A stretch of DNA of 64,000 nt from Rhodanobacter sp. (GTDB lineage Bacteria; Pseudomonadota; Gammaproteobacteria; Xanthomonadales; Rhodanobacteraceae), in the NCBI GenBank assembly GCA_004298015.1, contig SCSE01000045.1:62001-126000 (forward strand), read 5' to 3'. Shown in pieces: positions 1 to 64,000 of the stretch. The translations under genes and the position numbers were made by a program. A model generated the notes under the pieces. The model searched no databases, was not told the origin of the DNA, and worked only from the letters and a program-made list of their open reading frames with translations. The first letter of the stretch is position 1; every line of letters starts with the position of its first letter.

Positions 1-488
1 CGATGGCGTTGAACGACGTGTTCGTGCCGATCCTGCAGAAGGTATTTCCCGAAATCGTCGATTTCTACCTGCCGCCGGAAGCATGCTCGTACCGCATCGC
101 GGTGGTCAGCATCCGCAAGCAATATCCCGGCCATGCGCGACGGGTGATGATGGGTATCTGGTCGTACCTGCGCCAGTTCACCTACACCAAGTTCGTGATC
201 GTCACCGACGACGACATCGACGTACGCGACTGGTCGCAGGTGATCTGGGCGCTGGCCACCCGGGTCGACCCGGCACGCGACTCGATGCTGGTGGAGAACA
301 CCCCGATCGACTACCTGGATTTTTCCAGTCCGGTGCCGAATCTCGGCTCCAAGCTGGGCATCGACGCCACCAACAAATGGCCGTCCGAAACCAGCCGTAG
401 CTGGAGCAAGCCGATCGTGCCGGACCCCGCCATCGAGCGTCGCGTCGATGCGCTGTGGGCGACGCTTTCGGGCTCAGGTATCCGCTGA
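1..488 (+). CDS. ubiD: 3-octaprenyl-4-hydroxybenzoate carboxy-lyase, C-terminal part
   Basis: Partial gene: the reading frame is already open at the left edge and ends at TGA 486-488, leaving about 161 C-terminal residues. The segments [20 protein letters not shown] and [20 protein letters not shown] and the ending around [13 protein letters not shown] are typical of the UbiD C-terminal domain. UbiD is a prenylated-FMN-dependent decarboxylase acting on 3-polyprenyl-4-hydroxybenzoate in ubiquinone synthesis. Its position just before ubiU/ubiV, with ubiT 8 kb away, fits a quinone-synthesis neighbourhood. The catalytic part lies outside the window, so activity cannot be judged. Confidence 0.93.
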
Positions 489-806
489 CGGTTCGGCCAG
501 CTCAAGCTCGGGAAATTCCTTGCCCGGATCGGCGATCCACGCCCGCGCACGCAACTGCAACGCCCGCCAGCAACGCTCCCATTGGCCGTCGCGCGGTTCG
601 GACCAGGCCAGTTGCAGCAGCACCGCCTGCAGACCCTTCATGCCCTGCTTTGCACTCGCCAGTTCGGCCAGCACCTGCTCGTGTTCGTCCTTGCCCACCA
701 TCAATATCTTTCGATCGCGGCACACGCCGATGCACGGTTGCGGCGCTTCGATCTTGCCACAGCCGATGCATTGCCAAGCCTGGATGTAGTCGGTCGTGCC
801 AGTCAT
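474..806 (-). CDS. Small cysteine-containing conserved hypothetical protein
   Basis: This 110-residue ORF starts at ATG 806 and runs convergently into ubiD, overlapping its last 15 bases. The N-terminal part has a cysteine cluster ([20 protein letters not shown], four Cys between residues 13 and 29) that resembles a small zinc or Fe-S site. The rest is predicted mainly helical with several Trp residues. I do not recognise the family. It lies back to back with the FNR-like site and ubiU, so it could be divergently transcribed from the ubiU promoter region. Function unknown. Confidence 0.6.
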
Positions 807-867
807 TCGGGAGGTGCGGCCCTGAACATATCGGGGGATATGCTAGTGCACCGCCGGTCTGCAGCGG

Positions 868-881
868 CTGATCCAGGTCAA
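868..881 (+). promoter_or_regulatory. FNR/Dnr-like site upstream of ubiU
   Basis: CTGAT-CCAG-GTCAA matches the FNR consensus TTGAT-N4-ATCAA at 8 of 10 half-site positions. The centre (874.5) is 63.5 bp before the ubiU start at 938. A -10-like CACGAT lies at 904-909, which would put the transcript start near 916 and the site at about -41.5, the class II activator position. Regulation of ubiUV by FNR is known in E. coli; here it is inferred from sequence. Confidence 0.7.
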
Positions 882-937
882 CGACAGCGTACGTACTGCA
901 TGCCACGATGGCCGCTGGTTCTTCCTGCGAGGTACGC

Positions 938-1936
938 ATGCAACTGGTCTGTCCCGCCGGCAATCTGCCGGCCTTGCAGGCGGCGATCGACGCCGGCGCG
1001 GATTCGGTCTATGCGGGCTTCCGCGACCAGACCAATGCGCGCGCCTTCCCGGGCCTGAATTTCAGCGACGAGGAGCTGCGCACGGGCGTTGCCTATGCTC
1101 ACGCGCGCGGACGCAAGGTTTACCTGGCGTTGAACACCTACCCCGAGAGCGCCCGCCTGCCGCAATGGTATGCAGCGGTCGACAAGGCAGCCGAGTTCGG
1201 CTGCGATGCAATCATTGCGGCAGAAATGGCAGTACTTGACTACGCCACCCGAACCCATCCCTCGCTGGCGCGCCATCTATCGGTACAGGGTTCGGCGACC
1301 ACCGCACCGGCACTGCGTTACATGCACGAGCGCTTCGGGATCAGTCGCGCGGTGCTGCCGCGGGTACTGTCGCTGCAGCAGGTGGAGCGACTGTGCGAAC
1401 GCTCGCCGGTGCCACTGGAAGTGTTTGCCTTCGGTAGCCTGTGCATCATGGTCGAGGGTCGTTGCCAGCTCTCCAGCTATGTCACCGGCGCCTCGCCGAA
1501 CCGACATGGTGTGTGCTCACCGGCGAAGTTCGTTCGTTGGGAGGAGCACCCCGACGGCGCTCGCAGCGTACGCCTCAACGATGTACTGATCGACCGCTTC
1601 CAACCCCGCGAGCCCGCGGGTTACCCCACCGTATGCAAGGGCCGCTTCGATGTCGGTGGCGAGATCTTTCATGCGCTGGAGGAACCGACCAGTCTGAATA
1701 CGCTGGAGCTCCTGCCCAAGCTGGTCCAGGCCGGTGTGGTGGCGCTGAAGATCGAGGGCCGTCAACGCGGCGTGGCGTATGTGAGATCGGTGACCCGTAC
1801 CTGGCGTGAGGCGCTGGACCGCTATCAGGCCTCGCCACAGCAATGGCAGTTGCAGGCAGACTGGCAGCACGCGCTGTCGGCACACGCCGAAGGTCACCAG
1901 ACCACGCTTGGCCCCTATCACCGTCGCTGGCATTGA
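938..1936 (+). CDS. ubiU: O2-independent ubiquinone hydroxylation protein UbiU
   Basis: Peptidase U32-like protein of 332 residues that works with UbiV and UbiT to hydroxylate the ubiquinone ring without O2. The N-terminus (MQLVCPAGNLPALQAAIDAG) matches the E. coli protein. Four candidate [4Fe-4S] ligands fall at Cys169, 176, 193 and 233, almost the same numbers as in E. coli, and this fixes the start at 938. A GAGG Shine-Dalgarno at 929-932 supports it. An upstream ATG at 908 falls inside the predicted -10 element and is rejected. It is followed 13 bp later by ubiV, so the two form an operon, probably under the FNR-like site at 868-881. Confidence 0.95.
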   Translation: MQLVCPAGNLPALQAAIDAGADSVYAGFRDQTNARAFPGLNFSDEELRTGVAYAHARGRKVYLALNTYPESARLPQWYAAVDKAAEFGCDAIIAAEMAVLDYATRTHPSLARHLSVQGSATTAPALRYMHERFGISRAVLPRVLSLQQVERLCERSPVPLEVFAFGSLCIMVEGRCQLSSYVTGASPNRHGVCSPAKFVRWEEHPDGARSVRLNDVLIDRFQPREPAGYPTVCKGRFDVGGEIFHALEEPTSLNTLELLPKLVQAGVVALKIEGRQRGVAYVRSVTRTWREALDRYQASPQQWQLQADWQHALSAHAEGHQTTLGPYHRRWH

Positions 1937-1949
1937 ACCGGGTGTGCCG

Positions 1950-2849
1950 ATGGATACGAACGACATGATGAAACTGAGTCTCGGCCCGCTGCAGTATTTC
2001 TGGCCCCGCGAACGCACGCTGGCGTTCTACCGGGAAGCGGCCAGCTGGCCGATCGACATCATCTACCTGGGCGAGACGGTATGCAGCAAGCGGCGCGAGC
2101 TGGGCACCCGCGACTGGATCGCGCTGGCCGGGGAGCTGCGCGCCAGCGGCAAGCAGGTGGTGCTGTCGTCGCTGGCCCTGATCGAGGCCGAATCCGAGCT
2201 GGGAGCGCTGCGGCGGTTGATCGGTGAGGGTAGAAGCTGGATCGAGGCCAACGACCTTTCCGCGGTGCAGCTGTGCCGCGAGCGCGAGCTGCCGTTCGTC
2301 GCCGGACCCTCGCTCAACATCTACAACCACCATGCACTCGCACTGCTGATCGAGGATGGCCTGCGTCGCTGGGTGCCCGGTGTCGAACAGGGCGAGACAC
2401 TGCTACGCGAACTGTGCGCGGCGGTACTTGCCGAGGGTCGCAGCATGCCGGAACTCGAGGTGATCGCGTTTGGAAGGCTGCCGCTGGCCTACTCGGCACG
2501 CTGCTTCACCGCGCGCGCGCTGGACGTGGCCAAGGACCAATGCGAATTCCGTTGCATCGAATACCCCGATGGCCTGGCGCTGGCCACGCGCGAAGGCCAG
2601 CCTTTCCTGCGCGTCAACGGGATCCAGATCCAGGGCGAGGAAATCACCGACCTCGGCCCCGAACTGCTCACCCTGCGGGAACTCGGCGTCGACATACTGA
2701 GGTTGTATCCACAAGCCGACGGCATGGCCGGCATCGTGGAGCACTTCGACCAGGCTCGCCGCAGCATGGAAATACCGTCATCGATCGGCGAACGCAACGG
2801 TTACTGGCACGGTGAAGCCGGCATGAAACGGGCGGCTATGCCCGGCTGA
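1950..2849 (+). CDS. ubiV: O2-independent ubiquinone hydroxylation protein UbiV
   Basis: U32-like partner of UbiU, about 299 residues. Recognisable blocks are IIYLGETVCSKRREL near the N-terminus, VQLCRERELPFVAGPSLNIY in the middle, and LPLAYSARCFTAR followed by the Cys pair in DQCEFRC, the Fe-S ligand region of UbiV. UbiU-UbiV form a heterodimer, each subunit carrying a [4Fe-4S] cluster. The ATG at 1950 has only a weak ribosome site. Starts at 1965 or 1968 would give an N-terminus aligned with E. coli UbiV (Cys39) and are realistic alternatives. Second gene of the ubiUV operon. Confidence 0.94.
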   Translation: MDTNDMMKLSLGPLQYFWPRERTLAFYREAASWPIDIIYLGETVCSKRRELGTRDWIALAGELRASGKQVVLSSLALIEAESELGALRRLIGEGRSWIEANDLSAVQLCRERELPFVAGPSLNIYNHHALALLIEDGLRRWVPGVEQGETLLRELCAAVLAEGRSMPELEVIAFGRLPLAYSARCFTARALDVAKDQCEFRCIEYPDGLALATREGQPFLRVNGIQIQGEEITDLGPELLTLRELGVDILRLYPQADGMAGIVEHFDQARRSMEIPSSIGERNGYWHGEAGMKRAAMPG

Positions 2850-2887
2850 AACTGGCGCCCTTGGCGACTGGCAAACGGGTACCTACC

Positions 2888-3544
2888 TCAGTACGCGTAC
2901 AACAGTACCGCGAAGAAGTGGCAGGTGGTGCCGGCAAGCACGAACAGATGCCAGATGAAGTGGCCATAGCGCAGCTTTTCGTCCAGCACGAAAAACACCA
3001 CGCCCAGGCTGTAGGCCAGACCGCCGGCCAGCAACCAGATCAAACCGCCGGGCGCCATGTGCAGCCACAACGGCCGGATCGCGATCAGTGCCACCCAACC
3101 CATGCCCACGTACAGTACCGTGGACACCCGCGGAAACCGCATGCCGACCATCGCCTTGAACAGCAGTCCGGCCAGCGCCAGGCTCCAGATCACGCCCAGC
3201 ATGGTCCAGCCCACGCCACCGCGCAGCACACCCAGCGCGATCGGCGTGTAGGTGCCTGCGATCAGCAGGTAGATCGCCGCATGATCCAGCGCCCGGAAGA
3301 TCGCCTTGATCCGCTGATGCGTGATTGCATGGTACAGCGTGGAGGCCAGGTACAGCAGGACCGCGCTGCCGCCGAAGATTGCCGCCCCGACCACCGCCGA
3401 CACGCCGCCAGTGCGCACGGCGTGCAGGATCAGTACCGGCAGGCCGGCCAGCGCCAGCAACAGCCCCAGCCCGTGGCTGACGCTATTGGCGATTTCCTCG
3501 CCACGCGTCTGCCGGGCGATGGTGCTGGGGAGGATGGCCGACAT
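2888..3544 (-). CDS. trhA: Hemolysin III/TrhA family membrane protein
   Basis: A 218-residue protein with about seven hydrophobic segments and the family hallmarks NSVSHGLG near residue 21, LYLASTLYHA near residue 65 and the C-terminal HFIWHLFVLAGTTCHFFAV, rich in conserved His. These residues resemble the metal site of PAQR/hemolysin III proteins. In E. coli the family member TrhA is linked to membrane energetics and fluidity. It lies 113 bp downstream of fabB on the same strand, so it may be the distal gene of the fabA-fabB unit, which would fit a membrane-lipid role. That link is inference. Confidence 0.88.
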   Translation of the reverse strand: MSAILPSTIARQTRGEEIANSVSHGLGLLLALAGLPVLILHAVRTGGVSAVVGAAIFGGSAVLLYLASTLYHAITHQRIKAIFRALDHAAIYLLIAGTYTPIALGVLRGGVGWTMLGVIWSLALAGLLFKAMVGMRFPRVSTVLYVGMGWVALIAIRPLWLHMAPGGLIWLLAGGLAYSLGVVFFVLDEKLRYGHFIWHLFVLAGTTCHFFAVLLYAY

Positions 3545-3657
3545 CAGGTTACAGTCTCCCTGGAAAGTCTAAAAAATCGTAGCGCATGGTGGGGCGGTGG
3601 ACCCGCATGGCCTTCAGCTGCCACCGCAGCACGCTGCTGCGATCGAGCGCGCTAGCG

Positions 3658-4866
3658 TTACACCCGGGCAAACACCAGGCTGCCGTTGGTGCCACCGAAA
3701 CCGAAGCTGTTCGACATCACGGTGGCCAGTTTCGCCGCGCGCGTCTCGCGCAGGATCGGGAAGCCCTCGGCGAGCGGATCGAGTTGGGCGATATGGGCCG
3801 AACCGGCCATGAAGCCATCGCGCAGCATCAGCAGGCTGTAGATCGCCTCGTGCACGCTGGCCGCGCCAAGCGAGTGGCCGGTCAACGCCTTGGTCGAGGA
3901 CAGCGGTGGTACGGCGTCACCGAAGACCTCACGTGCCGCCCGCAACTCCACGATGTCGCCCATCGGGGTGGCGGTGCCGTGGGTATTGAGGTAGTCGATC
4001 GGCGCGGCCACGTCGCGCATCGCCATCTGCATGCAGCGCACCGCCCCCTCGCCGGACGGCGCCACCATGTCGGCGCCATCGGAGGTCACGCCGTAACCGA
4101 CCAGTTCGGCATGGATGTGCGCACCGCGCGCTTTCGCGTACTCGTAGTCCTCCAGCACCAGCATACCGCCGCCGCCGGCAATCACGAAGCCGTCGCGGCT
4201 GCTGTCGTAGGGCCGCGAAGCCGTCGACGGGGTTTCATTGTGGTTGCTGGAAAGAGCCCCCATGGCATCGAACTCCGCGGTCATGCCCCAGTGCTCTTCC
4301 TCACCGCCACCGGCAAACATCACGTCCTGCATGCCATGGCGGATCATGTCAGCGGCTGCGCCGATGCAATGTGCCGAGGTGGCGCAGGCGGCGGAAATCG
4401 AATAGCTCAGACCACGGATGCCGAAGCCGGTGGCGAGGGTAGCCGAGACGGTGGAGCACATCGTGCGCGGCACCATGTACGGACCGACCTTGCGCACGCC
4501 TTTTTCGCGCAGCAGGTCGGCAGTCTCGATCTGCCAGCGCGGCGAACCGCCGCCAGAGCCGGCAATCACGCCACTGCGCGGATGGCATATCTGCTCGATC
4601 GACAGTCCGGCATCGGCAATCGCATCGCGCATCGCCACATAGGCATACGCCGCGGCGTCGCCCATGAAGCGTTTCAACTTGCGGTCGATGACCGCCGTGA
4701 GGTCGATCGTCGGCACACCGACGACATGGCTGCGCAAACCGCGCGCGGCGTATTCAGGCGCCATCGAGATGCCACTGCGCAACTCGCGCAACGCTTCCGA
4801 CACGGTGTCCAGCGCATTGCCCAGGCAGGACACGATACCCATGCCGGTGACGACTACACGACGCAT
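3658..4866 (-). CDS. fabB: 3-oxoacyl-ACP synthase I
   Basis: A 402-residue condensing enzyme that elongates unsaturated acyl chains made by FabA. It aligns over its full length with E. coli FabB. The nucleophile Cys is in [14 protein letters not shown], and the active-site His residues are in [13 protein letters not shown] and [15 protein letters not shown]. The glycine-rich C-terminal [12 protein letters not shown] is present. The start ATG 4866-4864 is one base after the fabA stop codon, so the two genes are translationally linked. FabA-FabB is the classical anaerobic route to unsaturated fatty acids and needs no O2-dependent desaturase. Confidence 0.97.
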
Positions 4867-4867
4867 A

Positions 4868-5383
4868 TCAAAAATCCTCGGTGGACTGGAACAGGCCTAC
4901 GCGCATGTTTTCAGCCACATAGATCGGGCGATCATCGACGAACATGTTGCCGTTGGCGATCACCAGGGCCAGTTTGCCGCGCATCACGCGACGGATGTCA
5001 ATTTCGTAGCGAACCAGCTTGGCGTTCGGCAATACCTGCCCGGAAAACTTCACCTGGCCCACGCCCAGGGCTCGCCCACGACCCGGCTCGCCCAGCCACG
5101 GCAGAAAAAACCCGCTGAGCTGCCACATCGCGTCCAGCCCCAGGCAACCGGGCATGACCGGGTCGCCGTCGAAATGGCAGCCGAAAAACCACAAGTCGGG
5201 ACGGATATCCAGCTCGGCACGCAGCACACCCTTGCCGTAGGCCCCGCCACAATCATCGATATGGGTGATTCGATCGAACATCAACATCGGCGGCGAGGGA
5301 AGACGGGCATTGCCGGGACCAAACAGCTCCCCGCGGGCGCAGGAGAGCAATTGGTCATGGTTATACGCAGAGGGTCGGTTCAT
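4868..5383 (-). CDS. fabA: 3-hydroxydecanoyl-ACP dehydratase/isomerase
   Basis: A 171-residue bifunctional dehydratase/isomerase, the same length as E. coli FabA when started at ATG 5383 ([20 protein letters not shown]). The catalytic His is in [19 protein letters not shown] and the catalytic Asp in [11 protein letters not shown]. An in-frame upstream extension to 5431 shows no family similarity and overlaps the predicted promoter, so it is rejected. An FNR-like site lies at 5440-5453 with a -10-like CAGACT at 5412-5417, suggesting an oxygen-responsive promoter with a leader of about 22 nt. Confidence 0.96.
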
Positions 5384-5439
5384 GGTGAGCCATACAATGA
5401 AGACGGGGGGCAGTCTGCAGGGCTTTGGCATCGCGTGCC

Positions 5440-5453
5440 CTGACCCTGATCAA
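5440..5453 (-). promoter_or_regulatory. FNR/Dnr-like site upstream of fabA
   Basis: On the minus strand the site reads TTGAT-CAGG-GTCAG, 8 of 10 consensus half-site bases. Its centre is 63.5 bp before the fabA ATG, the same distance as at ubiU. The hexamer CAGACT at 5417-5412 has the spacing expected for a class II FNR promoter and is identical to the one in front of hemN. The rest of the 325-bp gap (5384-5708) shows nothing else I can support. Confidence 0.6.
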
Positions 5454-5708
5454 TATCCGAAAAACATACGCAGCCGTGTGTTTCGGCCTCGCTGCAACCG
5501 GGTTCGGCCAAGTCTACTGGTCTACGCGCAATCGCGTACAAGCAATCGCTAAACCGTCCATATTCTTGCGCCGGCGTATGCGCCTTGGCGCACAGGCCCG
5601 GAGGACCGGACGCCCAGCTTTCCCGGTACCCCGATGCACACGAATCCATCGAATGCATCCTCGCCCAGGCCGGCTGATCATCGACGACCGCGGCGGTATC
5701 AGCGCAAA

Positions 5709-6299
5709 CTACGAATCGCCAAGAAAGGGAACGATTTTCTCAATGAAAACGTCGACAATCCCTGGATCGTGCTTGAAGCCGCGCTCACTGCGCAGGATGT
5801 GCAGCACCTCGCTTGCCGGGCACCCCGGATGGTACGGGCGCGGAGACAACAAGGCATCCCAGCTGTCGGCAACGGCGACAATGCGCGCCAGAAATGGCGT
5901 CGCCTGACGTCGGAGTCCATCGGGATATCCCGATCCGTCCCAGTGTTCGTGGTGGTGGCGCACAATGGTCGCGACCTCGTCGCCAAAAGGGATATCGCAC
6001 TGGGAGCGCACCAGCCGCTCACCCTGCACGCTATGCGATCGCATGATCGTCGTTTCGGCGTCGTCAAGTGGCCCGGGATGGTTCAGGATGCCGCCCGGAA
6101 TCGCCATTTTACCGACATCGTGGAGTCGGGCTGACAGGGCCAGAATTGCCAGGTCATGGCCGTCGACATCCAATGCCTCGCCGAGATGGACGGCCAATCG
6201 GCAAACCCGGCTCGAATGCTCAAAGAGGAATCGATCGAACCCCAGCAAGGCTCGATTGAAGTGCGTCGAGATAGGAATGGTCCAGGAAAGTCTGTGCAT
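5709..6299 (-). CDS. Stand-alone HD-GYP domain phosphodiesterase
   Basis: A single-domain HD-GYP protein of about 196 residues. The metal and substrate motifs are present: EHSSRVCRLA, ARLHDVGKMAIPGGIL (HD), then HHHEHWDGSGYPDGL (GYP) and RIVAVADSWDALLS. This suggests cyclic-di-GMP or related dinucleotide hydrolysis. No sensory or receiver domain is attached. ATG 6299 is chosen; an in-frame TTG at 6356 would add 19 residues. It lies 132 bp downstream of nadB on the same strand. The substrate cannot be read from sequence. Confidence 0.85.
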   Translation of the reverse strand: MHRLSWTIPISTHFNRALLGFDRFLFEHSSRVCRLAVHLGEALDVDGHDLAILALSARLHDVGKMAIPGGILNHPGPLDDAETTIMRSHSVQGERLVRSQCDIPFGDEVATIVRHHHEHWDGSGYPDGLRRQATPFLARIVAVADSWDALLSPRPYHPGCPASEVLHILRSERGFKHDPGIVDVFIEKIVPFLGDS

Positions 6300-6430
6300 G
6301 GGGACGACCGGCTGGCCCAGGAGATGGTTGTGGAATGGCGCTTGCGCACCTGTCAATGCGCCTTAAACCCGTGCTCTGCCACCCACGCCGGCAGCAACCA
6401 GAAAATGCGGAATTTGCCTTGCCGGGAACA

Positions 6431-7894
6431 TCAGCCTGCCACCGCGGAATCGGCGCGATGGTGGGAACCCAGGCTGTGAGTTCGCGAACCGGCCGCCAGA
6501 AGGAGTTCGTGTGCCAGCCACGCCTGCCAGCCTTGTCCAGCCCATTGTGCACAGGCTTGCGCGGCTTGGCGCAGACCCGCGGCATCGCGCTCCGGTCCGG
6601 CAGCGTGCCATAGCGTGGTCCGCAGCTCGGCCATCAGCGCCGATGGCAGACCGATGCCGCGCGCAACCCATCGATAGCGACCGCTGGCTGTTTTGTGCGA
6701 CACGTTTTGCGCGCACATGTCGGCCAGCAGCACGCCAAGCCGGCGGCCACACAGCACCCCTTCAAGCAAGGAATTGCTGGCCAGCCGGTTGGCACCATGC
6801 ACGCCATTGCATGCCACTTCACCTACGGCATACAGACCAGCGACGCTGGTGCGTCCATCGGCATCAACCGACAGTCCACCCATATGGAAATGGCTCGCAG
6901 CGCTCACCGGGATGCGCTGCGTTCTCGGATCGATGCCGTGGGCAAGACAAGCTGCCAGCACGGTAGGAAAGTGACTTTCCCAGCCTGGCTTCAGCTCGCG
7001 AGCGTCCAGCCAGGCGGCGCCTTCGCGGCGATGGGCATGCCAGACCTGGCGCGCAACGATATCTCGCGGAGCGAGATCTTGCTGTGGATGCAGCCCTGCC
7101 ATCAAGCGTCGTCCCGCGCCGTCCTGCAGGTGCGCACCGGCTCCGCGCAAGGCCTCCGTAATCAACGGCAGGCAATGACTACCGGCGATATCCAGCGCGG
7201 TGGGGTGAAACTGCACGAACTCGATGTCGCGCGCACGCGCGCCGACGCGTAGGCCTAGCGCAAGTCCGTTGCCATCGGCCCCTGGGGGATTGCTGGTGCG
7301 GGCAAATAACGCGCCTATGCCCCCGGTGGCAAGGACTACGGCGGACGCGCCCATTTCCTGCTCCCGCCCGCAGCTGTCGCGAAATCGCACCCCCACGACG
7401 GCCGAGTCGCGAAGTAGCAGCGTATCGACCTCGACGTCGCCGCGCCACTGGATATGCGCCGCCCGCTGCACGCGCTGGCGGAGCACCGCCATCACCGCCG
7501 CGCCGCTGGCGTCACCACCGGCGTGGGCGACCCTGGCCACCTGATGCCCCCCTTCGCGGCCAAGATCAAGCCGCCCCGCAGCATCGCGGTCGAATGCGAC
7601 GCCTTGCGCCTGTAGCCAGCGGACCGCTTCCGGTGCCTGCTGGCAGAGCCAGCGCACCATCGCCGGATCGTTGTGCTGCGCGCCGGCGGCGAGCGTATCG
7701 AGCGCATGCGCAACCGGGGTGTCAGCGCTATCGAGGGCCGCAGCAATGCCTCCCTGCGCCAGCACGCTGGCGGTGTCGCTTCCATCGTGTGCGCGGCACA
7801 GCAGGCGTACCGGCCAAGGTGCCAGGGCTAGTGCGGTGGCAAGGCCGGCGACGCCGCCGCCCACGACCATGATGGGTGCTCTTGCGCACGTCAC
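6431..7894 (-). CDS. nadB: L-aspartate oxidase
   Basis: FAD-dependent L-aspartate oxidase (about 487 residues), the first step of de novo NAD synthesis, making iminoaspartate for NadA. The dinucleotide-binding GGGVAGLATALALA is at the N-terminus, followed by ASVLAQGGIAAAL, the substrate region FVQFHPTALDIAG, and near the C-terminus the FAD loop GEVACNGVHGANRLASNSLL. GTG 7894 overlaps the nadA stop in a GTGA arrangement, indicating coupling; ATG 7870 is the alternative start. It is slightly short for the family at the C-terminus. NadB can use fumarate as acceptor without O2, which suits this anaerobic neighbourhood. Confidence 0.94.
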   Translation of the reverse strand: MTCARAPIMVVGGGVAGLATALALAPWPVRLLCRAHDGSDTASVLAQGGIAAALDSADTPVAHALDTLAAGAQHNDPAMVRWLCQQAPEAVRWLQAQGVAFDRDAAGRLDLGREGGHQVARVAHAGGDASGAAVMAVLRQRVQRAAHIQWRGDVEVDTLLLRDSAVVGVRFRDSCGREQEMGASAVVLATGGIGALFARTSNPPGADGNGLALGLRVGARARDIEFVQFHPTALDIAGSHCLPLITEALRGAGAHLQDGAGRRLMAGLHPQQDLAPRDIVARQVWHAHRREGAAWLDARELKPGWESHFPTVLAACLAHGIDPRTQRIPVSAASHFHMGGLSVDADGRTSVAGLYAVGEVACNGVHGANRLASNSLLEGVLCGRRLGVLLADMCAQNVSHKTASGRYRWVARGIGLPSALMAELRTTLWHAAGPERDAAGLRQAAQACAQWAGQGWQAWLAHELLLAAGSRTHSLGSHHRADSAVAG

Positions 7895-8949
7895 ACTGCT
7901 TCGCGCCGCCCGATCTGCAGCATCCGCGTCAGTGCGGCGCGCGCCTTTGCAGCTGTGCCGGCGGGAACATGAACCTCGTACCGAAGATCGCGCAGGCTGG
8001 CGTAGATGTTTTGCAAGGTGATCCGCTGCATGTGCGGACACAGGTTGCACGGTTTGATGAACTGCGTCGCGGGGAACTGCGAACGCAGGTTGTCGGCCAT
8101 CGAGCATTCGGTGATCAGGGCCACGCGGGCGGGCTTCTCGCATTCCAGCCATTTGCCCATCGCGGTGGTGGAGCCGACGAAATCGGCTTCGGCCAGCACC
8201 TCGGGCGGACATTCGGGGTGGGCCACCAGCTTCGCATCAAACTGCTCCCGCGCATGCCGCGCCTGCTGTGCAGTGAACTTCTCGTGGACCTCGCAGCGAC
8301 CATCCCACAGCACCAGCTCGACGCTGGTCTGGCTGGCGACATGGCGGCCCAGAAATTCGTCGGGCAGGAAGATCACCTTGTCCACGCCCATCGACTCGAC
8401 CACCTGCACCGCATTGGCCGAAGTGCAGATGGCGTCGGACTCTGCTTTCACTGCCGCGGAGGTGTTGGCATAGCTGACTACGGGCACGCCTGGATGCCTG
8501 GCGCGCAGGGTGACCACATCGGCGGCGGTGATCGAGCTGGCCAGCGAGCAGCCGGCGTCGAGATCGGGGATCAGGACTCGCTTGTCCGGCGCAAGGATTT
8601 TTGCACTTTCGGCCATGAAATGAACGCCACACATCACGATCAGATCGGCATCGCAAGTCGCTGCCGCCTGAGCCAGGGCGAGCGAGTCGCCGGTGATATC
8701 GGCAACCCCGTGGAAAATCTCCGGCGATTGGTAGCTGTGCGCCATGATTACGGCACCACGCTGGGTTTTCAGGCGATTGATCGCATCTATCCACGGTAGA
8801 TGCCACGACCATTCCAGACACGGCACCTGATCCTTCAGCCGTGCGGTGAGCTCGGCGTACTCGTCGTCCAGTTCGTCGCGCCATATCGGCGTGGGCAAGG
8901 TGTCGGTGTCGATCATGGCGATTCGCTGAAAAGACTTGATGGGAAACAT
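7891..8949 (-). CDS. nadA: Quinolinate synthase A
   Basis: A 352-residue [4Fe-4S] enzyme that condenses iminoaspartate with dihydroxyacetone phosphate to quinolinate. Family blocks are VIMAHSYQSPEI, the Cys-containing ADLIVMCGVHFMAESAKIL, IPDLDAGCSLASSI, VVSYANTSAAVKAESD, LPDEFLGRHVA, and near the C-terminus IKPCNLCPHMQRITL. Cys in the first and last blocks plus an intermediate one supply the cluster. ATG 8916 (MIDTDT) is a possible shorter start. It is 15 bp downstream of the cm-ubiT gene and overlaps nadB by 4 bp, so cm-ubiT, nadA and nadB appear to form one operon. Confidence 0.95.
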   Translation of the reverse strand: MFPIKSFQRIAMIDTDTLPTPIWRDELDDEYAELTARLKDQVPCLEWSWHLPWIDAINRLKTQRGAVIMAHSYQSPEIFHGVADITGDSLALAQAAATCDADLIVMCGVHFMAESAKILAPDKRVLIPDLDAGCSLASSITAADVVTLRARHPGVPVVSYANTSAAVKAESDAICTSANAVQVVESMGVDKVIFLPDEFLGRHVASQTSVELVLWDGRCEVHEKFTAQQARHAREQFDAKLVAHPECPPEVLAEADFVGSTTAMGKWLECEKPARVALITECSMADNLRSQFPATQFIKPCNLCPHMQRITLQNIYASLRDLRYEVHVPAGTAAKARAALTRMLQIGRREAV

Positions 8950-8964
8950 GTCGCCATGACGGGC

Positions 8965-9825
8965 TCAGGCGGGCTCGCCCCGATGTGCAGCCCGTGCCGC
9001 ACGGGCGAAACGCGCGCCACGGTTCAACGCAATGCGCAAACCCAGCGGGATCGACTCCCACGGCAGTCGCTCGAGCATGTTGCGCGCAGTGAGGCCCAGC
9101 TCGGTATCGCCGGTGAGTACCAGGCGACGCTGGAAGAACAGCGTATCGGCATCCTCCAGCCTGCCGGCGAGCAACAACAGGTCAGTCGCGCTGCCGCGTA
9201 CGGTGGCTTCGGGTTCACCATCGATCGCGCACAGACGCTGCTCACGCAATTCCAGCATCCAGTGCAGACGCAGGTCACTCACCTCGATGGCAAGACGGTG
9301 CCCGCGCATGAAGTCGAGCGCGCCCTCACGCAATGGCGCAGCGAGCACGCGCGCCATCGCAGCCTCCAGCAAGGTGCGCTGCCAATACGGGGGGAACACA
9401 CGCAGCAGCGGCGCGACCCGCCGTGGTGGCGGCAATAAGCGCAACAGATGAAGAGCGCTGGAGGACCGGGGAGAGGAAGTCGACATGGTGGACACCATTA
9501 TCGTGGCGCCGCCGGTTGCGGCGCCCTGACCCAGGTCAACCGGAAGCCCCTGCTGATGGCAGGCGTCAGCGATGACAAGATCCAGCATCTGCATCGCTGT
9601 CGATGCCGGCAGATCCAGTCTTGCCGCCAGTCCGAGCGCCCGATCGTGTATCTGCCGCTCGCGCAGCGGATCACGGACGGACAGCCCGACACGCGGCTTG
9701 AGCACCGCCACCGCGCGTACTACCCGGCGACGGGCGGCGAGCAACAAGAGCATGCCGTCATCAATGCGATCGATGACGCCGCGCGCCCGTTTCAATGCGA
9801 GTCGCTCAAGTACGATGGGCGGCAT
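8965..9825 (-). CDS. ubiT: Chorismate mutase (AroQ)-UbiT fusion protein
   Basis: One uninterrupted frame of 286 residues joins two families. Residues about 7-93 are an AroQ chorismate mutase with every E. coli catalytic position retained at a constant offset of +4: Arg15, Arg32, Lys43, Asp52, Arg55, Glu56 and Gln92. Residues about 114-286 are an SCP2-type lipid-binding UbiT with the diagnostic DADTLFFQRRLVLTGDTELG. The start ATG 9825 has a GAGG ribosome site. The UbiT half from Met114 is 173 residues, the size of E. coli UbiT, and is preceded by an internal FNR-like site. A separate shorter UbiT product is therefore possible. UbiT works with UbiUV in O2-independent ubiquinone synthesis. Confidence 0.9.
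   Translation of the reverse strand: MPPIVLERLALKRARGVIDRIDDGMLLLLAARRRVVRAVAVLKPRVGLSVRDPLRERQIHDRALGLAARLDLPASTAMQMLDLVIADACHQQGLPVDLGQGAATGGATIMVSTMSTSSPRSSSALHLLRLLPPPRRVAPLLRVFPPYWQRTLLEAAMARVLAAPLREGALDFMRGHRLAIEVSDLRLHWMLELREQRLCAIDGEPEATVRGSATDLLLLAGRLEDADTLFFQRRLVLTGDTELGLTARNMLERLPWESIPLGLRIALNRGARFARAARAAHRGEPA
9496..9539 (-). promoter_or_regulatory. Putative internal FNR-dependent promoter for UbiT
   Basis: The FNR-like sequence at 9526-9539 (minus strand TTGAC-CTGG-GTCAG) lies inside the fusion gene and encodes residues 96-100 of the linker. It is followed by the good -10 hexamer GATAAT at 9502-9497. This puts the transcript start at about 9490 with the site centred near -42, and the UbiT ATG at 9486 only about 4 nt downstream. 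No Shine-Dalgarno is visible, so the product would come from a nearly leaderless mRNA. Confidence 0.55.
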
Positions 9826-10030
9826 GATTCCTCTCCACGGATCCGGTGCTGTCCAATGTCGCCGCCGGGCCAGCAGAAGACGTGGGGCTGTCAGACCGCC
9901 CGCTTTCCACTCGGGACAAACGGGGGTTGATGGGCCAAGACTGCCTCCGTCACAAACACGACACGGCAAGACGGACTGTTCTGAAACACTTTTACCTGCG
10001 CCATCGCAACACACCGGACGCGTCGATGTC

Positions 10031-10044
10031 CTGACCTGGGTCAA
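10031..10044 (-). promoter_or_regulatory. FNR/Dnr-like site between norB and cm-ubiT
   Basis: The site CTGAC-CTGG-GTCAA (7 of 10 half-site bases) lies in the 282-bp gap 9826-10107. Facing the minus strand, a TGCGAT hexamer at 10008-10003 has the right spacing, which would give the cm-ubiT transcript a leader of about 170 nt. On the plus strand there is neither a -10 nor a gene to serve. I see no gene in the rest of the gap. Confidence 0.5.
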
Positions 10045-10107
10045 CTTCCGCCAGCGCAAGCAGTCCGGTGCATGCGCTGGCGGATGCCTGTCAACCCTGT
10101 TGTCCGA

Positions 10108-12441
10108 TCATGCGATCCGGCCATGCCTTTGCGCGATGCTGGCAGCAGCATCCCCTGCAACGACCTGCTTGCGCTGACCCCACAGTTTTGCCATGAAGTC
10201 CCACGCCATCAGCAGCGCTCCGGCGGCGAAAACAACATCACCCGGCAGGCGCATCCACTGCCAGAAGGTCGTCGTGTTGTAGAACTGCATGCTGCGCGCG
10301 TAGGCATAACCGTGGGTGTAGACCGCTTCCAGCTGAGGCCAGCCGATCGGAAAGAAGTTCAGCAGGATCCACATCACCATGCCGATGTTGTAGAGCCAGA
10401 ACGCCCAGGTACCGATCCGGTCGCTCCACGGCCGGTCGCCGTTGAGGTAGCGCAGCACCATGTAGAGCAAGCCGATCGCCAGCAGGCCGAAGGCACCGAA
10501 CAAGGACGTATGCGCATGGTTGAGGGTGAGGAAGGTGCCATGCTCGTAGTAGTTCACCAGCGGGGCATTCAGCGTGCCGCCACCGAACACGCCGGCACCG
10601 ACAAAGTTCCAGAACGCCGCACCGAGGATGTAGAGGTAGGCGAGCTTGTAGGGAAACGCTTTTTTCTGCTTGATATGACGTTGCTGGTCGACGGCTTCCA
10701 GTACCAGCAGGATCAGTGGCAGCACCTCGATGAAGGAGAACATGCTGCCGACACCGACCCACAGTCCGGGTTCGCCAGCCCAGTACAGGTGATGGCCGGT
10801 GCCGAGCACACCGCCGATGACGATGAGTATCCACTCGAACAGCACCGCACGCTCGACCATCTGGCGCGACACCAGACCCAGGGCCATCAGGAAATAACCG
10901 GTCACCGCGGCGGTGAACAGCTCAAAGGCGAGCTCCACCCACAGGTGGACCACCCACCAGCGCCAGAAGTCGGTAATCGAGAACGAGGGGTTGGGCGAGG
11001 CCAGCGGAATCATCCCGAACACGTAGAACAAGGCAACCGTCAAGGTGCTGATCCACAGCAGGTGTTCGATACGAAACGCACCGCTGATGGAGCCACCGCT
11101 TTGCCGGTAAAGCGCGCGCAGCGTGGGCAAAAACGCGCGCAGCAATACCAGGCACCATACCGCCAGACCGACAAAGAACAGGATCTGCCAGAAGCGCCCG
11201 AGTTCCAGGTAGGACAAACCCTGATTTCCAAACCAGAACCAGTGCTTGCCGACCAGGCCCATGATGCCGAGATAATCCCCGATCAGCGCGCCGGCCACGA
11301 TGACCACCAGTACCCAGAAGATCAGATTGACCAGGCCACGCTGCCCGGAGGGTTCACGCTTGCCGATGATCGGTGCCAGGAACAACCCGGCGCCAATCCA
11401 GCTCACGCCAATCCAGACGATCGCGGCCTGCAGATGCACGCTGCGCAGGAACGCGAACGGTAGCCACTTGCCGACATCGATCCCGTAGAAGCTGACGCGA
11501 TCGGTGTAGTAGTGCGCCATGATCGAGCCAGCCAGGATCTGCACCAGCAGCACCCCGGCCACCACCAGGATGTATTTCCACAAGGCTTTCTGGCTGGGCG
11601 TCGGGGTCAGAAAGCCCTGCAGAATCGGTTCGAAGGTTTCGTTGGGGGCCGCTGGCTCGATCCATAGCCGGAAGATCACCAGCACCGCGCCGATGGCGAA
11701 GAACACCATCGCGAAGGACGCCCAGGTCCACACGAAAGTGGCTCCGGTGGGCGCATTTCCGACCAGCGGTTCGGCCGGCCAGTTGCTGGTCCACGAATAG
11801 TTCTTGCCGGGACGACGCGCTACCGTGGTCAGCGACGAATAGAGCAGGAAATCCGCGGTTCGGCCGGCACTGACCTGGTCCAGACTGCGCGCACGGCTGT
11901 AGCCCTTGGCGAAGTCGTCCGTCAGTAACGAGGTGGCGATCCGGCCACGCATGCTGACCAGCGCGTCGGCCACCGTATCGGGCAGTTGTACCCGGGCCTG
12001 GCTCAGGTCGATACCCTGCAGCTCCTTCCGCATGGCATGGGTTATACCGAACTGTTGCTCGGCATCGAGCGCGGCGAAAGGCTTGCCATGGCGCAGCTGC
12101 GCCAGATTGTCCTGTACCTTGTGGGCAAGCTGAACCAGATAGGCGGCGGTGTAGTCCTCGCCGAAGTACGAACCCATGCCATACAGACTGCCGTAATCCA
12201 TCAGGTCGGCACGCTGGAATCCTGCCTTGCCGGCCACGATATCGGCACGGCGCATCACGATCTGGCCATGCTGCCCCACCATCTGCTGCGGCAGGGGCGC
12301 CACCTGGTCATAAGTGGTCTTCGTGGCCCACACCATGCCCGCGCCACACAGCACGGCAACTATCAGCAAAATCCAGATCAAGACCTTGCTGGTCCGGTCC
12401 TGTAAACCGGTTGGCCCCGTATAGGGCAACGTCGCATTCAT
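10108..12441 (-). CDS. norB: Quinol-dependent nitric oxide reductase (qNor)
   Basis: A 777-residue single-subunit NO reductase that takes electrons directly from quinol and reduces 2 NO to N2O at the cytoplasmic membrane. The N-terminal part (one membrane helix plus a periplasmic domain with YGSLYGMGSYFGEDY near residue 83) is the NorC-like extension typical of qNor, without a haem c motif. The catalytic core has the metal ligands expected of NorB: HLWVELAFELF near residue 500, GTGHHLYWAG near 550 and NHAHTSLFGAFG near 642. The ribosome site AGGAGA precedes ATG 12441, and an FNR-like site lies at 12505-12518. No norC, norD or norQ gene is adjacent, as expected for qNor. Confidence 0.96.
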   Translation of the reverse strand: MNATLPYTGPTGLQDRTSKVLIWILLIVAVLCGAGMVWATKTTYDQVAPLPQQMVGQHGQIVMRRADIVAGKAGFQRADLMDYGSLYGMGSYFGEDYTAAYLVQLAHKVQDNLAQLRHGKPFAALDAEQQFGITHAMRKELQGIDLSQARVQLPDTVADALVSMRGRIATSLLTDDFAKGYSRARSLDQVSAGRTADFLLYSSLTTVARRPGKNYSWTSNWPAEPLVGNAPTGATFVWTWASFAMVFFAIGAVLVIFRLWIEPAAPNETFEPILQGFLTPTPSQKALWKYILVVAGVLLVQILAGSIMAHYYTDRVSFYGIDVGKWLPFAFLRSVHLQAAIVWIGVSWIGAGLFLAPIIGKREPSGQRGLVNLIFWVLVVIVAGALIGDYLGIMGLVGKHWFWFGNQGLSYLELGRFWQILFFVGLAVWCLVLLRAFLPTLRALYRQSGGSISGAFRIEHLLWISTLTVALFYVFGMIPLASPNPSFSITDFWRWWVVHLWVELAFELFTAAVTGYFLMALGLVSRQMVERAVLFEWILIVIGGVLGTGHHLYWAGEPGLWVGVGSMFSFIEVLPLILLVLEAVDQQRHIKQKKAFPYKLAYLYILGAAFWNFVGAGVFGGGTLNAPLVNYYEHGTFLTLNHAHTSLFGAFGLLAIGLLYMVLRYLNGDRPWSDRIGTWAFWLYNIGMVMWILLNFFPIGWPQLEAVYTHGYAYARSMQFYNTTTFWQWMRLPGDVVFAAGALLMAWDFMAKLWGQRKQVVAGDAAASIAQRHGRIA

Positions 12442-12504
12442 TCCCTGTCTCCTGATGCCATCGATGAAGGACCGCCATGCTGCCGCGAAAGCACCGGCTG
12501 GCGA

Positions 12505-12518
12505 CTGATGTGGATCAG
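12505..12518 (-). promoter_or_regulatory. FNR/Dnr-like site upstream of norB
   Basis: CTGAT-GTGG-ATCAG is symmetrical in its half-sites and matches 8 of 10 consensus bases. It is centred 70.5 bp before the norB ATG, with a CAGCAT -10-like hexamer at 12482-12477. This gives a predicted leader of about 29 nt carrying the AGGAGA ribosome site. Confidence 0.65.
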
Positions 12519-12572
12519 GTGGGGTCGCGACAAACGGTCGCAGGGTGACGCGATAGCGATTCAGCGACCGGC

Positions 12573-12731
12573 CGACTGTCGGTCTTTGACGGTCGAGGCG
12601 AGAATTTGGCTGCGCGGGGGAAGTTTTTCGACGATTCGCCGACTCGTCGCGGTTCTATCGGGCGAGAACCGACGAAAATAGGGGCCGTGCCGACAGATTC
12701 GCCGACCGGCCGATCAAAGTTCGACAGACTC
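12573..12731 (-). repeat. MITE-like dispersed repeat, copy 2
   Basis: About 157 bp. The right end on the minus strand starts TCTGTCGAACTTTGATCGG, and the other end read inward is ACTGTCGGTCTTTGACGG, an imperfect terminal inverted repeat. Internal blocks (CGCGCAGCC, then GCCTCGACC) match the copies at 45.6 and 46.7 kb. This copy overlaps the last codons and the stop of the FNR gene that ends at 12714. It fills the gap between norB and that gene. Confidence 0.7.
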
Positions 12732-13484
12732 CTGGCCGACTTGCCCGGCAAGCGCACGCAATCCATGCGCATCGAGGATCTCCAGCTGCCTTCCCTCGAT
12801 CCGGATCAATCCCTGGTCGCGCATGCGGGTGAACAGCCGACTCACTGTTTCCGACGCCAGTCGAAGGTAATTGCCGATATCGGTGCGCGACATGCCCAGA
12901 TGCAGTGTGCTGCCGGAAAACCCGCCCGCAGCAAAGCGTGCCGACAGGTCGATCAGGAACGCTGCCAGACGTACCTCGGCGGGGTGATCGCCCGCCAGCG
13001 TGGCCGTCATGCCCAGTTCCTTGGACAGCAGCCGAAACAATTGCTGCTGCAATCCGGGCATACGGCCCGCCAGCGCACTGATCGCCGGAAACGAAAATCG
13101 GCAGAAATGCGCTGTTTCCAGCACGATGGCATTGCAGGGGTAGTGGTCCGGGTAGATGCCGTTGAGCCCGATGATCTCGCCAGCCACATAAAATCCCTGC
13201 ACCTGCTCCTGGCCGTCGGTGCCGAAGCTGACTGTCTTGACCATGCCAGCGCGCACCGCATAAATCGCCTTGAACGGATCGCGCGCCCGAAACACGTGCT
13301 CGCCGGCGCGAAACGGGCCGACATGCTCGACCAGTACGTGCAGATCGCGCAGCGCGGACTTGTCATAGCCCGCCTCGTGGCACACCCCGGAAAAGGCACA
13401 CGTGCTGCAGAACCGCACCGTGTCGCCGTCATCGACCATCGGGTCGCGCCGCGGATCGATGAGCATTGGAATTTTGGGGGACAT
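12714..13484 (-). CDS. FNR-type oxygen-sensing regulator (copy 1)
   Basis: CRP/FNR-family regulator of about 256 residues. It has the full set of FNR [4Fe-4S] ligands, Cys26, Cys29 and Cys35 (FCSTCAFSGVC) plus Cys128 (ETAHFCRFSF), so it is an O2 sensor rather than a cluster-less Dnr. The helix-turn-helix SRTDIGNYLRLASETVSRL carries the E-xx-SR recognition pattern that reads TTGAT. The start is uncertain: ATG 13484 is chosen, and a GTG at 13523 would lengthen it. The last codons and stop come from a MITE-like repeat end. It lies between SCO1-nirV-nirK and norB and probably controls both. Confidence 0.9.
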   Translation of the reverse strand: MSPKIPMLIDPRRDPMVDDGDTVRFCSTCAFSGVCHEAGYDKSALRDLHVLVEHVGPFRAGEHVFRARDPFKAIYAVRAGMVKTVSFGTDGQEQVQGFYVAGEIIGLNGIYPDHYPCNAIVLETAHFCRFSFPAISALAGRMPGLQQQLFRLLSKELGMTATLAGDHPAEVRLAAFLIDLSARFAAGGFSGSTLHLGMSRTDIGNYLRLASETVSRLFTRMRDQGLIRIEGRQLEILDAHGLRALAGQVGQESVEL

Positions 13485-13665
13485 GGTATCCGGTGGCGCC
13501 ACATGGGCAGACTCAGGTGCCACACATCATATCAAGACCACCCCGCCCGCAGAGCAGGTTGCGGCACCACGACCGCCACCCCGGGCATCGGACTCATCGA
13601 CATCACATGCGATTGGCGTTGCCGGATGCCTCCAGCAACATGGGCATGCGCGGATGCACATTCGA

Positions 13666-14259
13666 TCAGGGATTTTTCAGTGCCTCGTCTACCGACCGCA
13701 GGAAAGCGGGCGCGGGCCTGCCGGACGCATCCGTCGCCGCCACGATCCGCCCCTGCGCGTCAAGCAGGGATACTCTGACGTTGTGACTGAAACCGCCGCC
13801 GGGCAACTGTCGGTAGGCGATGCCAAGCACCCCTGCCAGCATGCCTTCATCGCCGCGTTCTGTGCGCGCCAGCCGAAATGCCGGAGGCCACACATGGTGT
13901 TCACCCGCCACCTTTCGCAGCATCGCCAGGTCATCGCGCGCCGGGTCGAAGCTAACCAGCAAAACTGAAATCGATTTGCCCGAGCCTGCGGCCACCACAC
14001 GCTGGAGATGCTTCAGGTATTCGATCTCCAATGGACAGGCCATCTGGCACGAACCGTAGAACATGCCTACCAGACGTGGCTTACCGCGCAGGGATGCAAA
14101 GTCGAACAGCTGTCCCTGCTGGTCGCGCAGGGTCAGCATCGGGATCGCGTACACCGAGTCGGCCACCACCCGGGATGACGGCGGCGATGAAGCCACGGCA
14201 ACGAACGAAAGGAGCGCCAGCGCGAAAAGTGTCGTCAGTCTGCGTTGCATCATCATCAT
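13666..14259 (-). CDS. SCO1/SenC-family copper chaperone-like protein
   Basis: A 197-residue secreted thioredoxin-fold protein with an N-terminal signal segment (LTTLFALALLSFVAVA). The copper-binding pattern is intact: GSCQMACPLE (CxxxC) near residue 73 and a later His in GGGFSHNVRV. SCO proteins deliver copper to cuproenzymes. Here the gene overlaps the end of nirV by ATGA and follows nirK, so delivery of copper to nitrite reductase is the likely role (inference). The N-terminus has four consecutive ATG codons after a GAGGAA ribosome site; any of the first three could be used. Confidence 0.88.
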   Translation of the reverse strand: MMMMQRRLTTLFALALLSFVAVASSPPSSRVVADSVYAIPMLTLRDQQGQLFDFASLRGKPRLVGMFYGSCQMACPLEIEYLKHLQRVVAAGSGKSISVLLVSFDPARDDLAMLRKVAGEHHVWPPAFRLARTERGDEGMLAGVLGIAYRQLPGGGFSHNVRVSLLDAQGRIVAATDASGRPAPAFLRSVDEALKNP

Positions 14260-15032
14260 TTCCTCTTCGGTTCCCTGACACATCGAAAGCCGACGCGGGG
14301 CGCCGTGTCGGCCGGCCTGAGCGCACTGAGCGCGGCAACGCGCATCATCAACGCGTACTGATTCTTGTCGGCGAAGGCCAGCGCCGAGCCGCTGCACAGG
14401 GCGAGGTTGGCGACGCTGCCCGGTACTCTGGCATCGGGATTGGGAAACATCGCGGCGTAATCGCCGGTCCATTCCCACAACAGCCGGTTCAGGTCACGCA
14501 CACCGTAGACATTGGCCGGGCGTGTTCCGATCACACCTGGCAGATGCCCGGATGTTCCCTCGATGGCCGACAGCAGATCCTGGTTGCGTACCGGATCACG
14601 TCGGGCGTCGGCCCGCGTGGCATCGGCGGCGCCGACGTACTCCCACTCGTACCAGTTTGGCAATCGCGCCTGCTCGCTGCCGCAGTACGCCCGGGCGGCA
14701 AACCAGCTCACCTGGGTGACCGGCTGGTCGGGCAGGACCGACTCGCCCGGTTCCAGCGGCCGCTGCCATTGGCGCAGATAATTGGCGCCGGCCAGCAGCG
14801 ACGGAACCTGCCCGCGCTGCCATTCCGGATGTTGTCGGACGAAGACCAGGAACTCGGCATTCGTCACTGGCTCGCTGCGCATGGAAAACGCGGCCAGCCG
14901 CAGTTTCGCAGCGTGGCCGGCAATCGCCAGGGCACTCTCGAACTGGCCTGCGGGTATCGGGACATAGTCCGCTGCCTTGCCCGCAAACGGGAGCATCAGC
15001 ATCGGGATGAGGGCGAGCTGGCGTGAGATCAT
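14256..15032 (-). CDS. nirV: NirV-like formylglycine-generating-enzyme-fold protein
   Basis: A 258-residue protein with a signal peptide (MISRQLALIPMLMLPFAGKA) and an FGE-sulfatase fold: VPIPAGQFESALA, SEPVTNAEFLVFVRQHPEWQ, QPVTQVSWFAARAYC, RLPNWYEWEYVGAA and the C-terminal APRVGFRCV. Proteins of this type next to nirK are called NirV. Their exact function is unsettled; a role in copper-site assembly or electron delivery is assumed. It starts 63 bp after nirK and its stop overlaps the SCO1 start. Confidence 0.85.
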   Translation of the reverse strand: MISRQLALIPMLMLPFAGKAADYVPIPAGQFESALAIAGHAAKLRLAAFSMRSEPVTNAEFLVFVRQHPEWQRGQVPSLLAGANYLRQWQRPLEPGESVLPDQPVTQVSWFAARAYCGSEQARLPNWYEWEYVGAADATRADARRDPVRNQDLLSAIEGTSGHLPGVIGTRPANVYGVRDLNRLLWEWTGDYAAMFPNPDARVPGSVANLALCSGSALAFADKNQYALMMRVAALSALRPADTAPRVGFRCVREPKRK

Positions 15033-15095
15033 CGGCGTGTTCCGGCAGGTGCATGCCGTTGGCGATGCCTACCGGCATCGCCAACGGGCGCTCCC

Positions 15096-16556
15096 CTACT
15101 TCGCCGGCCCGGCCGCGCGCACGGCCCTGACCTCGCTCGCGCTGATCGTGCCGCCCTTGTTGTTGAAGTTGTTCAACACGTAGGTCAGTACGTTGGCGAT
15201 CTCGTCGTCGCTGAGTTGTGGCCCGAGTGCAGGCATCACCGACTCGTAACCCGTGCTGTTCACGGTGATCTTCCCGCTGAGCCCATGCAGCACGATGCTG
15301 ATCGCCCGCTTCGGATCGGCGTTGAGGTAGTCGGACATTGCCAGGGGCGGGAACGCGCCCGGCAAGCCCATCGCATTGCCCTGGTGGCAGGCCGAACAGA
15401 TCTGGGTGAAGACGCGCTTGCCATCGGCGGCCTTGTCGCCGACGCTCAACGCCACGCTCTGCTGCACAGGCCGAGCGGTCTTGCTGGCGAACGTGGTGCT
15501 CGGCCCCTTTTCATAGATCGCCGGCTGTAGTGGACCGCTGACACTGATCTGGCCCAGGGCTCCCTTCATGAAGGCGCGGGTGATCGAATGATCGACCAGC
15601 AGCAGGGTGCCCGGCACCGGTGTGCGCAGTTCGACCATGGTCGCGCCGCCGGCGGGAACCAGGGTCGTCTGCACATGGTGGTTGACCAAAGTGCCACCCT
15701 CGACATTGGCATCGTCAAAGATGGCCCCGATGACATGGAAGCTCGAGACCAGGTTGGGGCCGCCGTTGCCGACGAACAGCCGAACCGTGTCGCCCACGCT
15801 GGACTTGAGTGCATGGTCTCCGGTCAGCGAACCTTCGCGGCCATTGAACAGCACGTAGGTTGGCTGCTCGTCCAGCATCTTCTGCATGTCGAATGACTGC
15901 AGACCGGGTTGATGGTAGGAGCCGGTGGTGTAGAAATCGCCCTGCATCACGTAATACTCGTGATCCACCTTCGGCAGACCCTCCGGTGGCTCGACCACGA
16001 TCAGTCCATACATGCCGTTGGCGATGTGCATCGGTACCGGTGCGGTAGCACAGTGGTAGACGAACACGCCTGCGCGCAGCGCCTTGAAGGTGAACACACT
16101 CTCATGCCCCGGCGGGGTGATGGTGGACACGGCGCCACCGCCCGGGCCCATCACTGCGTGCAAGTCGATGTTGTGAGCCATATGTGAATCGGGAGCGTTG
16201 CGCAGATGAAGCTCGACCGTGTCGCCCTCGCGCACACGAATCAGCGGACCAGGCGTGGAGCCATTGAAGGTCCAGAAGTCGTAGCGCACACCGTCGGCGA
16301 TTTCCTTGACGACCTCTCTGGTTTCCATGCGTACGATGACGCGTGCCGGGTAGTTCCGATGGATCGGTGCCGGCACCCCAGGCGGAGGCACCAGCTTTTC
16401 TTCGACAGGCTTCCCCTGCGGTGGCCCGAAATCGCCCGCCAGCACGGCTGTGGCGGGCTTTTTTGCCGGCTCTTTGGCAGCGGCCGATGCTGGCGCATAC
16501 GTGATCCCAACCAGCAGGGCGACCGTAGCCAGCGTGATGGATAGCTGTCGTAACAT
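15096..16556 (-). CDS. nirK: Copper nitrite reductase with C-terminal cytochrome c domain
   Basis: A 486-residue periplasmic enzyme reducing nitrite to NO. It has a Sec-type signal (residues 1-26), a Lys/Ala/Pro-rich segment, then two cupredoxin domains. Copper ligands are visible in [33 protein letters not shown] (type 1 His, Cys, Met) and [12 protein letters not shown]. From about residue 380 a class I cytochrome c domain follows with the haem motif CSACH and a likely axial Met in YESVMPALG, making this a haem-tethered three-domain NirK. An FNR-like site and a 16-bp palindrome lie upstream. Likely operon: nirK-nirV-SCO1. Confidence 0.97.
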
Positions 16557-16578
16557 GATGTTCTCCCTTGGCAGGCCC

Positions 16579-16594
16579 CTTCAGGACCCTGAAG
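16579..16594 (-). repeat. Perfect inverted repeat in nirK leader
   Basis: CTTCAGG-AC-CCTGAAG, 7-bp arms with a 2-bp centre, lies around the predicted nirK transcript start (near 16591) and before the ATG at 16556. It could be a 5' mRNA hairpin or an operator for a second regulator. It does not match the NsrR consensus. Confidence 0.5.
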
Positions 16595-16625
16595 CCAAGA
16601 GTGGTTCGTCGCCGCCGGCGCGAAA

Positions 16626-16639
16626 TTGACCTGGATCAT
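16626..16639 (-). promoter_or_regulatory. FNR/Dnr-like site upstream of nirK
   Basis: TTGAC-CTGG-ATCAT (plus strand) is an 8 of 10 match, centred 76.5 bp before nirK. A CACTCT hexamer at 16603-16598 occupies the -10 position, giving a leader of about 35 nt. Confidence 0.68.
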
Positions 16640-16707
16640 TTCGCCCTGCAATAACTTGCGACTGCGACAGCATGCCATACCCCATGGCGGCCCCGCGGCG
16701 TAGCACC

Positions 16708-17967
16708 TCAGCCCGGCTTGCCATCCACCCGCGGAGTCAGGTAGAGCCATGCCGAGTGCAGCACCCAGGGCAGGAACGCGGCCAGCCAACCGTACGCAGC
16801 GATCACCAGCCACAGATACATGTCGCCACCAAGCTCGGCGCGAATACGCAGCAGCCCCACCAACTGCAACAGACCGAAGCACAACCAGGCGACCGCGCCC
16901 ATCCTGAGCGGTCGACCGGAATGGCCACGGCTTACCCGCGTGACCATCGCGACCAGCATCGAACCGAAGAAGCCGATACCCAGGGCATGCAGTGGCGCCC
17001 TTCCGAGCACGTGCTGTCCGCTGGTGGCCAGCACGACGTCTTGCACGCCATACAGGACAAAGGCCAGCGGTAGCCAGGCGAAGGCCAGATGCAGCACCAA
17101 CAACAGGCCCGGACGCCTCGCCTTCCACGGCTGCCATGCCAGCGCATGCCAGCCGAACACCAACGCCAACGGCAGGTCCACCAACCAGAGCCAGGCCAGG
17201 GCACCACGCCAGTCAAGCAGTAGATGCGCAAGCAACAATACCCATACCAGCGGCAAGCTCCAGCTCGGACGCACGACCCGATAGCCGGCGACTACCCTGC
17301 TGCTGAAGAACGGCAGCATCCGGTGCACCACGGTAAAAAATATCGGCAGCAACAGGCCAAAGGTACCCAGCCTCACGGCCAGCGTGGCGCAGCCGACCGG
17401 CGCCCCGAACAGATATGCCAGGAATGCCGCCAGGCCCAGTGTCCCCATGAGCAACGCCAGCAGGCAGGAGCGAGCGTGGTCATCGCGCCCGCTGGCCGCA
17501 AACAAGATCCTTCCCAGCGTGTAGACGCCCGCCAGATAGCCGGCCAGCATGACGATGAAGCCGGTCTTGAGCAGCCACGCTGAACCGAGCAGGCCAAGAT
17601 TCGCCACTACGTAGCCACCAAACACCGCACCGGCGACCGGCACGTAGCGTGAGCGCGGCAGCGCCGGTTGGTTCAACCAGCGCGGGAACACCGTCAGCAG
17701 GAAACCGAAGATGAATAGTGGAAACATGCCGTACTGGATCAACATGCCGTGCGCCCAACCGGGTGGAATCGGCGGTTGCGGCCAGCCCGGCAAACCGAAG
17801 CGCATCCACGTCAGTTCCAGCGCCCACCATGTCATGCTCAGCAGCACGGCAATCGATCCACTAAGAAACAGCAAGCGATGCGGTGCCGAGGCCAGCAAGG
17901 CGGGCAACTGCGCCAGCGACGAAGATGACGCGGGGTTCTGGAAATCACGCATGCGAGGATTTGTCAT
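16708..17967 (-). CDS. nnrS: NnrS family haem-copper membrane protein
   Basis: A 419-residue polytopic protein with about twelve hydrophobic segments. Family features include PHRLLFLSGSIAVLLSM near the N-terminus, HGMLIQYGMFPLFIFGFLLT near residue 73, TVVHRMLPFFSSRVV near residue 210 and HALGIGFFGSMLVAMVTRVSRGHSGRPL near residue 325, with conserved His residues. NnrS proteins protect against NO stress and are co-regulated with denitrification genes. The ATG 17967 is close to the predicted start site; Met6 (17952) is an alternative. It is transcribed toward nirK, which has its own FNR-like site. Confidence 0.93.
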   Translation of the reverse strand: MTNPRMRDFQNPASSSSLAQLPALLASAPHRLLFLSGSIAVLLSMTWWALELTWMRFGLPGWPQPPIPPGWAHGMLIQYGMFPLFIFGFLLTVFPRWLNQPALPRSRYVPVAGAVFGGYVVANLGLLGSAWLLKTGFIVMLAGYLAGVYTLGRILFAASGRDDHARSCLLALLMGTLGLAAFLAYLFGAPVGCATLAVRLGTFGLLLPIFFTVVHRMLPFFSSRVVAGYRVVRPSWSLPLVWVLLLAHLLLDWRGALAWLWLVDLPLALVFGWHALAWQPWKARRPGLLLVLHLAFAWLPLAFVLYGVQDVVLATSGQHVLGRAPLHALGIGFFGSMLVAMVTRVSRGHSGRPLRMGAVAWLCFGLLQLVGLLRIRAELGGDMYLWLVIAAYGWLAAFLPWVLHSAWLYLTPRVDGKPG

Positions 17968-18009
17968 ACAGGAAAAACCCTATCCTCGCTGCCACCAACG
18001 CCAACCGTC

Positions 18010-18023
18010 ATGATCTGGATCAG
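18010..18023 (-). promoter_or_regulatory. FNR/Dnr-like site upstream of nnrS
   Basis: ATGAT-CTGG-ATCAG matches 8 of 10 half-site bases. Its centre is 49.5 bp before the nnrS ATG, and a GAGGAT hexamer lies at 17987-17982. The implied leader is about 8 nt from ATG 17967. Confidence 0.65.
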
Positions 18024-18230
18024 ATCGGGACACGGTGGCACCTCGGAGGTTGGGAACATATCCAACGCCGTAGCGAGAGCATCGCCAGGGCCTCGTGACC
18101 AGGAGTCCCGGTACGTTGGGGGAAAATCCGGCGAGTTGGCGACGCCAAACGACCCGGATTTTACCGCAGCGCACCGCCGGCACGGGCATTTGACAGCGAT
18201 CGCAGCAGCTGGGCGATTTTTCGCAGCCAC

Positions 18231-18992
18231 TCAGTCAGGCAACAGGTTCTGCCCGAGTTTCCGCAGGCCCTGCGGGTCGCTGATCGTCAGCTCGCGACCT
18301 TCGATCTCGATCAGCCCCTGGCTGCGGAAGCGACTGAGCACGCGGCTGACCGTCTCTGCGGCGAGACGCAGGTAGTTGGCGATGTCACCACGCGGCATGC
18401 TCAGGTGAAAGGAGATCCCGGAGAATCCCCGGGCGGCATAACGTTCACTCAGATCGGTAAGGAATGCGGCCATGCGTTCGTCGGCACTGTGATCGCCGGC
18501 CAACAACGTCACGGCACCCAGCTCCTTGCTGAGCAACCGAAAAAGATGCTGTTGCACCACCGGTACGCGCGAGGCCAGCGCGCTCATCGCGGGAAACAGG
18601 AAACGGCAGAACTGTGCGGTCTCCAGGGCGATCGCGTCACAGGGAAATTGATCGGGATAGATCGCGTTGAGGCCGATCACCTCACCGGGCAGGTAGAAAC
18701 CCAGTACCTGCTCGCGGCCATCGCGATCGACCACGCTGGTCTTGACCGTACCCGATCGCACCGCAAAGATCGCACGAAACGGATCACCGCTGCGAAAAAC
18801 GTACTGACCGCTGCGATAAGGCCCCACATGCTCGACCAGACACTGCAGCGCATTCAGCTCCGGCTTGCCCTGGCCCACGGCATTGCATGCGCTTGAAAAG
18901 GAGCAACTGCGGCAGAAGTGCTCTTCGTCACCATCGTCCGTGATGGGACTCGGTGGCTGGGCCAAGCGGCCCGCTTGATGGCTGGAACGCAT
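18231..18992 (-). CDS. FNR-type oxygen-sensing regulator (copy 2)
   Basis: A 253-residue paralogue of the regulator at 12714-13484. It also has a complete cluster set: Cys27, Cys30, Cys36 (FCRSCSFSSAC) and Cys129 (ETAQFCRFLF). The helix-turn-helix PRGDIANYLRLAAETVSRV has the same E-xx-SR recognition pattern, so both copies should bind the same DNA. ATG 18992 is taken as the start because the sequence further upstream lacks similarity. It lies directly downstream of hemN and could be co-transcribed with it. The two copies probably differ in O2 or NO sensitivity or in expression, which sequence alone cannot show. Confidence 0.9.
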   Translation of the reverse strand: MRSSHQAGRLAQPPSPITDDGDEEHFCRSCSFSSACNAVGQGKPELNALQCLVEHVGPYRSGQYVFRSGDPFRAIFAVRSGTVKTSVVDRDGREQVLGFYLPGEVIGLNAIYPDQFPCDAIALETAQFCRFLFPAMSALASRVPVVQQHLFRLLSKELGAVTLLAGDHSADERMAAFLTDLSERYAARGFSGISFHLSMPRGDIANYLRLAAETVSRVLSRFRSQGLIEIEGRELTISDPQGLRKLGQNLLPD

Positions 18993-19018
18993 AACGGATC
19001 GCCGGTTGGAGATGCCCG

Positions 19019-20416
19019 TCAAATCGTACGTGAATAGCTTGCCGATTGTGCCTTTTCGAGATAGGCATCGAAGCACATCGCAATTATACGCAACAACAGC
19101 CGACCCCGCGAGGTAACCCGGATCAGGCGCGCGTCCAGCGTCACCAGTCCGTCTGCGGCAAGTACTCGCAAGCGTTGCAGTTCGTCGGCGAAATACACGT
19201 CGAAAATCAGCCGATGGCGCTCAGCGAATGCAGGCATGTCCAGTTCACCATGGCACATCAGTTCGCCGATCAGTTCGCGACGGATCACGTCGTCCTGATC
19301 CAGCTCCAGGCCACGCACGATCGGCAGCCGGCCGGCATCCAGGGCCGCGTAGTAGCCCGTGAGATCGCGCGCGCTCCGGGTGTAATTGTTACCGATGCGG
19401 CCAATCGCGCTGACCCCCAATCCGACAATGTCACACTCGCCGTGGGTGGAGTAGCCCTGGAAATTGCGTTGCAGCGTACCCTTCCGCTGCGACTGCACCA
19501 GCTCGTCGTCGGCACGGGCGAAATGATCCATCCCCACGTAGACATAACCGGCGGCAGACAGTCGTTCCAGCGCGCGACCGAACAATGCCAGCCGCGTCGC
19601 TGGATCGGGCAATTCGTTGGCGTCGATCTGGCGCTGCGCCTTGAACAGCTCGGGCAGATGCGCATAGCCGTAGACCGCCACACGATCCGGAGCCAGTTCG
19701 ATCACTTCGGTCAGGGTCTGGTTGAAACCGGCCAGCGACTGCCGCGGCAAGCCGTAGATCAGGTCGACGCTCGCAGAGACGAACCCCGAACTGCACGCCG
19801 CCTCCAGTACCTCGCGCGTCTGAGCCACGCTCTGGATGCGATTCACCGCTTCCTGCACACTCGGGTCGAAATCCTGAATACCCACAGACAGGCGATTGAA
19901 ACCCAGTTCCGCCAGACCGCGAATGTAGTCGCCGCCAACGAAGCGGGGATCGATTTCGATGCCGTACTCGCGCTGGCTGTCGTGGCTGAAACTGAACTGC
20001 CGTGCCAGCGACTCCATCAACTCGCGCATGCGCGGAAGATCAAGAAAGTTTGGCGTCCCTCCGCCGAAGTGCAACTGCCGCACCGGACGGTCACGATCGA
20101 ACAGCGGCGCTACCAACTCGATCTCGCGATACAAGCGTTCGAGATAGCGATCCGCCTTGCCGACATCGCGTGTGATGACCCGATTGCAGCCGCAATAGAA
20201 GCACGGGCTCATGCAGAACGGCACGTGCACGTACAGCGACAGCGGTCGGGGGATCGGCTCCTCGTTGGACGCGCGAATCGCCGCGCGCAACGCCGCTTCG
20301 TCGAAGTCGGGGCGAAACTGCGGTGCCGTCGGATAGCTGGTATAGCGCGGACCGTTGATGTCGTAGCGCGCAATCAGCGCAGGATCGAATTCGGGGGCGG
20401 TGATGACATGATTCAT
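19019..20416 (-). CDS. hemN: Oxygen-independent coproporphyrinogen III dehydrogenase
   Basis: A 465-residue radical-SAM enzyme that converts coproporphyrinogen III to protoporphyrinogen IX without O2, allowing haem synthesis during denitrification. The N-terminal NGPRYTSYPTAPQF and the cluster motif VPFCMSPCFYCGCN (CxxxCxxC plus a further Cys) identify true HemN rather than HemW. HFGGGTPNFL, DLIYGLPRQS and MDHFARADDEL follow. ATG 20416 matches the E. coli N-terminus. A perfect FNR palindrome is centred 41.5 bp before this ATG and no Shine-Dalgarno is present, so the mRNA may be leaderless. Confidence 0.96.
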   Translation of the reverse strand: MNHVITAPEFDPALIARYDINGPRYTSYPTAPQFRPDFDEAALRAAIRASNEEPIPRPLSLYVHVPFCMSPCFYCGCNRVITRDVGKADRYLERLYREIELVAPLFDRDRPVRQLHFGGGTPNFLDLPRMRELMESLARQFSFSHDSQREYGIEIDPRFVGGDYIRGLAELGFNRLSVGIQDFDPSVQEAVNRIQSVAQTREVLEAACSSGFVSASVDLIYGLPRQSLAGFNQTLTEVIELAPDRVAVYGYAHLPELFKAQRQIDANELPDPATRLALFGRALERLSAAGYVYVGMDHFARADDELVQSQRKGTLQRNFQGYSTHGECDIVGLGVSAIGRIGNNYTRSARDLTGYYAALDAGRLPIVRGLELDQDDVIRRELIGELMCHGELDMPAFAERHRLIFDVYFADELQRLRVLAADGLVTLDARLIRVTSRGRLLLRIIAMCFDAYLEKAQSASYSRTI

Positions 20417-20450
20417 GGTGCCAGTCTGGGGAACCTTGCGCGTGTGCGCC

Positions 20451-20464
20451 TTGATCCGGATCAA
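20451..20464 (-). promoter_or_regulatory. Perfect FNR box upstream of hemN
   Basis: TTGAT-CCGG-ATCAA is a perfect 14-bp palindrome and an exact consensus match. With the class II position (-41.5) the transcript would start at or next to the hemN ATG (20416). CAGACT at 20428-20423 occupies the -10 position and is identical to the hexamer before fabA. Confidence 0.8.
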
Positions 20465-20528
20465 CCCGCGCGTTCATTTCCTCCCCTGTGCAATGGCAAC
20501 TACCCGGCCGAACGGCAGCCGGGTTGGA

Positions 20529-21515
20529 TCAGCTCCCGTGCGGCGCGACGGTTTGCTCGATCGCACCGAAAATCGACGCCCCTGCGGCATCGGTGACATC
20601 GATCCGCAGGCGATCGCCGAATTTGAGGAACGGCGTACGCGGCTCGCCATCGCGCAGGGTTTCCACCGTGCGCTGCTCGGCCAGGCACGATGCCCCCTTG
20701 CTGGTGTCCCGGTTGGCGATGGTGCCGGAGCCGACGAGGGTGCCGGCCGTCAGTGGACGTGTTCTGGCGACGTGGGCTACCAGCTCGGCAAAGCTGAATT
20801 GCATGTCCACGCCGCACTCGGCCTCGCCGAACCAGGCATCGTTCAGCCAGGTGCGCATCGGCAGGTGCAGCTTGTCGCCCCGCCAGGCATCCCCGAGCTC
20901 GTCGGGTGTCACCAGCACCGGCGACAGCGCCGAACGCGGCTTGGACTGCACGAAACCGAAGCCCTTGGCCAGCTCGCCGGGAATCAGCCCGCGCAGACTG
21001 ACATCGTTGACCAGACCGATCAACTGGATATGTTCGGCGGCCTGGGCCGGCGTCGCCGCCATCGGTACGTCGTCGGTGACCACGACCACCTCGGCTTCGA
21101 GGTCGATGCCGAACGTCTCGCTCGGCACCACCACCGGATCGCGCGGACCGAGGAAGCCGGCGCTGGTGGCCTGGTACATCAGCGGATCGGTATAGAAACT
21201 GGCCGGCACCTCGGCCCCACGCGCCTTGCGCACGCGTTCGACATGCGGCAGATAGGCGCTGCCGTCGACGAATTCGTAGGCACGCGGCAAGGGCGAGGCG
21301 AGTGACGCCAGGTCCAGCGCGAAAGCCTCGGCTGCCGACCCGCCATTGAGCTGGTCGGACAAGGCATTCAAGCGCGGCGCGGCATTCGACCAGTCATCCA
21401 GCGCCGCCTGCAGGGTCGGTGCAATACCGGTAGCCTTCACCGCCTGTTTCAAATCCCGGCGGACCACGATGAGCGTGCCGTCGCGACCGCCTTCTTTCAG
21501 GGTACCCAGTTTCAT
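20529..21515 (-). CDS. fahA: Fumarylacetoacetate hydrolase family protein
   Basis: A 328-residue FAH-fold hydrolase, the last step of homogentisate breakdown (fumarylacetoacetate to fumarate and acetoacetate). Visible features are SFYTDPLMYQATSAGFLGPR, the metal-binding acidic run FGIDLEAEVVVVTDD, IGLVNDVSLRGLIP, FVQSKPRSALSPVLVTPDEL and TLVGSGTIANRD. The start MKLGTLKEGG at 21515 is the natural one; an upstream in-frame extension lacks similarity. It is 62 bp downstream of hmgA in the hpd-hmgA-fahA unit. No maleylacetoacetate isomerase gene lies between them. Confidence 0.93.
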   Translation of the reverse strand: MKLGTLKEGGRDGTLIVVRRDLKQAVKATGIAPTLQAALDDWSNAAPRLNALSDQLNGGSAAEAFALDLASLASPLPRAYEFVDGSAYLPHVERVRKARGAEVPASFYTDPLMYQATSAGFLGPRDPVVVPSETFGIDLEAEVVVVTDDVPMAATPAQAAEHIQLIGLVNDVSLRGLIPGELAKGFGFVQSKPRSALSPVLVTPDELGDAWRGDKLHLPMRTWLNDAWFGEAECGVDMQFSFAELVAHVARTRPLTAGTLVGSGTIANRDTSKGASCLAEQRTVETLRDGEPRTPFLKFGDRLRIDVTDAAGASIFGAIEQTVAPHGS

Positions 21516-21577
21516 GCATCTCTCCAGACAGTAACGGTTTGGCGCGGGCAGCAGATGGGTGATTTTTTCACAGCCTC

Positions 21578-22936
21578 TCAGGCCCGTGATGGATCGAAAT
21601 GCCGGGCGATGCCCTGCCAGCACTGGTAATAATCGGACTGCAACTGTGGCGCTGCCATGGCCTGCGCGGTCGGGCGGATCACCTTACGCGTCTCGAACAT
21701 GAAAGCCATGGTGTCGGCGACCACATCCGGCTGGCTCAGCTCGGCCTGCGATGCCTTCTCGAAGGTGGCCGCGTCCGGTCCATGCCCACTCATGCAGTTG
21801 TGCAGCGAGGCACCGCCAGGGAGGAAACCCTCGGCCTTGGCGTCATAGACACCGGCAATCAGGCCCATGAATTCACTGGCCACGTTGCGGTGGAACCACG
21901 GCGGGCGGAACGTGTGCTGTGCCACCAGCCAGCGCGGCGGGAAGATGGCAAAATCGACGTTGGCCGTACCCGGGGTGTCGCTGGGTGAGGTCAGCACGGT
22001 AAAAATCGATGGGTCCGGATGGTCGAAACTGATCGAACCGAGGGTGTTGAAACGGCGCAGATCGTACTTGTAGGGCACGTAGTTGCCATGCCAGCCGACC
22101 ACGTCCAGTGGCGAGTGATCGATCTTCGCCGACCACAACGCGCCCTGAAACTTGGCGATCAACTCGAACTCGCCCTCGACATCCTCGTAGGCCGCGTGCG
22201 GAGTGAGGAAATCGCGCGCATTGGCCAGGCCGTTGGAACCGATCGGCCCCAGTTCCGGCAACCGCAGCAGCGCACCGAAGTTCTCGCAGACGTAACCGCG
22301 AGCCACTCCTGCGCTTCCTGCGCCCGTGGCATTCGCACCTCCATGTGCAGCAGCGGGGCCGTCCACAAGCTCTACACGGAAACGCACGCCGCGTGGAATC
22401 ACTGCAATCTCCTGCGGCTCGAGTTCAAGCACCCCCAGCTCGGTGGCGAGCCTCAAGCGACCGAGTTGGGGCACGATCAGCAGCTCAGCGTCGGCATCGT
22501 AGAAATAGCGACCCTGCATCGAACGGTTGGCCGTGTAGAGGTGAATGCCGATACCGGCCTGCTCGTCCGCACCGCCGTTGCCGGCCAGGCTGACCAGGCC
22601 GTCGACAAAGTCCATCGGCGGGTCGAGCAGCGGTAACGGATTCCAGCGCAGCTGGTTCGGCGTGGCTGGCACCTCGTTGAAGCGGTTGTGGAAGGTGGCG
22701 TGGGTCCATGGCTGGAACGGCCGATGCACCGCCGCCGGACGGATCCGGTACAACCAGCTGCGCTGGTTGGTGTGTCGCGGCGCGGTGAAAGCCGTGCCGG
22801 ACAGCTGCTCCGCATACAGCCCGTGTGCCGCCCGCTGCGGCGAATTCTGCCCGTCCGGCAGCGTGCCCGGCAGCGCCTCGCTGGCGAATTCGTTGCCGAA
22901 ACCGGATTGGTAACCGTTGCTGATCATCGCAGACAT
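21578..22936 (-). CDS. hmgA: Homogentisate 1,2-dioxygenase
   Basis: A 452-residue non-haem iron ring-cleavage enzyme converting homogentisate to maleylacetoacetate, the usual length for the family. Typical blocks are [20 protein letters not shown] at the N-terminus, [49 protein letters not shown] and, in the iron-site half, [18 protein letters not shown] and [13 protein letters not shown] with the His and Glu ligands. The start is ATG 22936; Met4 (22927) is an alternative. It lies between hpd and fahA on the same strand. Confidence 0.97.
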
Positions 22937-23117
22937 ACGCGTGCCCTTGGCTCTTGAAACCCGTCTTCCGCCGGGCGAGGGGTGACGACCGTGCTTTCAG
23001 CGAAGCGCAGCATCGCTTTCAGCCCCACATGCTTCCGTTGCAGAACCGCATTGTCCCAATATTCCGGGATCTCCACAGCTTGCGCCTCAACTCGCTGACG
23101 GAAAAGAGTTTGGAAAG

Positions 23118-24212
23118 TTACAGGAAGCCACGCTTCATCTGGTCGCGCTCGATGCTTTCGAACAGGGCCTGGAAGTTGCCCTCGCCGAAGCCCTCGTTGC
23201 CTTTGCGCTGGATGATCTCGAAGAAGATCGGTCCGATCGCATTCTGGGTGAAGATCTGGAGCAGCTTGCGCTTGTGCGTTTCCGGATCGGCGTCGATCAG
23301 GATCTTGTTCTTGGCCAGCCGCGGCACGTCCTCACCATGGTCCGGCACGCGTTCGTCGATGACCTCGAAGTAGGCGTCGGGCGTGTCGAGGAACTCCATG
23401 CCGGCAGCGCGCATCTTCTCCACCGTGGTGTAGATGTCGTCGGTGAAGCAGGCGATGTGCTGGATACCTTCGCCATGGTAGGCATCGAGGTATTCGTTGA
23501 TCTGGCTTTTCGGGTCGTTCGACTCGTTCAGCGGGATGCGCACGACACCATCCGGCGCCGTCATTGCCTTGGACACCAGGCCGGTCTTGGCACCCTTGAT
23601 GTCGAAATAGCGAATCTCGCGGAAATTGAACAGCCGCTCGTAGTAATCCGACCACTTCTGCATGTTGCCGAAATGCAGGTTATGAGTCAGGTGATCGATG
23701 AAGGTCAGGCCGAAGCCGGCGGGGTTCTGCGCGGCGCCATCGATCGGCACATAGTCGGCGTCATAGATGCTGCCCGCGCTGCCATAGCGGTCCACCAGAT
23801 ACAACATGCAGTCACCGATGCCCTTGATCGCCGGTGCCGCCACCGCCTTGCTTGCCGCCTTGTGCGTCACCGCCTCGCCCCCGTTGCCGAGTACGGTATT
23901 CAGCACGTCGGTAGCCGGTTGCTTGAAGCGGATCGCGAAGCCGCAGGCGCTGGGGCCGTGCTGGGCGGCGAAGTCGGCGGCGAATGAATCCGGATCTTCG
24001 TTGAGCAGAAAGCTCACGCCATTTTGCCGATACACGGTGATCGGCCGGGATTTGTGCTTGAGCACGGCACTGAAACCCATCCGCTTGAACAATGCATGCA
24101 GTTCGACGGCGCGACCGGCCGGCGCGGCAAACTCGACGAACTCGAAACCGTCGATACCCATCGGATTGTCGAACGTGGTGACCTGCATGCCAAGATCCGG
24201 TTGCGCATTCAT
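23118..24212 (-). CDS. hpd: 4-hydroxyphenylpyruvate dioxygenase
   Basis: A 364-residue Fe(II) dioxygenase converting 4-hydroxyphenylpyruvate to homogentisate in tyrosine breakdown. It has two glyoxalase-like halves. The catalytic C-terminal half has FIDHLTHNLHFGNMQKW with the first His ligand, EGIQHIACFTDDIYTTV with the second, and QIFTQNAIGPIFFEIIQRKG with the Glu ligand. ATG 24212 follows an AGGAG ribosome site. It is divergent from a MarR regulator, with an 18-bp palindrome in the shared promoter region. Confidence 0.96.
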   Translation of the reverse strand: MNAQPDLGMQVTTFDNPMGIDGFEFVEFAAPAGRAVELHALFKRMGFSAVLKHKSRPITVYRQNGVSFLLNEDPDSFAADFAAQHGPSACGFAIRFKQPATDVLNTVLGNGGEAVTHKAASKAVAAPAIKGIGDCMLYLVDRYGSAGSIYDADYVPIDGAAQNPAGFGLTFIDHLTHNLHFGNMQKWSDYYERLFNFREIRYFDIKGAKTGLVSKAMTAPDGVVRIPLNESNDPKSQINEYLDAYHGEGIQHIACFTDDIYTTVEKMRAAGMEFLDTPDAYFEVIDERVPDHGEDVPRLAKNKILIDADPETHKRKLLQIFTQNAIGPIFFEIIQRKGNEGFGEGNFQALFESIERDQMKRGFL

Positions 24213-24285
24213 TGGCGATCTCCTGTCAGTCGGTGCACGATGTCAGGCAGCGAAGCGCGCCTGCAGCCTGATAAGCACTTCGTTA

Positions 24286-24303
24286 TAGTTACATTTGAAA
24301 CTA
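24286..24303. promoter_or_regulatory. 18-bp palindromic operator candidate between hpd and marR
   Basis: TAGTTACATTTGAAACTA is palindromic as TAGTTnCAnnTGnAACTA. It lies 73 bp before hpd and 22 bp before the GTG start of the divergent MarR gene. Size and symmetry suit a MarR-family dimer. Confidence 0.5.
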
Positions 24304-24324
24304 ATTGCAAGGAATATCGCCACC

Positions 24325-24786
24325 GTGACGGTCTCGCGCAAACCCGCTCCCCCCCATGCCGAACACGCACCGCTGCAACTGGAGCACTTCCTGCCGTACC
24401 GGCTGTCGATCCTGTCCAACACGATCAGCCAGACCATCGCCGACGACTATCAGCGCCGTTACGACATCTCGATGACCGAGTGGCGCGTGATGGCCGTGCT
24501 GGCGCGATTCCACGGCCTGTCGGCACGCGAGGTCGCCGAGCGCACGGCGATGGACAAAGTGGCGGTCAGCCGCGCCCTGGCGCGGCTGGTCGACGCCGGT
24601 CGCGTGGACCGCGCGACCCATGACAACGACAAGCGGCGTTCGGTACTGAGCCTCACCGAGGCCGGCTGGACCATGCACGATGAAGTGGCGCCGATGGCCC
24701 GGGCGCGCGAGCGCGAGGTGCTGGCCAGGCTCGATGCCGAGGAACAAGCGTGGTTGAACCGGATTCTGGACAAACTGCAGCCATGA
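24325..24786 (+). CDS. MarR family transcriptional regulator
   Basis: A 153-residue winged-helix regulator. The core is ISQTIADDYQRRYDISMTEWRVMAVLARF, then the helix-turn-helix LSAREVAERTAMDKVAVSRALARLVDAGRV and the wing HDNDKRRSVLSLTEAGW. GTG 24325 with AAGGAA at 24309-24314 is the best start; a TTG at 24295 would lie inside the palindromic operator candidate. Its divergent position suggests that it controls hpd-hmgA-fahA and itself, with an aromatic acid such as homogentisate or hydroxyphenylpyruvate as ligand (inference). Confidence 0.88.
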   Translation: MTVSRKPAPPHAEHAPLQLEHFLPYRLSILSNTISQTIADDYQRRYDISMTEWRVMAVLARFHGLSAREVAERTAMDKVAVSRALARLVDAGRVDRATHDNDKRRSVLSLTEAGWTMHDEVAPMARAREREVLARLDAEEQAWLNRILDKLQP

Positions 24787-24791
24787 ACGTG

Positions 24792-24972
24792 TGTAGGAGC
24801 GCACCCTGTGCGCGATGCCTTTCGCCGCGTGACGTAGAGCATTCGCGCACGACCGAAGAAATCCCCTCTTGTGGACAGGGTGCGCTCCTACCGATCTTGC
24901 GCGGCGGAACGGTGACCCCGCCCCAGGTCGTCGTGGCGCGGGGTTGTAGGAGTCCACCCTGTGGGCGATTGC
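24792..24972. repeat. Three REP-like units (GTAGGAGCGCACCCTG type)
   Basis: TGTAGGAGCGCACCCTGTG starts at 24792 on the plus strand. An inverted copy (GTAGGAGCGCACCCTGTCCA read on the minus strand) covers about 24868-24891. A third, diverged plus copy TTGTAGGAGTCCACCCTGTG starts at 24944. They fill the 237-bp gap between marR and the convergent POT transporter. Copies 1 and 2 could form a long hairpin. This sequence type is common in Xanthomonadales and Pseudomonas intergenic regions. Confidence 0.8.
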
Positions 24973-25023
24973 TGTTGTGGGCGGCCGGGCAAAGGCATCG
25001 CGCACTACACAGGACGCGTGGCC

Positions 25024-26535
25024 TCACCTCACCCCGTGCATCAGCTTGTTGATCAGCGGCGCAATCAGAAACAGCAGCACGCCGGCCGCCAGCAAGATCC
25101 AGAAACCCATGGTGTAGCCGTCGAGCGCGGAGCCGACGGTCATGCCGCTGGTACCGCTGACATGACCGGCGAACAGGCCGGCCAGGTTGTTGCCGATCGC
25201 GGTGGAGAGAAACCAGCCACCCATGCCCAGCCCGACCAGGCGCACCGGCGCCAGCTTGGTCACCATCGACAGGCCGATCGGTGACAGGCACAGCTCGCCG
25301 GCGGTCTGCAGCACATAGCACAGCACCAGGGTCCACAGCGGAATCATGCCGTCGCTGCCGACCAGGCTGGACAGCGCATACATCAGCACTGCGAAACCGA
25401 GCGCGTTGCCGATCAGACCGAGACCGAACTTGCGTGGAATCGACGGCTCCCGGCCACGCTTGTCCAGCCATGCCCAGATCAGCGTCACCAGCGGTGCCAG
25501 CAATACGATCGCCACCGGATTGACCGACTGGAACCATCCGACCGGGAACATCCAGCCATCGAACATCTGCCGCTCGACGATATTCTGCGCCAGGAAGTTG
25601 AACGAACTGCCGGCCTGCTCGAAGAACATCCAGAACAGCACGTTGAAGGCGAAGATGATCAGCATTGCGATCACCCGCTGGATCTGCACCTTGCCGGTAC
25701 GGATCGCCTCGATCGCCAACATCACACCGACGCCAACGAACAAGGCGGTCAGCAACCACTGCAATACCACCGCACCGGCCCGGTCCATCAGCAGATAGAC
25801 CAGCGGAATCGCTGCCAGCACACCGAGCGCCACATACACCACGCGCATCGGGCTGGCGATGTCCGGCGTCGGGCGACCGATCTCGCCGAGCTGGCGCCGG
25901 CCGAACCAGAACCACACCAGACTGATCAGCATGCCGACACCGGACGCAGCGAACACCACGTGGTAGTTGTCGTGCTGCGGCGTACCGAACACTTTCTCGG
26001 CCAGGTAACTGGTGAGGATCGGCGCGATCAGCGCACCGGCATTGATACCCATGTAAAACAGCGTGAATCCACGGTCGCGACGCGAGTCGCCAGGCGCATA
26101 CAACTGCCCGACCATCGAGGAAATGTTCGGCTTGAACAGGCCGTTGCCGACGATGATCGTGGCCAGCCCGAGCATGAAGATCTCGTGTTGGGGCACCATC
26201 ACCATGAACAGCCCGCTGGCCATCACCACCGCGCCCAGCAGGATCGATCGCTGATAGCCGATCACCTTGTCGGCGATGTAGCCGCCGAACACCGCGGTGG
26301 CGTAGACCAGCGCCAGATAGGCACCGTAGGTGCGACTGGCCGACGCCTGCCCGGCCTCATCGCCACCGAAGAACTGCGACACGATGTATAGCGTCAACGC
26401 CCAGCGCATGCCGTAGAACGCAAAGCGTTCCCAGAACTCGGCCATGAACAGCATCCACAAGGGCCTCGGGTGCCCGAGCAACTGCGGATATTCCGGCCGC
26501 GGCGCAGCCGCCCCGGTCGTGGTGGTGTCGCCCAT
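25024..26535 (-). CDS. POT family proton-coupled peptide transporter
   Basis: A 503-residue MFS protein of the POT/PTR2 family (di- and tripeptide uptake). The proton-coupling ExxER motif is present in MAEFWERFAFYGMRW, followed by the signature GGYIADKVIGYQRSILLGAV and FTLFYMGINAGALIAP. The C-terminal half has ELCLSPIGLSMVTKLAP. ATG 26535 (MGDTTTTGAA) is chosen; longer in-frame extensions are not hydrophobic or conserved. A second POT gene lies upstream on the same strand, together with kynA, suggesting peptide uptake feeding amino acid catabolism. Confidence 0.92.
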   Translation of the reverse strand: MGDTTTTGAAAPRPEYPQLLGHPRPLWMLFMAEFWERFAFYGMRWALTLYIVSQFFGGDEAGQASASRTYGAYLALVYATAVFGGYIADKVIGYQRSILLGAVVMASGLFMVMVPQHEIFMLGLATIIVGNGLFKPNISSMVGQLYAPGDSRRDRGFTLFYMGINAGALIAPILTSYLAEKVFGTPQHDNYHVVFAASGVGMLISLVWFWFGRRQLGEIGRPTPDIASPMRVVYVALGVLAAIPLVYLLMDRAGAVVLQWLLTALFVGVGVMLAIEAIRTGKVQIQRVIAMLIIFAFNVLFWMFFEQAGSSFNFLAQNIVERQMFDGWMFPVGWFQSVNPVAIVLLAPLVTLIWAWLDKRGREPSIPRKFGLGLIGNALGFAVLMYALSSLVGSDGMIPLWTLVLCYVLQTAGELCLSPIGLSMVTKLAPVRLVGLGMGGWFLSTAIGNNLAGLFAGHVSGTSGMTVGSALDGYTMGFWILLAAGVLLFLIAPLINKLMHGVR

Positions 26536-26629
26536 GCCGCTTCCCCCGTAATGACGTGACGCAAGATATTGCGAGTTGCCAGATGTACCCGGGCCGAAGC
26601 TCGCCGTCAAATGGGCAACGCTGAGCCGG

Positions 26630-26724
26630 GAGGCTGTCGGACTTTGATCGCCCGACCGGCGAATCGTCGCGGTCAGTCCTAGCGCAGCCCAATTCCAGCC
26701 TCAACCCTCAGGCCCGACGGGCTG
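26630..26724 (+). repeat. MITE-like dispersed repeat, internally deleted copy
   Basis: The left end GGCTGTCGGACTTTGATCG and the right part CGCAGCCCAATTCCAGCCTC, ending in CCCGACGGGCTG, match the two ends of the 155-bp element at 12.6, 45.6 and 46.7 kb, but the middle is missing. It lies in the 317-bp gap 26536-26852 between the two POT genes, where I see nothing else. Confidence 0.6.
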
Positions 26725-26852
26725 CTTGCACTGCGAAACGACCTGACTACAAGCCGGTATCGCGACCTGCTGGAGGGAAGACAAGACCCGGCGCGAGGGA
26801 CGTTTTCACCCCGCGAGGGCTCCCTCATCGGAGACCGACACCTGCCGTCGGG

Positions 26853-28334
26853 TCAATGCACGCCGTGCATCAGACGACGGATCCACGGCGCCGCCAGCAG
26901 GAATATCGCGGCGGCTCCCAGACCCCAGACGAACAGTTGGCCATAGACATGGGCGTAGTCAGCCAGCCCACCGATGCTGCCGACACCTGGCGCCTGGATG
27001 GTCAGGGTGGCGATCCAGCCGGCCAGTTGATAGGCCAGCGCCACACCGAAGAACCACCCACCCATCGCCAGCGAGGCTTCCTCCGGTGCGGCCAGCTGAC
27101 CCACCAGGGCATAACCGATCGGCATCAATGCAAGCTCGCCCAGCGTCTGCAGCAGATAGCACAGCGCCAGCGGCCACCAGCCGATACGCCCGTCCCCGCC
27201 GGCCAGATGATCGATGGCATACACCAGTACACCGTAGCTCAGCGCCACCAGCAACAGGCCGATACCGAACTTGCGCGGCGTGGAAGGGTCGCGCCCATGC
27301 CGCTCCAGCCACGGCCACAGCAAGGCCAGCAGCGGGGCGAAAAGCAGGATGTACAACGGATTGGCCGACTGGAAGACCACGTAGTTGAATGGTGCGTCGA
27401 CATGGTCGCGGGCGAGGAAGTTCAGCGACGTCACACCTTGCAGACTGAAAGACCAGAACACCACCAGCGCAACAAACAGCAACAGCAGGGCAAGATAGCG
27501 CTGGGTCTGCTGGCGATCGCCACGGCGCGTACAGCGGACCACGAAATACAGCACCAGCAAGCCCATCAACGCGTACATCGCCCAGCGCAGCACCGTCGGA
27601 AAGGCCAGCAGCGCCGCCACCGGGTACAACAACAAGGCGATCGCGAGCAGTACCCACGCGATCGCCACCGGCCCGTGCAAATGGTGGCCGTCGGGCAGCA
27701 GCCGATTCAGCTTGTGCTTGCGCCACTGGAACAGCAACGCCGCCATCGCCATGCCCGCGGCAGCCGTGACAAAACCCCAGCGGTAGCCAAAATGCGCGCC
27801 GACCAGGTCGGCACAGACAAACGGGGTGACGAAGGAACCGAGGTTGATCGCCAGATAGAACAGCGTGTAGCCACCCTCACGACGCGGATCGTCGTGGGCA
27901 TAGTTGCGCCCGACCAGCACGGTCAGCGGAATCCCCAGGCCGGCCGACAACGCAAACAGGGCGAGTCCCAGCTCCAAGCCGAACAGGGTCGGCAGCGCCA
28001 TCAGCAGCAGCGACAACGCACCCAGCCACAGCGACATCGCCAGCGCACGGGTCTCGCCGAGGATCTTGTCGGCCACATAGCCACCGACAATCGGCGTGGC
28101 GTACATCAGCGCCAGGAAACCGCTGGCCAGCAGATCGGCCTGCCGCTGCGCCGCGATCGCACCGAGGTCGGCGTAGAAGTGCTGCGCGATGTAGGGGGCC
28201 AGAAACGCGCGAAAGCCGTAGAAGGCGAAATTCAGCCCGACGGTGACAGCCAGCAGCATCCACAACTGTGCCGGGTGACCCCAGCGATCCGGACGGTCCG
28301 CTGAGGACAGGTCGACAGCATGCGGGTTGCTCAT
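26853..28334 (-). CDS. POT family transporter paralogue lacking the ExxER motif
   Basis: A 493-residue MFS protein clearly related to the neighbouring POT transporter (GGYVADKILGETRALAMSLW, GYTLFYLAINLGSFVTPFVC, ELALMPIGYALVGQLAAPEE), with about 14 hydrophobic segments. At the position of the proton-coupling ExxER motif on helix 1 it has AVTVGLNFAFYGFRAF, so both Glu residues and the Arg are missing. It may use another coupling mode or another substrate. It is 68 bp downstream of kynA on the same strand, so co-transcription is likely. Confidence 0.88.
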   Translation of the reverse strand: MSNPHAVDLSSADRPDRWGHPAQLWMLLAVTVGLNFAFYGFRAFLAPYIAQHFYADLGAIAAQRQADLLASGFLALMYATPIVGGYVADKILGETRALAMSLWLGALSLLLMALPTLFGLELGLALFALSAGLGIPLTVLVGRNYAHDDPRREGGYTLFYLAINLGSFVTPFVCADLVGAHFGYRWGFVTAAAGMAMAALLFQWRKHKLNRLLPDGHHLHGPVAIAWVLLAIALLLYPVAALLAFPTVLRWAMYALMGLLVLYFVVRCTRRGDRQQTQRYLALLLLFVALVVFWSFSLQGVTSLNFLARDHVDAPFNYVVFQSANPLYILLFAPLLALLWPWLERHGRDPSTPRKFGIGLLLVALSYGVLVYAIDHLAGGDGRIGWWPLALCYLLQTLGELALMPIGYALVGQLAAPEEASLAMGGWFFGVALAYQLAGWIATLTIQAPGVGSIGGLADYAHVYGQLFVWGLGAAAIFLLAAPWIRRLMHGVH

Positions 28335-28402
28335 CCGGTGGCCTTGGGGAATGTGCGCGAGCGCGGCGTTACTGGGATCGCCCAGGGCGATGAAGGTTCA
28401 AT

Positions 28403-29251
28403 TCACTCCAGTAGCGTGCGCACATCCAGCAACTCGGGAAAAAACTCCAGCTCCAGCGCCTTCTTCAGGAAACTCACGCCCGAGGAACCACCGGTACCGC
28501 GACGGTGGCCGATGATTCGCTCGACCGTCTTCATGTGCCGGAAACGCCACAGCTGGAAACTCCCCTCGACATCGACCAATTGCTCGCACAGATGATATTC
28601 GGGCCAGAAATTCTGCCGTTCCTGATAAATGCGCTTGAATACCGGCAACAGGGCCTCGTGGCGCCGGTAGGCTTGCGTCCAGTCACGCTCCAGCACGGCC
28701 GGCGGCACAGCGTGGCCCTGGCGCGCCAGATAACGCAAGAACTCGTCGTACAAACCCGGCGCCTCAAGGACGCCGCGCAAGGCGTCCTGCGCCGCGGGGT
28801 CATGGGCGAACACCTTGAGCATCTGCGCGTTCTTGTTGCCCAGCAAGAACTCGATCAGCCGGTATTGCAGCGACTGGAAACCCGACGACGGACCGAGCAC
28901 GCCGCGGAACTCCAGATACTCCGAGGGAGTCAGTGTTTCCAGCACCGCCCACTGCTCGAACAACTGGTGTTGCACCCGCTTGACCCGCGCGAGAATCTTC
29001 AGGCAGCCTTCGATCTGGTCGGACTGCAGGCAGGCGACCGCCGCGCGCAACTCGTGGATCAGCAGCTTCATCCACAATTCGGACACGTGATGCTGCACGA
29101 TGAACAACATCTCGTCATGGTGCGGCGGCTGGCTCAACGGCCGCTGCGCCGACAGCAGGGTCTGCAACTGCAGATAGCCCGCATACGTCATCTGCCCATC
29201 GAGGTCGGTCTGGATGCCCGCTTCGAGGTCGCGCTCGTTCTCACTCGTCAT
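28403..29251 (-). CDS. kynA: Tryptophan 2,3-dioxygenase
   Basis: A 282-residue haem enzyme opening the indole ring of L-tryptophan to N-formylkynurenine. Active-site blocks match the Xanthomonas enzyme: [20 protein letters not shown] (distal His), [20 protein letters not shown] (substrate-binding Tyr/Arg), and [20 protein letters not shown] followed by [10 protein letters not shown] (proximal haem His). ATG 29251 is preferred to a GTG nine bases upstream. No kynurenine formamidase or kynureninase gene is adjacent. The 305-bp gap to pdhA (29252-29556) holds the two divergent promoters and nothing else I can identify. Confidence 0.95.
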
Positions 29252-29556
29252 CTGCCTCACGCCCGCACCGAAAGCCCCATGGTAATCGCTGAACGCCGTG
29301 CCATGGCCGAGCCGCTCGCAAGGACCGTTTCAGCAGCGCCACACCATGTTCCGCAAACGGTCGGGCCGAAGCGGCGAAAGGCCCGTCAGACGGGGATTTG
29401 CCACCATTCCATACGCCACCGCATGCTGCACCGTACCTTGCAGCGCAACATGCCAGCCTGTTATCAAGCGCGGTCTTGTCCAGTGGTTCGTGCAGATCCG
29501 CTTCCCCTGCCGTATCGCCCACAACCCCGTTTTCATCACTCACTCCGGAGCGCGTC

Positions 29557-30657
29557 GTGACCATCGCCGCCAAGTTTGAAATCGAATACCTGCAATACCT
29601 CGATGCCGAGGGCAAGGAGGTCCGCAAGGACCTGCCGGCCTTCGCCAAGGACCTCGACCACATGGTCGAGCTGTACAAGCTGATGCTGTCGACCCGGGTG
29701 TTCGACGCCAAGTCGATCGCCCTGCAGCGCACCGGCAAGCTCGGCACCTACGCCAGCTGCCTCGGCCATGAGGCCGCGCATGTCGGCATTGGCAGTGCAA
29801 TGAAGCCGGAAGACGTGCTGGCAGTCAGCTACCGCGAATACGGCGCCCAGCTTTACCGCGGCGTACAGCCGCGCGAGGTCTACATGTACTGGGGCGGCGA
29901 CGAGCGCGGCAACGACTACCAGCAGGAACCGGCACGGCACGACTTCGCCTGGTCGGTGCCGATCGGTACGCAGTGCCTGCATGCGGCCGGCTCGGCGCTG
30001 GCGTTCAAGATTCGCGGCGAGAAGCGTGTAGCCGTGTGCACGATCGGCGACGGCGGCTCGTCCAAGGGCGATTTCTACGGTGCGATCAACATCGCCGGCG
30101 CACAGAATCTGCCGCTGGTCGCGGTGATCGTCAACAACCAGTGGGCGATCTCGGTGCCGCGCAAGATCCAGTCCGGTGCGCCGACGCTGGCGCAGAAGGG
30201 CATCGCCGCTGGCCTGTTCTGCATCCAGGTCGATGGCAACGACATCATCGCGGTACGCAAGGCGATGGAAGACGCCCTCGAGCGCGCCCGCAACGGCGAA
30301 GGCGGCAGCGTGATCGAGGCGGTCACCTACCGCCTCGGCGACCACACCACGGCTGACGATGCGCGCCGCTACCGCGGCGAAGCGGAAGTCAAGGAAGGCT
30401 GGACCAAGGAGCCGATGAAGCGCCTGCGCAACTGGCTGGTGGCCAAGAAGGTATGGGACGACGCGAAAGAGGAGGCATGGAAAGAAGAGTGCGACGAGTG
30501 GATGGACAACGAGGTCAATGCCTATCTGGAGACCAGGACCCAGCCGGTCACGGCGATGTTCGATTACATCTTCGCTGAAGTCCCGGCCGATCTCGCCAAA
30601 CAGCGCGATTACGTCCTCTCGCTTGAAAACCCGCTCGAATCGAACAAGGGCCACTGA
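29557..30657 (+). CDS. pdhA: Pyruvate dehydrogenase-type E1 component, alpha subunit
   Basis: A 366-residue TPP-dependent E1 alpha subunit of the alpha2-beta2 type. The TPP motif is GDGGSSKGDFYGAINIAGAQ with the closing NNQWAIS; the phosphorylation-loop region is TYRLGDHTTADDARRYR. The overall alignment is closer to Bacillus-type pyruvate dehydrogenase than to branched-chain E1, although BKD function is not excluded. A GTG start at 29557 follows GGAG at the right distance; the in-frame extension upstream lacks similarity. First gene of an E1 alpha-E1 beta-E2 operon. Confidence 0.9.
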   Translation: MTIAAKFEIEYLQYLDAEGKEVRKDLPAFAKDLDHMVELYKLMLSTRVFDAKSIALQRTGKLGTYASCLGHEAAHVGIGSAMKPEDVLAVSYREYGAQLYRGVQPREVYMYWGGDERGNDYQQEPARHDFAWSVPIGTQCLHAAGSALAFKIRGEKRVAVCTIGDGGSSKGDFYGAINIAGAQNLPLVAVIVNNQWAISVPRKIQSGAPTLAQKGIAAGLFCIQVDGNDIIAVRKAMEDALERARNGEGGSVIEAVTYRLGDHTTADDARRYRGEAEVKEGWTKEPMKRLRNWLVAKKVWDDAKEEAWKEECDEWMDNEVNAYLETRTQPVTAMFDYIFAEVPADLAKQRDYVLSLENPLESNKGH

Positions 30658-30660
30658 GTC

Positions 30661-31641
30661 ATGGCACAAATTACTCTCATCGAAGCAGTCACCCAGGCGC
30701 TCGCCTACGAAATGGCCCACGACGACAGCGTCGTGGTGCTGGGCGAGGATGTCGGCCTCAACGGCGGTGTGTTCCGCGCCACCCAGGGGCTGCAGGAAAA
30801 GTTCGGCGACATGCGTGTCCTCGACACCCCACTGGATGAAACCACCATCGCCGGCGTCACCGTCGGGCTGGCGGTGCAAGGCATGAAACCGGTCGCCGAG
30901 GCGCAGTTCGAGGGCTTCATCTACCCGATGATGGAGCAGATCGCCTGCCACGCCGCGCGCATGCGCAACCGCACCCGCGGTCGCCTGACCGTACCGGCGG
31001 TGTTCCGCGCCCCCTGGGGTGGCGGCATCCGCGCGCCGGAGCATCATTCCGAAGCGAACGAGCACCTGTTCACCAATATCCCCGGCCTGCGCGTGGTGCT
31101 GCCGTCCTCGCCGGCACGTGCCTACGGCCTGCTGCTGGCGGCGATCCGCGATCCGGACCCGGTGATGTTCTTCGAACCGAAGCGGATCTACCGCCAGTAC
31201 AAGGAGGAGGTGCCGGACGATGGCGAGGCGCTGCCACTGGACGTGTGCTTCGTACTGCGTGATGGCAGCGACGTGACCCTGGTCAGCTGGGGCGCACAGG
31301 TGAAGGAGGCGTTGGAAGCTGCCGATGCCCTGGCCGAGCAGGGGATCAGCGCCGAGGTGATCGATGTCGCCACGCTGACCCCGCTGGACTTCGACACCAT
31401 CGCCGAATCCGTGGCCAAGACCGGGCGTTGCGTGATCGTGCACGAGGCGCCGAAGACCGCCGGTTTCGGTGCCGAGATCGCCGCACGGCTGGCCGAGGAG
31501 TGCATCTACGACCTGCTGGCACCGGTCGAGCGCGTCACCGGCTTCGACACGCACATCCCGCTGTTCCGCCTGGAAATGAAATACCTGCCCAGCGTTGAAC
31601 GCATCGTCGACGCGGCGAAGCGCACGCTGGCGGTCTCGTAA
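30661..31641 (+). CDS. pdhB: Pyruvate dehydrogenase-type E1 component, beta subunit
   Basis: A 326-residue transketolase-like beta subunit. Characteristic blocks are VVVLGEDVGLNGGVFRATQG, DTPLDETTIAGVTVGLAVQG, EAQFEGFIYPMMEQIACHAA, PWGGGIRAPEHHSEANEHLF, PSSPARAYGLLLAAIRDPDP and VIDVATLTPLDFDTI. It begins 3 bp after the E1 alpha stop, so the two subunits are made together. It supplies half of each TPP site at the alpha-beta interface. The E2 gene follows 144 bp later, after a stretch with two palindromes. Confidence 0.92.
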   Translation: MAQITLIEAVTQALAYEMAHDDSVVVLGEDVGLNGGVFRATQGLQEKFGDMRVLDTPLDETTIAGVTVGLAVQGMKPVAEAQFEGFIYPMMEQIACHAARMRNRTRGRLTVPAVFRAPWGGGIRAPEHHSEANEHLFTNIPGLRVVLPSSPARAYGLLLAAIRDPDPVMFFEPKRIYRQYKEEVPDDGEALPLDVCFVLRDGSDVTLVSWGAQVKEALEAADALAEQGISAEVIDVATLTPLDFDTIAESVAKTGRCVIVHEAPKTAGFGAEIAARLAEECIYDLLAPVERVTGFDTHIPLFRLEMKYLPSVERIVDAAKRTLAVS

Positions 31642-31644
31642 TTC

Positions 31645-31760
31645 CCTTCTCCCCGCCGGGGAGAAGGTGCCAAAGGCGGACGAGGGGCCACCCCGCCGAA
31701 CGCACCAGTCTTTAGCAAGCCCGGCCCCTCCCCCCAACCCTCTCCCCACGGGGGAGAGGG
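31645..31760. repeat. Pair of CTTCTCCCC/CCTCTCCCC palindromes in pdh operon
   Basis: Two near-perfect inverted repeats, CCTTCTCCCC with GGGGAGAAGG at 31645-31667 and CCCTCTCCCC with GGGGAGAGGG at 31738-31760, are separated by a C-rich spacer between pdhB and the E2 gene. This is a typical Xanthomonadales intergenic repeat. The hairpins would form in the operon mRNA without a T-tract, so they look like mRNA-processing or stability elements rather than terminators. Confidence 0.75.
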
Positions 31761-31785
31761 GGCACTCAAAACTGGAAATCCACTC

Positions 31786-33165
31786 ATGGCTGATATCAAG
31801 ACGTTCTACCTGCCCGACCTCGGCGAAGGCCTGCCCGACGCGACTGTCGTCGAGTGGCACGTGAAAGTGGGCGACAACATCAAGCTCGACGCCCCGCTGT
31901 GCTCGATGGAGACCGCCAAGGCCGTGGTCGATGTGCCATCCCCCTACACCGGCAAGGTAGTCAAGCTGCACGGCGCCGAGGGCGACATCATCGAGACCGG
32001 CGCCGCGCTGGCGGACTTCGAGCCCGATCCGAACGCCAAACAGCGTGCCGAAGCCGCATCCACCGGGCACCACCATGGACCGAAGAAGAGCGGCGACAAT
32101 CCGGCACCGGACGACAGCCAAAAGGTGGTTGCCTCCGACGACGGCGGGGAAATACAGGAAACCGTGCAGGCACGTGAGGACGAGGGCACGGTCGTCGGCG
32201 CCATGGTCAGTGGCAGCCATGTGCATGTCGAACAGGCCGCGAACGTGGGTGGCGTCAAGGCGGTCCCGGCGGTGCGCGCGCTGGCCAGGAAGCTGAAAGT
32301 CGATCTCGGCCGCGTGCGCCCCAGCGGCGCCGACGGCGTGGTCACGCTGAAAGACGTGAAGGAAGCCGCCGCGAACGGCTCGGCAACGCTCGGCACCACG
32401 ACACGCCCCCCCGCCGGCGATGCCGGCCGCCACCTGGCTCCGCAACTCCCGCAAGGCGAACCTAGCCGCACCTCGGTTTCGCTCGCCGGCAAGCCGGTGC
32501 GCACCGCGCCGCCGTCACAGCAGGCCAGCGGCCAGCCGGAACAGCTCAAGGGTGTGCGTCGCAACATGGCGCGGGTGATGGCCGATGCCCATGCCCAGGT
32601 GGTGCCGACCACCCTGGTCGACGACGCCGACCTGCATGCCTGGATCGGCAAGCAGGACATCACCGCCCGGTTGATCCGCGCGATCGTGTTCGCCTGCAAG
32701 ACGGTGCCGGCGCTGAACGCCTGGTTCGATGGCAAGAACCTCAGCCGCACCCTGCATCCGCACGTCGACATCGGCATCGCGGTGGATACCGACGACGGCC
32801 TGTTTGTGCCGGCGCTGCGCAACGCCGACGTGCTCGACGGCGCCGGCATCCGTGCGGCGATCAAGCGCCTGCGCAGCCAAGTCGAGGATCGTTCGATCCC
32901 GGCCTCGGAACTGTCCGGCTATACCATCAGCCTGTCCAACTTCGGCATGTTTGCCGGGCGCTATGCCACGCCGGTGGTGGTGCCTCCGACCGTGGCGATC
33001 ATCGGCGCCGGTAAGCTCAGTCACGACGTGGTCGCGGTGATCGGCGGTATCGAAGTGCATCGACGCATGCCGCTGTCCGTCACCTTCGACCACCGTGCCG
33101 CCACCGGCGGCGAGGCGGCACGCTTCCTCAAGGCGATGCTGGACGATTTGTCCTTGCCGAACTGA
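31786..33165 (+). CDS. 2-oxoacid dehydrogenase E2 component (dihydrolipoamide acyltransferase)
   Basis: A 459-residue acyltransferase. One N-terminal lipoyl domain has the lipoyl lysine in PLCSMETAKAVVDVPSPYTG. After an acidic and His-containing linker comes a peripheral subunit-binding domain (PAVRALARKLKVDLGRVRPS near residue 160). A low-complexity linker leads to the catalytic domain, ending with PLSVTFDHRAATGGEAARFL, where the His-Asp region is DHRAATGGE rather than the usual DHRxxxGxx, a conservative difference. E3 (lpd) is not in the window. A strong terminator follows. Confidence 0.9.
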   Translation: MADIKTFYLPDLGEGLPDATVVEWHVKVGDNIKLDAPLCSMETAKAVVDVPSPYTGKVVKLHGAEGDIIETGAALADFEPDPNAKQRAEAASTGHHHGPKKSGDNPAPDDSQKVVASDDGGEIQETVQAREDEGTVVGAMVSGSHVHVEQAANVGGVKAVPAVRALARKLKVDLGRVRPSGADGVVTLKDVKEAAANGSATLGTTTRPPAGDAGRHLAPQLPQGEPSRTSVSLAGKPVRTAPPSQQASGQPEQLKGVRRNMARVMADAHAQVVPTTLVDDADLHAWIGKQDITARLIRAIVFACKTVPALNAWFDGKNLSRTLHPHVDIGIAVDTDDGLFVPALRNADVLDGAGIRAAIKRLRSQVEDRSIPASELSGYTISLSNFGMFAGRYATPVVVPPTVAIIGAGKLSHDVVAVIGGIEVHRRMPLSVTFDHRAATGGEAARFLKAMLDDLSLPN

Positions 33166-33187
33166 ATCACCTTTGCTGCAGCTTCAA

Positions 33188-33214
33188 AAACAGGCGCCTG
33201 CGGGCGCCTGTTTT
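33188..33214 (+). terminator. Rho-independent terminator after pdh operon
   Basis: The stem CAGGCGCC/GGCGCCTG (33191-33210) has a short loop, a T-rich tail (TTTTGTTT) and a preceding A-run, so it may work in both directions. It lies 25 bp after the E2 stop. Confidence 0.9.
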
Positions 33215-33378
33215 GTTTGGCTATCAGGATCGTGACGTTGCATGAAGCAGCCGTGTCATTGGTCATATGGCTACCCAAAAAGATCTTGAATATCATGGCC
33301 CCGGCTTTTTCGAGCCGGGCTTGCGTACTGATCATCCGCAGGTCTTTCCTTAGAGTTGACCGGCATTGAGATCGAAAA

Positions 33379-35043
33379 ATGACAGGGACGAATCCCACTG
33401 ATCGGCCACACCCGGCAGGTACTGGAGCGTCCGATGACGAACGACGCCAACTGATACTCACCGGTGAAATGCTGGTCCGAGCCGGGCAACTGAGCCAAGC
33501 CGAGGAAGTGTTGCGTCAGGCGCTGATGCGCAGGCCGGACGACGCTACTGCCACGACCCACTTGGCACGTATTATGCTAAGGCTTGGCCGTACCGATGAC
33601 GCCTTGCGCCTGCTGAACGATTTCCTGCAGTCGACAAAGTTGCCCATACCGCCCGAGCTCCAGCTGCTGCGTGCCCAGGTACTGCTGGATCTTCGTGCCT
33701 GGCCAGAGGCAATCACGGCGTTCCGTAACGCCATCGAAGCCGCACCCGACAACGGCAGTGCCGAGCTCGGCCTTGCCATCGCTTTGGGCGAGTCTGGTCA
33801 GGCCGAGGCTTCGACAACCGCCGCGCGCCATGCGATTGCCAAGGGAGCGGACAGTCCCGGGACACGCTATGTGCTCGGTCGTGCACTGCTGGCCGCCAAT
33901 CGTCCTGATCAGGCCGAGGACCAGCTACGTCAGGCACTGACGCTGCAGCCGCATCACGTGGCCGCGCATTCCAGCCTCGCCGAACTGATCTGGATGCGCA
34001 GTGGCGACATCGAAGCGGCCACGGAACGGCTCGACAGCGCTTTGCACGCTGAACCGAACCTGTTCGAGTTGCGCATCATGAAGGCCAAACTGCTGGAATC
34101 CGCCGGCGATCGCCCGGGTGCACTCGCCATGCTGGAGGCTGGACTGGCTAGATCTGCCGGTGCCCTTGCCCTGCGTATCGCTGCTGCGCAAACGGCGACC
34201 CATATCGACCCAGCACGCGCGTTGAATCACGCGCAACATGCGCTGCAGCTCGGCCCCGGAAATGCCTCGACCGTCGGCGCCTACGCCGATACCTTGCTGG
34301 CCATGGGCCGCACGCAGGAACTGGTTGCGATCGCCAACCGCCTGTACGAATTCAATCCAAACGACAACCATGCCATTGCCTTGCTGCTGTGTGCCTGGCG
34401 CATGCTGGATGACCCTCGCCATCACAACCTCAGCGACTACTCCCGCGTTGTCCAGACATCACTCATCGACGCGCCAGTCAGCTGGCCGGATCTGCCCAGC
34501 TATCTCGGCGATCTGGCTCGCGGCCTGCGCGAGCTGCATTCCCTGCGTGAGCACCCGATCGATCAGACCTTGCGGTTCGGCACCCAGGTTGAGCTTCATC
34601 CTGAGCACTCGACGGACCCGGCAATCCGGGCCTTTCCCCAAGCGATCGACGGCCCGATCCGTCGCTACCTGATGAAGTTGGGCAAAGGCATGGACCTGCT
34701 GCGTCGACGCCAGACTGGCGCCTACAGGCTCAACGGGATCTGGTCGGTACGGTTGCGCCCACATGGTCATCACCTCAATCATTTCCATGGCAAGGGCTGG
34801 ATCTCGTCCGCGTGCTACATCGAGATGCCCGCAACAATGGGTGAGGCATCCGGCCAAGGCTGGTTGAAGTTCGGCGAACCAGCGATTCCGACCTCGCCGG
34901 CCCTGGCAGCGGAATATTTCGTGCGACCCGAGCCTGGGCTGCTGGCGCTGTTTCCTTCGTGGATGTGGCATGGCACAGTTCCATTTCACGGCTCCCCCGA
35001 GGATCGTCGCCTGACGATGGCGTTCGACCTTCTCCCGGCCTGA
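33379..35043 (+). CDS. TPR protein with C-terminal 2OG-Fe(II) oxygenase-like domain
   Basis: A 554-residue protein. Residues about 20-330 are tandem TPR-like helical repeats (for example AGQLSQAEEVLRQALMRRPD, ANRPDQAEDQLRQALTLQPH and RALNHAQHALQLGPGN). Residues about 430-554 resemble the 2OG-Fe(II) oxygenase family fused to TPRs (Pfam 2OG-FeII_Oxy_5). Candidate iron ligands are in HLNHFHGKGWISSACYIE and SWMWHGTVPFHGSPEDRRLT. Such proteins may hydroxylate proteins or peptides; the substrate is unknown. It stands alone between a terminator and a 600-bp gap. Confidence 0.82.
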   Translation: MTGTNPTDRPHPAGTGASDDERRQLILTGEMLVRAGQLSQAEEVLRQALMRRPDDATATTHLARIMLRLGRTDDALRLLNDFLQSTKLPIPPELQLLRAQVLLDLRAWPEAITAFRNAIEAAPDNGSAELGLAIALGESGQAEASTTAARHAIAKGADSPGTRYVLGRALLAANRPDQAEDQLRQALTLQPHHVAAHSSLAELIWMRSGDIEAATERLDSALHAEPNLFELRIMKAKLLESAGDRPGALAMLEAGLARSAGALALRIAAAQTATHIDPARALNHAQHALQLGPGNASTVGAYADTLLAMGRTQELVAIANRLYEFNPNDNHAIALLLCAWRMLDDPRHHNLSDYSRVVQTSLIDAPVSWPDLPSYLGDLARGLRELHSLREHPIDQTLRFGTQVELHPEHSTDPAIRAFPQAIDGPIRRYLMKLGKGMDLLRRRQTGAYRLNGIWSVRLRPHGHHLNHFHGKGWISSACYIEMPATMGEASGQGWLKFGEPAIPTSPALAAEYFVRPEPGLLALFPSWMWHGTVPFHGSPEDRRLTMAFDLLPA

Positions 35044-35650
35044 TCGGCACCCGGCGCACGGCCCCTGCGAGTTCCGATTCAACGGATAAACTCCAGGGAC
35101 CCGTCAATGGTTCTCGATGAAATACGCCTCACCCGATTCGTCGCCAGGGGGTATCCGGGATCCTCTTCGGCGATCCACTTGAGCAGACTCACCACCCGGT
35201 AGGGATAGAGTGCTGGTGGCATCGACGCATGGCCTAAACGGGAATGAACCCTGGCTGTTGTGCATGGCGCACAGCGCAAGACTGCTGCCACCCGCATGCA
35301 CAATTACAGCACTTACCCTGCGGCGCAGCTGTCATATTCTGCTTGCTGAAATCGGTATGAACGAACAAGGCCGGCACATCCCGGTGAGTCGCCATGAAAT
35401 GCACATGGAAGGATGGAATGACCAGGCCGTTTCGCAGACACCGGTCACTGCGTCCCTGCACCTCATCAGGGTTTCGTTCATTGCTATCCACGACCGGGAT
35501 AAATTTCGGCTGCCAATGACATGGGCGGAAACTGCACTGCAGCGACTCTGGGTTCGAGCCGTGGAGACGTCGTCGATTGAGGCGAAAAGCCGCATGCTCT
35601 CCCGCGCCACGTTTAGCATGCCTGCCTTCCCGCAGATTCTTGAACGGTCA
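35044..35650. other. 607-bp gap without a convincing gene
   Basis: Several short frames exist on both strands but none has recognisable similarity or a clear ribosome site. The best is a 47-codon minus-strand frame ending at 35079 (MPPALYPYRVVSLLKWIAEE at its start), which could be a small gene or a remnant. Two adjoining minus-strand frames at 35.33-35.67 kb could be a decayed gene. I cannot support either. Confidence 0.4.
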
Positions 35651-36313
35651 TCAATAGTCACGCACATCCAGCATCACGAAGCAACGTGCGCTGTAGTCGT
35701 TGTCAGCTGCAGGCCACGCCACCGAATCCAGCGCCAGCGTTCCAGCCGTCCACGGTTGGTTGTCGAGCAGCGCCTCACAGCGACAACCGCCATCATCGGT
35801 GGCATGGCGGTGCACCAGCCGCAACCAATGCAATTGCGGGCTCAGCCCCTCATGCTTGAGGGCCACCTCGATCGCCGCCACCGCTTGCGCCGGGATTTCA
35901 AGGGGCACGGTGGCGCTGCCACGGACCATGAACGGCCCGATGAACACATCCCAGGTGCGTACACCGATATCCCATGCGGCAATCTGCATCCGGCGATCAT
36001 CGGTGATGTACCAGCAGGCCGCGAGCAATACATGGAAAGCGCCCTGCTCGAACGTGGCCAGCGCATCGCGGCAACCGGCTTCACCACCGCCGACGCCGGC
36101 GAAACTCTCCTCGATACGCCGCTCTTCGCCCAGCACCACGTCGAGGTCCAGGCGCCCCGCCTCCCCCACGCTGCCCTCATGCCACTCGGCACGAATCGCC
36201 GGAAAGTCGCCATCGGTGAGCAGCCAGCCGTCTTCGTCGGCATCCAGTTCGACGCCGTGTCGTTCAAACAGGTGCAGCAGGTCATTCTGCAGCGTTGCGC
36301 TGTGCATGGTCAT
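35651..36313 (-). CDS. Conserved hypothetical protein (DUF6348-like)
   Basis: A 220-residue soluble protein without signal or membrane segments. The pattern of a short N-terminal helix, DGWLLTDGDFPAIRAEWHEG, RRIEESFAGVGGGEAGCRDA and ALATFEQGAFHVLLAACWYI resembles the uncharacterised DUF6348 family (from memory, uncertain). Function unknown. Its first ATG (36313) overlaps the stop of the upstream YgjP-like peptidase gene (ATGA), so the two are translationally coupled; Met3 is an alternative start. Confidence 0.75.
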   Translation of the reverse strand: MTMHSATLQNDLLHLFERHGVELDADEDGWLLTDGDFPAIRAEWHEGSVGEAGRLDLDVVLGEERRIEESFAGVGGGEAGCRDALATFEQGAFHVLLAACWYITDDRRMQIAAWDIGVRTWDVFIGPFMVRGSATVPLEIPAQAVAAIEVALKHEGLSPQLHWLRLVHRHATDDGGCRCEALLDNQPWTAGTLALDSVAWPAADNDYSARCFVMLDVRDY

Positions 36314-36828
36314 TCTCGAGGGTCGGTAGCGGGTGCGGCGGGCAACTCACGCCAGGTCAGGTAGACGCGCAGGTCGAACTCCCGCTGGTGATAGTCCGGC
36401 AGCATGTAACGGCATAGCTGGTAGAACGCCTTGTTGTGTTCGTATTCCTTCAGATGCGCCAGTTCGTGCACCACGATCATCTGCAGGAATTCCGGTGCCG
36501 CCGCCTTGAACAACACGGCGATGCGAATTTCCTTTTTTGCCTTGAGCTTGTTGCCCTGCACCCGTGAGATCGCCGTGTGCAGACCCAGCGCCCGCTGCAC
36601 GACGTCGAGCTTGCTGTCGTAAAGCACCTTGTCGATCGTCGGCGCCTGCTTCAGATACTGCTGCTTCAGCGCCACGGTGTAGGCATACAGCGCCTTGTCG
36701 CTCTGCACTGCGTGCTGCTCGGGATAGCGGCTTGCAAGATGTTCACCGAGGCGGTCCTGCGCGATCAGCTGGCGCACCTGGTCCTGCAGCGCCACCGGGT
36801 AAGCCTGCAGGTATTTCAGCGCCAGCAT
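36310..36828 (-). CDS. YgjP-like (DUF45) zinc metallopeptidase domain protein
   Basis: A 172-residue protein with the zinc site VVHELAHLKEYEHNKAFYQL (HExxH plus a downstream His) near residue 120, as in YgjP/M48-like minigluzincins. The N-terminal part (KYLQAYPVALQDQVRQLIAQ) is helical. ATG 36828 is chosen because the longer frame runs into the neighbouring membrane-protein gene. It is the middle gene of a three-gene unit with a small membrane protein upstream and a DUF6348-like protein downstream. Substrate unknown. Confidence 0.82.
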   Translation of the reverse strand: MLALKYLQAYPVALQDQVRQLIAQDRLGEHLASRYPEQHAVQSDKALYAYTVALKQQYLKQAPTIDKVLYDSKLDVVQRALGLHTAISRVQGNKLKAKKEIRIAVLFKAAAPEFLQMIVVHELAHLKEYEHNKAFYQLCRYMLPDYHQREFDLRVYLTWRELPAAPATDPRE

Positions 36829-36865
36829 GGAAAGCGCAGCCCGAGGCCATCGGCATCCGTTGCCA

Positions 36866-37192
36866 TCATGGTGGCCGCCGACCCCAGCAGGCCTGGCGCA
36901 GCCACAGAGCCAGCAGCAACACCACGGCGAATGCGCCGTAGCCAAACAGCGCGGGCATCACCTGCTGCCAGATCGCACCGCTGGCACGACCGAACCGACC
37001 CACTGCCGGCAGCGCGGCATGGTCGAAACCCAGCAATGCAGCCTGCACGGTAGCGCTCGCCGCCAGCAGCAGGGCGACGACATCGTACGCGCGGCGGCGT
37101 GGCGTGCGCGGCAAGCTTTGCGGATAGCGCCAGTAGGCCCAGCACAGCATCAGCAGCCAGGGTGCCAGCAACAGGATCGCCAGATAACGCAT
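36866..37192 (-). CDS. Small membrane protein of unknown function
   Basis: A 108-residue protein with three hydrophobic segments (residues about 3-20, 38-57 and 83-100) separated by a basic loop (PRTPRRRAYD) that should face the cytoplasm. I do not recognise the family. It starts at ATG 37192, or GTG 37195, after a GAGGG ribosome site. The start lies 31 bp downstream of trpS and the stop 38 bp before the peptidase gene, so all may be read as one unit. Confidence 0.65.
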   Translation of the reverse strand: MRYLAILLLAPWLLMLCWAYWRYPQSLPRTPRRRAYDVVALLLAASATVQAALLGFDHAALPAVGRFGRASGAIWQQVMPALFGYGAFAVVLLLALWLRQACWGRRPP

Positions 37193-37222
37193 CACTCAAC
37201 CGTCCCTCGACAGGTGCCGACA

Positions 37223-38605
37223 TCATTCCAGTGTGGCAAGTTGATCCAGTGCTTCCCGCAAGCGCAGCAGGGCCTGATCGCGGGATGACTGATCGGCGTA
37301 CTCCGGGGTACTCGCCACCGGCTGACCCTCGAGTTCGAGCATCAGGCCCAACGGCTGCACCTGCAACACCGCCGCCGAACCCAGGGTTTTCAGCTGTTTC
37401 TGCACGGTACCGGCGGCCTTCGGGTCGGCAAAGGCGCTCGACAGCAGCAACTCCTCGCCATCGGCCGCGAACAGCCGGAACCGGAAGTTGCCGTCGGCAT
37501 CGCGAAAACTGGCAAAGCGCGGCATTTTCCGCGATTTCGACGCATCCGCGGACCGACGAGATGACGCCCCGACCGCGCGGCTTGCCGCTGAACGCAGGCC
37601 CAGTACTTCACGCAGTTGGGCAAGCTTCGGGGTGGCGATCGCCCGCGCCTTGCGTGCACCCTGCTGCAGAATCTCCTCGATGCCGACAGGGTCGCCGATC
37701 AACGCCTCGTAGCGTTCGCGCAGCGGCGCCAGATCGGCTTCGATACGCTCGCACAGCACCTGCTTTGCGTCTCCCCAACCGATACCCTCCAGCAAGGCCT
37801 GGCGGAAAGCCGCCGTTTCGGTCGCGCTGGCAAACGCCCGGAAAATCGTGAACAGCGCGCTGTCGTCCGGGTCTTTCGGTTCGCCGGGCAGACGGGAATC
37901 GGTGACAATGCGCATGACCGCCTCGCGCAGCCCCTTTTCACCGCCGGCGAACAACGGAATGGTGTTGTCGTAGCTCTTGGACATCTTGCGCCCGTCGAGA
38001 CCGGGCAAGGTGGCCACCTGCTCCTCGATCAACGCCTCGGGCAGCACGAAAAACGCGCCGCCATGGAGGTGATTGAAGCGCTGGGCGAGGTCGCGCGCCA
38101 TCTCGATATGCTGGATCTGATCGCGCCCCACCGGCACCTGGTGCGCGTCAAAGGCGAGAATATCGGCCGCCATCAGTACCGGGTACATGTACAGGCCTGC
38201 GGTAATCGCTGCGTCGGGATCTTCACCTAGCCCGGTGTTGCGATCCACCGCCGCCTTGTACGCATGCGCGCGATTGAGCATGCCCTTGGCGGCGACGCAG
38301 GTGAGGAACCAGGTGAGCTCCGGAATTTCGGGAATATCCGACTGCCGGTAGAAGGTGACCTTCTGCGGATCGAGGCCTGCGGCCAGCCAGCTGGCGGCGA
38401 TTTCCAGTCGTGAACGCTCGATCCGCGCCGCATCCCCACTCTTGATCAGCGCGTGGTAGTCGGCCATGAAGAAAAATGCATCGACATCGGCGCGGCGGCT
38501 GGCTTCGATGGCCGGACGGATCGCACCGACGTAGTTGCCAAGATGCGGCGTGCCGGTGGTGGTGATGCCGGTCAGTACACGAGTCTGCATGGAGTCTGCT
38601 TGCAT
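37223..38605 (-). CDS. trpS: Tryptophanyl-tRNA synthetase with extra C-terminal domain
   Basis: Class I synthetase charging tRNA-Trp, 460 residues. The signature TPHLGNYVGAIRP (HIGH equivalent) is near residue 20 and GLDGRKMSKSYDNTI (KMSKS) near residue 200. After the synthetase core (about residue 345) comes a basic linker and a C-terminal region, MPRFASFRDADGNFRFRLFA with LSSAFADPKAAGTV, resembling a YegP/DUF1508 beta unit. This makes the protein about 100 residues longer than E. coli TrpS. Met6 (38590) is an equally likely start. It may be co-transcribed with the upstream arginase gene. Confidence 0.94.
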   Translation of the reverse strand: MQADSMQTRVLTGITTTGTPHLGNYVGAIRPAIEASRRADVDAFFFMADYHALIKSGDAARIERSRLEIAASWLAAGLDPQKVTFYRQSDIPEIPELTWFLTCVAAKGMLNRAHAYKAAVDRNTGLGEDPDAAITAGLYMYPVLMAADILAFDAHQVPVGRDQIQHIEMARDLAQRFNHLHGGAFFVLPEALIEEQVATLPGLDGRKMSKSYDNTIPLFAGGEKGLREAVMRIVTDSRLPGEPKDPDDSALFTIFRAFASATETAAFRQALLEGIGWGDAKQVLCERIEADLAPLRERYEALIGDPVGIEEILQQGARKARAIATPKLAQLREVLGLRSAASRAVGASSRRSADASKSRKMPRFASFRDADGNFRFRLFAADGEELLLSSAFADPKAAGTVQKQLKTLGSAAVLQVQPLGLMLELEGQPVASTPEYADQSSRDQALLRLREALDQLATLE

Positions 38606-38620
38606 GGATTCAGCCGGCGA

Positions 38621-39535
38621 TCAGCGGATCAACGTGGACTTGCCGAACAACGATTCGACCAGGTCCACCGCCAGTTTGGCGGTGGCATTGCGTTTGTCGT
38701 AGGCCGGATTCAGCTCGACGATGTCCAGCGAGGCCATGCGCCCGGTATCGGCGATCATCTCCATGCACAATTGCGCCTCGCGATAGGTCGGGCCACCGCG
38801 CACCGTGGTGCCGACACCCGGCGCGATACTCGGATCGAGAAAATCCACGTCGAAACTCACGTGCAGGTGGGTGTTTTCGTCGATGTCGGCCAGCGCCTGC
38901 TCCATCACCCGCTTCATGCCTTCCTCATCGATGCGGCGCATGTCGTAGATGCCGACGTTCGCTTCGCGCACCAACTCCTTCTCGCCATAATCGACCGAGC
39001 GGATACCGACCTGGCGGAAGACATCCGGCGTGGTCGCCGGCGCGCTGCCACCCAGTTCGGTCAGTACCGACGGACCGTAACCGCACAGGCACGCCACCGG
39101 CATCCCATGCACATTGCCCGAAGGCGTCGCCCGGGCGGTGTTGAAATCGGAGTGCGCATCCAGCCACAGCACCCGCAGCTGCTTGCCGCTGTCGCGGCAA
39201 TGCCCGGCGATGGCGGTGATCGAGCCGATCGCCAGGCAGTGATCGCCACCGAGCATGATCGGCAGATGGCCCGACTTCAGCTCGTCGCTGACCGCCGCGC
39301 GGACCGCCTGGTTCCAGGCCACCACCTCGTCCAGATGACGATAGCCGTCGGTCGGCGGCTGCCAGGGGTTGAGCGGCCCGTGCAGATTGCCGCGATCGAT
39401 CACCTGCAACCCGCGACGCTCCAGCCGTGAGGCCAGGTTGGCCACCCGCAGCGCTTCGGGCCCCATCGAGGCCCCGCGGTGTCCGGCACCGATATCGGTC
39501 GGTACGCCGATCAGTGAAATGGTCTGCTTGCTCAT
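38621..39535 (-). CDS. rocF: Arginase
   Basis: A 304-residue ureohydrolase converting arginine to ornithine and urea. The manganese motifs are complete: MLGGDHCLAIGS, LWLDAHSDFNT and HVSFDVDFLDPSIAPGVGT, with the substrate loop GNVHGMPVACL between them. ATG 39535 is preceded by an AGGA ribosome site; the frame upstream is not conserved. It is 15 bp before trpS on the same strand. The arginase identity (rather than agmatinase) rests on SGNVHGMP and the overall layout. Confidence 0.93.
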   Translation of the reverse strand: MSKQTISLIGVPTDIGAGHRGASMGPEALRVANLASRLERRGLQVIDRGNLHGPLNPWQPPTDGYRHLDEVVAWNQAVRAAVSDELKSGHLPIMLGGDHCLAIGSITAIAGHCRDSGKQLRVLWLDAHSDFNTARATPSGNVHGMPVACLCGYGPSVLTELGGSAPATTPDVFRQVGIRSVDYGEKELVREANVGIYDMRRIDEEGMKRVMEQALADIDENTHLHVSFDVDFLDPSIAPGVGTTVRGGPTYREAQLCMEMIADTGRMASLDIVELNPAYDKRNATAKLAVDLVESLFGKSTLIR

Positions 39536-39783
39536 GATGTCCTGCCTGCGTGGTGGGTACGCCGTCGCGGGCCAGAAGCTGCCGCCATCGACGTCGATCA
39601 ACGTGGTTCAACGGCGAAACCGGCGGGTTCCGGCGGCGACCGTGCCGTGGCACGCGAGGCCCGATCGGGATCACCCTCTGCGCGCCGTGAAACCATCCAA
39701 GTCTAGTGTGGTGTTGCGCGCTTGGCGACCCATTCAGAGCGTCGCGCAAGCGTCGGGGCGAAGCGCTGCTCGCGGCCAGGGGG

Positions 39784-42720
39784 TCATTCCTGGCCGGGTG
39801 CGCAAGCCATCCAGTGCCCGATCGGGGCCGGACGGCCCAACAGGTAGCCCTGACCCAGCTCGCAGCCCATGTTGCTCAGGATCGCCTTCTGCTCCTCGAG
39901 TTCGATGCCTTCGGCGATCACATGAATATCCAGCGCGCGCGCCAACGCCAGGATCGCCTCGACCACGGTATTGCTGTTGCTCTTGTGGGCGCAGTCGAGT
40001 GCCTGCACGAAGGCCCGGTCGATCTTCAGCAAACGCAAGGGCAGCGAGTGCAGGTAGCTCAGCGACGAATAGCCGGTGCCGAAATCATCCAGTGCCGCGC
40101 CGACTCCAGCCTGCCGCAGTCGCTCAAGCAGGTCGCGAACCCGTTCCGGATCTTCCAGCAGCGTCCCTTCGGTTACCTCGACGATCAAGCGCGATGCCGC
40201 CAGCCCCGTGCGCTTCAGCAACTGCAACAAGGTCAGGTCAAAGTCGTCATGGCCCAGATGCAGCGCCGACACATTGATGGTGAGAAACAGCGTCTGGTCA
40301 GGCAATCGGGAAAACTCGGCACAGCCGATCTGGAATATCAGCCAGTCGATTGCCTCGATCTGCCCACTGTCATGCGCGATCTTGAGAAAATCGTCGGGCA
40401 CCAGCAAGCCACGGCTGGGGTGATTCCATCGCAAAAGCAACTCGTAGCCGACCACCTTGTCGTCAGCAAACCGCTGTACGGGCTGGAAATGCGGTTCGAA
40501 CTCAGCGCGTTGCAAGGCGTGGCGAAGCTCGCCCTCCAGCGTCAACACGTCGACCATGTTCTTGGCCAGGGTCTCGTCGAACAATTCGAAGCGGCGCCGC
40601 CCCAATGCCTTGGCCCGATACAAGGCGATGTCCGCGTCGCGCAACACCTCATCGGCGCTGTGGTAGCGGGTGTCACCAATCGCGATGCCTATGCTGGCCG
40701 ACGGCTGCAACTCCTTGCCGGCCACCATCAGTACCTGACCGATCGCCTCCAGGACCCGTTGCGCCACGGGAACCACGCCAGAAGGAACCTCGATGTCCTC
40801 GAGCAGGATCGCGAACTCATCGCCAGACAATCGCGCGACCAGGTCCGGGTCGCGGACGCAGCGTTGCAGGCGGCGGGCGATTTCCTGAAGAAAGGCGTCG
40901 CCGGCGAGATGGCCAAGACTGTCGTTGACCACCTTGAAGCGGTCCACATCGATATACAGCAGCGCGCAACGCCGTTCCGGCTCACGTTGCAGCAGCGCCA
41001 GCACGCGATCCAGCCGGTCGCGCAGGGAGCCGCGATTGGGCAAGCCAGTCAACGGATCGTGCATGACCTGGTGTTTCAGTTGCAGTTGTGCCTGCTCGCG
41101 CTGGCGGATCTGCTGACTCAGCTCCCTGGTCCGTTCCTCGACCCGTTGCTCGAGCTGCACATTGGCCTGATAGAGCGACGCCGTGGTGCGACGGCGGTAG
41201 ATGCTGTTGGCGATTTGCAGCGCGGCAAACGACAGCAGCTCCTGGTCGGCAAGCCCGTAGACCACGTCCAGAGCGCTGCTTTGCACCACCACCAGGCCGA
41301 TCACCTGTCCGTCAAACTGCAACGGAACGCCCAGCCAGCACAGGGCCGGGCGGCCGACGTGGTTCGGCACCACCTCACCCTCGCGGCTCAAGGCCTCGAG
41401 ATCGGCAGCCGTCACCAACAAGGGTTGGGCGCGGCGCAGCACGTACTCGCTCACGCCGCGGCCCAGCGGCCGCGATGGCATGCTGCTGAGTTCGCCTTCC
41501 TTGTAGTAGGGAAAATCCAGGCGCAGGCCGTCGCTGGATAGCAACGCGATAAAAAAGTTCTGCGCATTCAGCAGCTCGCCGACCACGCCGTGAACCTGCT
41601 GGTAGAACTCACGCTCATCGATGTCTGCGGTAGCAAGCTGGGCTAGCCTGAACAGCGCCGCCTGCAACCGCTCCGCGCGCTGCCGCTCCATCACCTCTTG
41701 CTGCAAGCCGCGATTGGCCTCGGCCAACTCCCGGGTGCGCTGACGCACGCGTTGCTCCAGCTCATCCTTGCTCTGCTTGCGCTCCAACGCAGCGAGGATG
41801 TGGTTGGCGACAAACTCCAGCACCACGCGATCCTCGTCCGTGTAGACGATACCTTCGCGATAGCTCTGCACCACCAGCGCACCATATGCCTGACCGTCGC
41901 GCAACATCGGCACCCCGAGCCAGTCGACGGCATCCGGTCCCATCGGCACCAGCGGGCCGGGCACCTGCTCGCGCAGCTGACGCATATTGCCCATCAGCGG
42001 CTTGCCTGCGGTCAGGAGATACCAGGTCAGTGAGCGGGCCCTTCGTTCCAGCAGCTCATCCTTGCCAATCTCCGGACCCTGCTGGTCCTGGACATCGACG
42101 TAATACAGGAATCGCATGGTGCCTCGTTCAGGCTCGTACCGGACGAGGACGAGATTCTCGGCATACATCAGGGTAGCGACCACATCCTGGATGCCGCGCA
42201 ACAGCTCGGGCATGTCCTGATCCGAGCTGGCCAGGTCGGAAATCGCGAACAGCGCACGCTGCAGATTTTCCGAACGCTCCAGTTGCTGGTGCGAATTGCG
42301 CAGATCCGCCAACTCCAGAGCACGCGACAGGACTCGACCGGCCAGCGCCAGATAGCCCTCCATGCGCTCCCGCAGTGAGGCATGCGACTGCACCATCGCG
42401 AATCGAAGCCACAGCACCGCGCGCTCTCCCGGCAGCAGACGCCATGCCGCGCAGCGGCCGGACGCATCGAGATGCAGGCCATCGACCGTCAGGGCGCGAC
42501 CAGACAGCACGGCGTCCGCGGGCATACCTTCAACAGCCATTTCGTCGCCGCTGTCCCATTGCAGCCGAGCGGCGTCGCAGTCAGGCAACGCTTCCGCCCA
42601 TGCCTCGATCGCGGAACAGACGTCCAGCGGTGTACCGGCCTCGATCAATCGACGCACGCCATCCCGCCGCGCCTGTTCCGGCCCGGCGATTGCCGGGCCA
42701 ATGTCGGATGGCGAGCTCAT
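39784..42720 (-). CDS. GAF-GAF-GGDEF-EAL cyclic-di-GMP protein
   Basis: A 978-residue cytoplasmic signalling protein. An N-terminal region is followed by two GAF-like domains, each followed by a coiled coil (DELEQRVRQRTRELAEANRG, NVQLEQRVEERTRELSQQIR). A diguanylate cyclase domain follows (FKVVNDSLGHLAGDAFLQEI, active loop RLSGDEFAIL, SGDEF instead of GGDEF). The C-terminal phosphodiesterase domain has ELL in place of EAL (VVGYELLLRWNHP), with LIVEVTEGTLLED, DDFGTGYSSLSYL, KIDRAFV and AEGIELEEQ intact. Phosphodiesterase activity is therefore plausible, and cyclase activity possible because SGDEF is tolerated. No membrane segment is seen. Confidence 0.9.
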   Translation of the reverse strand: MSSPSDIGPAIAGPEQARRDGVRRLIEAGTPLDVCSAIEAWAEALPDCDAARLQWDSGDEMAVEGMPADAVLSGRALTVDGLHLDASGRCAAWRLLPGERAVLWLRFAMVQSHASLRERMEGYLALAGRVLSRALELADLRNSHQQLERSENLQRALFAISDLASSDQDMPELLRGIQDVVATLMYAENLVLVRYEPERGTMRFLYYVDVQDQQGPEIGKDELLERRARSLTWYLLTAGKPLMGNMRQLREQVPGPLVPMGPDAVDWLGVPMLRDGQAYGALVVQSYREGIVYTDEDRVVLEFVANHILAALERKQSKDELEQRVRQRTRELAEANRGLQQEVMERQRAERLQAALFRLAQLATADIDEREFYQQVHGVVGELLNAQNFFIALLSSDGLRLDFPYYKEGELSSMPSRPLGRGVSEYVLRRAQPLLVTAADLEALSREGEVVPNHVGRPALCWLGVPLQFDGQVIGLVVVQSSALDVVYGLADQELLSFAALQIANSIYRRRTTASLYQANVQLEQRVEERTRELSQQIRQREQAQLQLKHQVMHDPLTGLPNRGSLRDRLDRVLALLQREPERRCALLYIDVDRFKVVNDSLGHLAGDAFLQEIARRLQRCVRDPDLVARLSGDEFAILLEDIEVPSGVVPVAQRVLEAIGQVLMVAGKELQPSASIGIAIGDTRYHSADEVLRDADIALYRAKALGRRRFELFDETLAKNMVDVLTLEGELRHALQRAEFEPHFQPVQRFADDKVVGYELLLRWNHPSRGLLVPDDFLKIAHDSGQIEAIDWLIFQIGCAEFSRLPDQTLFLTINVSALHLGHDDFDLTLLQLLKRTGLAASRLIVEVTEGTLLEDPERVRDLLERLRQAGVGAALDDFGTGYSSLSYLHSLPLRLLKIDRAFVQALDCAHKSNSNTVVEAILALARALDIHVIAEGIELEEQKAILSNMGCELGQGYLLGRPAPIGHWMACAPGQE

Positions 42721-42911
42721 CCGATGTCGTTCGCTTGATGCATACAAAACCATCCCCCCGAACCTTCATTCAATAGCACAGTCTGGCCGGTTGCAAATCC
42801 ACCGAGCCGGCAGACCAGCGGCGACGCCCCCGGCTCCGCCGGGCGTGGTCCCGCACCCACTGACCGTGGTCGCCGATGCCGTACCATACACGGCTGACTA
42901 CAGGTCATCCC

Positions 42912-45017
42912 ATGCTCACCGACACCACCAAGGACGCCATCCGCAGCGCCTATACCCGCCTCAAGGACGGGTTGCCGGGTTTTCGCGCGCGCGCCTCGCA
43001 GGGCCGGATGATCGCCGAGGTCGCCAAGGCGCTCGGCAACCACGGTGGCGTAGCGGTGATCGAGGCGCCGACCGGCACCGGCAAGTCGATGGCCTACCTG
43101 ATCGCCGGTGTCGAGGTCGCACGTTTCCAGAAGAAGCGGTTGCTGATCGCCACCGCCACGGTGGCGCTCCAGGAGCAACTGGTGCAGCGCGACATTCCGC
43201 TGTACCTGCAGCTCAACGGGATCGAGGCGAAAGTGGCGCTGGCCAAGGGCCGCGGACGCTACCTGTGTCCGCGCAACCTGGCGATGGCGGTCAACAGCCT
43301 CAACGACTCCGGCCAGATGGGCCTGGCCGGCTTCGACGCCGACCTCACCTTGTGGGCCAGGCCACCGCAGCCACGCGACAAGCAGGCGTTGGGCAAGCTC
43401 AGCGAAACGTTCGCCAATGGCGAATGGCATGGCGACATGGACACCGCGCCGGAGCCGGTCAGCGACCTGTTGCGCCCGATGGTCACCACCAGTGCGGGCG
43501 GCTGCACCAATCGCAAGTGCGGCCAGTTCATGGTCTGCCCGTTCTTCGTTGCCCGCCGTGCGGTGGACGATGCCGAGATCATCGTCGCCAACCAGGACCT
43601 GGTGCTGGCCGACCTCACCATGCCGGGCGAAGACGACGGCTGGGGCGGGGTGATCCTGCCGCGACCGGACGAGACGCTGTACATCTTCGACGAAGGCCAT
43701 CATGTCCCCGGTAAGGCGATCGACCGCGGTGCGGCCGAGGTGTACATGAACGTCACCGTACGCCAATTGAGCCGCCTCGGACGACAGGTGCACGCGGCCT
43801 ATTCGCTGACCGACAAGCCATCGCTGGGCAAGCTCAGTCTCGACCAGGGTGATGAAAAGCTGCAGCAACTGAGCAACGCGCTGGAGGAGCTGGAGCGGGA
43901 GATCCGGCTCGCCTGGCTGCCCGATCCGGCGCAGAAGGAACCGATCTACCGCGGCTCACTCGGACAGTTGCCGCCGCCGTGGGTGGCGCACGCGCAATCG
44001 CTCAGCGCGCAGACCGGCGAGGTACAGCGCTGGCTGACGGCGGTTCGTCGGGCGGTCGTCGAAATGACCGACGGCGGGCCGACCCAGGAGGCGCTGTCAC
44101 GCGAGCTCGGGATGGCGCTGGAGCGCATCGAAAAGCAGGCACGATGCTGGCGGGCCTGGTCGACCGAAGACCCCGATGACGCGCCTCCGCTGGCGCGCTG
44201 GGTTACCCTGGCAGGAGATCAGCAACTGGTCTGCCATGCCTCGGCGGTGTCCGCGGGCGGACTGCTGCGCAACGTGCTGTGGGGCAACGCCAGCGGCGTG
44301 GTGATGACCTCGGCCACGCTGAGTGCGGGCGGCAACTTCCGCGGCTTCGCCGACGCGGTCGGACTACCCGATGACGCGGTCACCCTGAGCCTGCCTTCGC
44401 CGTTCGACCTGTCCGTTCAGGCCCGGCTGGAGGTGCCGGCGATGCGCACGTTACCCGATGCACGCGAGGCACACGCCGAAGAGATCAGCACATGGCTGGC
44501 CGACCACCTGGACTGGGACGCCGGCAATCTGGTGCTGTTCACCTCGCGCGCCAAGCTCGAACGGGTACTGCAAAAACTGCCGATCGCACAGGTACGCAAG
44601 GTGCGCGCGCAGGGCTCGCTGGGCAAGTCGCAGCTGATCGCCGAGCACTGCGCCGATATCGAGGCCGGCAAGGGCAGCACCTTGTTCGGCCTGGCCTCCT
44701 TCGGCGAGGGGCTCGATCTGCCCGGCAAGCTGTGCGAAACGGTGGTGATCACCCAGTTGCCGTTCGCGGTGCCGACCGACCCGGTCGGCGCGACCTACGC
44801 CGAATGGCTGGAGTCGCGCGGACGCAATCCTTTCATCGAAGTCAGCGTGCCCGATGCGACGCGGCTGCTGACGCAGTACTGCGGTCGCCTGATCCGCAAC
44901 GAGACCGACCGCGGTCGTATCGTGCTGCTGGACCGACGGGTAGTCACCAAGCGCTACGGCAGCGGCATGCTCAGGGCACTGCCACCGTTCCAGCAGGTGA
45001 TCGAGCCAAGCGCATGA
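42912..45017 (+). CDS. dinG: ATP-dependent DNA helicase DinG
   Basis: A 701-residue XPD-like superfamily 2 helicase. Walker A is VIEAPTGTGKSMAYL near residue 52, the DEAH box is IFDEGHHVPG near residue 258, and the late motif QYCGRLIRNETDRG lies near the C-terminus. An iron-sulfur domain is indicated by RYLCPRNLAM and CTNRKCGQFMVCPFFVARR, the four Cys of E. coli DinG. The start MLTDTTKDAIR (42912) fits family alignments better than the ATG at 42876. It overlaps hutD by 4 bp. Confidence 0.95.
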   Translation: MLTDTTKDAIRSAYTRLKDGLPGFRARASQGRMIAEVAKALGNHGGVAVIEAPTGTGKSMAYLIAGVEVARFQKKRLLIATATVALQEQLVQRDIPLYLQLNGIEAKVALAKGRGRYLCPRNLAMAVNSLNDSGQMGLAGFDADLTLWARPPQPRDKQALGKLSETFANGEWHGDMDTAPEPVSDLLRPMVTTSAGGCTNRKCGQFMVCPFFVARRAVDDAEIIVANQDLVLADLTMPGEDDGWGGVILPRPDETLYIFDEGHHVPGKAIDRGAAEVYMNVTVRQLSRLGRQVHAAYSLTDKPSLGKLSLDQGDEKLQQLSNALEELEREIRLAWLPDPAQKEPIYRGSLGQLPPPWVAHAQSLSAQTGEVQRWLTAVRRAVVEMTDGGPTQEALSRELGMALERIEKQARCWRAWSTEDPDDAPPLARWVTLAGDQQLVCHASAVSAGGLLRNVLWGNASGVVMTSATLSAGGNFRGFADAVGLPDDAVTLSLPSPFDLSVQARLEVPAMRTLPDAREAHAEEISTWLADHLDWDAGNLVLFTSRAKLERVLQKLPIAQVRKVRAQGSLGKSQLIAEHCADIEAGKGSTLFGLASFGEGLDLPGKLCETVVITQLPFAVPTDPVGATYAEWLESRGRNPFIEVSVPDATRLLTQYCGRLIRNETDRGRIVLLDRRVVTKRYGSGMLRALPPFQQVIEPSA

Positions 45018-45580
45018 GCGAGTCCATCATCCGGCTCGGCGACTGCCCATCACAACGCTGGAAAAACGGTCTCGGCAGCACCCGCGAGATAGCCGTCCAT
45101 CCGCTGACCGTCGGTTGCAGCGATTTCCTCTGGCGGGCCAGCCTCGCCGAGGTCGACAGCACGGCGCCGTTCTCGCGCTTCCCGGGTATCGACCGGCATA
45201 TCGTGCTGCTCGATGGCGCCGGCTTCACCATGACGCTGGACGACAACCAGCTGCACCCGCTGACCACGCCGTTCGAGCCGCTCGCCTTCCCCGGCGAGGC
45301 CCGCGTTGGCGTGCAGCTGGCTGGCGGCCCCAGCCGCGACTTCAACCTGATGGTGCAGCGATCACAGGCACGTGGCGACGTGGTGGTGTGGCGCAGGCAA
45401 GGGTACTGTCCGCTCACCCTGACGACGGTGCTGGTACATGCCGCCCGCGGCGAGATCGACACGGCCGACGGCACGTTGCGATGCGGTGACAGCTGGCGGC
45501 CTGCGGCACCCTCCAACGGGCACGTCCTGCTGCGCGAGGATGCCGTTGCCTTGATGATTCGTATCGAGCGCAACCTCTGA
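45014..45580 (+). CDS. HutD/Ves family cupin protein
   Basis: A 188-residue cupin with the family hallmarks QRWKNGLGSTREIAVHP near residue 14, FLWRASLAEVDSTAPFSRFP near residue 38, RHIVLLDGAGFTMTL and GGPSRDFNLMVQR. HutD proteins occur with histidine utilisation genes, but none is nearby. Ves in E. coli is linked to cold and stress. The specific role is unknown. Its ATG overlaps the dinG stop (ATGA), so it is translationally coupled to the helicase gene. Confidence 0.85.
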   Translation: MSESIIRLGDCPSQRWKNGLGSTREIAVHPLTVGCSDFLWRASLAEVDSTAPFSRFPGIDRHIVLLDGAGFTMTLDDNQLHPLTTPFEPLAFPGEARVGVQLAGGPSRDFNLMVQRSQARGDVVVWRRQGYCPLTLTTVLVHAARGEIDTADGTLRCGDSWRPAAPSNGHVLLREDAVALMIRIERNL

Positions 45581-45600
45581 GCGACCGCTTGTGGCCGCTG

Positions 45601-45757
45601 AGGCTGTCGAGCTTTGATCGAGCGGTCTGCGAATCCGCCTGCGCAGGCCCTGTTTCCACCGCTTCTTGCGCCATGGAACCACGACGGAGCGGCGAGTCGT
45701 CCAAAATCCGTCCTCGCGCAGCCGCATGCCCGCCTCGGCCACCAAGGCCCGACCGCC
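45601..45757 (+). repeat. MITE-like dispersed repeat, copy 1
   Basis: The left end is GGCTGTCGAGCTTTGATCG; the right end read inward is GGCGGTCGGGCCTTGGTGG, imperfect terminal inverted repeats of about 19 bp. The interior shares blocks such as TTCTTGCGCCAT, GTCCTCGCGCAGCCG and GCCTCGGCC with copies at 12.6 and 46.7 kb. It occupies most of the gap between hutD and nnrU, ending about 40 bp before the nnrU start. Confidence 0.75.
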
Positions 45758-45798
45758 CCCTATACTCGCGGCAACGTCGCGATGGGGGGGGAGTTGTC

Positions 45799-46377
45799 AT
45801 GTGGGTACTGATCCTGGGTCTGGTGGTTTTTCTCGGCTTGCACTCGCTGCGCATCTTCGCCGATGACTGGCGCAGCCGGCAGCTCGCGCGGCTGGGGGTG
45901 AAACGCTGGAAAGGCCTGTATGCGCTGGTGGCGCTGATTGGCCTGGTGCTGATCTGCTGGGGCTTCGTACTGGCCCGCCAGCATCCGCTGCCGCTGTACT
46001 CGCCAGCGCCATTCTGGCGTCACCTCAATGCGCTGTTCATGCTGGTGGCGTTCGTGCTTTTCTTCGCCGCCCGCGTGCCGCGCAACCACATCAAGGCCAA
46101 ACTCGGCCATCCGCAGCTGCTGGCGGTGAAGGTCTGGGCGGTCGGTCATCTGCTGGCCACCGGCATGCTGCGCGACGTGTTGTTGTTCGGCAGCTTCCTG
46201 CTGTGGGCCGTGGTGCTGTTCGCGGTATCGCGCCGACGCGACCGCCGGCTGGGCACGGTTCGCCCGGCAGGTACACTCAAGGGTGATGCGCTGACCGTAC
46301 TGGTCGGCGTGGTGGTGTGGCTCGCCTTCGCGTTCTGGCTGCACCAGTGGTTGTTCGGGGTGAATCCGCTGACCTGA
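45799..46377 (+). CDS. nnrU: NnrU family membrane protein
   Basis: A 192-residue integral membrane protein with about five hydrophobic segments. The N-terminus WVLILGLVVFLGLHSLRIF, GVKRWKGLYALVALIGLVLI and the His-containing RNHIKAKLGHPQLLAVKVWAVGHLLATG identify NnrU. NnrU is required for nitrite and NO metabolism in some denitrifiers and belongs to the isoprenoid-desaturase-like membrane family. ATG 45799 follows a G-rich ribosome site. No FNR-like box was seen; the promoter region is largely a MITE-like element. Confidence 0.87.
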   Translation: MWVLILGLVVFLGLHSLRIFADDWRSRQLARLGVKRWKGLYALVALIGLVLICWGFVLARQHPLPLYSPAPFWRHLNALFMLVAFVLFFAARVPRNHIKAKLGHPQLLAVKVWAVGHLLATGMLRDVLLFGSFLLWAVVLFAVSRRRDRRLGTVRPAGTLKGDALTVLVGVVVWLAFAFWLHQWLFGVNPLT

Positions 46378-46467
46378 ACGGCCGGATCCGGGGTGTCGGG
46401 AGTCATCTGGGGGCGATGACGGCGACGCGCTAGAATGTCGACCATTCCACCCCGCGAGGACCGTCAC

Positions 46468-46665
46468 ATGGCTGGTTTTCTGCTTTGGCTGTTGCTGCTG
46501 GTGTTTTGCTGGCCACTGGCGTTGCTGGCGCTGGTGCTGTACCCGATCGTGTGGCTGCTGTTGCTGCCGCTGCGCCTGGTCGGCATGACGGTAACGGCAG
46601 TGTTCGCCTTTCTCGGCGCGATGCTGATGCTGCCGGCACGGGTACTGCGCGGCCGCCCGGTTTAG
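46468..46665 (+). CDS. Small two-helix membrane protein
   Basis: A 65-residue very hydrophobic protein with two long membrane segments (residues 3-30 and about 33-58) and a basic C-terminus (ARVLRGRPV). I do not recognise the family. ATG 46468 is chosen because the 11-codon extension upstream is hydrophilic and overlaps a -10-like TAGAAT (46431-46436). It lies between nnrU and a MITE-like element that begins at its stop codon. Confidence 0.6.
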   Translation: MAGFLLWLLLLVFCWPLALLALVLYPIVWLLLLPLRLVGMTVTAVFAFLGAMLMLPARVLRGRPV

Positions 46666-46666
46666 C

Positions 46667-46824
46667 AGCTTGTCGGGCGGTGGTGGTCGAGGCGAGCATT
46701 CGGCTTTGCGAGGACAGAGTTCTGACATTTTTCCGGGCCATCGTGGCTCTATGAGCCAAGAAGCGGCAGGTAGTGGACCGCACCGCCTGACTCGCAGACC
46801 GGCCGAGCAACGTCCGACGCGCTG
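46667..46824 (-). repeat. MITE-like dispersed repeat, copy 3
   Basis: Same family as the copies at 12.6 and 45.6 kb. The minus strand starts GCGTCGGACGTTGCTCGGCC and includes GCCGCTTCTTGGCTCAT and ACTCTGTCCTCGCAAAGCCG. Less similar to the other two than they are to each other at the ends. It separates the small membrane protein gene from the DUF938 gene, whose ribosome site begins within a few bases of its end. Confidence 0.65.
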
Positions 46825-46839
46825 CCAGGAGGTTATGGC

Positions 46840-47436
46840 TTGAGCAAACCGCACTCGCCGTCCTGCGCGCGCAATCGCGACCCGATCCTGCAGGTGCTGC
46901 GTGGGCTGCTGGCCGATCGCCGGCGCGTGCTGGAGATCGGCAGCGGCAGCGGCGAGCACGCCGCGTATTTCGCCGCCGCATTGCCCCACCTCATCTGGCA
47001 GAGTTCGGACCGTGCCGAGAACCTGCCGGGCATCCGCGCCTGGCTGGACGAGGTCGCGTTGTCCAATACACCTGCACCCCTGGAGTTCGACGTCACCGGT
47101 CGCTGGCCGCAGCAGTCATTCGATGCAGTATTCAGCGCCAACACCTTGCACATCATGGCCTGGACCGAAGTGCAGCAGCTGTTCGCGCGACTGCCGACGA
47201 TCAGCACCGAAGACACGCGCCTGATCATCTATGGCCCGTTCAACGACCACGGCCGCTACAGCAGCGACAGCAATGCAGCGTTCGATCAATGGTTGCAGGC
47301 GCGCGGCGCCCAGATGGCGATTCGTGATGCCGAAGCCGTGGATGCGCTGGCCAGCCAGGTCGGCTTCAGCCTGACCGACGATATCGCCATGCCCGCCAAC
47401 AACCGCTGTCGGGTATGGCGTCGCGGCACAGGCTGA
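46840..47436 (+). CDS. DUF938 SAM-dependent methyltransferase
   Basis: A 198-residue class I methyltransferase-fold protein. Motif I is RVLEIGSGSGEHAAYFAAAL near residue 30; FDAVFSANTLHIMAWTEVQQ and LIIYGPFNDHGRYSSDSNAA are DUF938 hallmarks. Substrate unknown. The start is a TTG (46840) seven bases after a strong AGGAGG (46827-46832). An ATG at 46835 opens a two-codon frame (ATG GCT TGA) that overlaps this TTG. Confidence 0.85.
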   Translation: MSKPHSPSCARNRDPILQVLRGLLADRRRVLEIGSGSGEHAAYFAAALPHLIWQSSDRAENLPGIRAWLDEVALSNTPAPLEFDVTGRWPQQSFDAVFSANTLHIMAWTEVQQLFARLPTISTEDTRLIIYGPFNDHGRYSSDSNAAFDQWLQARGAQMAIRDAEAVDALASQVGFSLTDDIAMPANNRCRVWRRGTG

Positions 47437-47823
47437 TCAGCGGCTGGCGCCGAGCCCGCCCCCTATCGTGTGTACATAAGGCGACACCTGATTACCCATC
47501 TGCTGCATCCTCGCTTGGAGTATGGCCTGATGTGGGAAATCAGTAGGTGCCTCTTCCGCCGCGTAGGGCGGGCACGGCCCGCCGCGCTTTATCATGACGC
47601 CTCTGGGCAGGGCCGGCGGACCGTGTCCGCCCTACGCCGAGGCACGGATTGCGATGGACGTGCGGACCACTCATCTGCCGCACCCGCGTTTCGAGAAGGG
47701 CATGAGATGGCCGTTCTTGAAGGGTGTGGGCCAAGCAAGATTTTTCTGACCACGGCTTCAAACAGCCGGCTGATAAGGCTCCGCGGAAGTGAGGATGCTA
47801 TATGTGGGAAATCAGGAGGTGAC
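47437..47823. repeat. Intergenic region with REP-like hairpin and duplicated ychJ leader
   Basis: CGTAGGGCGGGCACGG (47562-47577) and its inverted partner CCGTGTCCGCCCTACG (47621-47636) form a hairpin. The 19-bp sequence TGTGGGAAATCAGTAGGTG (47531-47549) recurs as TGTGGGAAATCAGGAGGTG (47803-47821), where it contains the ychJ ribosome site. No gene is convincing in this 387-bp stretch. Confidence 0.65.
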
Positions 47824-48225
47824 ATGATGTTGATCGACAACCTCAGCCCCTGCCCGTGCGGCAACCCTGCAGGCTATCGCCAGTGCTGCGGACCGCTGCA
47901 CGACGGCGCGATCGCCGACAGTGCCGAGCAACTGATGCGCTCGCGCTACAGCGCCTACGTGCTGAAACGCGAGGACTACCTGCTGGCCAGCTGGCACGCC
48001 GACACGCGTCCGGCCTCGCTGCAGCTGGCCGCGCAACAGCCGTCCCCCACCTGGTTGGGTCTGGAGATCCGGCAGCATCACGTGATCGACGATCTGCACG
48101 CCAGCGTGGAGTTCGTTGCCCGTTATCGCCTCGGCGGTGGCCGCGCAAGCCGTCAGCACGAGACCAGTCGCTTCGTCCGCGAGGAAGGTCGCTGGTACTA
48201 CGTCACCGGCGAACTGAAGCGCTGA
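47824..48225 (+). CDS. ychJ: YchJ/UPF0225 family SEC-C motif protein
   Basis: A 133-residue protein with an N-terminal SEC-C zinc motif (CPCGNPAGYRQCCGPLHDG), followed by EQLMRSRYSAYVLKREDYLL and the NTF2-like fold ending ETSRFVREEGRWYYVTG. YchJ proteins are widespread and uncharacterised; the SEC-C motif resembles that of SecA. ATG 47824 follows AGGAGGTGAC, a very strong ribosome site. The frame upstream crosses a REP region and is not coding. Confidence 0.88.
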   Translation: MMLIDNLSPCPCGNPAGYRQCCGPLHDGAIADSAEQLMRSRYSAYVLKREDYLLASWHADTRPASLQLAAQQPSPTWLGLEIRQHHVIDDLHASVEFVARYRLGGGRASRQHETSRFVREEGRWYYVTGELKR

Positions 48226-48253
48226 CCGGAACCCGCCAGCGGGCGCCCGCGGC

Positions 48254-49975
<1,722 letters not shown>

Positions 49976-50050
49976 CTAGCCCGGGCCTGTGCAGCGCCAA
50001 CAGCCGCCGACACCGCAGGCTTGCGTAGGCCTCGACCGACCGCACCCGTC

Positions 50051-50093
50051 GGCGCTACAACGCGGGCGCTACAACGCCCCGGCGCTACAACGC
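50051..50093. repeat. Triple tandem repeat GGCGCTACAACGC
   Basis: Three exact 13-bp copies at 50051-50063, 50065-50077 and 50081-50093, separated by 1 and 3 bases, lie in the 176-bp gap between the ligB start and the convergent NRDE gene. No function is evident. Confidence 0.85.
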
Positions 50094-50121
50094 GTTGAGC
50101 GCTGCGACCCGGCAACGCGTC

Positions 50122-50910
50122 TCAAGACATGGAATACGTCCTGCCGCGCCCGCCGCCGAACTTCAGTGTGGTTTGCCCATCACGGCGACCATGCGGACCG
50201 AAACGACGCTCCACGATCACCCCGCCACCATCATGCCCGATCGCCACGACGGTGCTGGCTCGCGTGCCGTACTGCTCGCCGCGAATGAACGCGGACGAAA
50301 GCCAGCGCTCGCGCTCCAGCCCGATACCGGTATCCGGCAACTCCGTATCGGCAGCAACATCTTCATCGGCCAACGCGTCGAACAGCGGCGAAAAATCATC
50401 GGTACCGCCTGCCTCCAGCCACTGCTGCAGCCGTTGCATCAGCCGGCGGGTCTTTGGCCACGGCGTATTGAAATCGGCATTCGACAAGCCGTGCACACCG
50501 CTCGCTACCCGCTGCGTGCGCGGGGCGGGCCGATTGCCGAGATAGAACGCATCGGCCCGATCGAAGGTCAGCAGGTTGAACGGGCGATAGCCTGCCGCAG
50601 TCGCCTGCAAGACCTGTGCATGGGTCGCAGCATCCGCCGCACCCGCCAGATAGTCGGTCGCCAGCAAACCGCGCGACGCGCCGGCCTGCGGATCGTCCGG
50701 ATCGCGCACGTTGGTCACCACGCAACAGCGGCCGCTGTCGGTAACGCCGAGCCAGCTGCCGCCGGCCTCGAGATCGCGGCCGCCGATGATCGGCAGCGTG
50801 TCCCAACGCGCCAGCGCAGCGCTCGGCCGGGCATGGAATTCGTCGCGATTGCCGACCAGCAGCAGGCGCCAACGCGGATCTGCGTTCCAGGCGAAGGCAA
50901 TCAGGCACAT
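50122..50910 (-). CDS. NRDE/TANGO2 family protein
   Basis: A 262-residue protein with the family N-terminus MCLIAFAWNADPRWRLLLVG, the NRDE motif in GNRDEFHARPSAALARW, GGRDLEAGGSWLGVTDSGR and NVRDPDDPQAGASRG. The N-terminal Cys2 suggests an Ntn-hydrolase-like fold. TANGO2 homologues are linked to haem or lipid handling in eukaryotes; the bacterial role is not established. ATG 50910 gives the conserved MCLI start. It may be transcribed with the methylglyoxal synthase-like gene 42 bp upstream. Confidence 0.87.
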   Translation of the reverse strand: MCLIAFAWNADPRWRLLLVGNRDEFHARPSAALARWDTLPIIGGRDLEAGGSWLGVTDSGRCCVVTNVRDPDDPQAGASRGLLATDYLAGAADAATHAQVLQATAAGYRPFNLLTFDRADAFYLGNRPAPRTQRVASGVHGLSNADFNTPWPKTRRLMQRLQQWLEAGGTDDFSPLFDALADEDVAADTELPDTGIGLERERWLSSAFIRGEQYGTRASTVVAIGHDGGGVIVERRFGPHGRRDGQTTLKFGGGRGRTYSMS

Positions 50911-50952
50911 GCGGATACACCGCTGCGGTGACGCGCCGCGCATGCTGCCTGA

Positions 50953-51843
50953 TCACGCATGCGGCGCGCCGGTACGTTCGATCCGGCGGCCAACCGCCGC
51001 GGCCCAGCGCGCCACCACGCCCGGCGAGGTCATGCAGACGGTTTCATCGGTGACGGTGGTGACCGCGCGTTCGAGCAACTGGATATCGGCCTCGTGCTGA
51101 CGCGCCACATGCGGGTCCTCGAAGAAAATTGCACGCTGGCATCGCCGCTCCAGCACCAGATCGGCAATCTGCGCGTCACCGCCCATCGGACCGCTCTGGT
51201 AGCGATCGGCCCAGCTCTGGTGCTGTGGCCAGCCGCGGCTCCAGGCCAGCTCGTTGAGCCGCTGACCGGTCGTACCGGTCGCCACGCGCCGGGCAAAACG
51301 CGAAAACAGTTCGAAGTTCTCGGCCGCGCACGCCAGCATCTGCGGCTTCATCGCATCGTGCGCGATCAACGCCACGGTCTGCGTTTCCAGCGCATGCAGG
51401 CGATCGGCACCTGGATCGGGAGCCAGATCGGCGTGCATGCGCTCCATCTCGATCCAGTCCCGCGCCGAGGCCACGGTGGAAATGAACGGCTTCTGGTGAA
51501 TCACGCACTGCCGCTTCAACGCCACCGCCTCCGGAAAGATCGACGACGGATCGACCGGATCGATCAGGTAGATCGCACCGTCCAGCACCCGATCCGAATC
51601 CGGCAGGCCAACCACCTCGGCGACCAGTTTCATCAGACCGCCCTCGCGGCCATGCGGGTAACGTCGCAAGGCCGGATAGTCGATCAGCAAACCGGCGCGT
51701 GTGATCGCCTCGTAGGTCCGGCCCACCGCGTGCAGACCCAGCTGCAGCTCGCGGATACCGGCTTCGTTGGCCCGCAACCAGCGAAACAGTGCCGCGTCGG
51801 CATGGTTGTGATGGCGCTGGTTGGCGGCGAGACCCAGGCGCAT
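50953..51843 (-). CDS. Tandem methylglyoxal synthase-like protein
   Basis: A 296-residue protein with two MGS-like domains. The C-terminal one (about 150-290) has the full methylglyoxal synthase pattern: TVALIAHDAMKPQMLACAAE, VATGTTGQRLNELAW, YQSGPMGGDAQIADLVLE with the catalytic Asp, and AIFFEDPHVARQHEADIQLL. The N-terminal one (about 4-130) is related, with HGREGGLMKLVAEVVG in the equivalent place and no Asp, and IYLIDPVDPSSIFPEAVALK, so it is probably inactive. E. coli MgsA has one domain (152 residues). The activity (glycerone phosphate to methylglyoxal) is plausible but not certain. ATG 51843 is the start. Confidence 0.82.
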   Translation of the reverse strand: MRLGLAANQRHHNHADAALFRWLRANEAGIRELQLGLHAVGRTYEAITRAGLLIDYPALRRYPHGREGGLMKLVAEVVGLPDSDRVLDGAIYLIDPVDPSSIFPEAVALKRQCVIHQKPFISTVASARDWIEMERMHADLAPDPGADRLHALETQTVALIAHDAMKPQMLACAAENFELFSRFARRVATGTTGQRLNELAWSRGWPQHQSWADRYQSGPMGGDAQIADLVLERRCQRAIFFEDPHVARQHEADIQLLERAVTTVTDETVCMTSPGVVARWAAAVGRRIERTGAPHA

Positions 51844-51871
51844 GCGACTTACTCCTTGCAAAGGTGATGAA

Positions 51872-53113
51872 TCAACCGAAGAACCAATAACACACCCCGA
51901 TCGAGGCCAGCACCCCGGCCAGGTCGGCCAGCAATGCACAGCCGATGGTATGGCGCACGCGACGGATGCCGACCGCACCGTAGTACACCGCGACCACGAA
52001 AAAGGTGGTCTCGGTGCTGCCCTGCATGGTGGCCGCGAGCAGCGCCGGAAAACTGTCGACCCCCGAATGATGCATGGTCTCGATCAGCATCGCCCGCGCC
52101 GCGCTTCCCGAGAACGGTTTCACCAGGGCCGTCGGCAATGCGTCGACGAAGCGATCGTCCAGTCCCGCGTGAAGCACCAGCCAGCGGATCCCGTCGAGGG
52201 CGAAGTCCAGCGCGCCGGAGGCGCGCAACACGCCGACCGCGCACAGCATGCCGATCAGATAGGGCAGCAGGTCCTTCGCCACCTCGAAGCCCTGTTTCGC
52301 TCCCTCGACGAAGCTGTCGAACAACGGCACCTTGCGGTACGCCCCTACGCTGACGAAGGCGATGATCACGCCGAACAGCAGCAGGTTGCCGAGCAAGCCC
52401 GACAGTGATGCCAGTGCTGCCGCCGTCATCGACGCCAGCACCGCCATCAGCGTGCCCAGCAACAGCGCACCGCCTCCCAGCCATGCCAGCACCACCGGAT
52501 CGCGCAGGCGAAGCTTCTGCATGAACGCCACGCTGAGGAAGCCGGTCAACGTGGAGGCGGACGTCGCCAGCAAGATCGGCAGGAACACCAGGGTCGGATC
52601 GTGCGCACCGGCCTGCGCGCGGTACATGAACACCGTCACCGGCAGCAAGGTGAGCGAAGATGCATTGAGGACCAGGAACAGGATCTGCGCATTGCTGGCC
52701 GTATCCGTCGACGGGTTCAGCGTCTGCAGCTCGCGCATCGCGCGCAGCCCGATCGGCGTGGCGGCATTGTCCAGCCCCAGCACATTGGCGGCAAAGTTCA
52801 TGGTGATCAGGCCGATCGCCGGATGACCCCGTGGTACCTCCGGCATCAACCGCGCGAACAGCGGCCCCAGCATTCGCGCCAGCCGATCCACCAACCCCGC
52901 CTGCTCGGCGATCCGCAGAAAACCCAGCCACAAGGTGAGCGTGCCAAACAGCAGCAACATCACCTTCACCGAGAGGTCGGCCATGTCGAACAGCGACGCC
53001 ACCACCGCCGCGAACACACCCTCGTCGCCGCCCACCAGCCAGCGCACCAGCGCCGCCACCGCGGCAGTCAGGAAAAAACCGAGCCAGAGCCTATTGAGCA
53101 CGTTGCATGTCAT
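51872..53113 (-). CDS. SpmA-SpmB-like fused membrane protein (nucleoside recognition domains)
   Basis: A 413-residue integral membrane protein that joins spore maturation protein A-like (residues about 1-205, with GLITMNFAANVLGLDNAATP and LFLVLNASSLTLLPVTVF) and SpmB-like (about 225-413, with KDLLPYLIGMLCAVGVLR, FSGSAARAMLIETM and ATMQGSTETTFFVVAVYYGA) halves. Both belong to the nucleoside recognition/GATE family. Non-sporulating proteobacteria carry such fusions; transport of an unknown solute is assumed. It lies 28 bp before the MGS-like gene, with which it is probably co-transcribed. Confidence 0.87.
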   Translation of the reverse strand: MTCNVLNRLWLGFFLTAAVAALVRWLVGGDEGVFAAVVASLFDMADLSVKVMLLLFGTLTLWLGFLRIAEQAGLVDRLARMLGPLFARLMPEVPRGHPAIGLITMNFAANVLGLDNAATPIGLRAMRELQTLNPSTDTASNAQILFLVLNASSLTLLPVTVFMYRAQAGAHDPTLVFLPILLATSASTLTGFLSVAFMQKLRLRDPVVLAWLGGGALLLGTLMAVLASMTAAALASLSGLLGNLLLFGVIIAFVSVGAYRKVPLFDSFVEGAKQGFEVAKDLLPYLIGMLCAVGVLRASGALDFALDGIRWLVLHAGLDDRFVDALPTALVKPFSGSAARAMLIETMHHSGVDSFPALLAATMQGSTETTFFVVAVYYGAVGIRRVRHTIGCALLADLAGVLASIGVCYWFFG

Positions 53114-53144
53114 CCATCCACGTCACATCCGAGCTTAACGGGCG

Positions 53145-53183
53145 TCAGAGACCGATGAACAGCACCCGAGGCAGAACGGCCAT
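53145..53183 (-). CDS. Possible 12-residue hydrophobic leader peptide
   Basis: ATG 53183 opens a 12-codon frame (MAVLPRVLFIGL) ending at TGA 53147-53145. It is preceded at a good distance by a GGGAGAAG ribosome site and lies between gltD and the SpmA-SpmB gene on the same strand. The strong ribosome site is the main evidence. It could be a leader peptide or chance. Confidence 0.3.
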   Translation of the reverse strand: MAVLPRVLFIGL

Positions 53184-53208
53184 ATTCGCTTCTCCCTAGC
53201 CCACCCCC

Positions 53209-54699
<1,491 letters not shown>

Positions 54700-54763
54700 T
54701 CAATCCTTTCCGCGGCGCGGAGAAGAGACGAATGCAGGAAGCGTATCGCTGGATTTAAGCCGC

Positions 54764-59209
<4,446 letters not shown>

Positions 59210-59294
59210 GGTGTATTACCGGCTGGTCGTGGTGAGCTGTCGCACACAAACTGCGACCCATGGAAAGCGATCTTGCGCGCGAGGCGAATCGTAG

Positions 59295-59323
59295 ACTAGA
59301 GCATACCTGCTGCGTTGCGTCAA
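59295..59323 (-). promoter_or_regulatory. Sigma-70-type promoter candidate for gltB
   Basis: Minus-strand TTGACG (59323-59318), a 17-bp spacer and TCTAGT (59300-59295) lie about 90 bp before the gltB ATG. The 309-bp divergent region 59210-59518 also has a GTATA/TATAC inverted pair at 59327-59344 overlapping the upstream side. Nothing else was identified there. Confidence 0.5.
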
Positions 59324-59518
59324 AATGTATATGGACTTCTATACGGCAAAACCGTGGCAATCTACAGCTACCGGACAAGCGTCAATCCGTGACGCCGGCA
59401 ATCAACCCCGCATGGACAGGCCCCCGGCAGCGGCCGAAACGCGAACGGGAAACCATGATCCGGTCGGCTTCGACCGTAGCGGCTCGCCCCCGACGCGCCG
59501 CTCGGTGATAATCGGGGT

Positions 59519-60715
59519 ATGCCCAGCCCAAACCGCCTTGTTCAACATATCTTTGGCCTCCTGTTGATCGTCGCCGTGATCGGCGGCGCCCTGGGCGCAG
59601 CCCCGGCATCGGCCCACCAGGATCGCAACCGCACCGAACAGGCGGCGGCAAGAAAAAAGCTCGCCGACGTACGCAGCAAGATGGAGGCGCTGGCCCGGGA
59701 GCAGGCCACCACCGCCGCTCACCGCAACAAGCTCAACGCCGAGCTGGCCGACCAGGCCCGTGCACTGGCCAAGGCTGCCCGCGCGGTGCATCAGGCCGAC
59801 AGCGAGCTACTGGCCAAGCAGCAGCAACTGGATCGGTTGCAGCAGCAGCGCAGCCAGCTGGTGCAATCGCTTTCCAGCCAGCGCGATGCCATCGCCGATC
59901 TGTTGCGGGCCACCTACGCGCTCGGCCACGGCTCGGACCTGCGGCTGCTGCTGGGCGACCAGGACGTGGCGCGTATCGCCCGGGCGCTGGTGTATTCCCG
60001 GTATTTTCAGCAAGACCGCGTACAGCGAGTGCAGCAGTTGATGGCTGACCTCGCCAGACTGCAGAACCTGCAAGACACGATTACCACCCAAAAGACGGCA
60101 CTGGAAGCGGTCCGCACGCAACGCCAGCAACTGGCCGCAAAGCTTGGCCGGCAGCGTGCGGCACAACAGAAGCTTGCAGGCGTCGCAAACGCGCAATACC
60201 GGAACCAGGCGCAGCGCCTGGCTGCACTGAAGCAGAACGCGCAATCGCTCGACCAGTTGGTCCGCAAGCTGCAAAAGGTACTCGATGAATCGGCTGCCAA
60301 GCGGGCCAGTCGCGGCGGAAAATCCGGCCAGAAGGCGGCCCCTCCGAGCGCCGGTGCCGACATCCGTGGTGGCTTGCCATGGCCGGCGAAAGGCGTGGTC
60401 AACAGTTACGGCAATGGCGTACTCATCAAGGCCAGCGCAGGCAGCGAAGTGCATGCGGTGGCCAGCGGGCGGGTGATCTATGCCGGTTTCCTGCGCGGCT
60501 ACGGGATGCTGCTGATCGTCAATCATGGCGACGGCTGGATGAGTATGTACGGCAACAACGAGAGCCTGCTGCACAACGTGGAGGACCGGGTCGTGGCAGG
60601 CGAGGCGATCGCAACCGCCAGCCCACCCAGCGGACTCAATTCGGGGGTCTATTTCGAGCTGCGCAAGCACGGCAAGCCGGTGGATCCACGGCGCTGGCTG
60701 AGTCGGCATCATTGA
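59519..60715 (+). CDS. envC: EnvC-like murein hydrolase activator
   Basis: A 398-residue periplasmic protein. A signal peptide (LLLIVAVIGGALGAAPASA, cleavage near residue 32) is followed by long coiled coils (residues about 35-270, rich in Gln/Ala/Arg) and a C-terminal LytM/M23 domain (VVNSYGNGVLIKASAGSEVH, AVASGRVIYAGFLRGYGMLL, VNHGDGWMSMYGNNESL, SGVYFELRKHGKPVDPRRWL). The usual zinc HxxxD is absent (YGNGVLIKA), as in EnvC, so it activates amidases at the division septum rather than cutting itself. It is followed by the S41 protease gene. Confidence 0.92.
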   Translation: MPSPNRLVQHIFGLLLIVAVIGGALGAAPASAHQDRNRTEQAAARKKLADVRSKMEALAREQATTAAHRNKLNAELADQARALAKAARAVHQADSELLAKQQQLDRLQQQRSQLVQSLSSQRDAIADLLRATYALGHGSDLRLLLGDQDVARIARALVYSRYFQQDRVQRVQQLMADLARLQNLQDTITTQKTALEAVRTQRQQLAAKLGRQRAAQQKLAGVANAQYRNQAQRLAALKQNAQSLDQLVRKLQKVLDESAAKRASRGGKSGQKAAPPSAGADIRGGLPWPAKGVVNSYGNGVLIKASAGSEVHAVASGRVIYAGFLRGYGMLLIVNHGDGWMSMYGNNESLLHNVEDRVVAGEAIATASPPSGLNSGVYFELRKHGKPVDPRRWLSRHH

Positions 60716-60840
60716 TGCCGGCAGGCTGGCTGCAAGCGGGCCGTATGCCGGATGAATTACGCTGGCGTTTGCTTGTCTTACGTCAAGCCTATTCCCGTCG
60801 CCTGCTGCTGCGACCCTTTCCTGCTGCACGGAGCCCCCGC

Positions 60841-62196
60841 ATGCGTCTTTCCACCCGTACCCTGATTCCCCTGCTGCTGGCCGTTCCGGCATGGCTGTGC
60901 TCGCCGCAGGCGGCAGCCCAGGTGATCGCGCCGACGCATGCCGCCGTGACGGACACCCCCGCAACGGCCAGCTCAGCCAGCGATCAGGTCGATCTCAAGG
61001 ACATTCGGCGATTCAGCCGGGTTTACGAGGTAATTCGACAAGCCTATGTCAAGAAAGTCGACAACAAGGCCCTGATGAATGCCGCGATCGTCGGCATGCT
61101 CAGCGAACTCGACCCGCACAGTGAATACCTGAACAAGGAAGGCCTGGCGCAGCTATCGGAAGAAACCAGCGGACAGTACAGCGGACTCGGCATCGAAGTG
61201 ATCCAGACGGGTGGCCGCCTGCGCATCATCTCGCCGATCGACGATACGCCTGCGGCACGGGCCGGCATCAAGCCGGGCGATACCATCGTCAAGATCAACG
61301 GCACGCTGATCAGCCCGCAAAATGTCGATGCGATGTTCAAGCAGCTGCGCGGCAAACCCGGCAGCAAGATTGAACTGACCATCCTTCACGCCAACAGCAG
61401 CCAACCGGTCGACCTCACCTTGACCCGCGAGAAGATCTCGATCAGCAGCGTCAGGGTTCGCGAGCTCGAACCCGGCTACGCCTACATACGCATCAGCCAG
61501 TTCCAATCCGACACGGCCAGCGATCTGGAACGAAAGCTGGGCGCCCTGATGGCCAAGGATGGTGCACAGAAAGGCGCGGTGCTGGATCTGCGCAACAACC
61601 CAGGCGGCCTGCTTACCGCCGCGGTTTCCGTCAGCGACGATTTTCTCGATTCCGGTGTCATCGTCACCACCCGCGGTCGCCTGCCGGACTCCAACATGAG
61701 TTTCCGCGCCCATCCGGGTGACCTGCTCGATGGCGCGCCGATGGTGATCTTGACCAACAACGGCACGGCATCGGCCGCGGAGATCGTGTCCGGCGCATTG
61801 AAAGACAATCATCGCGCCCTGACCATGGGCCAGCGCACCTTCGGCAAGGGGGTGGTACAGACCGTGTTGCCACTGGACGCCGATCATGCGGTGAAGATCA
61901 CCACCGCGCGCTACTACACGCCCAACGGCACGTCGATTCAGGCCGAGGGCATCCAGCCTGACATCCCACTGGCCGAACTCAGCGTGCGCAAGCTCGACCA
62001 GGCACCGGCGCTGATTAACTCCGAGGCCGATCTTCCGCACCACCTGGCCAACGAAAATGGCGATGCCGGCAAGCCGGCCGGGGATCACAACAACACCGCC
62101 GACGCCAAGCTCGCCACCCGGGACTACGAGCTGTCACAGGCACTGAATGTGCTCAAGGGCTTGGCGATGTCCCCCCGGAGCGCGGTACGCCGTTGA
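60841..62196 (+). CDS. ctpA: C-terminal processing peptidase (S41, CtpA-type)
   Basis: A 451-residue secreted or membrane-anchored serine protease. A signal sequence (LIPLLLAVPAWLCSPQAAAQ) is followed by an N-terminal helical part (YVKKVDNKALMNAAIVGMLS), a PDZ domain (GLGIEVIQTGGRLRIISPID to about residue 200), and the catalytic S41 core with Ser in TNNGTASAAEIVSGALKD and Lys in RTFGKGVVQTVLPL. The position after envC is conserved in many proteobacteria and suggests a cell-envelope role. ATG 60841 is the start. A strong terminator follows. Confidence 0.93.
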   Translation: MRLSTRTLIPLLLAVPAWLCSPQAAAQVIAPTHAAVTDTPATASSASDQVDLKDIRRFSRVYEVIRQAYVKKVDNKALMNAAIVGMLSELDPHSEYLNKEGLAQLSEETSGQYSGLGIEVIQTGGRLRIISPIDDTPAARAGIKPGDTIVKINGTLISPQNVDAMFKQLRGKPGSKIELTILHANSSQPVDLTLTREKISISSVRVRELEPGYAYIRISQFQSDTASDLERKLGALMAKDGAQKGAVLDLRNNPGGLLTAAVSVSDDFLDSGVIVTTRGRLPDSNMSFRAHPGDLLDGAPMVILTNNGTASAAEIVSGALKDNHRALTMGQRTFGKGVVQTVLPLDADHAVKITTARYYTPNGTSIQAEGIQPDIPLAELSVRKLDQAPALINSEADLPHHLANENGDAGKPAGDHNNTADAKLATRDYELSQALNVLKGLAMSPRSAVRR

Positions 62197-62203
62197 TCGC
62201 AAA

Positions 62204-62237
62204 AAGCCAACGGCCCGGTTTCCCGGGCCGTTGGCTT
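62204..62237. terminator. Strong bidirectional terminator between ctpA and rpoH
   Basis: A perfect 15-bp stem (AAGCCAACGGCCCGG and its complement) with a 4-base loop, flanked by an A-run on the left. It lies 8 bp after the ctpA stop and 52 bp after the rpoH stop on the other strand, so it can serve both convergent genes. Confidence 0.85.
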
Positions 62238-62289
62238 TGAACATGACACCGCCGCGGGCGGCGGCGAACTACCCGGATCTGGACCCAGG

Positions 62290-63147
<858 letters not shown>

Positions 63148-63177
63148 GGATGAAATCTCCTGTAGCGATTTACAAGT

Positions 63178-63204
63178 TTAGCACTCGACACATTGGAGTG
63201 CTAA
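63178..63204 (-). promoter_or_regulatory. CIRCE element (HrcA operator) upstream of rpoH
   Basis: TTAGCACTC, a 9-bp spacer and GAGTGCTAA are an exact 9-9-9 match to the CIRCE consensus. It lies 31 bp before the rpoH ATG. CIRCE is bound by HrcA, normally at groESL or hrcA-dnaK. Confidence 0.92.
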
Positions 63205-63214
63205 ATGCCGCTTT

Positions 63215-63230
63215 GGTTCCAGCTGGAACC
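63215..63230. repeat. Perfect 16-bp palindrome upstream of rpoH
   Basis: GGTTCCAGCTGGAACC is a perfect palindrome 10 bp upstream of the CIRCE element. On the minus strand its GGAACC half could be the -35 of an ECF (sigma-E-like) promoter: a 17-bp spacer is followed by TCCAA inside the CIRCE element. This is an operator or promoter candidate. Confidence 0.45.
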
Positions 63231-63295
63231 GAACCGGTATTTAATAAACCCAATCGTACAGATATCTCGGGGGCTTGTCGAGACCCCGCCAGCGG

Positions 63296-64000
63296 CTATG
63301 GCCGTGACACCGGCAACGCACAGGCCTGCTCCTTTCGATGCGCCGCAGCAACCCCGACCTTGTCACCCAGGTGTTGGCGTGCGATGCCGATCAGCCGCCA
63401 GTTGCGCTGGCACAGGCTGCCGTAATGGGTGCCCTGACGCCAGGACTGCATCGCCAGATCCTGCGCATTGGCATAATCCGCCCGGTGCAGGGCCTGCTCG
63501 GCATGCTGCTGCAATTGCTCCGGCCAGCCCGGGGATGGGACAGGCGTTGCCGTGCCAAGCCGCGCCGCGCCCTTTTCGGTCCGCGCCGCACGCAATGGGG
63601 CCAGTGACTCGAACTCCTTCTGATAGTCATCGGTGATCCGCCGCGCATCGTCGCTGCTGCTGATCACCCGCGGCGTGATCAGCACGATCAGCTCGGTGCG
63701 GCTGCGGCTGCGGCTGGTGGTGCCGAACAGACGACCCAGCAGCGGGACACGATTGAGCCAGGGGACACCGACATCGCTGCTACCGTCGTTCTGCTGGATC
63801 AGGCCACCGAGCAACACCGTCTGCCCACTCTGCACCGCGACCTGGGTCGCCAGTTCGCGCTGGGAGATGGTCGGGTTGCCATTGACCAGTCCGGCAGCGC
63901 GATCCACCTGACTCACCTGCTGGCCGATGTTCATGTAGACCAGGCCACCGGGATTGATCCGCGGCTGGACGTTGAGGATCACGCCCGTGTTCAGGTATTT
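63296..64000 (-). CDS. gspD: Type II secretion secretin GspD, C-terminal part
   Basis: Partial gene, open at the right edge of the window. The visible 234 residues contain the secretin core end: TGVILNVQPRINPGGLVYMN, TQVAVQSGQTVLLGGLIQQN, VPWLNRVPLLGRLFGTTSRS and RTELIVLITPRVISS, followed by the S-domain-like region. The last 75 residues (PEQLQQHAEQALHRADYANA) are Ala/Gln-rich and TPR-like, which is unusual for GspD and may belong to a fused tail. It forms an outer-membrane channel. No other gsp gene is in the window. It ends 148 bp before the rpoH start, on the same strand. Confidence 0.88.
   Translation of the reverse strand, partial: KYLNTGVILNVQPRINPGGLVYMNIGQQVSQVDRAAGLVNGNPTISQRELATQVAVQSGQTVLLGGLIQQNDGSSDVGVPWLNRVPLLGRLFGTTSRSRSRTELIVLITPRVISSSDDARRITDDYQKEFESLAPLRAARTEKGAARLGTATPVPSPGWPEQLQQHAEQALHRADYANAQDLAMQSWRQGTHYGSLCQRNWRLIGIARQHLGDKVGVAAAHRKEQACALPVSRP

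Follow-up and report, generated by a model that had tools for sequence, protein, structure and literature searches.

A chorismate mutase-UbiT fusion in Rhodanobacter and its relatives as a probable low-oxygen prephenate supply for ubiquinone synthesis

In Rhodanobacter sp. (GenBank assembly GCA_004298015.1) an AroQ-type chorismate mutase (CM) and the ubiquinone protein UbiT are joined in a single open reading frame, and we consider it probable, at roughly 0.7, that the product is a dedicated low-oxygen supply of prephenate for ubiquinone synthesis, operating beside the housekeeping PheA. Prephenate is the product of chorismate mutase, and PheA is also able to make it. In the proposed mechanism, the gene would produce a UbiT with an active chorismate mutase as its N-terminus, and at low oxygen the CM part would convert chorismate to prephenate near the UbiT-UbiU-UbiV machinery, where prephenate would serve as the hydroxyl donor for the oxygen-independent ring hydroxylations of ubiquinone. 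An old FNR-driven ubiT promoter in the linker would probably also yield a CM-less UbiT (about 173 aa) whose mRNA starts with almost no leader. This proposal draws on the fusion itself, its spread, its catalytic residues, selection, the conservation of FNR-like boxes and independent CM-ubiT gene pairs, and, from the literature, on prephenate as an oxygen donor and FNR control of ubiT; from these we infer the CM activity, the local delivery of prephenate and the two protein forms.

The fusion gene lies at positions 8965-9825 on the reverse strand of the window, by which we mean the whole stretch of 64,000 nucleotides that was analysed (contig SCSE01000045.1). The single frame of CM and UbiT described in an earlier note on this DNA was confirmed, with 286 codons plus a stop, no internal stop and both profiles above their cut-offs. 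The CM domain covers residues 15-92 (9550-9783, reverse strand; Pfam CM_2, 49.1 bits, E 6.5e-13, cut-off 27) and the SCP2 domain of UbiT residues 142-257 (9055-9402, reverse strand; NCBIfam NF047962, 123.8 bits, cut-off 46.9). A ribosome-site-like GGAG precedes the ATG of the 286-aa long form at a position common to most relatives, and a low-confidence structure prediction from a six-row alignment (mean pLDDT 52) tentatively puts CM helices at residues 5-45, 53-69 and 74-91. The earlier note had also considered a sequencing error that hides a stop between the domains; this was ruled out, with one open frame running through the linker in 68 fused loci. In its own genome (90 contigs totalling 3.93 Mb, completeness 99.64%) the fusion is the sole UbiT above the cut-off, another SCP2 protein reaching 32.5 bits against the 46.9 required.

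Surveying AroQ-SCP2 fusions in other genomes, as had been suggested, places the fusion within one part of the order. A profile search across the order matched the fusion profile in 98 of 398 genomes, comprising 59 with CM and UbiT in one frame (including the source genome), 38 with unfused UbiT and one with CM only. All 59 fused genomes belong to families f1-f4, where 63 UbiT-bearing genomes were sampled; the exceptions there are four genomes with unfused UbiT, one of which (G315) carries a CM about 35 kb from ubiT. All 34 UbiT-bearing genomes of families f8, f9, f10 and f12 are unfused. A class-wide search matched 91 of 369 genomes: three fused (all from the order), one with CM only, and 87 UbiT-bearing genomes from beyond the order, none of which has the fusion. 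These fused, unfused and CM-only numbers were read by hand from the match rows of both searches. A frame-by-frame check of 78 loci gave 68 fused genes, eight with unfused UbiT and two with CM only, after exclusion of L064, L065, L066 and L068, which duplicate genomes in the count.

Several loci depart from the common arrangement. UbiT occurs without a fused CM in G001, G008, G282 and G214, and G315 (L141, L142) has both proteins apart, with a fusion-type CM and with ubiU and ubiV adjoining its ubiT. G060 (L143) has no UbiT match and keeps a fusion-type CM in which lysine 43 is replaced by arginine. In G214 (L139) the end of the CM domain and the linker box persist 5' of an unfused ubiT, a remnant that is likely to be the trace of CM loss; a clear piece of CM before an unfused ubiT was seen only in this genome, with weak, scattered matches elsewhere. 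One further locus, L070 (G022:C23:7000-12000), holds a second CM_2 domain (39.5 bits) in a 424-aa frame; this genome has no UbiT above the cut-off.

The association also appears in a different form elsewhere. Beyond the order but within the class, a stand-alone CM gene adjoins ubiT in five of 80 neighbourhoods, each in a different family (the set covers 80 of the 87 UbiT-bearing class genomes). The gap between the two frames is -5 to 73 bp, the pairs being divergent in G647, G700, G454 and G594, with CM downstream on the same strand in G562. All five CMs exceed the Pfam CM_2 cut-off; judged by eye, D52 is replaced in them and the remaining signature is mostly kept. FNR-like boxes (9 or 10 of 10 positions) are found between the two genes of each divergent pair and, in G562, ahead of ubiT. 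Under the assumption of two CM genes per 3 Mb, the Poisson chance of five CMs within 1 kb of ubiT is about 1e-7. No CM neighbour was found in the other 75 of these 80 neighbourhoods, at 69 ubiT loci of a phylum-wide sample (67 genomes, two present twice, with L257 excluded as a further stretch of one of the genomes counted) or at 20 unfused ubiT loci of the same order. The scan of the class neighbourhoods gave no further CM match in 84 loci (896 kb), and the positive control of its CM profile consisted of the sequences used to build the profile and so proves little. In a FastTree tree the fused and neighbour CMs are not grouped; being built from a short domain and without support values, the tree decides nothing on a shared origin. 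Together, the fusions and gene pairs connect a predicted prephenate maker with ubiT across several families.

The best surviving alternative is that the CM is an extra housekeeping mutase for amino acid synthesis, fused or adjacent to ubiT merely to gain low-oxygen expression. Such a role would be compatible with the loss of the CM in a few genomes and with the presence of PheA in all of the relatives, which makes the fused CM redundant for a general role. We regard it as unlikely, given that CM genes also accompany ubiT in five other families, that the fusion is nearly fixed in four, and that the chance calculated above for the five neighbours, at the assumed CM density, is small. The source genome itself has one CM_2 match and no match to type I CM, and prephenate dehydratase (PF00800) was not found in it. 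The PF00800 domain is present in 59 of 59 relatives, with only a fragment in G019, so that a gap in the assembly is the likelier explanation and the missing dehydratase is probably such a gap. The idea that the fused CM is the only mutase of the genome is less likely for the same reason.

The case for a link to ubiquinone synthesis depends on the fate of prephenate. In the available text of a review (PMC11574389), prephenate is stated to be the source of the hydroxyl in the oxygen-independent step of UbiU and UbiV, with the qualification that catalysis of the reaction by U32 enzymes still lacks direct evidence. Similarly, passages of PMC10470549 propose a prephenate role for UbiUV, and TrhP, which is related to UbiU and UbiV, requires prephenate according to excerpts of PMC6599085. 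As prephenate is the reported oxygen donor of the UbiU/UbiV step, the CM would feed the ubiquinone pathway. No paper linking CM to UbiT or UbiUV was found in the literature searched. The earlier note had seen the CM as a competing chorismate enzyme, a view that is not supported, its product being the reported oxygen donor; competition between the CM and ubiquinone synthesis is improbable. A stronger version would make the CM a rival of the chorismate lyase branch, a brake that diverts chorismate from the ubiquinone ring to phenylalanine and tyrosine. It can appeal to chorismate being the source of that ring, as stated in the text seen of PMC10470549, but prephenate is itself a reported pathway reactant in the review cited above, and CM genes also sit beside ubiT in further families. 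The FNR-like boxes at those pairs suggest that the CM is made when the ubiquinone pathway is on, and a brake is therefore very improbable.

Catalysis by the fused domain is predicted from its conserved residues. The catalytic set of the E. coli enzyme, which we take to be R11, R28, K39, D48, R51, E52 and Q88, has its counterparts in R15, R32, K43, D52, R55, E56 and Q92 of the fusion, and the constant offset of +4 noted earlier for all seven positions was found again in the translation; an eighth position that is often named, E. coli S84, corresponds to A88. Across 70 CM domains the columns hold R in 70, R in 70, K in 69, D in 70, R in 70, E in 70 and Q in 69, the deviations being K to R in G060 and Q to H in G049, and all seven are among the eleven columns that are at least 95% identical. 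For genes of the Rhodanobacter group, dN/dS was 0.07-0.31 for CM and 0.05-0.20 for UbiT (ten pairs each) and 0.34-1.02 for the linker (the nine computable pairs), indicating that the fused CM is under purifying selection. Compared with CM, the linker had the lower synonymous divergence in eight of ten pairs; compared with UbiT, it did so in only six of ten, and this is thus weak evidence for constraint at the DNA level. A decayed CM was ruled out by the residue conservation together with dN/dS; the active site appears intact, and activity from chorismate to prephenate is predicted.

The same residues bear on two further alternatives, both highly improbable. The fold could belong to another enzyme of chorismate or isochorismate, for instance a lyase giving the ring precursor 4-hydroxybenzoate, and pyruvate lyases with the AroQ fold do exist; however, to our knowledge these are without part of the mutase signature, whereas D52-x-x-R55-E56 with R15, R32, K43 and Q92 is kept in at least 68 of the 70 domains. 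A dimerisation or chorismate-sensing module in which catalysis is irrelevant would suit the intertwined dimers that AroQ mutases form, but not the placing of all seven catalytic positions within the eleven most conserved columns, nor the stand-alone neighbour CMs, which are unable to scaffold by fusion.

The forward strand of the window carries ubiU (908-1936, start likelier 938; NCBIfam NF047963 533.4 bits, cut-off 440, matching from residue 11) and ubiV (1806-2849, start likelier near 1968; NCBIfam NF047965 351.3 bits, cut-off 275, matching from residue 56). Among the genomes tested, all 12 with UbiT have exactly two U32 proteins and all three lacking UbiT have none, so in those 12 no U32 protein other than UbiU and UbiV was found. 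An FNR/CRP-type regulator (12714-13523, reverse strand) was recognised by Pfam and scores 184.9 bits with the FNR model NF008365, below its cut-off of 228; it has cysteines at 39, 42 and 48 (CX2CX5C) and distal ones at 130 and 141. The window also holds hemN, a NorB-type protein (by Pfam) and a copper nitrite reductase (15096-16556, reverse strand) with a cytochrome-c-like C-terminal stretch, residues 376-465 of which match the CcoP model weakly.

FNR-like boxes are enriched in this window, with seven matches to TTGAYNNNNRTCAR at six places (one palindrome being matched on both strands) against 0.42 expected, and 100 shuffles of the window gave three matches at most. A match to TTGAYNNNNRTCAR precedes ubiU (868-881), and another, the perfect palindrome TTGATCCGGATCAA, lies at the start of the hemN frame (20451-20464). 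Other boxes were observed at 5440-5453 and 56094-56107, one of them just 5' of the fabA frame. For the fusion itself, the FNR-like site proposed earlier at linker codons 96-100 was borne out by the match TTGACCTGGGTCAG at 9526-9539 (reverse strand, codons V96-Q100), and the accompanying -10-like GATAAT (9502-9497, read from the sequence, at class II spacing within 1 nt) and the ATG at 9486-9484, which would open a 173-aa UbiT, are both present on the same strand, the latter 39 nt past the box. An additional in-frame ATG, M110 (9498-9496), overlaps the -10-like hexamer, making M114 (9486-9484) the likelier and probable start of the short form. A second match to TTGAYNNNNRTCAR, at 10031-10044 on the reverse strand, stands 206 nt before the long-form start and may serve the long form; G023, the nearest relative, has a box in a comparable position.

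Counting a box as nine of ten positions or better and the upstream region as 170 nt, which leaves the box at 10031-10044 outside, the 68 fused genes comprise 38 with a box in the linker only, 14 with one upstream of CM only, nine with both and seven with neither, and so 61 have one before the fusion or in its linker. The linker box is found in 47 genes against 0.21 expected from shuffled sequence and the upstream box in 23 against 0.25, although relatedness inflates both counts; the upstream boxes of G074, G408 and G273, each with a core mismatch, may be chance. The linker box lies at a conserved promoter spacing. An in-frame ATG follows it by 36 or 39 nt in 46 of the 47 genes (G120 is the exception) and in many genera, and the distance is unchanged despite extra residues between CM and box in G019, G010 and REEB220. 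Among the unfused loci six of eight have a box close upstream: the distance to the ATG is 39 nt in the CM-less relatives G001 and G008 and 36 nt in G214, and 35 nt in the unfused G101 and G065 from another family of the order, while G315 has a box and no ATG at such a distance. Because box and spacing are kept in unfused relatives, the nested promoter looks like an old ubiT promoter retained; we infer that it predates the fusion and survived inside it, and the linker is a clear candidate for an ancestral promoter within the coding sequence of a fusion. The nested FNR-type promoter with its UbiT-only start and the two possible products that the earlier note derived from it are strengthened by conservation. 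With the box centred at -41.5, transcripts are predicted to start 2 or 5 nt before the ATG, leaving almost no leader.

The predicted nested promoter is one of two regulatory layouts. In the 14 genes with a box only upstream, what is made under anaerobic conditions is probably the entire CM-UbiT protein, which must there itself work as UbiT. An active nested box would shift production at low oxygen towards the CM-less form, leaving the long form to another promoter; for a reading as prephenate supply alone, this is the most awkward point. Furthermore, UbiT without CM in G001, G008, G282 and G214 means that the CM is not essential to the pathway, G060 keeps its CM without a UbiT match, and 7 of the 68 fused genes show no box.

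Known systems provide parallels for most parts of this arrangement. The fusion resembles UbiT of the oxygen-independent UbiTUV pathway of E. coli: it matches the UbiT model above the cut-off, it has ubiU and ubiV nearby, and an FNR-type box precedes the UbiT start, as at E. coli ubiTp2 (in the available text of PMC10470549); such a box is given for 1001 of 1566 ubiT genes in the part of PMC11707229 at hand. Unlike E. coli UbiT, the protein described here carries a chorismate mutase and the box sits inside a coding linker. In Zymomonas mobilis UbiT is likewise fused to a partner from the same pathway (as excerpted from PMC6747719), but that partner is UbiU, whereas here it is a predicted prephenate-making enzyme. 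PheA (CM-prephenate dehydratase) and the T-protein TyrA (CM-prephenate dehydrogenase) similarly join an AroQ CM to a protein of a prephenate step; their partners convert prephenate itself, whereas UbiT is a lipid-binding type factor of the SCP2 class. TrhP and RlhA belong to the same U32 family as UbiU and UbiV and need prephenate, yet they act on RNA, and the accessible passages of PMC6599085 mention no dedicated CM partner for them.

A bolder picture, to which we would give somewhat less than even odds, is that CM, UbiT, UbiU and UbiV work together as one oxygen-regulated unit. This unit would produce its organic oxygen donor on site and pass prephenate on to the hydroxylase, and the linker would act both as a protein joint and as an FNR promoter for CM-less UbiT, letting the cell tune the share of UbiT with a prephenate source. 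The use of prephenate as an organic oxygen donor is a recent and unusual claim, to which the CM-ubiT fusions and pairs add independent genomic support. The CM-UbiT fusion would be a natural tool toward an in vitro assay.
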